Part shown: piece by piece, positions 1 to 27,615 of the stretch
Position numbering within the stretch: the first letter of the stretch is position 1
How the letters are laid out: every line of letters starts with the position of its first letter
NCBI GenBank assembly: GCA_030753015.1
Contig: JASMDC010000040.1
Location: forward strand, 3,239 to 30,853
Direction of reading: 5' to 3'
Source of the DNA: Candidatus Undinarchaeales archaeon
GTDB lineage: Archaea > SpSt-1190 > JASMDC01
Length of the DNA stretch: 27,615 bases
Position numbers and translations under genes: made by a program
Notes under the pieces: generated by a model
The model's database searches: none
Seen by the model: only the letters and a program-made list of their open reading frames with translations
Told to the model about the DNA's origin: nothing

Positions 1-1158
1 GATACAGCGCGGGTGCACGCAGCTCCCGCTGGTGAAGTAGCGCTTTTTAGTGTGGGGGAAGACAGGGCAGTGGGTGTGGCCCGCGATGAGGATACCGTCC
101 TTCTGCTTGTCGATCCAGTTCTCGAGCGTCTTGTCGACATCGCTCCGGATGGTGAAGTTCTTTGCCGGGCTCGTGGAGTCCCTTATACCGTAGAGCTGGA
201 GGGGCATCCAGAAGTTACGAAGGGCAAATTTGCCGAGCCAGTCAACATTGCTCGTCTCTGGATCGGCCTGATGGCCATGGACCAGGTAGACCTTCGCGTC
301 CAGCTCCTTGATGTCGAGGATGAGGCCCTCTATGGGCTTGATGTCCTTGTCGTACACGATGGTCTTGTCCTTGATACGTGCCACGCCCAGCGTCTTACGT
401 TCCCTGCCATCCTCCTTGATCGTGACCGTGTCCGGCTTGAGCTTGACGGTGACCGTGCTCTTCTTGGAAGAGATGACGAGCTTGCGGTCGCTCTTCCATT
501 CCGTGGCCGAGCTACTGTCCACCCATGTGATCCCTAGATGGTCCCGTATATAGCGCCTGAGCCGCCAGGCGTCCTCCCCGTCGACCTTGTTCCAACAGAA
601 CAGGTACCCCATGAGCGCTCTCTTGCTATCGTCGCCCTTCTTCACCTCGTCGTGGTTGCCCCAGATGACTTGGAGCCGGTCCTCTTTCAGGAACTTACGG
701 ATCAGCCAGAACACATGGCTGTGGGCCGTGTGCACCTCCTCTGGTGTGTTCTCCCAGAGCTCGTCGCCATCGCCGAGCTCGATGTAGGTGAATCCATTCT
801 TGAGGTAATCGCTCAATGCGTGGAAGAATAGGACCTGGTTGTGGGCGAAATCGTCGGCCCAGCTGTTGTCCCCTCGGTGGTGGTCGCTGAAAATGATGTA
901 CTTCGATCCCGGCTCGGCGACGACCTCCTTGACCTTGCCTTTCTTCTGAATGAGCAGCTCGTCCAAGCGTGTGCCCTCGGCCGCACCCTTCAGCCAGGAC
1001 GGCAGGATCGCGAGCACGTATAGACCCATCCAGATTAGGACATAGTCGCGTCCCATTGTTGGGCATTCCGAGCTCTCCGTGCAGAGCTGTAACAGTAGGA
1101 TCGTGCATCCAAAGGCGAAGACGATCAATAAGATAAGGTTCCTCATAAGTGTGTCCAT
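1..1158 (-). CDS. Membrane-anchored calcineurin-like metallophosphoesterase (C-terminus outside window)
   Basis: The reading frame is open from an ATG at 1158 to the left edge of the window: 386 codons are visible and there is no stop, so the gene is partial. A hydrophobic segment at about residues 7-26 and another at about 39-56 suggest a membrane-anchored N-terminus. The two-metal phosphoesterase signature follows in order: SDHHRGD (91-97), ELGDGDELW (127-135), GNHD (167-170), HGHQ (294-297) and GHTHC (360-364). The first motif has DHH in place of the usual DxH. About 120 residues separate GNHD from HGH, longer than in minimal family members, so an insert domain is likely. A purine-rich GGAAGGA lies just upstream of the ATG. 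The substrate cannot be read from sequence; phosphoesters of nucleotides or lipids are typical of the family. It is downstream of the glutamine synthetase gene on the same strand, with a 136-base gap. Confidence 0.85.
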   Translation of the reverse strand, partial: MDTLMRNLILLIVFAFGCTILLLQLCTESSECPTMGRDYVLIWMGLYVLAILPSWLKGAAEGTRLDELLIQKKGKVKEVVAEPGSKYIIFSDHHRGDNSWADDFAHNQVLFFHALSDYLKNGFTYIELGDGDELWENTPEEVHTAHSHVFWLIRKFLKEDRLQVIWGNHDEVKKGDDSKRALMGYLFCWNKVDGEDAWRLRRYIRDHLGITWVDSSSATEWKSDRKLVISSKKSTVTVKLKPDTVTIKEDGRERKTLGVARIKDKTIVYDKDIKPIEGLILDIKELDAKVYLVHGHQADPETSNVDWLGKFALRNFWMPLQLYGIRDSTSPAKNFTIRSDVDKTLENWIDKQKDGILIAGHTHCPVFPHTKKRYFTSGSCVHPRCI

Positions 1159-1294
1159 ACCTATCCTTCCCCATGAGTACGGTAATCCCGTGGCCAGACC
1201 CGTCCATGTAGCGGGGGCCCGGGAGACACCTACTCTGATTGCTAAGAAGGTAGTATCCTTTTTCTCTTTATGCCCGGTGGTCCGGCCACGACGC

Positions 1295-2674
1295 TCAGCT
1301 CTCGAAGTACAGCGTGTACTCAAGGGGATGGGGACGGCTCGCGACCATCACCGCCTCCTGGCGCTTGAGGGTCACCCACGAGTCGATGAGCCCCTCGTCG
1401 AACACATTGCCGCGCATCAGGAAGGCGCAGTCCTCCTCCAGGGCGTCCAGGCTCTCGTCCAGGGACAGCGGCAGGTACCTCAGTCCCCTGAGCGCCTCCC
1501 GGTCCTCGTAGAGGTTGGTATCGTGGGGCCCGAACCCGAGCTCGGACGGGTCCAGCTTGTTGACGATGCCGTCGATGCCCGCCATGAGCATGGCGGCGAG
1601 CATGATGTAGGGATTGCCCATGGCGTCGGGCGGCCGGAACTCGATACGGGTCTGCTCCGGGTCGCTCACGTAGGACGGGATGCGCACGGCCGATGACCGG
1701 TTGGCCTGGCCGAAGGCGCGCAGCACCGGCGCCTCGAAGGCGCCCAGCCGCTTGTAGGAGTTGGTGGACGCGTTGGTAAAGGCCGCCAGCGCCGCTGCAT
1801 GTTCCAGGAGCCCGCCGATGTAGTACCGTGCGGTCTGGGAGAGGTTGGCGTACCCTCCCTCCTCGTAGAACACGTTCTTCCCCTTCTTCACCAGGTACTG
1901 GTGGACGTGCCAGCCGTTGCCCGCCGCGTCGTGGAGAGGCTTGGGCATGAACGTGAGCGACAGCCCCCGTTCCTGGGCCAGGTTGAACAGCAGGTACTTG
2001 GACAGCACTGCGGAGTCGGCCGTGGCCAGCAGCGGCTGGAACAGCAGTTCGATCTCCTGCTGCCCTTTCTGCCCCACCTCGTGGTGGTGGTACTTCACGG
2101 GGATCCCCAGCTTCGCCATGATCTCGCACGCCTCGTCACGCAGGTCGTCATGGGTATCGAAGGGATTGGCCGCGTGGTAGGCGTTGTGCACCATGTCCTC
2201 GTGGGAGTGGACAGCGAAGAACGACTCGTGAGGCTGGCAGTCGAATGCCACCTCGTCGAACACGTAGAACTCGAACTCGGGTCCCCACAGTGACTTGTCA
2301 GCTATGTCCAGCTCGGCAAGTAGCCCCTCGGCACGCTGGGCAACGGCCCGTACGTCGTTGGGATAGCGCGTCCGGTCCGCGTCGGTTAGATGGATGGTCA
2401 TGAAGCACGTGAGCGTCCGTGCCTGGCGGAAGGGATCGAGCTTCACGGTCGACAGGTCGGGGCGCTGGACCATGTCCGAATCCTCCATGCGCGCGAACCC
2501 GTAGCTCGAGGCGTCGAACCCGATGCCCTCATCCATCAGCTGCGGAGTGAACCGCTCCGCTGGGATGGATACGTGGTGGAGCCTGCCGGCAAGGTCCAGT
2601 GACTTGAAGTCGATGAACCTGACCTTCTCCTTCTTGATGAGCCGCTGTACGGACGCGAACGCGCTGTCGACCAT
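1295..2674 (-). CDS. glnA: Glutamine synthetase family protein (type I)
   Basis: 459 residues, the normal length for a type I glutamine synthetase, which makes glutamine from glutamate, ammonia and ATP in the cytosol. Family motifs are present in order: the N-terminal loop DASSYGF (54-60), GPEFEF (131-136) and HHHEVGQKGQQEIEL (196-210) with metal-binding glutamates, FMPKP (242-246), GNGWHVHQ (252-259), NSYKRL (305-310), NRSSAVRIP (325-333) and RIEFRPPD (343-350). The segment usually written GSGMHxHQSL is GNGWHVHQYL here, and the preceding residues are HDAAG instead of the common G-x-NGSG. The enzyme is therefore a divergent member, and a different amine acceptor (a glutamylpolyamine-synthetase-like role) cannot be excluded. 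A Shine-Dalgarno-like GAGGGA precedes the ATG at 2674. It appears to be transcribed alone. Confidence 0.85.
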   Translation of the reverse strand: MVDSAFASVQRLIKKEKVRFIDFKSLDLAGRLHHVSIPAERFTPQLMDEGIGFDASSYGFARMEDSDMVQRPDLSTVKLDPFRQARTLTCFMTIHLTDADRTRYPNDVRAVAQRAEGLLAELDIADKSLWGPEFEFYVFDEVAFDCQPHESFFAVHSHEDMVHNAYHAANPFDTHDDLRDEACEIMAKLGIPVKYHHHEVGQKGQQEIELLFQPLLATADSAVLSKYLLFNLAQERGLSLTFMPKPLHDAAGNGWHVHQYLVKKGKNVFYEEGGYANLSQTARYYIGGLLEHAAALAAFTNASTNSYKRLGAFEAPVLRAFGQANRSSAVRIPSYVSDPEQTRIEFRPPDAMGNPYIMLAAMLMAGIDGIVNKLDPSELGFGPHDTNLYEDREALRGLRYLPLSLDESLDALEEDCAFLMRGNVFDEGLIDSWVTLKRQEAVMVASRPHPLEYTLYFES

Positions 2675-2821
2675 ATGCCGTCCCTCGCTGGCGACCAGTG
2701 CGGGAGCGCTTAAGAACCTTATGCCCGGGACTGTGGGACGGTGGCACGATGGGAAAAAGGGGTGCGGGGGACGCTCGTGAAGGGCCGTCGGTGTACCGGG
2801 CAGGCCTTTACAAAGATGATG

Positions 2822-2845
2822 GCGAGGGGCCCGTAGGCCCCTCGC
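2822..2845. terminator. Perfect 10-bp hairpin, possible terminator
   Basis: GCGAGGGGCC and GGCCCCTCGC are separated by the four bases CGTA, giving a perfect 10-bp GC-rich stem in the 265-base gap between the glutamine synthetase start and the stop of the next minus-strand gene. It lies about 95 bases downstream of that gene's stop (2940). Only a weakly U-rich stretch follows on the minus strand, so it is not a classical archaeal U-tract terminator. It could instead stabilise a 3' end. Nothing else is evident in the gap apart from the promoter of the glutamine synthetase gene. Confidence 0.4.
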
Positions 2846-2939
2846 GTGAAGCCGAGGTGCGCGATCTCGCCCGGGGGGGTGGTCTCGACGTGCCCCTCGA
2901 CCCTATGACTCGAGCCGAGAAAGGTTGCGGGCGGGCCGC

Positions 2940-3485
2940 TCAGGTCCGCTCGAACGTTATCTCGACAGTGGTGGTCTCCTTCTCGGGGGTGGAGCCCTCG
3001 GTCCGGGTGAACTTCCGCTGGTAGGTCTCTTCGAGCGATCCGATCCGCTCCTTGGACGCAAAGTGGCCCTTGACGGACCGGATGGGATGCGTCCACTCGG
3101 CCAGGAGGTCGTTCCGCTCGGGCGTACCGTAGTCGGCGTCGGCCAGCTCCACGAGCACGAGGTCGATCTGGTCCTTGGTCCCTGACATGGAGAGGGTGTA
3201 GCCCTTCTCCTCGACGTCCATCCAGGCGGGTGCGGGCCAGGGGCCGGCGTAATGGCTCTTCTCCTGGTGTGGCGTGATCTCGTAGGAGAGGTTGCCGTCA
3301 ATGGCGTTATTGGCGAACTCGCACGCGGCCTCCATGGTCTCGGGGAAGCCCTCACCGCGCTGAGGGTAGCTCGTGAGGATCTCGTTCTCCTTTAGCCATC
3401 CGCCGGTGAAGCCGTGCTGTTCCACCCCGGTGAGGTAGGTCAGGTTGACGCTGACAAGCTCCTTATCACAGTCTATGTCGTACAT
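2940..3485 (-). CDS. Hypothetical protein, 181 aa, soluble
   Basis: I do not recognise a family. The protein is 181 residues, without signal peptide or membrane segment, fairly acidic and rich in Thr/Glu at the C-terminus. It has a Trp/Pro-rich patch near residues 82-90 (AGPWPAPAW). The ORF is supported by codon use like the neighbours and by an archaeal TATA box (TTTATAAC on the minus strand, about 3527-3535). A Shine-Dalgarno-like GGTGA lies a few bases before the ATG at 3485. It is separated from the metE operon upstream by 89 bases and has its own promoter. A 9-bp inverted repeat (3490-3524) lies between the TATA box and the start, so the gene is probably regulated. Confidence 0.65.
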   Translation of the reverse strand: MYDIDCDKELVSVNLTYLTGVEQHGFTGGWLKENEILTSYPQRGEGFPETMEAACEFANNAIDGNLSYEITPHQEKSHYAGPWPAPAWMDVEEKGYTLSMSGTKDQIDLVLVELADADYGTPERNDLLAEWTHPIRSVKGHFASKERIGSLEETYQRKFTRTEGSTPEKETTTVEITFERT

Positions 3486-3489
3486 GATT

Positions 3490-3524
3490 GGTCACCAGTT
3501 ATGGGGACGACTGCGCTGGTGACC
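3490..3524. promoter_or_regulatory. Operator-like inverted repeat between TATA box and start codon
   Basis: GGTCACCAG (3490-3498) and CTGGTGACC (3516-3524) form a perfect 9-bp inverted repeat with a 17-base spacer. One arm abuts the TATA box (about 3527-3535). The other contains the Shine-Dalgarno-like GGTGA of the 181-aa gene starting at 3485. The expected transcription start (about 25 bases from the TATA box) falls inside the spacer, so a dimeric DNA-binding protein at this site would block initiation. If transcription starts further upstream, the same repeat would fold in the mRNA and hide the ribosome binding site. Confidence 0.5.
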
Positions 3525-3574
3525 GCGTTATAAACATTGCCCGGGGTGTGTGTCGTGGTGGCAGGGGGCGAGCT

Positions 3575-4486
3575 CTAACCCAATTCGTCCCGCACCAGCC
3601 GTGCTGCGGCCACCAGGTTCCGCAGCTTGGCGTCCGCCGTCTTCCGAGGGAGCTTCTTCAGCCCGCAGTCCGGGTCCGGTACCACCCGCTCGGGCCCCAG
3701 CAGCTCGCACGCCCTGCGGATGAGCGCGGCCACCTCGTCCACTGTCTCCACCCGGGCGTCGTCGGACCTGACGCATCCCAGCCCGATGCGTTGGACCGTC
3801 CCCGTATCGGCCACAGCGTCCAGAAGCTGCGGATCGGCAGCGAACTCGAGGTCCAGCACCGCAACGGGCATCCCGGCCAGCGCGTCGAGGACAGGGGCCA
3901 CCTTCCCGCACACATGGAGCGTCACGGGCACCTCGAGCCCCCGTACCACCTCGGCAACGAGCTCTTGTGCGTACACCGGTAGGTCCACGGAGAAGAAGGG
4001 CTCGTCCACCTGGACGACAGGAGCGCCGGCGGCCTCGAGCGCACGCACCTCGGCGTTGAGCGCCCTGGCCAGGGCGAAGGCGGCGTCCTCCTCCCGGTCG
4101 TAGTGCGCGTTCACGCACCCGCGTGCCAGGGTGTAGGGACCCGTGACGATACCCTTCACTGATGCACGCCCGGCGGCCACCTCACGGGCACGGACCAGGT
4201 CATCGGTCGTTATAGACCGTCGGAAGGACACATCATCGAAGATCACCGGCCGGCCCTTCATCCGGATGCCCCCGAGACGGGATGCGAACAGCGACACGAT
4301 ACCCGCCCGGGTCTGGCCGTCCGAGATGATGTCCAGGCCAGCTGCGAGCTGGGCCTCCACCGCCTGCTCCAGGGAGAGCAGGTACGGATCGCGTCCCGTA
4401 CGGTAGGCGGCCATGCACTCGGCGTGTGTAGGGTGGACCGGGTAGGAGCCCACAACCGTTGTGGGAAGGAGCTCGGGCACGGTCAC
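3575..4486 (-). CDS. metE: Core (C-terminal-domain only) methionine synthase, MetE-like
   Basis: 303 residues, corresponding only to the catalytic C-terminal barrel of cobalamin-independent methionine synthase (about 755 residues in bacteria). It starts with the family's VVGSYP motif. The zinc ligands of MetE have counterparts with matching spacing: His191 and Cys193 in HVCGK, Glu214, and Cys274 in DPDCGLKK. VDEPFFS (160-166) matches the homocysteine-site loop. Core MetE enzymes of archaea are known or thought to take methyl from methylated corrinoid proteins instead of polyglutamyl methyl-folate. The GTG start at 4486 overlaps the mtrH stop as GTGA. A longer frame upstream of this GTG exists but lies antisense-free over mtrH and lacks family similarity. 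Location behind mtrA and mtrH suggests that MtrA is its methyl donor (inference). Confidence 0.85.
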   Translation of the reverse strand: MTVPELLPTTVVGSYPVHPTHAECMAAYRTGRDPYLLSLEQAVEAQLAAGLDIISDGQTRAGIVSLFASRLGGIRMKGRPVIFDDVSFRRSITTDDLVRAREVAAGRASVKGIVTGPYTLARGCVNAHYDREEDAAFALARALNAEVRALEAAGAPVVQVDEPFFSVDLPVYAQELVAEVVRGLEVPVTLHVCGKVAPVLDALAGMPVAVLDLEFAADPQLLDAVADTGTVQRIGLGCVRSDDARVETVDEVAALIRRACELLGPERVVPDPDCGLKKLPRKTADAKLRNLVAAARLVRDELG

Positions 4487-5412
4487 GGCAGCCGCCTCGC
4501 GGGGTGGTCGTCGGGTACGGCCACACCGAAGTAGTCCTCTGCGCCCTCGGCCACCAGCCGGGCGGTGAAGGCCACTGGCGGGTACACCAGGGGCGTATTC
4601 TCGACCCTCCCGGTGAGCACCAGATCGGCCCCCCAGGACACGGGCAGTGCAGCGGCGGCCGCGTCGGCCGCGTCGAAGTCCGCCGGCCGCCCCTCGCGCC
4701 AGCCGCGCATCCATCCCCAGGCGTGGAGCGTGTTGTGGAGCGCGCACCCGACAGGGAGGCCGAACCGGCTCTTGAACACCGGGATGGCGCGCAGGCATTC
4801 GGCGGCGCCGGTTCCGAAGGGCGTTGCGCCCGTGTCGAGCAGCACCCGATCGATGCCCGCGTCCTCGGCGATGGCCAGCAGCCCCGTGTCCAGGAGCTTG
4901 GCCCCGTCCTCGAGGATGGCCAGTCGGCCGTCGGTGGAGGGATCAGCGGGATTGAAAGCGAGCACGATGGCCGCCGCTGGCGTGTTGGATGCCAGCGCCT
5001 CCCGCTCTTCCTTGGTGATGCCGATGTTCAGCGAGTTGTAGATAGTGCGGTCCAGCAGACCCGACTTCCCCAAGTGCTCGAGCACCGCCGGGCGCAGGGC
5101 AGGATCGGGGATGTCAACGGAGAAGGGTGCGTCGGGGGGCAGCACATCGCTCACCACCTCGATCCGCTCCGGTAACGTGGAAAGATCGCGCACCGCCACA
5201 TCAGGCAGGAACGGTACCCCGGTCACCTGGGCCAGCGTCAGTGCGCTCTCGAGCGCCTCGAACGCCGCGGTCCGGGCATCGTCATTCATGGTCCAATACC
5301 GTTTGCCCACGAACGCCGTGGCCACCAGGACCGGAGGCCGCTCCCCGGGCTGACCCCCGAACTCCAGGTCGCCCACGCACACACGTCGCTGCTCGGTCGT
5401 GAAGCCGATCAT
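4483..5412 (-). CDS. mtrH: MtrH-like methyl-tetrahydropterin:corrinoid methyltransferase
   Basis: 309 residues, close to the length of MtrH, the catalytic subunit of the methyl-H4MPT:coenzyme M methyltransferase complex. MtrH moves the methyl group from N5-methyl-tetrahydromethanopterin to the cobalt of the MtrA corrinoid. The N-terminus (VGDLEFGGQPGERPPVLVAT) matches the MtrH start. The (beta/alpha)8 pterin methyltransferase pattern follows, including SVDIPDP, YNSLNIG, LDTGATPFGTG and CALHN. The ATG at 5412 overlaps the mtrA stop as ATGA, and its own stop overlaps the metE start, so the three genes should be translationally coupled. The other Mtr subunits (B-G) are not nearby, so a sodium-pumping methanogenic complex is not indicated. 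The pterin donor (H4MPT or H4folate) cannot be told from sequence. Confidence 0.88.
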   Translation of the reverse strand: MIGFTTEQRRVCVGDLEFGGQPGERPPVLVATAFVGKRYWTMNDDARTAAFEALESALTLAQVTGVPFLPDVAVRDLSTLPERIEVVSDVLPPDAPFSVDIPDPALRPAVLEHLGKSGLLDRTIYNSLNIGITKEEREALASNTPAAAIVLAFNPADPSTDGRLAILEDGAKLLDTGLLAIAEDAGIDRVLLDTGATPFGTGAAECLRAIPVFKSRFGLPVGCALHNTLHAWGWMRGWREGRPADFDAADAAAAALPVSWGADLVLTGRVENTPLVYPPVAFTARLVAEGAEDYFGVAVPDDHPARRLP

Positions 5413-5993
5413 CCGTTCACCTCCGCTGGTCGCACTTCGCCGTACGGATCAACGATGACCGTCGCGTGCACGCCCACGCCTCCGGCCATCCCCGAGTGGT
5501 CGGTGGCGTGTCGCACACGCTCCACGGCGAACGGAGCGTTCATGGGACCGGGATTCCTGGCCCTGCAGTCCTCCAGCGTCCTGCGAAGGACGGCCGGACC
5601 GGTCTCGCCGAGCAGGTCGATGACCTCCACCTGCTGTCGGAACCGCTCGATTGCGTCGTCACCGATGTTCTCGACGAAGGGCACGGCCCCCGGTGCGCCG
5701 ATGATCCGCCGCCGCTCGTCAAGGCCATTGCGAACCAGCGCCAGCAGCGATGCGCCCGACAGGTGGCCGCGCACGTCGGCGCCAACGAGCACCACGAAGC
5801 GAAGCCGGGGGTTGGAGAGGACGTTGGCGATGAGCGTCTCGATACCGATGTTCTCCGTGCGCAGGGGCCCCCACACCGCCGTCAGGTCCGCGGGGACCTC
5901 CACCTGCCCGCCCATAGTGACGACGACCACAGGCGACGAGGCTTCGCCGCGCATGATATCGCCTCCCCAGGGGTACAGACCGTCATCGGCCAC
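5409..5993 (-). CDS. mtrA: Soluble MtrA-like corrinoid methyl carrier
   Basis: 194 residues from a GTG at 5993. In methanogens MtrA holds the corrinoid that receives the methyl group from MtrH. Conserved MtrA blocks are visible: WGGDI near the N-terminus, SSPVVVVTMGG, WGPLRTENIGIETLIANVLS, RFVVLVGADVRGHLSG and IGAPGAVPFVENI. His77 in GHLSG corresponds to the cobalt-coordinating histidine region of methanogen MtrA. The C-terminal membrane anchor of methanogen MtrA is missing, and the last ~40 residues are a soluble extension, so the protein is probably cytosolic. A longer frame opens upstream, but a TATA-like box at 6015-6022 is about 25 bases before this GTG, which fits a leaderless mRNA and decides the start. 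First gene of mtrA-mtrH-metE. Confidence 0.85.
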   Translation of the reverse strand: MADDGLYPWGGDIMRGEASSPVVVVTMGGQVEVPADLTAVWGPLRTENIGIETLIANVLSNPRLRFVVLVGADVRGHLSGASLLALVRNGLDERRRIIGAPGAVPFVENIGDDAIERFRQQVEVIDLLGETGPAVLRRTLEDCRARNPGPMNAPFAVERVRHATDHSGMAGGVGVHATVIVDPYGEVRPAEVNG

Positions 5994-6011
5994 GTGCCAA
6001 TGATGGCGACA

Positions 6012-6060
6012 CAGCTTTTTAGCTATTGCGCGGGCCGCACCGCCCGACATCCTTATAATA
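6012..6060. promoter_or_regulatory. Divergent promoters of the mtrA and gcvH operons
   Basis: On the minus strand the A/T-rich core CTAAAAAG (6015-6022) is centred about 25 bases from the mtrA GTG. On the plus strand TTATAATA (6053-6060) is 44 bases before the gcvH-like ATG at 6101, leaving a short leader with a GGGAG ribosome binding site at about 6088-6092. The two operons may share regulation because their promoters are within 50 bases. Confidence 0.55.
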
Positions 6061-6100
6061 TTGAGCGTATGTAAGAATAGAGTAGAAGGGAGAGCGTTAA

Positions 6101-6538
6101 ATGGACGTGGACGGGTACGATTATCCAATGGACCTCCACTACTCCAAGGACCATGTCTGGGTCCGGACGGAGGGAGAGTGCGTCAGGATAGAGTTCACCG
6201 ATTTCGCCCAGGATATCGCCGGCGGTCTGCACTACGTGCGGGTGTTCCCCGCGGGGAAGCGGATCGAGACGGGTCGCGCTCAGGGTACCGTCGGTACGGG
6301 CAAGTGGGTCGGCCCCGTGGTCGCTCCCGTGTCCGGAACGGTGGTCGAGCCCAACGAGCGCCTGGCCTGCGAACCCGGTCTGGTGAACAGCGATCCCTTC
6401 GGCGATGGATGGTTCGCCATCGTGGCCCCTGACAACCTCGATGACGGTCTGAGAGGGCTGGTACGGGGCGATGAGCCGTCCTTCGAAGGATGGATGAAGG
6501 AACGTATGAACGCCACCAGGGGGGAGGCACACACATGA
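6101..6538 (+). CDS. gcvH: GcvH-like lipoyl carrier protein
   Basis: 145 residues, slightly longer than the ~125-130 of the glycine cleavage H protein. H proteins carry a lipoyl-lysine arm that shuttles the aminomethyl intermediate between P, T and L proteins. HYSKDHVWVR at the N-terminus is the family start motif. GTVGTGKWVGPVVAPVSG (62-79) aligns with the lipoylation site and places the modified lysine at Lys68, followed by the conserved VSGTV turn, NSDPFGDGW and a C-terminal helix. The usual E-S before the lysine is replaced by G-T-G. No gcvT, gcvP or lpd is in the window. It starts an operon with a HEPN-like gene and thiI, divergent from the methionine operon. Roles could be glycine cleavage feeding C1 units, or a lipoate-binding carrier of another pathway, as known for archaeal GcvH-like proteins in sulfur metabolism. 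Confidence 0.82.
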   Translation: MDVDGYDYPMDLHYSKDHVWVRTEGECVRIEFTDFAQDIAGGLHYVRVFPAGKRIETGRAQGTVGTGKWVGPVVAPVSGTVVEPNERLACEPGLVNSDPFGDGWFAIVAPDNLDDGLRGLVRGDEPSFEGWMKERMNATRGEAHT

Positions 6539-7026
6539 AATCAGAGGAACATTTAGAGAATGCGCGCCAATGGGGAAAGGCCGCGCAATGCGCCAAGGAG
6601 CAGGGGCAGGAGCTGGTGCTCCCGCATGCCAGTTTCTACGAGGCGGCAAACTACATCGAGGCCGTGCTCGCCGAGCGTAAGATACATTCGGACGACCACC
6701 TCCAGCGAGTGCGCAACATGTACGAATCGGGCAGATTCAGCTTCGACGAGGTCCAGTTCTTCGAGAAGGTGACCCGCCAGCGTATCATCGTCGAGTTCCA
6801 GATGCCCTCTCGCCCTCTCAAGGAGGTCGAGGAGGTTGGCCGGATCTTCAGACAGCGCTGGGAGCGGGACCACCCGACGAAGCCGGAGGAACCGGCCGAG
6901 GCACCTACAGAGGAGGCTCCCGGGGGGGCTCCCGAGAAGGCAGCGGAGAAACCGGCGAAGAAGAAGACCAAGAAGGCCGCTGCGAAGAAGAAGGTGTCGA
7001 AGAAGAAGGGGTCGGAGAAGGCTTGA
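6535..7026 (+). CDS. HEPN-like protein with lysine/alanine-rich H1-like tail
   Basis: 163 residues from an ATG at 6535 that overlaps the gcvH stop as ATGA and is preceded by a strong GGGGAGG. The N-terminal ~112 residues are predicted helical, with a pattern resembling HEPN domains (HASFYEAANYIEAVLAERKI, then DDHLQRVR at 53-60). The canonical RNase motif Rx4-6H is not clear, so this is a resemblance rather than a firm assignment. Residues ~115-138 are Pro/Glu-rich. Residues ~139-163 are almost only Lys, Ala, Ser and Thr (motifs such as KKKTKKAAAKKK), resembling histone H1 tails and suggesting binding to DNA, RNA or ribosomes. It sits between the lipoyl carrier and ThiI genes with overlaps at both ends. 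Function unknown. Confidence 0.7.
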   Translation: MKSEEHLENARQWGKAAQCAKEQGQELVLPHASFYEAANYIEAVLAERKIHSDDHLQRVRNMYESGRFSFDEVQFFEKVTRQRIIVEFQMPSRPLKEVEEVGRIFRQRWERDHPTKPEEPAEAPTEEAPGGAPEKAAEKPAKKKTKKAAAKKKVSKKKGSEKA

Positions 7027-8183
7027 CGGGACCCGGGAGCACGCTCCTGGTCCGGTACGGCGAGCTGGCCCGACGGACCGGGCGGACCCGGCGCACGTTC
7101 GAGCGTGCCCTGCTCAAGAACATAGACGAGTCACTCCTCGACGAAGGACTTGCCTACGAGGTACGCCGGGAACCGGGACGGATTTTCGTGGTGACCAGCG
7201 AGCCCGAGGCCGCCCTCGCCCGGCTCAGGGACGTGTTCGGGATCCGGTCCTGCTCAGCGGTAATCGAAGGTCCAACCGACCTTGATGCGCTCGTCAAGGC
7301 AGGAGTACGGTACTCGATGCCCCTGCTCCCCGCCCGCACTACCTTCGCCGTCCGTGCCCGGCGCACCGACGACCATCCCTACACCAGCATGGAGCTCGCC
7401 CGCACCCTGGGCGCTGCCATCCAGAAGAAGCGGAAGACCCTGCGCGTCGACCTGGACCATCCCGCGGTCGAGCTGTTCGTGGAGGTGCGTCAGAAGCGTT
7501 CCTATATCTATCACGACCGCGGTCGGGCCGTGGGCGGGCTGCCCCTGGGCACGGAGGGCCGGAGCGTCGCCTTGCTAAACGATGGTATGGACTCGCTGGT
7601 GGCCGCCTGGCTCATGATGCGACGCGGCTGCGTCCCCCTCCTGCTCCACATCGGTCACGATCCTCACGGGGGCTGGGGGCCGGACGAGGCCTTCGACGCC
7701 TGCCGTCCGCTCAAGCGCTTTGCCACCGGACACGACATCCGGTTCCATTCGGTGCCCTTTGGCGAAGTGCTCTCCGCCATCGCCGGTACGGCCGAGAAGC
7801 GTCACCTGTGCGTGCTCTGCCGTCGGGCCGCGCTGATGGCCGCCGACCTGGTGGCCGACAGCGGGAAGGCCGACCTCGTGGTGGCCGGGGACACCCTGGG
7901 CCACAGTGGCGCACGCACCCTCCATAACCTGTCGGTGACCGGTCAGGGGTGCGGCCGGACCGTGGCACGTCCCCTCATCGGGATGGATCGCAGCGAGGTC
8001 GACCGGTGGGCCGAGCGCGCGGGCCTGACGCCTGCCCGGTCGCTCGCCGCGTGCTGCGCGCTGGACGCCAGTGGCCAGGGGAGACATGCCAAGGAGGCCG
8101 AAGTGGCCGACGAGGCGATGCTCCTGGACCTGCGGGAGCTGGTTGCGGACGCGGTGGCGCGACGGGAACGACGCGTGCTCTAG
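7023..8183 (+). CDS. thiI: ThiI-like tRNA sulfurtransferase / 4-thiouridine synthase
   Basis: 386 residues. ThiI adenylates U8 of tRNA and replaces the oxygen with sulfur; in some organisms it also serves thiamine thiazole synthesis. The ferredoxin-like and THUMP region occupies about residues 1-170 (LLVRYGELARRTG at the start). The PP-loop ATPase domain follows, with LLNDGMDSLVAAWLMMRRGC. Cys263 and Cys266 in LCVLCRR and Cys344/Cys345 in AACCALD match cysteines of archaeal ThiI. The P-loop signature SGGxDS is NDGMDS (186-191), an unusual change of the first two residues that may affect ATP binding. A TTG start at 7023 overlaps the upstream stop as TTGA. The stop TAG lies in a CTAG shared with the convergent gene. 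Confidence 0.82.
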   Translation: MTGPGSTLLVRYGELARRTGRTRRTFERALLKNIDESLLDEGLAYEVRREPGRIFVVTSEPEAALARLRDVFGIRSCSAVIEGPTDLDALVKAGVRYSMPLLPARTTFAVRARRTDDHPYTSMELARTLGAAIQKKRKTLRVDLDHPAVELFVEVRQKRSYIYHDRGRAVGGLPLGTEGRSVALLNDGMDSLVAAWLMMRRGCVPLLLHIGHDPHGGWGPDEAFDACRPLKRFATGHDIRFHSVPFGEVLSAIAGTAEKRHLCVLCRRAALMAADLVADSGKADLVVAGDTLGHSGARTLHNLSVTGQGCGRTVARPLIGMDRSEVDRWAERAGLTPARSLAACCALDASGQGRHAKEAEVADEAMLLDLRELVADAVARRERRVL

Positions 8184-10363
8184 CGTTTTTTCGGCTTGAG
8201 GAACTGGACTACGTCACCCGCACTGATCTTCTTTGTTTTTGCGCCCATCTCCTCCACTGGCATACTGAACCAGAAGAGGACGTTGTTGAGGAGCGAGAGA
8301 TGATAGCCCTGTAGGCTGGAGTCGTTGAACAGGTCCGAGTCGCCGCACAGGATGACCTTGCCCTTCCCATGCTCGAGCCCGGCCATGAACACGATGTAGC
8401 CCCTCTTCTCGAACTCATCGGGCGTGAGATTGAAGTTCTGGTCCGCAAACGACGCCTTGCTCCCCCACACGAGGGGTTGGACCTTCCGGTTCTCTATGGT
8501 GATGGAGCACGCTGCGTTGATGCGCACACCGATGAGCCCTCTGGTGATGGGGTGGTTGGCCAGACCCTCGAGGATCGGCGTGTAGCTCACGCTCCCGCCC
8601 TTGTCGTAGTCGCAGATGAGGTCGGGATTGAAGTACGCGCCCAGGTCGCCGACCACCTGGTTAAGGTACTCGTTGTTCTTCTGGTCACCACCCCACTCGG
8701 CCACCACGAAGAGCCTCAGCCCCTTCTGCTTCACGTACCCGAGGATGAGCGCGATCTCCTCACGGGAGAACGGCTTGCGCGGCACCCCGATGACGAGGAT
8801 GTCACCCTCCTTTGGCTGGAGGAAGAAGGACTTGAGGAACACCACCGTACCGAACCGCCTGAACACGTCGAACATCTTGCTGAACTCGGTCACGTTCTCG
8901 GCCACGAAGTTGCCATGCGTGCTGTCTACATAGATGGTAGGTCGGTTGAAGTGAGGAGCATTGGCATGCTGCCGCAGGACGATGATGATGAGGATCGCCA
9001 GTATCGCGGCCCCGGCGAACACGATGGTCGACAGGTAGCGGAAGGACCCCAGGGCCGTGTTTGCAGCTATGGCCGAGTCCTCGGGCGATATGACAGCGGT
9101 GCAGTTCACCTGTTCGGGGAGGGCCTCCACAAGCAGCCGTGTCTTGTTTGTCGACGACTCCAGCGCGTCAAGGCGTGATGTGACGCCGGACAGGTCGACC
9201 TCGGCCACGACCCCCTTATCCGTCGGTCGCGGGAGCGAGCGCGCTATCGTGTTCCGGTCCTGGTACTGTGATACCACGCTTGGGCGGCGGGGGAATCCGA
9301 ACGCGTACACCGTAGCGTCCATGGAGGTGAACACCAGGTCCATAGTCTCGTCCCCCAGCAGGTCGGCGATCACCGGCGAACCCCGGGTCGGATAGTTCAT
9401 GCGGAAGGACCAGATCTCGGCACCGGCCGCGTCGATGACCCGTGTGGTATTCTCACCGGTTCCGTAGGCTATGTCCGGTCGCCCGTCCCCGTCGAGGTCG
9501 CCCACCGCAGGCCGGCCCGTGACGGCGTGGGAGCCCGTGTTCCACTTCAGGCCGCCCTTGGCGTCGATGATGTAGAGCCCGCCCTCAGCCGAACCCACCA
9601 GGACCTCGAGCGAACGGTCGCCGTCCAGATCGGTGAGCAACGGGGCAGTGGTAACGGCTCCCTGGGTACGGAAGGTCCAGCGCGTGGTCCCGTCGCTGGC
9701 GATGGCCGTGACAACTCCCTCGTCGGAGCCGACGAGCACCTCGAGCGAGCCGTCGCCGTCCAGGTCGGCGGCCACCGGTGCGGTGCGGAGACGGCCCTCC
9801 CCGGTGACGGTCCATTTGACCTCCTGGGTGAAGCCGTCGATCACGGTGAGGGTACCGTCGTCGGCGCCCAGTACCACCTCGTTCTCACCGTCGTCGTCCA
9901 TGTCGACGATGAGCGGTGGTGCGAGCACGTCCCCGCCCAGCTCGTGCTTCCACAGGAGGATACCGCGGGCAGCTAGGGCGTAGGCGTGGTTGTCCTCGGA
10001 GCCTATCACGATGTCCGGCACACCATCGCCGTCGACGTCGCCCACGGCAACGGCCGCCGAGATGGGGCCTCCGGTGTCGAAGTGCCAGCGGTGGGCGCCC
10101 GTATGGTCGAGCACGTACACGGCCCCGTCTGTCGAGCCCACGATGACCTCGAGGTTCCCGTCACCGTCCAGGTCGGCGGTCACGGGCGATGCAGTGACGG
10201 GGCCACCGGTCTTGTACTTCCACTCGAAGCCACCGTCACCCAGGATGCAGTAGACGTTGGTGTCGTAGCTGCCGACCACGACCTCCAGGGTACCGTCGCT
10301 CTCGAGGTCGGCCACCGCGGGAGAGGTCGCGAAACCCACCTCGCCGGAGTACGTCCAGAGCAC
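8180..10363 (-). CDS. FG-GAP/VCBS-type beta-propeller surface protein with TM segment and C-terminal GATase-like domain
   Basis: 727 residues are readable from a GTG at 10363, but the natural protein probably starts at 10435 (see next entry); an in-frame TAG separates the two. About eight repeats of ~42 residues, each with a D-x-D-G-D-G-like calcium loop (for example DLDGDGNLEVIVG) and a strand such as VYVLDHTG, form a propeller at residues ~10-360. A spacer is followed by a transmembrane helix (~443-465) and a 260-residue C-terminal domain with YVDSTHGNF, ILVIGVPRKPFS and LCGDSDLFND. This resembles DUF4350/GATase-like folds that may bind sugar or nucleotide; the assignment is tentative. Membrane topology suggests an external propeller and a cytosolic C-terminal domain. 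It ends with TAG in a CTAG that also stops thiI. Confidence 0.8.
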   Translation of the reverse strand: MLWTYSGEVGFATSPAVADLESDGTLEVVVGSYDTNVYCILGDGGFEWKYKTGGPVTASPVTADLDGDGNLEVIVGSTDGAVYVLDHTGAHRWHFDTGGPISAAVAVGDVDGDGVPDIVIGSEDNHAYALAARGILLWKHELGGDVLAPPLIVDMDDDGENEVVLGADDGTLTVIDGFTQEVKWTVTGEGRLRTAPVAADLDGDGSLEVLVGSDEGVVTAIASDGTTRWTFRTQGAVTTAPLLTDLDGDRSLEVLVGSAEGGLYIIDAKGGLKWNTGSHAVTGRPAVGDLDGDGRPDIAYGTGENTTRVIDAAGAEIWSFRMNYPTRGSPVIADLLGDETMDLVFTSMDATVYAFGFPRRPSVVSQYQDRNTIARSLPRPTDKGVVAEVDLSGVTSRLDALESSTNKTRLLVEALPEQVNCTAVISPEDSAIAANTALGSFRYLSTIVFAGAAILAILIIIVLRQHANAPHFNRPTIYVDSTHGNFVAENVTEFSKMFDVFRRFGTVVFLKSFFLQPKEGDILVIGVPRKPFSREEIALILGYVKQKGLRLFVVAEWGGDQKNNEYLNQVVGDLGAYFNPDLICDYDKGGSVSYTPILEGLANHPITRGLIGVRINAACSITIENRKVQPLVWGSKASFADQNFNLTPDEFEKRGYIVFMAGLEHGKGKVILCGDSDLFNDSSLQGYHLSLLNNVLFWFSMPVEEMGAKTKKISAGDVVQFLKPKKR

Positions 10364-10435
10364 GCCGGGCTAGCCCAGGGAAAGTACTAACAGGAGGACG
10401 AGGACCATCGCCGGGATGTCACGCCATCTACCCAT
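10364..10435 (-). other. Signal peptide of the FG-GAP protein, separated from it by an in-frame TAG
   Basis: From an ATG at 10435 the frame reads MGRWRDIPAMVLVLLLVLSLG, a textbook signal peptide. It then meets TAG (10370-10372) and continues as Pro-Gly into the GTG codon at 10363 without any frame change. The TAG therefore replaces the single residue at the end of the hydrophobic core or cleavage region. A TATA box (10464-10470) is about 31 bases upstream of this ATG. The sequence shows that the signal peptide and the propeller protein belong together; whether the TAG is a mutation, an error or recoded is open. Confidence 0.7.
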
Positions 10436-10462
10436 GGCTCCCCGAGGATTTGTTGTGTCACA

Positions 10463-10471
10463 TATTTAAAG
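10463..10471. promoter_or_regulatory. One TATA box serving two divergent genes
   Basis: ATATTTAAA (10463-10471) reads as a TATA box on both strands. It is about 27 bases from the plus-strand ATG at 10494 and about 32 bases from the minus-strand ATG at 10435. The plus-strand transcript would be leaderless. The two genes are likely expressed from the same or overlapping initiation complexes. Confidence 0.55.
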
Positions 10472-10493
10472 CATCGCCAGGAAATCATCCACG

Positions 10494-10775
10494 ATGAAGT
10501 TCAACCTCTCCATCGTGTACAGCGTCATCATCGCGGCCATCGTCGGTATGACCCTGATAGTCTGCACCGGCTTCATGGAAATCGGCGAGGGTGACCAGCT
10601 CGAGGTCATGATGCAGGTCCTGGTGAGCGCGCTGATCATCGTGTACGTGTTCTTCCTGGCCATCCTGTCGGCCGTGTCCCTGGGATTCGCCTCGCTGTTC
10701 TTCAAGCTGGACGAGTTCGAGCACTACATGCTTAGGGGCCTAGATGTCGTCGAGGCACGGATCAAGAGTGACTAG
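10494..10775 (+). CDS. Small membrane protein, 93 aa, two TM segments
   Basis: 93 residues with hydrophobic helices at about 6-27 and 42-68, and a soluble, acidic/amphipathic C-terminus (LDEFEHYMLRGLDVVEARIKSD). I recognise no family. A TATA box about 27 bases before the ATG supports the start and a leaderless transcript. It ends with TAG and is followed by the promoter of tRNA-Gln. It is divergent from the FG-GAP surface protein and may be functionally linked to it, which is inference from the shared promoter only. Confidence 0.7.
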   Translation: MKFNLSIVYSVIIAAIVGMTLIVCTGFMEIGEGDQLEVMMQVLVSALIIVYVFFLAILSAVSLGFASLFFKLDEFEHYMLRGLDVVEARIKSD

Positions 10776-10847
10776 GTTCGCAGCCACTGCGCCAGCGGAA
10801 AGGTTAAAAAAAAGACCTCTCTTTCAGAGATCCATCACGGTTCGTGC

Positions 10848-10920
10848 AGCCCCGTAGTGTAGCGGTCAATCATCGTGGACTCTGGATCCATGGACCCTGG
10901 TTCGAATCCGGGCGGGGCTA
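10848..10920 (+). tRNA. tRNA-Gln (anticodon CUG)
   Basis: A 73-nt cloverleaf: acceptor AGCCCCG (10848-10854) pairs with CGGGGCT (10913-10919), with A10920 as the discriminator. The anticodon stem GTGGA/TCCAT encloses the loop CTCTGGA with CTG at 10882-10884, which reads CAG (Gln). The T arm CCTGG-TTCGAAT-CCGGG is canonical. The D stem is weak, with a T-T mismatch. CCA is not encoded and no intron is present. A TATA-like GTTAAAAAAA (about 10803-10812) lies upstream. The last three bases also form the reverse complement of the TrmY stop codon. Confidence 0.93.
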
Positions 10921-11535
10921 CTTCCCATCGCTCCTAGTGTCAGTACCCTCGCTCCGGTCCAGCTCGTTATGCACGAGCACCATGGCGTGAGAGGCGAACA
11001 CCGAGCGCGGCCCCACGGAGACGTACAGCGGATCGCGGCGCTCCAGCCCGGTCAGCCAGTCCGCCTCCGGGTCCAAGTAATCGCCCAGCACGAACACCGC
11101 GTCTTCGGGCACCTTCGTGCCGCGCAGGTCGGGCGCACCCTCGCGCATGAGGCACACCCGCCCACCCAGCTCGTCCAGGAGCACAGCGAGCCCCCCGCGC
11201 CGGACGAAGATCCCGGGTGTCGATTCCACCCAGTCGCCCTCGGGCACCGTTGCCACGGCACGCAGCGCTTTCTGCATGAAGATGCCCAGCACCCGTTCGT
11301 TGGGATGGACCTTGCGCAGGAGCGCGCCGTCCAGCTTAACGGTCACCGGTGGGCGCGGGGGCCCGTGGAGCACGGCGAACAGGGTGGTGTCTGTACGGAT
11401 GCCGTGGGAGAGGAAGAGGGCCGCCTGTACGGCACGACACACAACGTCCATGCGCTTGGCCGAGCCGGCCAGGTCCTTGAGGGTGAATTCGGGGGTCGTC
11501 ACCGCGTGGGAGAGAAGCACGAACCGGCGCGTCAT
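10918..11535 (-). CDS. trmY: tRNA pseudouridine(54)-N1-methyltransferase TrmY
   Basis: 205 residues, matching the archaeal TrmY family (SPOUT fold), which methylates pseudouridine-54 in the T loop of tRNA to m1-pseudouridine. Motifs include FVLLSHAVTT at the start, RMDVVCRAVQAALFLSHGIR, VLHGPPRPPVTV, HPNERVLGIFMQKAL, IFVRRGGLAVLLDEL, DAVFVLGDYLDP, and the knot-region VSVGPRSVFASHAMVLVHNELDR. The last ~10 residues are a short unstructured tail. The ATG at 11535 overlaps the stop of the upstream membrane-protein gene as ATGA. The TAG stop lies inside the 3' end of the convergent tRNA-Gln gene, a 3-nt overlap. Confidence 0.93.
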   Translation of the reverse strand: MTRRFVLLSHAVTTPEFTLKDLAGSAKRMDVVCRAVQAALFLSHGIRTDTTLFAVLHGPPRPPVTVKLDGALLRKVHPNERVLGIFMQKALRAVATVPEGDWVESTPGIFVRRGGLAVLLDELGGRVCLMREGAPDLRGTKVPEDAVFVLGDYLDPEADWLTGLERRDPLYVSVGPRSVFASHAMVLVHNELDRSEGTDTRSDGK

Positions 11536-13322
11536 TCGAACCCGAGCCTCCTGAGCTTATCGTCCACTGCCGCGGGTTCGACACCACGGCCGATGAGGTC
11601 GGCGCGGAATCGCTTCACAGCCGTGCCGAAGGACATCTCGATGTCCATCTGGTCGTACCCTGACCGGGCCAGGGCATGCCCGAGCTCGTTCTGGGTGTAC
11701 CCCTTGTGGAGGAGATGGACTACGTAGTCCTCGGTGGTCTGCTCCAGCACCCGGTCGACGACCGGTACGGGGAATCCACGGCCGATGAGGTCTGTGCGAA
11801 CGTCATTTCGGGTATCGCCCCGTGACGAACGGCCCTCCTCGTACTCGTTGAGAGAGAAGGCCAAGGCATCGCGCACAACATCGGGCGAGTACCCGGTGCC
11901 CTTCAGCGATGCCATGATGATGTCGTGGTCGTAGCCGTCCTCCAGCCGACGGCAGATGTACTCGACAGCCTTGGCGAACTCCTCACGCCGCTCTTCAGGA
12001 TCGCGGTGGAGGACCTTCGCCTCGTCAACGTCCGGGACCGGGGGGCCCGCACCTCCTTTCGGTGTCGGCGGGCGGGCCTTCTTCGGCTCGGGCCTCTCAC
12101 GCGCTTCCTTTGCTCGCTGCTTAGGGCGATGTCGCTGTCGCTCCTCCTCGTACTCCTCGTCGTCGCCCTCGTCGTCGTCCATCCCCGAACCACGGCTCTG
12201 CAGCCACAGTACGATGGCGCCCAGGAGCATCACCACGCCGAATCCGATGAGGACGGCGCCGACCGGCTCCACCGTGGGAAGGACGGACGGCGGCGGAGTG
12301 GGCGTGGCAGGCGCTCTTGTGGGTTCGGGGGTCACCTGGACCAGCCCGAGGCCCTCGGCGCGGAATCCCAGGAACGACGGGTAGGGAGCGGGCATGAGCA
12401 CGGCGGCCTCGGCCAGCGCTCCCCAGGCCTGGGCCACGGTGTCGTTGCAGTCTCCATCATCACACTCGGTCACATCGTTAAGGCGGTCCAGGGCACGCTC
12501 CCGTACCTCCGGCCGGTCCAGCACGTGGCCCGCGTGGGCCAGTCCCATGATCAGCACGAACCTGTCCGCAGGCGCGCACACTTCCTCGCAGGCGCCCTCG
12601 GCGATAGCAGTGAGGTTGGCCAGGGAAGCGGTGAGCGCCGGGTCCTGTGTCGAGCCCGCCGCCGATGCAAGGGTCATGAGCCATAGCCCCGCGTCCCGTG
12701 GCGCGGTACATGCTGACCAGGGGGGTGCACACTCGCTCGTCCCTGCCCGGGCCAGATCGACGGCAAGGTTCGTGGGCTCACCTGTGGTCTCCGACCGGCG
12801 CAGCGCGGCGAGCACGGCCCACGCACCGTCCTCGGCGGACGTAGGCTCGTACCCTTCCCACTCGTCGGCGCACAGTGTGGCGTGGCGTACCTCCATGCTC
12901 GTCTGGTGGAGAGCGCGCAGGGCAAGCATGCGCAGTGGAAGTCCGGAGGAGGGACAGGTGAGGTTCCGGCTCTCCAGGGCGTAGAGCAGCGCCTTTGCGG
13001 CGGTGAGATGCTCAGTACGGCCGGTAGCCTCGTGGAGACGCGAGTAGGAGAGGAGGAGGATGGACGCGTCCTGCGGCCGTGCGATGCACCCGGGCGGGAG
13101 CTGGGGGCCGCACACGATGTCCCCCTCGAGATGGACCTCCGCGGAAGCAATGGAATCGGCGAGCTCGATCCTCCCCGCCTCCAGCGCGGCCAGCACCGAC
13201 AGCGCCTGTGACTCGACACCGCCGGTGTCGGATCCGCCAGGGGGGAGCGCGTCGGCGTAGGGTCCTGCAGCCGCCAATGCCAGGACGATGACGATGACGG
13301 GAAGAGAGGCGCGGCTGTCCAT
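11532..13322 (-). CDS. Secreted/membrane protein with cytosolic tandem helical repeats
   Basis: 596 residues. A signal peptide (~1-25, hydrophobic LPVIVIVLALAAAG) is followed by an extracellular domain of ~300 residues with many helices and paired cysteines. This part looks like an alpha/alpha-toroid or squalene-cyclase-like repeat, by helix pattern only. A Pro/Thr linker (~328-350) precedes a single TM helix (~352-375). The cytosolic tail starts with an acidic run (DDDEGDDEEYEEE) and a Lys/Pro-rich stretch. It ends in repeated helix pairs with an LxxxGY/GF-x8-AL pattern (YICRRLEDGY, DLIGRGF, LLHKGYTQNELGHAL, DLIGRGV) similar to UBA- or RecX-like helices. It starts 3 bases after the hutH stop and overlaps trmY. 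No family recognised; probably a surface receptor or scaffold. Confidence 0.75.
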   Translation of the reverse strand: MDSRASLPVIVIVLALAAAGPYADALPPGGSDTGGVESQALSVLAALEAGRIELADSIASAEVHLEGDIVCGPQLPPGCIARPQDASILLLSYSRLHEATGRTEHLTAAKALLYALESRNLTCPSSGLPLRMLALRALHQTSMEVRHATLCADEWEGYEPTSAEDGAWAVLAALRRSETTGEPTNLAVDLARAGTSECAPPWSACTAPRDAGLWLMTLASAAGSTQDPALTASLANLTAIAEGACEEVCAPADRFVLIMGLAHAGHVLDRPEVRERALDRLNDVTECDDGDCNDTVAQAWGALAEAAVLMPAPYPSFLGFRAEGLGLVQVTPEPTRAPATPTPPPSVLPTVEPVGAVLIGFGVVMLLGAIVLWLQSRGSGMDDDEGDDEEYEEERQRHRPKQRAKEARERPEPKKARPPTPKGGAGPPVPDVDEAKVLHRDPEERREEFAKAVEYICRRLEDGYDHDIIMASLKGTGYSPDVVRDALAFSLNEYEEGRSSRGDTRNDVRTDLIGRGFPVPVVDRVLEQTTEDYVVHLLHKGYTQNELGHALARSGYDQMDIEMSFGTAVKRFRADLIGRGVEPAAVDDKLRRLGFE

Positions 13323-13325
13323 GGT

Positions 13326-14897
13326 TCACCGCAGGGGCCCGATGGCGCCCTCCACGGCCTCAACGAGCCGGCCCGACACCACCAGTGCCTTGACCGTCCG
13401 CACGTCCTGTATGAGGAGGCGGTCGTGGTCCAGATGTGGCACAAGCTCGCGGACCATGGCATGAGCGGAGAGGATTCCCTTCCCGGGTAGGAGCTCGGGT
13501 ACGTAGTAGTCCAGCGCCTGGGCGGCGCACAGCACCTCGGTGGCCAGGACATGGGTGACGTTCTCCACGACCTGGACGGCCTTGCGCGCGGCCGTGGTGC
13601 CCATGCTCACGTGGTCCTCCTGGGATGCGGACACGGGGATCGAGTCCACGCTGGCCGGATGGGAGAGGATCTTGTTCTCAGACACCAGCGACGCGGCGGT
13701 GTACTGGGCGATCATCAGACCGGAGTTGAGCCCACCCTTGTCGGTGAGGAACGGCGGCAGGTTGGAGATGTTGTGGTTGAGCAGGCGTTCGATACGGCGC
13801 TCGGAGATGTTCGCCAGCTCGGCGATGGCGATGCACAGGAAGTCCATGGCTATGGCCACGGGCTGGCCGTGGAAGTTGCCGCCCGAGATCGAGTCGCCCT
13901 CGTCTGTGAACACCAGGGGGTTGTCGGTGGCGGCGTTGAGCTCCGTGGTGACGATCTTCGACACGTGGTCGATGGCGTCCCGTGTGGCGCCGTGCACCTG
14001 GGGCATGCACCGCAGGGTGTAGGCGTCCTGGACCTTGGGGCAATCGCGGTGGGACGCGACGATAGCGCTGTCCACGGTGAGCCTGCGCATGTTCTCGGCC
14101 ACCGCCAGCTGGCCCGTATGGGGCCGCGCCATATGGATCCGCTCGTCGAAGTGCCGGTCCGTGCCCTTGAGCCCCTCCAGGCTCATGATCCCGGCGACGT
14201 CGGCCACCTTGAGGAGACGCCGTGAGTCGTACAGGCCCAGCGCTGCCATGGCGGTCATGACCTGGGTACCGTTGATGAGCGCAAGCCCCTCCTTGGCCTC
14301 GAGGGTGAGCGTCTTGATACCCGCCCGCTCCATTGCCGTGCCGCCCAGGAGCCGCTCGCCCTTGACGAACGCCTCGCCCTCGCCCAGCATCACAAGCGTC
14401 ATGTGTGCCAGCGGCGCCAGGTCGCCCGACGCGCCCAGCGAGCCCTTCTCCGGGATAAGGGGGTGGACGCCCTTGTCGAGCATCTCCACAAGCGTCTCGA
14501 TGAGCACCGGGCGCACACCGCTCATCCCCTTTGCAAGCCCGTTGGCCCGCAGGAGCAGTATGGCCCGTACCGTTTCCCGGTGGTGCGGGTGCCCCGTGGC
14601 CGCGGCGTGACTGAGGATGATGTTCTGCTGGAGGAGTGAGACCTCCTCAGGGGAGATTACGACCTTGCATAGGTCGCCGAACCCGGTGTTGATCCCGTAG
14701 GAGACCTTGCCTTCCTTGATGATGGCCTCCACTACCTTCCGGTTCTTGCGTACCTTGTCGAGGACCTTCTTCGAGACGGTGACCTTCGCCATGTAGCGGG
14801 CCACGGCGACGACCTCGGGTATGGAGAGGGTGTCGCCGTCGATAGCGACTGTCTTGATGTCCTCGGCGCGCACGTCCGCCGTTCTATCCCCCGGCAT
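13326..14897 (-). CDS. hutH: Histidine ammonia-lyase
   Basis: 523 residues from ATG 14897. The enzyme eliminates ammonia from histidine to give urocanate, using an MIO group formed autocatalytically from Ala-Ser-Gly (156-158) in GSLGASGDLAPLAH. Other active-site positions of bacterial HutH are conserved: Tyr67 in YGINTGFG, His in ILSHAAATG, Asn in LINGTQ, Tyr and Arg in QDAYTLRCMPQVHG, Phe in GGNFHGQP, and Glu in SQEDHVSMG. The His and Glu favour histidine over phenylalanine or tyrosine as substrate. An ATG at 14924 in the same frame is unlikely because it lies in the TATA box (14923-14930); the box is ~29 bases before 14897, so the mRNA is leaderless. No hutU, hutI or ftcD is in the window. 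The downstream genes are a membrane protein and trmY. Confidence 0.92.
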   Translation of the reverse strand: MPGDRTADVRAEDIKTVAIDGDTLSIPEVVAVARYMAKVTVSKKVLDKVRKNRKVVEAIIKEGKVSYGINTGFGDLCKVVISPEEVSLLQQNIILSHAAATGHPHHRETVRAILLLRANGLAKGMSGVRPVLIETLVEMLDKGVHPLIPEKGSLGASGDLAPLAHMTLVMLGEGEAFVKGERLLGGTAMERAGIKTLTLEAKEGLALINGTQVMTAMAALGLYDSRRLLKVADVAGIMSLEGLKGTDRHFDERIHMARPHTGQLAVAENMRRLTVDSAIVASHRDCPKVQDAYTLRCMPQVHGATRDAIDHVSKIVTTELNAATDNPLVFTDEGDSISGGNFHGQPVAIAMDFLCIAIAELANISERRIERLLNHNISNLPPFLTDKGGLNSGLMIAQYTAASLVSENKILSHPASVDSIPVSASQEDHVSMGTTAARKAVQVVENVTHVLATEVLCAAQALDYYVPELLPGKGILSAHAMVRELVPHLDHDRLLIQDVRTVKALVVSGRLVEAVEGAIGPLR

Positions 14898-14922
14898 CCG
14901 GCCCCGCTCAGCGAGCGAACGC

Positions 14923-14930
14923 ATATAAAT
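14923..14930 (-). promoter_or_regulatory. TATA box of the hutH operon
   Basis: ATTTATAT on the minus strand, centred about 29 bases before the ATG at 14897, matches archaeal TATA spacing for a leaderless transcript and decides the hutH start. Confidence 0.6.
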
Positions 14931-14955
14931 CTAGTGCCGCGGCCGTGCCGGACCC

Positions 14956-16923
14956 CTACTCTAGCTCGGAGACGATGTCGTCCAGGTCGAGATCTGCCCC
15001 GCTTGCGGGAGAGGTTGCCGGCACATGTGCAGCGACCTCGTCAAGTCCGGCGTCGATGTCCAGGGCCGGGGCCGCGACCACTGCCGCCGACGCCGCACGA
15101 GGGGCGGCTGCCTGAGCGGCCTCCTCGACCTGCGCTGGTGCAGTACTGCCCCGCGACGGAACGAGCGAGCGTACCTTGTCCCTGGCGCGCTGGACATCGG
15201 CTGCGACCACGGCCTTGGGATCCTCTGCCCCGCGAAGTCGGGTGGCCCAGTAGCCGGCCCCTGCGAGCACCACCGAGCCCAGCACGACGACGAGCACCAG
15301 GGGGACACTCCCGGCCGCCTCATCGGGGAGATCGTCCAGCCCATCATCCGTGACGTTGGCTGTGACGTTGGCCGTGTCGTTGACCGGTGCCGGTGTGGGT
15401 GTGGGCGTGTTGAAGTGGACGATGATCCCCGGATCGGGCGTGGCGTTGGCCGGGGGCGATGTATCGTTGGTATCGGTGACGTTGGTCCCTCCGGGCATCG
15501 CGGTCGCGTTGGGAAGAGGTGATGCCGCTGTGTCGTTCGTAGCTACCGTGACGTTCGGCACGGCCGTGGGCACCGGCGTGGGCTCGGGTGTCGGCTCCGG
15601 TGTGGGCTGCTCGGGCGCAAGGAGGCACGTGCCGTTGAAATAGTAGAACCCTCGTCCGCAACCGCAGTCGGAGTAGCAGCTCGTCTTGTTCTCGCCCGGA
15701 TCGCAGTTGCCGTCGCCGCAGGTGACGACGTAGCACCCTATATCTCGGGACTGGGTCCGCACCGGGATGCAGGTTTCTCCGGGGAGGCATCCGCATTCGC
15801 TAGGCACGGTGTGGCAGTTCTCACCCACCTCGGTGTCGCACCGCCGGTTCCCGAGGCAGTCCTTGAGCTGGCAGTCGCCCGGGCAGATCCCGCACTCGCC
15901 CTGGCCTAGCCCGCAAAATCCGTCGCCGCACATCAGCGAACCCCGGTAGCCGAACGGCGAGGGCGTCCGGACCGGCTTCTTCCACACGAGGAGCGACCGG
16001 TTGACCAAACCCGCGTACACGCGTCCGTCGTCCGCGAACAGCGACTGCACTCCTGCACCGTTGTCCAGCACGGCCACCTGGGCGAAGCTCTCGTCCTTCT
16101 CCCACACCCGCACCTTCCCGTCGTGGGACGAGGAGTAGAGGTACCGCTCGTCGGCGAACACCTGCGTGATGCGCCCGTCGTGGCCCGACAGGGTGGTGAC
16201 GGGCTGGTAGTTGACCTTCTTGTTGTACACACGGATATCCCGGGGATCGCCGTCGGAGCTCGGCACCGCGTAGAAGTAGTCATCGTCCGCGAACATGTAG
16301 ATAGGACAATCGGTCTGGTTGATGGTGTTCACGCGCTTGAACTCATCGACCGGGTCCATCACGTGGATCTCCGAGCTGTTGCCGTCACAGGCGTAGAGAT
16401 GGTCGCCGTCGGCGAAGATGTCGCCCACGGTCTCCATTTTGATCATCTCCGCCTGCACGAAACCCTTGGTCAGGTTGAACGCGTAGATGATATCGTCCCG
16501 CGCAGTGATAGCGTAGAGGTAGTGCTCGTCGACCGTGAGACCGATGACCTCCGACTGGAAGATCGCTGGCGCTGAGATCATGATCAGGTTGTACGCCTTG
16601 TCCCGGACCCTCACGGTCCTGTCGGGGGAACCCGTGTAGAGGTGCCGCTCGTCGGCGACCATGGCGATGACGTGGGAGGAGTGCTCGTACTTCCCCGTCA
16701 GATTACGGGCGAGCTGCGTCCCGTTGGTCTTGTCCAGGAGCTTGATCACGCCGCCGTTCTGCCCGAGGTACACGTAGGTGTCGTCGGCATGGATGACGTT
16801 GGTCCAGCCGACCTCGATGTCGAGGATGGGCCTTTCTGCCCACGTCGCGTCCCCTGCGCTCGCAAGGACGAGGGAGATGGCGAGCACGACTAGAACGCGG
16901 TCGCGGGTGCCCTGCTCGGTCAT
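14956..16923 (-). CDS. Stalked surface protein: WD40-like propeller, Cys-rich repeats, Thr/Pro stalk, TM and cytosolic tail
   Basis: 655 residues. A signal peptide (~10-30) is followed by a beta-propeller (~32-325) of ~40-residue blades with an A-D-(E/D)-x-Y-L-Y core and WD-like endings such as HDGKVRVWEK. A cysteine-rich region (~330-434) holds three related C-G-D-G-x-C...GE...C...DC units. The next ~100 residues are a Thr/Pro stalk with PTPEP repeats and about ten N-x-T sequons, so heavy N-glycosylation is expected. One TM helix (~538-562) leads to an Ala-rich cytosolic tail ending in an acidic helix (DLDLDDIVSELE). ATG 16923 is chosen over a TTG three bases upstream because a TATA box at 16947-16955 lies ~28 bases away. 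Likely a surface sensor or adhesin; ligand unknown. Transcribed alone. Confidence 0.8.
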   Translation of the reverse strand: MTEQGTRDRVLVVLAISLVLASAGDATWAERPILDIEVGWTNVIHADDTYVYLGQNGGVIKLLDKTNGTQLARNLTGKYEHSSHVIAMVADERHLYTGSPDRTVRVRDKAYNLIMISAPAIFQSEVIGLTVDEHYLYAITARDDIIYAFNLTKGFVQAEMIKMETVGDIFADGDHLYACDGNSSEIHVMDPVDEFKRVNTINQTDCPIYMFADDDYFYAVPSSDGDPRDIRVYNKKVNYQPVTTLSGHDGRITQVFADERYLYSSSHDGKVRVWEKDESFAQVAVLDNGAGVQSLFADDGRVYAGLVNRSLLVWKKPVRTPSPFGYRGSLMCGDGFCGLGQGECGICPGDCQLKDCLGNRRCDTEVGENCHTVPSECGCLPGETCIPVRTQSRDIGCYVVTCGDGNCDPGENKTSCYSDCGCGRGFYYFNGTCLLAPEQPTPEPTPEPTPVPTAVPNVTVATNDTAASPLPNATAMPGGTNVTDTNDTSPPANATPDPGIIVHFNTPTPTPAPVNDTANVTANVTDDGLDDLPDEAAGSVPLVLVVVLGSVVLAGAGYWATRLRGAEDPKAVVAADVQRARDKVRSLVPSRGSTAPAQVEEAAQAAAPRAASAAVVAAPALDIDAGLDEVAAHVPATSPASGADLDLDDIVSELE

Positions 16924-16946
16924 CAACGGGTACCAACGGCCCCATG

Positions 16947-16955
16947 ATTAAAAAA
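16947..16955 (-). promoter_or_regulatory. TATA box of the stalked surface protein gene
   Basis: TTTTTTAAT on the minus strand, centred ~28 bases before ATG 16923, is consistent with a leaderless mRNA. Confidence 0.5.
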
Positions 16956-16983
16956 GATGCCGATGCCCGGGGCTACGCGGGGC

Positions 16984-17721
16984 TCACTTCTCGGGCCTGA
17001 GCGACTGGTAGAGCTCCTCGATGAGCGAGTCGATGCCCGCCCGTTTCTCGGCGCCGTCATCCTTGTCCACGGTGGTGGCGCGGTCCACGGGCTCGCCCTT
17101 GACGCCCCAGTCCCAGATGGTGGCCTCGGAGGCCGCTTCGTCCTCCTTGTACGAGACGAGCGGACTGGTGTCGCCGAGCTCGATCTTCTCTAGCTGGTAG
17201 TGGAACTCGTGGCTGCAGCAGTCGTCGAGGTCCCGGCCAGCCTCTGCCGTGGTGGTGGCGACCAGGCCGTACCCGCCGGTCGTGAGGAACAGTGTCTTGA
17301 TGTACCGGTCCTCGCCCGTATCGCACCCGGCGTTGGACCAGGTGGAGATCGCTGCGTACGGCACGTCCTCCTCCACGGGCTTGTACCCGGCCAGTTCATT
17401 CTCCAGCTCGCTGTCGGAGAAGCTGCCCTTGAGCGAGTACTCGGGGACCTGGAGCCGGTCGATCGAGCCGCCGGAGCCGCTGAAATTGCCCTTCCCGGTG
17501 GACCGGGTCATCATTCGACCAGTGAGGTCGTTGGCAGTGCCGATCGTGCCGTAGGGCTGGTCGGCCAGCGGAGCGTCCTGGGTCAGGGACGCGAGGAATG
17601 GCCGGAAACCGTAGAAGTTCATACCGTACTCACGGGAGCCCTCGAGGGCGTAGACGCTGTTCTGCTCGCCGTCCTTGACGACCAGGAGCGTCTCCGCGTC
17701 GTTGGTGAGGAGGTATGCCAT
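16984..17721 (-). CDS. Hypothetical soluble protein, 245 aa
   Basis: I recognise no family. There is no signal peptide or membrane segment. The N-terminus MAYLLTNDAETLLVVKDGEQ looks like beta strands. The middle is Gly/Ser-rich (RSTGKGNFSGSGGSIDR), and a CDTGED...DDCCSHEFH segment carries three cysteines and histidines that could bind a metal. The C-terminus is an amphipathic helix (IDSLIEELYQSLRPEK). A TATA box (CTTAAATA on the minus strand, ~17762-17769) and a Shine-Dalgarno-like AAAGGTGA ~10 bases before the ATG support the start. It is divergent from a small membrane-protein gene. Confidence 0.65.
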   Translation of the reverse strand: MAYLLTNDAETLLVVKDGEQNSVYALEGSREYGMNFYGFRPFLASLTQDAPLADQPYGTIGTANDLTGRMMTRSTGKGNFSGSGGSIDRLQVPEYSLKGSFSDSELENELAGYKPVEEDVPYAAISTWSNAGCDTGEDRYIKTLFLTTGGYGLVATTTAEAGRDLDDCCSHEFHYQLEKIELGDTSPLVSYKEDEAASEATIWDWGVKGEPVDRATTVDKDDGAEKRAGIDSLIEELYQSLRPEK

Positions 17722-17877
17722 GGGGGCCGGTCACCTTTCGATAGCGAAGGAATCCCCGTCGCTATTTAAGGGTTGCCTTGGCGTCACTACTGGAGAATGA
17801 AAACCCCGGACGGGAGACCTTGCCCACGAGACTCCGATTAATATAATTTGCACGCATCGATGGGATCGGGTGCATCC

Positions 17878-18066
17878 ATGACGAACATCAGCTGGATCTT
17901 CGTGCTCATAGGGGGCTTCACCGTCGTGAGCGCCGCGCTCGACCTGCCGTTCTTCATGCAGCACCCCAAGGCGCGCCGCCTCTCCATGACGCTCGGGTAC
18001 TCGGGCGCACGTATTTTCTACATCCTCTTCGGCCTGCTCCTCATCATCGGCGGGCTCAACAATTAA
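17878..18066 (+). CDS. Small membrane protein, Imm17-like, 62 aa
   Basis: 62 residues with two hydrophobic helices (~4-22 and ~40-60) joined by a short basic loop (MQHPKARR). The second helix reads GYSGARIFYILFGLLLIIGG, which resembles the small Imm17 family of predicted immunity-type membrane proteins; this is recalled similarity, not a search result. The frame is open further upstream (TTG 17848, ATG 17860), but the TATA box TTAATATAA (~17838-17846) is too close to those starts, so ATG 17878 is preferred. The stop almost abuts the convergent stop at 18063, with a 4-base overlap. Confidence 0.6.
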   Translation: MTNISWIFVLIGGFTVVSAALDLPFFMQHPKARRLSMTLGYSGARIFYILFGLLLIIGGLNN

Positions 18067-18434
18067 CGGTACGCTGCGCAGTCCTTGATGATCCGCTTGT
18101 CGTCCTCGAGGTACGCCTTGTATGCCGGGTAGTTGCCAAAGGCCTGCAGGAGGATGAGCCGGGAACCGACGATAGCGTACACATAGTGGATGCGGTCCTT
18201 CTTTGCACGGAACACCGTGAACCCTCCCACGTGCCGCTCGTACTTGTGCATCTCGTGGTAGTGCAAGTGTGTGCAGTCGAGGATATCGGCCAACACGTCC
18301 TCGTGGTCGGGGACGGCCTTGCGGAACGCCGGAGTGACGACGGCCTCCTCGAGCGACGGCCGGACCGTATTGAAGTGGCTGCTGCAGTTGAGGCAGCGGT
18401 CCGTCTTGTCCGCGCACGGGTTCGGCAGGGGCAT
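18063..18434 (-). CDS. RelE/HigB-like protein with an N-terminal CxxC
   Basis: 123 residues from ATG 18434. After a short N-terminus with Cys7, Cys14 and Cys17 (a possible metal knuckle), the sequence has the pattern of RelE/ParE/HigB-fold proteins: FRKAVPDHEDVLADIL, GGFTVFRAKKDRIHYVYAIVGSRLILLQAF and YPAYKAYLEDDKRIIK. Such proteins are usually mRNA-cleaving or gyrase-directed toxins, but no antitoxin gene lies next to it, so a domesticated role is possible. A longer frame to 18545 exists. ATG 18434 is chosen because a TATA box (TTTTTAT on the plus strand, 18457-18463) is ~26 bases upstream, which fits a leaderless mRNA. The promoter is back to back with that of the Cys-rich gene at 18529. 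Confidence 0.6.
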   Translation of the reverse strand: MPLPNPCADKTDRCLNCSSHFNTVRPSLEEAVVTPAFRKAVPDHEDVLADILDCTHLHYHEMHKYERHVGGFTVFRAKKDRIHYVYAIVGSRLILLQAFGNYPAYKAYLEDDKRIIKDCAAYR

Positions 18435-18528
18435 GCCGGTGGTACCGGGCTCCGTCTTTTTATGGTTAGTCCTCGCGGCGCGTCCGCACTGCTCACCCTT
18501 ATATCGTTTGGGGGCTTCAGGACATCCT

Positions 18529-18711
18529 ATGCCCGAGCGATGCACCTACTGTCGGGGGACCGGCAAGTGCCCCAACGACGTGGTCTGGAAGCACCCCGGG
18601 AGAAAGTCGGAGCGCCGGTGCGACGAGAAGCATTGCGAGTTCCGTGTCAGCGCTCGATGCGGCAATCACGGTAAGTGCCCGGAGTGCATGGGCAAGTGCT
18701 GGGTGGGCTGA
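18529..18711 (+). CDS. Small cysteine-rich zinc-ribbon-like protein, 60 aa
   Basis: 60 residues with nine cysteines (5, 8, 14, 31, 36, 44, 50, 53, 57), starting CTYCRGTGKC and ending HGKCPECMGKC. The CxxCxGxG unit recalls the cysteine-rich domain of DnaJ, and two zinc sites are likely. It is basic in the middle (KHPGRKSERR). A TATA box (CTTATAT, 18498-18504) is ~28 bases before the ATG, indicating a leaderless transcript. Function unknown; possible roles are RNA binding or metal delivery. Confidence 0.7.
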   Translation: MPERCTYCRGTGKCPNDVVWKHPGRKSERRCDEKHCEFRVSARCGNHGKCPECMGKCWVG

Positions 18712-18759
18712 GGCGCACCTAGGGAACGTTTTTATACCGACGGCCCCCGCTGGGACCGT

Positions 18760-19842
18760 ATGGACGGTGGCTACGAGGACATATCTGCACTCGATCCCTT
18801 CGTCCTATCTTCATTGCGTGATGCGGTCGACAAGGGCGAGCTGGACCGGATGCCTGACGGGTACCGCACCCTTGGCGGGGGCATCAGCGGCGCCCTCACG
18901 GGACTCCTCTCATTTCCCGACGGCTCGAGCGCGTTCTTCAAGTACGGCGAACGGCAGGATGACGCTATATCCGTGGTCAACGACCCATATCAGCGGACGC
19001 TCATGGACGCTCATGGCAACCTGGACTGGTGCTCGTACGCGCCCGACCTCACGCCGCCGGTCAACTGCGTGCGCGACGATGCCGGGGCCGGGAAGGCCCT
19101 CTTCGTCCGCGAGGACGTGACCGCGCCGACCTTGCGCGACCTCACCTACCAGGACGCCGATGCGGCCGTGGAGGGCTACGGAGCGCTGATGGACGGCGTA
19201 TGCGCTATGTACGCGCGGACGCGCGCCCCTAGCGACGGCATGTCGTACCTTGCGGATGCACGCTACATCCTCGAGCTCGCCCGGGAGAAGGACCCCGCGG
19301 TGGCAGCCCTCCTCGAGAAGGACACCATCACGATCAACGACGAAAAGGTCGTCAACCCCCTGCACGCCCTCGACGCCCTCGAGTCTCACGCGGACCTGCT
19401 CACGGCCCCGTTCTCGACGTGGACCCACGGCGACTTCCACGGCGGCAACCTCACCTACGATCCCCTGGCCGGGAAGGCGGGCGCCATCGACTTCGAGTGG
19501 TCGAAGGTCGGCGACTACGCTAACGACGGCGGTACCTTCCAGGCGTTCACATCACTTGCCCTCATCGACATGTCGTCGGTGACGGTCACCGATGACGGGC
19601 TGAGCTACGGTACCGTGGAAAGCGACGTCGTTGACCGCGTGTGCGGCAAGGTCCATGAGCGGTTCTCTACCTTCGCCCGGGAGAACGGCGACACAACCTA
19701 CGACGACCGGCAGCTTTTGGTCCAGGCGTCCAAGGACATCGTGCTCGCAGGCGCCCACCCCGACCGGAAGATCGGTCTTGCGGGCTTCGGTGAGGGGATA
19801 AGGAAGCTGGACGAGCTCTACCGGCGGATGGAGCGGGCGTAG
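18760..19842 (+). CDS. APH-like phosphotransferase family protein
   Basis: 360 residues with the aminoglycoside phosphotransferase/choline kinase-like fold. The catalytic loop is THGDFHGGN (222-230) with Asp225 and Asn230, and the metal-binding Asp244 lies in GAIDFEW. The N-lobe has a Gly-rich loop (GGGISGALTG, ~39-48) and FFKYGE with a probable ATP-contacting lysine at 61. The family phosphorylates small hydroxylated molecules (antibiotics, choline, homoserine, sugars), and the substrate here is unknown. TATA box TTTTTATA (~18729-18736) is ~27 bases from the ATG. It stands alone between the Cys-rich gene and a convergent flavoprotein gene, separated by only 6 bases. Confidence 0.75.
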   Translation: MDGGYEDISALDPFVLSSLRDAVDKGELDRMPDGYRTLGGGISGALTGLLSFPDGSSAFFKYGERQDDAISVVNDPYQRTLMDAHGNLDWCSYAPDLTPPVNCVRDDAGAGKALFVREDVTAPTLRDLTYQDADAAVEGYGALMDGVCAMYARTRAPSDGMSYLADARYILELAREKDPAVAALLEKDTITINDEKVVNPLHALDALESHADLLTAPFSTWTHGDFHGGNLTYDPLAGKAGAIDFEWSKVGDYANDGGTFQAFTSLALIDMSSVTVTDDGLSYGTVESDVVDRVCGKVHERFSTFARENGDTTYDDRQLLVQASKDIVLAGAHPDRKIGLAGFGEGIRKLDELYRRMERA

Positions 19843-19848
19843 CGCCTG

Positions 19849-21075
19849 TTACAACGCGTTCTCCAGCGCCCGTGCGATGCTTTGAGCGGCCAGCACGCCC
19901 GACGAGAAGGCGAACTGCAGATTATACCCGCCCGTATCGCCGTCCACGTCCACCACCTCGCCCGCGAAGTACAGGCCGGGGACCTTCCTCGATCCCATGG
20001 TATTAGGAGCTATCTCGCGGGCGGACACACCGCCCCGTGTGACCATGGCCTCGTCGTACCCGCCGAGCCGCTCCACCTCGAATGGCAGCCCTGTGAGGTG
20101 CTCCACCAACCGTCGCCGTGTCCGCTTGTCGAGCTGGGACGCTTTGAGCTCCCGGGGGATCCCCAGGATATCCAGCACCTGTGTGAGGAGCCGTTCAGGC
20201 ACGTCGTACCGGGCGAGCACGTTCCTCAGCGACCGCTTCCCCTGGGCCGCGAGCTCGACGACCAGCTCACGCTCGAACGCCTGTGCGTCCCGGTCCACCA
20301 GCGCCACCCTGATCACGTCACCAGGGCGGACGTGCCGGCTCAGGTCCAGAATGCCCGGTCCCGACAGTCCCTTGTGGGTGAGGAGAAGGTCGCCGCGTGA
20401 TCCGTGGACCTTCTTCCCATCATGGAGGATGGTGGCCCTTACATCGCACAACGAGATGCCCGCGCAGTTGCCGAACAGGTACCCCTTGACGATCACCGGA
20501 GTGAGAGCAGGTGCCGGTGCCACGATTGTGTGGCCGAGCGTCCTGGCGAGCGCGTATCCGTCGCCTGTGGAGCCGGTGCCGGGGTACGACCTGCCGCCGG
20601 TAGCGATGACGACCGCTCTCGCACGATAGCGACCCTTCGCCGTCCGCACCTCCAGGCCGGGGCTCACATCATTCACGGGCTCGCCGTAACGCACGGTCAC
20701 TCCCTTCGCCCGACACCAGTCGAGCAGGGCGCGCAGGACGTCGTGTGCGTCCCCTTTGGCGGGGAAGACCTTACCGCCCGCCTCGACCACCGTCCACAGT
20801 CCCCTCCCCTCGATGAAGGCGACCAGGTCGTCGTTGGTGAAGGCCAAGAGCGCCGGCTTGACGAACCGCGCCTTGTCCCCGTACCGGTCCAGGAGGTCAT
20901 CTACGGGCCCGTCATGGGTGAGGTTGCACCTGCCGGCACCCGTCAGCAGCAGCTTCCGCCCGGCCTTGGCGTTCTTCTCGAGGACGAGGGTGCGCAGACC
21001 CTCCCTGCCGCAGTGTGCCGCACACAGGAGGCCTGCTGGCCCCGCGCCGATGATGATGACGTCGTACGGTCCCAT
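19849..21075 (-). CDS. BaiN/HI0933 (YhiN)-family FAD-dependent oxidoreductase
   Basis: 408 residues. The Rossmann FAD-binding motif DVIIIGAGPAGLLCA is at the N-terminus, followed by LEKNAKAGRKLLLTGAGRCNLT, a hallmark of the HI0933/BaiN family. Also present are GGKVFPAKGDAHDVLRALL, VVIATGGRSYPGTGSTGDGY, a substrate-domain insert (~200-330), and VTRGGVSAREIAPNTMGSRKVPGLYFAGEVVDVDGDTGGYNLQ at the C-terminus, where the FAD is closed. The family is broadly conserved with poorly defined substrates; BaiN acts in bile acid dehydroxylation. GGAGG six bases before the ATG is a good ribosome binding site. Confidence 0.9.
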   Translation of the reverse strand: MGPYDVIIIGAGPAGLLCAAHCGREGLRTLVLEKNAKAGRKLLLTGAGRCNLTHDGPVDDLLDRYGDKARFVKPALLAFTNDDLVAFIEGRGLWTVVEAGGKVFPAKGDAHDVLRALLDWCRAKGVTVRYGEPVNDVSPGLEVRTAKGRYRARAVVIATGGRSYPGTGSTGDGYALARTLGHTIVAPAPALTPVIVKGYLFGNCAGISLCDVRATILHDGKKVHGSRGDLLLTHKGLSGPGILDLSRHVRPGDVIRVALVDRDAQAFERELVVELAAQGKRSLRNVLARYDVPERLLTQVLDILGIPRELKASQLDKRTRRRLVEHLTGLPFEVERLGGYDEAMVTRGGVSAREIAPNTMGSRKVPGLYFAGEVVDVDGDTGGYNLQFAFSSGVLAAQSIARALENAL

Positions 21076-21182
21076 GGATCCTCCGGGATGGTCGTTACTG
21101 GTCGCTATGGTTTCTTATCCTTTACCGGCGCGCGGCCCTGACATAACGTTTTTATCTTATCCTTGACTGGAGGTCGTCCAGG

Positions 21183-21656
21183 ATGTACCAGAAACTGCAG
21201 ATCGTGGCACTGGCCATCGCCTTCCTGCTGCTGCTCATCTTCCCGTTCGGCGGCGCCTACTACAGGGGAGGGTCCTCCTACCGCACACGCTCCAGCTACA
21301 GCTCGGACACCGGCCGGTACACTCCTGTGTACAGCAAGAGCACCACCCACGAGTACGAGTACGTGCGCCTGGGCAACAGCCTGATCGACAGCATCATGAT
21401 CCTCATGGGTCTGGGCGCTCTAGGGTACGCGCTGAAGGCTTCCTATGACGGTCTCAGCGGTGATGCGGAGGAGAACGCAGGTCGGGCTAACAACGGCGCG
21501 ACTTTCGCCGTCGTCCTGTCGGTCGTGGGCGCGATCATGTTCAGCATCAGCTACGGCGACGCCACGACGTCGTGGTTCGATGCCGGTTTCTACGGGACGT
21601 TCTTCGGCGGGCTCACCGCCATCTTCGCTGGGAAGCAGGTGCTCACCGGCGCGTAG
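21183..21656 (+). CDS. Membrane protein, 157 aa
   Basis: An N-terminal helix (~7-25), a Tyr/Ser/Arg-rich segment (YRGGSSYRTRSSYSSDTGRY), then three hydrophobic stretches (~66-86, ~108-126, ~135-152). The Tyr-rich segment probably lies outside. I recognise no family. TATA-like GTTTTTATC (~21148-21156) is ~30 bases before the ATG. It is followed after 12 bases by the DUF3795 gene, so the two form an operon. Confidence 0.7.
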   Translation: MYQKLQIVALAIAFLLLLIFPFGGAYYRGGSSYRTRSSYSSDTGRYTPVYSKSTTHEYEYVRLGNSLIDSIMILMGLGALGYALKASYDGLSGDAEENAGRANNGATFAVVLSVVGAIMFSISYGDATTSWFDAGFYGTFFGGLTAIFAGKQVLTGA

Positions 21657-21668
21657 CGGCGACCGACC

Positions 21669-22136
21669 ATGGACGAGCCCTTCACGAACCCTTCGCTCAT
21701 CGCCCCCTGCGGTATGGACTGCGGTGTGTGCTCGGGCTACCTGGCCAAGGTGCACGATGTGAAGGCCAAGGGCGTGAGCATGACATACTGCACCGGCTGT
21801 CGTCCGCGGGGCAAGATGTGCGCGTTCCTCAAGAAGCGGTGCGAACTTCTCGCCAACGAGAAGGTCCGCTACTGTTTCGAGTGCGACACCTTTCCGTGCG
21901 AGAACCTAAAGCGCCTGGACCGACGGTACCGCACGCACTACCACATGAGTTTTATTCGGAACCTCGAGCGCATCAGGGACGATGGGATCGACGCTTTTCT
22001 GGCCAGGGAGCGGGAAAAGTGGAAGTGCCCCGACTGCGGTAGTGTAATCTGCTGCCACAACGGCATCTGTTTCGACTGCGGGCTCGACAGACTGAAGGAC
22101 AGGAAGAAGCTGTACCGATGGGACGGGGACGAGTAG
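21669..22136 (+). CDS. DUF3795 cysteine-rich protein
   Basis: 155 residues matching the DUF3795 family of archaea and anaerobic bacteria. It opens with APCGMDCGVCSGYLA, followed by YCTGC, the CFECDTFPCENLKRLD block, YRTHYHMSFIRNLERIRDDGIDAFL, and a C-terminal zinc-ribbon-like CPDCGS...CCHNGICFDCG. About 16 cysteines suggest metal or Fe-S binding. Function is unknown for the family. Last gene of the operon starting at 21183. Confidence 0.85.
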   Translation: MDEPFTNPSLIAPCGMDCGVCSGYLAKVHDVKAKGVSMTYCTGCRPRGKMCAFLKKRCELLANEKVRYCFECDTFPCENLKRLDRRYRTHYHMSFIRNLERIRDDGIDAFLAREREKWKCPDCGSVICCHNGICFDCGLDRLKDRKKLYRWDGDE

Positions 22137-22195
22137 GTCACATCGGATGTCGGGACGGATAACTGTAGTTAGTTAATTCACAAAATTGAGTTATT

Positions 22196-22380
22196 CGATT
22201 CCGCGACCGAGGTCCGGGGCGAGTGAGGTACTCCTCCCGGTTGTCACGAAATCTTTTCACCCCCGGGGACCATCTGGTATGATGGCCCCCCGGGGATGAT
22301 GAATGGATTCTGGTGGTAGGGGAGGTAACTCCCCGATGACCGGACCAAACTACTGACCCGGTGGGGCCACCAACCCTTTT
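22196..22380 (+). ncRNA. Candidate structured non-coding RNA (strand inferred)
   Basis: The 279-base gap 22137-22415 contains no plausible gene but dense structure. GGTCCGG (22211-22217) is complementary to CCGGACC (22340-22346), closing a ~136-base domain. Within or overlapping it are a hairpin at 22214-22240 (CCGGG/CCCGG plus GAGT/ACTC), a strong hairpin at 22261-22295 (CCCCGGGG and CCATC with partners GATGG and CCCCGGGG), and GGGGAG-GTAA-CTCCCC (22319-22334), a 6-bp stem with a GNRA tetraloop. A/T-rich TTAGTTAATTCAC (~22170-22182) could be its TATA region, and CCTTTTATTCC (22375-22385) gives a U-rich end or the promoter of the next operon. Part of it (ATGATGA at 22296-22302, CTGA at 22353-22356, flanking CCGGG/CCCGG) also resembles a C/D box sRNA. 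Extents are approximate. Confidence 0.4.
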
Positions 22381-22415
22381 ATTCCTTGACCTCCTCGCCA
22401 AGGGCGGGGACGACC

Positions 22416-23876
22416 ATGGGGACGACACGCATCGTCATCGTCGGTGGCGGCATCGTCGGCTGCGCCATCGCTCGCGAGCTATCCCGCTACCAGGACCTGG
22501 ACATCACGGTGCTCGAGCGGGAGGCGGAGATCGGGATGGGTGTGAGCAAGGCCAACACCGCTATCATCCACGCCGGGTTCGACGACGATCCCGACAAGGC
22601 ACCGGTCAAGGCCGCCCTGTGCGTTCGCGGCAACGAGCTGTGGCACACTCTGGTCAAGGTGCTTGAGATACCCTGCGTGTGGCCCGGCTCGCTCGTGGTC
22701 GCTACGGACGACGACCAGCTCCCCACCGTGGAAGCGTTGCTGGCCCGCGCCGAGCGCAATAACGTCCCCGGCTGTGAACTATGGGACTCCGACCTGCTGC
22801 GCACGAAGGAACCGTCGCTGGCGGAAGGCGCCCGTCTGGCGTTGTTCGCCCCTACAGCGGGAGTGATATCGCCCTTCGACGCCGTGTTCGCCCTGATGGA
22901 GAACGCGCGTGCCAACGGCGCCCGCCTGGTCACCGGCGCCGAGGTAACCGCCGTCCGGTTCGGCAAGGAGAATGAGGTCGATACAACTACCGGGACGTTC
23001 GGATTCGATGTCCTCATCAACGCCGCGGGGCTGCATGCCGACACAGTGTCGCACCTGGCCGGGATCACCGACTTCACCATCGGCGCCCGTAAGGGCGAGT
23101 ACCTCCTGTTCGACAAGGCACTGGGCCCGCTCACCAACCATATAGTGTTCCCTGCGCCCTCCAAGATGGGCAAGGGCATCCTCGTCACGTTCACTGCAGA
23201 AGGCCACACTATGATCGGACCCAATGCACAGGACATCCCCGACAAGGACGACTTCGCCACCACGGTCATGGGCATCGACGAGGTCTACAACGGCGCTAGG
23301 AAGCTGGTGCCCAAGCTCTATCCGCGTGGCCAGTGCATCCGCACCTTCGCCGGGGTCCGGCCCGAGCCGTCGACCGGTGACTTCATCATCAAGTCGTACA
23401 ACGGGCTTCCCGGCTTCATCAACGCCGCGGGCATCCGCTCACCGGGCCTTGCGTCCGCACCGGCCATCGCAGAGAGAGTGGCCTCGCTCCTTTTAGACCA
23501 GGGCGTCGAGCTCAATCCTTCTGCCGATTTCCGGCCGGAAAGGAAGGCCATCCCGCGCTTTACCGAGATGAACGCTGCCGAGCGTGACGCCGCCATCAAA
23601 GAGGACCCCGCCTACGGCCGCGTGGTGTGCCGGTGCGAGACGGTGACCGAGGCCGAGGTGGTCGAGGCCATCCGCCGCGGCGCCACCACCATCGACGGCG
23701 TGAAGCTGCGCACACGCGCGGGGATGGGCCGTTGCCAGTCGGGCTTCTGCTCGTTCCGTGTGCTCGACATCCTGGCCCGTGAGCTGGGCGTCGACCGCAC
23801 CTCGATCACGAAACGCGGTAGCGGCTCGCGCATGACAATAGGCGGCACCAAGGACCTGCGGAGGGGTGACCGGTGA
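22416..23876 (+). CDS. GlpA-like FAD oxidoreductase with C-terminal BFD [2Fe-2S] domain
   Basis: 486 residues. An N-terminal DAO-type FAD domain (IVIVGGGIVGCAIAREL, ~6-22; SKANTAIIHAGFD; FINAAGIRSPGLASAPAIAE) is followed from ~397 by a BFD-like domain with Cys405, Cys407, Cys440 and Cys445 (VCRCETVTEAEVVEAIRRG, then GMGRCQSGFC), which bind a [2Fe-2S] cluster. The arrangement matches anaerobic glycerol-3-phosphate dehydrogenase-like proteins that occur with an FAD/NAD oxidoreductase and a DUF1667 protein; here all three genes are joined. Substrate could be glycerol-3-phosphate or another 2-hydroxy compound. ATG 22416 is chosen over an upstream in-frame alternative at 22386, since the Rossmann motif starts just after it. 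TATA-like CTTTTATT is ~36 bases upstream. Confidence 0.88.
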   Translation: MGTTRIVIVGGGIVGCAIARELSRYQDLDITVLEREAEIGMGVSKANTAIIHAGFDDDPDKAPVKAALCVRGNELWHTLVKVLEIPCVWPGSLVVATDDDQLPTVEALLARAERNNVPGCELWDSDLLRTKEPSLAEGARLALFAPTAGVISPFDAVFALMENARANGARLVTGAEVTAVRFGKENEVDTTTGTFGFDVLINAAGLHADTVSHLAGITDFTIGARKGEYLLFDKALGPLTNHIVFPAPSKMGKGILVTFTAEGHTMIGPNAQDIPDKDDFATTVMGIDEVYNGARKLVPKLYPRGQCIRTFAGVRPEPSTGDFIIKSYNGLPGFINAAGIRSPGLASAPAIAERVASLLLDQGVELNPSADFRPERKAIPRFTEMNAAERDAAIKEDPAYGRVVCRCETVTEAEVVEAIRRGATTIDGVKLRTRAGMGRCQSGFCSFRVLDILARELGVDRTSITKRGSGSRMTIGGTKDLRRGDR

Positions 23877-25129
23877 TCGAGCGCGAGGTGGACGCGGTGG
23901 TCATCGGGGCCGGTCCCGCCGGGCTCGCCGCTGCTTGCGCCATGAAGGAACAGGGTGTCGATCCGGTCATCCTGGAGCGCGACCACATCCTGGGTGGCAT
24001 CCTCCCCCAGTGCATCCACCCGGGATTCGGGCTCATCCATTTCAAGGAGGAGCTGACCGGTCCCGAGTTCGTGCAAAGGTTCATCGACCGTGCCAACGAG
24101 CTCGAGGTGGAACGCATGCTCGACACAATGGTGCTGGACCTGACACGCATGGACGACGGCCGCATCCGCGTCACTACCGTGAACCCCGCCATGGGCGAGG
24201 TGGCGCTGACGGCAAAGGCCGTGGTACTTGGCATGGGCTGCCGCGAGCGTACCCGGCACAACATAACCATCCCCGGGACCAGGCCTGCAGGCGTGTACAC
24301 TGCGGGCACCGCCCAGCGCCTCATCAACGTGGAGGGGCTGATGCCCGGGAAGGAGGTCGTGGTGCTCGGCTCGGGCGACATCGGCCTCATCATGGCCCGG
24401 CGGTTCACGCTGGAGGGCGCGAAGGTGAAGATGGTGTGCGAGATCCAGCCCTACCTGTGCGGGCTGACCCGCAACCGCGTCCAGTGCCTGGTGGACTACG
24501 ACATCCCGCTGCACCTGGGGACGACGATCATCGACGTCCACGGCCGCGACCGGGTCGAGGGGGTGACAATCGCCGAGGTGGGCCCCGGCTGGAAACCCGT
24601 TGCAGGAACCGAGCAGTACGTGCCCTGCGACTGCGTGGTGGTATCGGTGGGGCTCGTCCCGGAGAACGAGCTTAGCAACAGGCTCGGGATCGAGATGGAC
24701 CCACTTACAACGGGACCGCGGGTGACCGAGGACATGGCCACGAGCGTACCGGGGGTGTATGCTGCGGGCAACGTGCTCCTGGTAAACGACCTTGTGGACT
24801 ATGTGACAGCCCAGGCCATCACTGCCGGCGAGGCCGCAGCAAGGTACGTCAGGGAGGGCGCTCCTGCGGGGAAGGTCACCGAGGTGGCGTGCGGCTCCGG
24901 CTGCCGTCTCATCGTACCCCAGCGGGTGACGAGGGAGAAGGACGTGACGTTCCTCCTTCGTGTTACCGAGCCCATGGAGGACGCCGTGCTGCGGGTCCCG
25001 GAGCTGGGCAAGGAAAAGAAGCTGGGACGTGCGGTGCCCGGCGAGATGGAGAAGCTAAGGCTGAAGAGATCGGACCTGGAGAAGGCAGGCGGGACCATCA
25101 CCATCGTGGTGGAGGAGCGGGGTGAGTAG
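23873..25129 (+). CDS. FAD/NAD(P)-dependent oxidoreductase (partner of the GlpA-like protein)
   Basis: 418 residues with two dinucleotide-binding motifs: VVIGAGPAGLAAACAM (N-terminal FAD) and VVVLGSGDIGLIMARRF (NAD(P), ~155-170). GVYAAGNVLLVNDLVDYVTAQAITAGE is the C-terminal FAD contact. Conserved LGMGCRERTRHNITIPGTRPAGVYTAGTAQ is typical of the partner flavoprotein in GlpA/DUF1667 clusters. A C-terminal extension (~325-418) begins with a CGSGC motif and may contact the DUF1667 partner. The GTG start at 23873 overlaps the upstream stop as GTGA, so translation is coupled. It probably transfers electrons between the GlpA-like subunit and NAD(P). Confidence 0.87.
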   Translation: MIEREVDAVVIGAGPAGLAAACAMKEQGVDPVILERDHILGGILPQCIHPGFGLIHFKEELTGPEFVQRFIDRANELEVERMLDTMVLDLTRMDDGRIRVTTVNPAMGEVALTAKAVVLGMGCRERTRHNITIPGTRPAGVYTAGTAQRLINVEGLMPGKEVVVLGSGDIGLIMARRFTLEGAKVKMVCEIQPYLCGLTRNRVQCLVDYDIPLHLGTTIIDVHGRDRVEGVTIAEVGPGWKPVAGTEQYVPCDCVVVSVGLVPENELSNRLGIEMDPLTTGPRVTEDMATSVPGVYAAGNVLLVNDLVDYVTAQAITAGEAAARYVREGAPAGKVTEVACGSGCRLIVPQRVTREKDVTFLLRVTEPMEDAVLRVPELGKEKKLGRAVPGEMEKLRLKRSDLEKAGGTITIVVEERGE

Positions 25130-25130
25130 C

Positions 25131-25499
25131 ATGGAAGAGAAGGAGTTCATCTGCATCGTGTGCCCCAAAGGCTGCAACATCACTGTCGCCATGGAGGGCG
25201 AACATGTTACCGAGGTCAAGGACTCCAGCTGTCCGCGGGGCGAGAAGTACGCCACTGACGAGGCTACAGATCCGAAACGGCTGGTGTTCTCGACAGTGCA
25301 GCTGGAGGGCGGACCGACGCGGATGCTGCCGGTGCGGACCCGCGAGTCCGTGCCCCGGGGCAAGGTTACAGCGATCATGCAGAAGCTGGCTGCGATCGTG
25401 GTCGACGCGCCGGTCACCATGGGCGACATAATCCTCGACGACGTGTGCGGTACCGGCACCGACGTGGTTGCCAGCTGGAGCGTGGAGAAGAGGTCGTGA
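25131..25499 (+). CDS. DUF1667 protein
   Basis: 122 residues. Cys8, Cys11, Cys15 and Cys34 (CIVCPKGCN and SSCPRG) are the conserved DUF1667 cysteines and probably bind an Fe-S cluster or metal. The rest is a small beta-rich domain ending in GTDVVASWSVEKRS. DUF1667 proteins sit with GlpA-like and FAD/NAD oxidoreductase genes and are thought to be a third subunit. ATG 25131 follows a GGTGAG ribosome site; a GTG at 25122 in the same frame is an alternative. The last 15 codons including stop (25455-25499) have a diverged second copy at 26430-26474, beyond the toxin-antitoxin genes. Confidence 0.85.
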   Translation: MEEKEFICIVCPKGCNITVAMEGEHVTEVKDSSCPRGEKYATDEATDPKRLVFSTVQLEGGPTRMLPVRTRESVPRGKVTAIMQKLAAIVVDAPVTMGDIILDDVCGTGTDVVASWSVEKRS

Positions 25500-25536
25500 A
25501 CGGATCGTCCTTTCGCACAGGGGATTGTGTCCGTAC

Positions 25537-26043
25537 TTACGGTGCGAGGAGACTTCTGCGCACCTCGATGTAGGTGTCGCTGCGGAGCCGGTACCCCGCC
25601 TGCACGAGGTCGTCGAGGAGTGTTGATGCTTCCTCGGGCTCGAGGGAGCCATCACCACGCGCTGTGACGAGCAATGAGGCGAGAGGGATGACCCTGACAC
25701 TGAGACGAGCACCGAAGATCCTGGCCCGTCTGTCATCGATGATGGCCTCCGCACCAACTCGCAATGCCAGATATATGACCTCGAGCTCGCCCTTCCCGAG
25801 ACGCGGATCGGGCTCGACGGGGAGCTCATCATCAGCGTGTTCCACCCGGACGAACCGTCCCACCTCGTTCTGTATAGCGTCCACCTCCTCCTTTCCGAGA
25901 CGTTGGCCCTCGACCACAACCTCATCGTACACCGCGGAGGGTATGAGCACGTAGGGGTATGATCTCTTGAGGATCCGGAGGATGCCGGGGAGCCGGAACG
26001 CGAAGATCAGCGCGGAACTGTCCATCACGGCGGGACCGGTCAT
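25537..26043 (-). CDS. PIN-domain toxin (DUF3368 type)
   Basis: 168 residues. PIN acidic residues are in place: Asp8 in VMDSSALI, Glu86 in LGKGELEVIYLAL, and Asp103/Asp104 in IIDDRRAR. The order and spacing fit the DUF3368 branch of PIN ribonucleases, which act as toxins cutting RNA, with UPF0175 antitoxins. The extra ~40 C-terminal residues (LLDDLVQAGYRLRSDTYIEVRRSLL) are usual for this branch. It starts 2 bases after the antitoxin stop, so the pair is an operon. It is convergent with the DUF1667 gene. Confidence 0.87.
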   Translation of the reverse strand: MTGPAVMDSSALIFAFRLPGILRILKRSYPYVLIPSAVYDEVVVEGQRLGKEEVDAIQNEVGRFVRVEHADDELPVEPDPRLGKGELEVIYLALRVGAEAIIDDRRARIFGARLSVRVIPLASLLVTARGDGSLEPEEASTLLDDLVQAGYRLRSDTYIEVRRSLLAP

Positions 26044-26045
26044 CC

Positions 26046-26348
26046 CTATGCCCCGCTCGTACGTGAGGCCGCGGCCAAGATGTCATCCGCATCGAGGTCG
26101 AACTCCTGCCGGGATGCGTCCAGGGCGTCGAGGAACTCCCATATGGAAAGACCTGCTATTTCACGCGCCCGGCCCAGCGAGACATCGCCACGCCCGTACA
26201 GATCGAGAGCTAGGCGTTTCCGCCTGATTGCGATCCCCTCACGGAACACCTCGCGGAGCTCGTCGGACAGCGAGCGGGACTCCAGGCTCGCGAGCATCTT
26301 CGTGAGCTTCACAAGCTCGAGAGGGCTGCGAAAGGTGACGAGCTCCAT
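26046..26348 (-). CDS. UPF0175-family antitoxin
   Basis: 100 residues. The core LALDLYGRGDVSLGRAREIAGLSIWEFLDAL (~46-76) is the UPF0175 helix-turn-helix region; the protein neutralises the PIN toxin encoded downstream and represses the operon. The N-terminus (ELVTFRSPLELVKLTKMLASLESRSLSDELREVFREGIAIRRKRL) is helical. The ATG at 26348 is ~26 bases from a TATA-like box, giving a leaderless mRNA. A near-perfect palindrome directly upstream is the likely operator. Confidence 0.85.
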   Translation of the reverse strand: MELVTFRSPLELVKLTKMLASLESRSLSDELREVFREGIAIRRKRLALDLYGRGDVSLGRAREIAGLSIWEFLDALDASRQEFDLDADDILAAASRTSGA

Positions 26349-26350
26349 AG

Positions 26351-26374
26351 TATAACAATGTATACAATGTTATA
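26351..26374. promoter_or_regulatory. Palindromic operator/promoter of the toxin-antitoxin pair
   Basis: TATAACA-A-TGTATACA-A-TGTTATA is a 24-base palindrome broken by a single A-A pair. It spans from two bases upstream of the antitoxin ATG to the TATA box (~26370-26378 on the minus strand), ideal for autorepression. A further ATGTTATA occurs at 26421-26428. Confidence 0.65.
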
Positions 26375-26429
26375 TATCCTTTTCTGAGGGTCGCACCAGA
26401 GCCCAGTGTGTCCATGGACTATGTTATAC

Positions 26430-26474
26430 GGCACCGACGTCGTCGCGTCGTGGAGCGTGGAGAAGCGGTCGTAG
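26430..26474 (+). pseudogene. Remnant of a second DUF1667 gene 3' end
   Basis: The 15 codons at 26430-26474 translate as GTDVVASWSVEKRS plus TAG, identical in all 14 residues to the end of the intact DUF1667 protein at 25455-25499. The DNA differs at 9 of 45 positions, all in synonymous codon changes or in the stop codon (TGA versus TAG). The similarity stops just upstream (~26427), so only the end of the gene remains. A 17-codon frame with ATG at 26421 exists but is unlikely to be a functional gene. Confidence 0.8.
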
Positions 26475-26532
26475 GCGCCCCGCGTCCCCCGGGAAAGGAT
26501 TAAATACCGGTCCCCGGGCGAAAGGTCGCAGT

Positions 26533-27216
26533 ATGTACGACGCCGAGTGCGCGTTCTGCGAGGCCCGTGGCATCGAGGATTGGCGTTTTGTCGCCGAGAC
26601 AGAGCACAACTACGTGTTCCCCACCTACGGTATGCTCGACCTCGAGGGGTACATGATCATCACCCCCAAGGACCACACGCCCAGCTACGGCGCGTGGGGA
26701 TCCACGGACGGCCGCGCCGAGTACCACGACCTGATCGACCGCGCCCGGGACGCCATCAGCGACCAGTACGGCACGCAGGCGCTGGTGTTCGAGCACGGCA
26801 TGACGGGCCAGACCATCAAGCACGCCCACACCCATGTGGTACCGGGCCTCGGGTTCAACACGTTCGTGGGCGAGCTGCAGGCAACGCTCCCCTCCGACAC
26901 ATCCTACATCCTCATGGACGAGGCCACTCGTGAGGAGCGTGACGAGCTCCGGCAGCTGGGGCACCAGCAGGGCGGGTACCTCTACGTGGAGAGCGAGGAC
27001 ACTGCTGCCGTGTTCTTCCTGAAGCCGGCCGTCGAGCACAAGCAGATACTGCGCAAGGTCGCAGCGCGCGTGCTGGGCAACGAGGACCTGGCCGATTGGA
27101 AGAAGGTGCAGGCCGACCCCGTGCTCAAGGCACGTGACCTGGCGCTCATCAAGTCGACCACGGCCGATATGCGGCCTTACTTCGAGGACATCAATCAACG
27201 GACGTTCGAGGACTGA
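26533..27216 (+). CDS. HIT-family protein
   Basis: 227 residues. The histidine triad is His97-x-His99-x-His101 in KHAHTHVVP, preceded by FEHG (86-89) as in HIT hydrolases/transferases acting on nucleotides. An N-terminal CAFC (Cys6, Cys9) is like the zinc site of Hint/Fhit-type members. About 110 residues after the triad are additional compared with small HIT proteins (~110-150 residues) and could be a substrate or partner domain. A TATA box ATTAAATA (~26499-26506) is upstream. Precise substrate is unknown. Confidence 0.82.
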   Translation: MYDAECAFCEARGIEDWRFVAETEHNYVFPTYGMLDLEGYMIITPKDHTPSYGAWGSTDGRAEYHDLIDRARDAISDQYGTQALVFEHGMTGQTIKHAHTHVVPGLGFNTFVGELQATLPSDTSYILMDEATREERDELRQLGHQQGGYLYVESEDTAAVFFLKPAVEHKQILRKVAARVLGNEDLADWKKVQADPVLKARDLALIKSTTADMRPYFEDINQRTFED

Positions 27217-27266
27217 TACGGACGTCTGTCGCCCCTAAGCCTCCAGCTCGTGGACCATGTGCCGTA

Positions 27267-27320
27267 TACGGGCACGATGAAAGGCAAAAACATCCATAAT
27301 TGTTTAAGAATGTGCCCGTA
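27267..27320. repeat. 9-bp inverted repeat between convergent genes
   Basis: TACGGGCAC (27267-27275) and GTGCCCGTA (27312-27320) are perfect complements with a 36-base A/T-rich loop. It lies in the 112-base gap between the HIT stop and the Fic stop, which face each other. It may act as a bidirectional transcript end. Confidence 0.45.
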
Positions 27321-27328
27321 CAACTGAT

Positions 27329-27615
27329 CTATGTCGTTCGGTCGCCTCTCGACCTGAACGTGTGCTGCCCCATCAGCGCGTTGGCGATGTAATGCACGAT
27401 AGCGTCATCATTGCCGTTATCCCCTTCCTCGATCGCTCCATAATAGTTGAACTTATCCCGCAGTTCTATACATATCATCGGGAACCCGTTCTTCATCAAG
27501 AACCAGTTCATCACGACCCTTGACGTTCTCCCGTTCCCGTCGATGAACGGGTGGATCCTTACAAGCTTGTTGTGCAGGACGGCCGTCAGTTCGACAGGGT
27601 GCAGTTTCTTCCTTG
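27329..27615 (-). CDS. Fic-domain protein, C-terminal part (N-terminus outside window)
   Basis: The frame is open from the right edge to a TAG at 27329-27331. The first complete codons read RKKLHPVELTAVLHNKLVRI. They are followed by HPFIDGNGRTSRV, the Fic active-site motif HPFx(D/E)GNGRxxR, with its histidine codon at 27551-27553. Fic proteins attach AMP or other phosphate groups to target proteins. Only 95 codons are visible, so the N-terminal part, including any inhibitory helix, is not seen. Short ATG-started readings of this frame are internal methionines. Fic next to a toxin-antitoxin pair marks this end as an accessory region. Confidence 0.88.
   Translation of the reverse strand, partial: RKKLHPVELTAVLHNKLVRIHPFIDGNGRTSRVVMNWFLMKNGFPMICIELRDKFNYYGAIEEGDNGNDDAIVHYIANALMGQHTFRSRGDRTT

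What the first reader, a model, noticed from the sequence alone, without database searches (positions are those of the whole stretch)
3575..5993. Stand-alone MtrA-MtrH-core MetE operon: a probable corrinoid-based methionine synthesis pathway outside methanogenesis
Seen: mtrA, mtrH and a 303-residue MetE core are coupled by 4-nt overlaps (ATGA, GTGA) behind one promoter. MtrA lacks the membrane anchor of methanogen MtrA, and no other Mtr subunits are present. Known: MtrH moves methyl from methyl-H4MPT to MtrA cobalt; archaeal core MetE enzymes act with methyl-corrinoid donors. Inference: methyl-pterin to MtrH to soluble MtrA to MetE to methionine, replacing a folate-dependent enzyme.
Basis: partly seen in the sequence, partly recalled or inferred. 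Interest (0 to 1): 0.75.

Follow-up and report, generated by a model that had tools for sequence, protein, structure and literature searches.

The report
MtrA–MtrH–MesA methionine synthesis operon
In archaea that do not appear to make methane, two parts of the methane-making machinery (a vitamin B12 protein and its methyl-loader) sit in one conserved operon with a small methionine synthase, which suggests that this widespread archaeal gene set makes the amino acid methionine.

Summary
On the minus strand, mtrA (5993-5409), mtrH (5412-4483) and a 303-aa MesA-type core methionine synthase (4486-3575) are joined by ATGA and GTGA overlaps. The genome shows no MCR, MtrE or MetH. The same operon is complete in 27 other genomes, one Altiarchaeales and 26 in the phylum of a Thermoplasmatota MAG. 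Its MtrH forms its own clade, apart from methanogen Mtr. Catalytic residues of all three proteins are conserved in 29-31 loci. In four relatives the operon MesA is the only MetE-family protein, no MetH was found, and MetF is present. In three Thermoplasmata loci metF directly precedes mtrA; in 21 loci a DUF4346 gene follows mesA. Best reading: MetF → methyl-pterin → MtrH → MtrA cobalamin → MesA → methionine, a three-protein analogue of MetH. The pterin may be folate rather than H4MPT, because no Mch was found in those four relatives; the window genome does have an H4MPT Wood-Ljungdahl pathway. MtrA as MesA's donor was already predicted for methanogens (Price 2021, 2024). New here are the non-methanogen operon, its breadth, and the MtrH and MetF linkage. 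Nothing has been tested biochemically.

The parts
5409..5993 (-). mtrA: soluble corrinoid protein, 194 aa; His77 (=His84) as cobalt ligand, Glu47 (=Glu54), GAVPFVEN motif, no membrane anchor; C-terminal ~40 aa extension shared by operon-type MtrA, predicted disordered
4483..5412 (-). mtrH: methyl-pterin:corrinoid methyltransferase, 309 aa; pterin-binding residues D100, N126, D193, N227 conserved
   Evidence: residue roles from PMC10998594
3575..4486 (-). mesA: core (MesA-type) methionine synthase, 303 aa; Zn ligands H191, C193, E214, C274 and homocysteine ligands S14, Q58, D161
   Evidence: residue roles from PMC7857596
5409..5412 (-). mtrA/mtrH 4-nt overlap ATGA
4483..4486 (-). mtrH/mesA 4-nt overlap GTGA
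5417..5424 (-). Shine-Dalgarno-like GGAGGTGA before mtrH, inside mtrA
   Evidence: sequence inspection
6053..6060 (-). TATA-like element in the divergent intergenic region between mtrA and a gcvH-like gene; promoter not tested
   Evidence: sequence inspection only

Best explanation
The operon encodes a dedicated, soluble, cobalamin-dependent methionine synthase made of three separate proteins. MtrH binds a methyl-pterin and passes its methyl group to the cob(I)amide of MtrA. Methyl-MtrA then docks on MesA, whose zinc-bound homocysteine thiolate takes the methyl group to give methionine. The methyl-pterin comes from a MetF-type reductase, whose gene in some relatives directly precedes mtrA. Functionally it is an analogue of MetH with a different homocysteine domain and a different B12 domain; MtrH is only remotely related to MetH's pterin domain. 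Shown here by sequence: gene identity, catalytic residues, operon conservation, presence or absence of alternatives. Inferred: both methyl transfers, the physical interaction, the identity of the pterin, and how MtrA is reactivated after oxidation.
For: Translational coupling by 4-nt overlaps. mtrA-mtrH-mesA is contiguous and on one strand in the window genome, an Altiarchaeales MAG and 26 genomes of the Thermoplasmatota survey; one more is split only by a contig end. Operon-type MtrH is one clade, SH-aLRT 91; operon-type MtrA group together, 88. Zn and homocysteine residues are invariant in 30 operon MesA proteins and in the genome's second MesA, including the MesA/MesC-type Gln where the split-MetE control has Glu; MtrH pterin residues are conserved in 31 loci (one is cut by a contig end); MtrA His and Glu are invariant in 29. 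No MCR (23, 39); no MtrE in the four genomes tested; no MetH homocysteine domain in five. In four carriers the operon MesA is the only PF01717 protein. MetF is present in all five, and metF is directly upstream of mtrA in L145, L147 and L152. The MesA model matches the C-terminal half of MetE and MesD (113); the MtrA model matches cobalamin-bound M. fervidus MtrA at rmsd 1.3. Literature: MesA uses methylcobalamin and not methyl-pterins in vitro, and MtrA was predicted as donor.
Against: No biochemistry or genetics on any of these proteins. The window genome has a second MesA and a second MtrAH pair, so the operon is not its only possible route. No corrinoid reactivase gene was recognised in the operon. 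Four carriers show no Mch or CdhD/E hits, so methyl-H4MPT is unlikely there and the donor is inferred. Negative searches rest on incomplete MAGs. The split-MetE N-domain (PF08267) and MesB/MesC alternatives were not searched genome-wide by their own models.
Confidence: 0.82

Rival explanations
1. MesA here is the catalytic half of a split, folate-dependent MetE, and mtrAH next to it serve another methyl-transfer reaction.
For: MesA is close to split MetE catalytic subunits (PMC7857596); PF08267 matches the window protein weakly.
Against: The split-MetE model PRK04326 scores 206 for the window protein and 164-188 for the others, against a cut-off of 406, while the MesA model scores at or near its cut-off; a true split MetE scores the reverse. 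Gln instead of Glu at the homocysteine site in all operon copies. Only one PF01717 hit per genome in four carriers. Coupling to mtrAH in 28 genomes.
Confidence: 0.06
2. The operon runs catabolically: MtrA receives methyl groups from an unknown methylated substrate and MtrH feeds them to the pterin pool and Wood-Ljungdahl pathway, as proposed for MtrAH remnants, with methionine as a side product.
For: The usual hypothesis for MtrAH outside methanogens (PMC9635834); the window genome has an H4MPT Wood-Ljungdahl cluster with CODH/ACS.
Against: No substrate methyltransferase (MttB or MtaB type) was recognised in the conserved operon; four carriers show no Mch and no CdhD/E; metF, which makes methyl-pterin, is the gene added upstream in some operons.
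Confidence: 0.07
3. MtrAH methylates coenzyme M or another thiol instead of homocysteine, and MesA is a divergent thiol methyltransferase.
For: MesA is distantly similar to MtaA/UroD-type methylcobamide:CoM methyltransferases.
Against: All homocysteine-binding residues (Ser, Gln, Asp) are kept and the MesA model scores at or near its cut-off; no MCR; four carriers would then have no recognised methionine synthase at all.
Confidence: 0.04

Closest known systems
MesA core methionine synthase of methanogens (Methanothermobacter METE_METTM; Price et al. 2021, PMC7857596)
   Same: Single MetE catalytic domain, same zinc and homocysteine residues, NCBIfam PRK00957 (the window protein scores above its cut-off); MtrA predicted as donor; a few genomes with MesA and MtrA near each other were noted in 2024 (PMC11378808).
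   Different: Described as found only in methanogens, with MtrA of the membrane Mtr complex as presumed donor. Here it is in a dedicated operon with soluble MtrA and MtrH, in genomes with no MCR found and no MtrE in those tested.
Mtr complex MtrA/MtrH of methanogens
   Same: MtrA corrinoid fold with His84 equivalent; MtrH with Asp/Asn pterin residues.
   Different: No membrane anchor on MtrA, no MtrE found, separate clade in the MtrH tree, next acceptor inferred to be MesA and not coenzyme M.
MtxXAH and 'group II/IV' MtrA, 'subgroup II/III' MtrH (PMC4632066, PMC9982363); CoP-MtrH-metE of Ca. Methanomethylicus (PMC7886697)
   Same: Soluble corrinoid protein plus MtrH outside the Mtr operon; the Methanomethylicus case also has a metE homologue beside them.
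   Different: MesA is not described as part of the Mtx operon. The Methanomethylicus corrinoid protein is of the methylamine-methyltransferase-associated kind, not MtrA, and was first read as methylotrophic.
Cobalamin-dependent methionine synthase MetH
   Same: Same overall logic: pterin domain, B12 domain, homocysteine domain.
   Different: No PF02574 domain in the five genomes tested; the homocysteine part is MetE-like and the B12 part MtrA-like, on separate chains, with no reactivation domain seen.

Membership tests
MesA core methionine synthase | MetE catalytic domain only, no N-terminal folate domain (about 300 aa) | tested here: met
   303 aa, Pfam PF01717 over residues 7-296
MesA core methionine synthase | Curated MesA model NF002119/PRK00957 above cut-off | tested here: met
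   263.8 bits vs 258; relatives 249.7-315, two of them just below the cut-off
MesA core methionine synthase | Zn ligands His, Cys, Glu, Cys and homocysteine ligands Ser, Gln, Asp | tested here: met
   H191, C193, E214, C274; S14, Q58, D161; invariant in 30 operon copies and the second MesA
MesA core methionine synthase | Price's threshold: at least 174 bits (phmmer) to METE_METTM | not tested
MesA core methionine synthase | Methyl-corrinoid:homocysteine activity | not testable with these tools
   needs purified protein
MtrA | PF04208 domain with lower-ligand His84 and Glu54 | tested here: met
   8e-44; H77 and E47 invariant in 29 loci
MtrH | PF02007 domain with pterin-binding Asp, Asn, Asp, Asn | tested here: met
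   5e-57; D100, N126, D193, N227 conserved
Methanogen Mtr complex | Membrane-anchored MtrA and MtrBCDEFG partners | tested here: not met
   no anchor; MtrE absent from G000 and G150-G152; the other subunits were not searched one by one
Split MetE | PRK04326 catalytic subunit above cut-off and a folate-binding N-domain partner | tested here: not met
   206 vs 406 bits; no partner beside mesA; PF08267 not searched genome-wide
MetH | PF02574 homocysteine domain | tested here: not met
   none in five carrier genomes

The most novel reading that the evidence does not exclude
The MtrA-MtrH-MesA set is an old, widespread archaeal methionine synthase, the functional counterpart of MetH, and the methyl-transfer half of the methanogenic Mtr complex was recruited from such an anabolic module (or both came from one ancestor), so that many 'methanogenesis remnants' called MtrAH are in fact methionine synthases.
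Probability: 0.2. Interest if true: 0.85.

Novelty: new variant of a known kind. Interest (0 to 1): 0.6.

Why it matters
The role of MtrAH outside methanogens has been called unclear and was guessed to be feeding the Wood-Ljungdahl pathway (PMC9635834). This operon gives a concrete, testable role in many archaea: methionine synthesis. It also makes the untested proposal that MesA takes methyl groups from MtrA directly testable with three small soluble proteins, without the eight-subunit membrane complex. It warns against reading mtrA/mtrH in metagenomes as a sign of methane metabolism, and offers a methionine route for genomes in which no MetH is found.

Tried and rejected
Relatives of the MesA in plasmids were all below 60% identity; the best one is a split MetE and was used only as a contrast. 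Searches of open papers for an existing description of mtrA-mtrH-metE in non-methanogens found only the partial precedents cited. A search for DUF4346 beside MtrA gave only papers on the unrelated bacterial regulator MtrA. Rejected: Mtr complex remnant used for coenzyme M methylation (no MtrE, no MCR); split MetE (model scores, Gln signature); MetH (no PF02574). The MtrA tree contains very long branches, so only the grouping of the operon type is used. The name of the window's organism could not be settled: only handles are given, and its 'same class' relatives have 0.6-1.1 Mb against 3.85 Mb for G000.

Full report
WHAT IS THERE. Three genes lie on the minus strand: mtrA 5993-5409, mtrH 5412-4483 and a core methionine synthase 4486-3575. 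They overlap by ATGA and GTGA, and a GGAGGTGA precedes mtrH. Pfam gives MtrA 8e-44, MtrH 5e-57 and Meth_synt_2 2e-45. The methionine synthase passes the curated MesA model PRK00957 (263.8 against 258) and falls far below the split-MetE model PRK04326 (206 against 406). A true split MetE from Haloarcula shows the opposite pattern (178 and 517.9). MtrA is taken to start at the GTG at 5993, because homologues begin at the same YPWGG motif.

CATALYTIC RESIDUES. MesA keeps the Zn ligands His191, Cys193, Glu214 and Cys274 and the homocysteine ligands Ser14, Gln58 and Asp161. The Gln is the form that Price et al. describe for MesA and MesC. All seven are invariant in 30 operon MesA proteins and in the genome's second MesA, while the split-MetE control has Ala and Glu at two of the positions. 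MtrH keeps D100, N126, D193 and N227, equivalent to the D102, N128, D195 and N229 that line the pterin site in the published Mtr model; they are conserved in 31 sequences, apart from one position cut off by a contig end. MtrA keeps His77 (=His84, lower cobalt ligand) and Glu47 (=Glu54) in 29 of 29. The predicted MtrA fold matches cobalamin-bound M. fervidus MtrA (rmsd 1.3 Å); its C-terminal extension, shared by the operon type, is predicted disordered. The predicted MesA fold matches the C-terminal half of MetE and the MesD structure.

GENOME CONTEXT. The window's genome (3.85 Mb, 117 contigs) shows no MCR, no MtrE and no MetH homocysteine domain. It has a second soluble mtrA-mtrH pair followed by methanogenesis marker 14 on contig C78, a second stand-alone MesA on C11, a MetF-type reductase on C11, and an H4MPT Wood-Ljungdahl cluster on C84 with Fwd, Mch, Ftr, Mtd and CODH/ACS. 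So the methyl-pterin in this organism could be methyl-H4MPT.

CONSERVATION. A scan of one genome for each of 84,980 species with the operon MtrH found the same operon in an Altiarchaeales MAG (WJMO01000005), a 'Euryarchaeota' groundwater MAG (JACRNV010000015) and a Thermoplasmatota MAG (JANQNK010000020); in a fourth, Thermoplasmata PMV_4.75, it is broken between two contig ends that share sequence. A survey of 389 genomes of the phylum of the Thermoplasmatota MAG found operon-like MtrH in 63. Of the 30 best loci, 26 show contiguous mtrA-mtrH-mesA; three are cut by contig ends and one is interrupted by an opposite-strand gene. The other genomes with a match were not examined for gene order. With the window and the Altiarchaeales genome this makes 28 complete operons. 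Operon-type MtrH form one clade (SH-aLRT 91; 1 label change against a shuffled mean of 23), separate from methanogen MtrH and from the genome's own second copy. MtrA agrees (88), with the caution that several other branches are very long. The methanogen loci examined do not show mesA next to mtrAH within the stretches read.

WHAT THE RELATIVES ADD. In four relatives (G150-G153) the operon MesA is the only MetE-family protein; no MetH, no MCR and no CdhD/E or Mch was found, while MetF is present in every one. In three loci (L145, L147, L152) a MetF-type gene is immediately upstream of mtrA, and a fourth (L154) has a short remnant of it. In 21 loci a gene for a ~110-aa PterinBD-DUF4346 protein directly follows mesA. 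The fullest arrangement is thus metF-mtrA-mtrH-mesA-DUF4346: an enzyme that makes methyl-pterin, one that unloads it onto B12, the B12 protein, a homocysteine methyltransferase, and a small protein of unknown role. The window and the Altiarchaeales operon have only the middle three.

HOW IT MOST LIKELY WORKS. MetF makes the methyl-pterin; MtrH transfers the methyl group to Co(I) of MtrA; MtrA delivers it to the zinc-bound thiolate of homocysteine on MesA. MesA of Methanothermobacter uses methylcobalamin with a very weak affinity and does not use methyl-H4F or methyl-H4MPT in vitro, so a corrinoid protein donor has long been expected. Steps shown here: gene identity, residues, linkage, absences. 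Steps inferred: both transfers, the binding of MtrA to MesA, the pterin, and the unknown reactivation of oxidised MtrA. The lack of Mch in four carriers makes tetrahydrofolate or another pterin more likely there than H4MPT; MetF alone does not decide this.

WHAT WAS KNOWN. Price et al. [quoted passage not shown] In 2024 Price and Arkin noted that MesA-containing genomes almost always have MtrA, and that the genes are near each other in a few. A corrinoid protein of another kind plus MtrH beside a metE homologue was reported in Ca. Methanomethylicus. MtrAH outside methanogens is known, its role called unclear, and Mtx-type and non-methanogen MtrA/MtrH groups were described. No paper found in this library describes this operon in non-methanogens, its MtrH and MetF linkage, or its breadth. 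The library holds only open papers, so prior description elsewhere cannot be excluded.

VERDICT. It is a new variant of a known kind: a MesA-type methionine synthase with a dedicated, soluble MtrA-MtrH methyl-transfer pair, in archaea without a detected methane pathway.

Noticed in passing
L036:5119-7896 (genome contig C78): A second soluble mtrA-mtrH pair followed by a methanogenesis marker 14 gene (TIGR03285, 335 bits) in a genome without MCR; the same mtrAH-mmp14 order occurs in L083 and L084, which also carry an extra MtrH paralogue, and mmp14 lies beside mtrA in L075. This is a candidate function link for marker 14.
   Followed up: partly
L043:7813-8115, L044:7810-8154, L146:4566-4910 and 18 further loci: A conserved ~110-aa PterinBD-DUF4346 (PF14251) gene directly follows mesA in 21 of the loci examined; model matches link it to the C-terminal part of some longer MtrA and DHPS-like proteins. 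It may be an accessory part of this methyl-transfer system. Not found after mesA in the window.
   Followed up: partly
L145:7305-8258, L147:7226-8173, L152:4384-5316: MetF-type gene immediately upstream of mtrA; in L154 only a short remnant remains.
   Followed up: yes
L035:1480-2433 (genome contig C11): Second MesA (317 aa, 44% identical to the window copy, PRK00957 315 bits) without mtrAH beside it.
   Followed up: partly
L105-L106 (genome contig C84:58001-92000): Near-complete H4MPT Wood-Ljungdahl cluster (Fwd, Hdr-like, Mch, Ftr, Mtd, CdhA-E) with no Mer recognised in it; MetF on another contig may replace Mer.
   Followed up: partly
L069, L070, L075 (genomes G084, G123, G104): MtrA domains inside long reading frames of 486-549 codons, possible fusions, without MesA next to them.
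   Followed up: no
window 6101-6538 +: GcvH-like gene divergent from the operon, followed by ThiI; no other glycine-cleavage gene was recognised among the window ORFs scanned.
   Followed up: no
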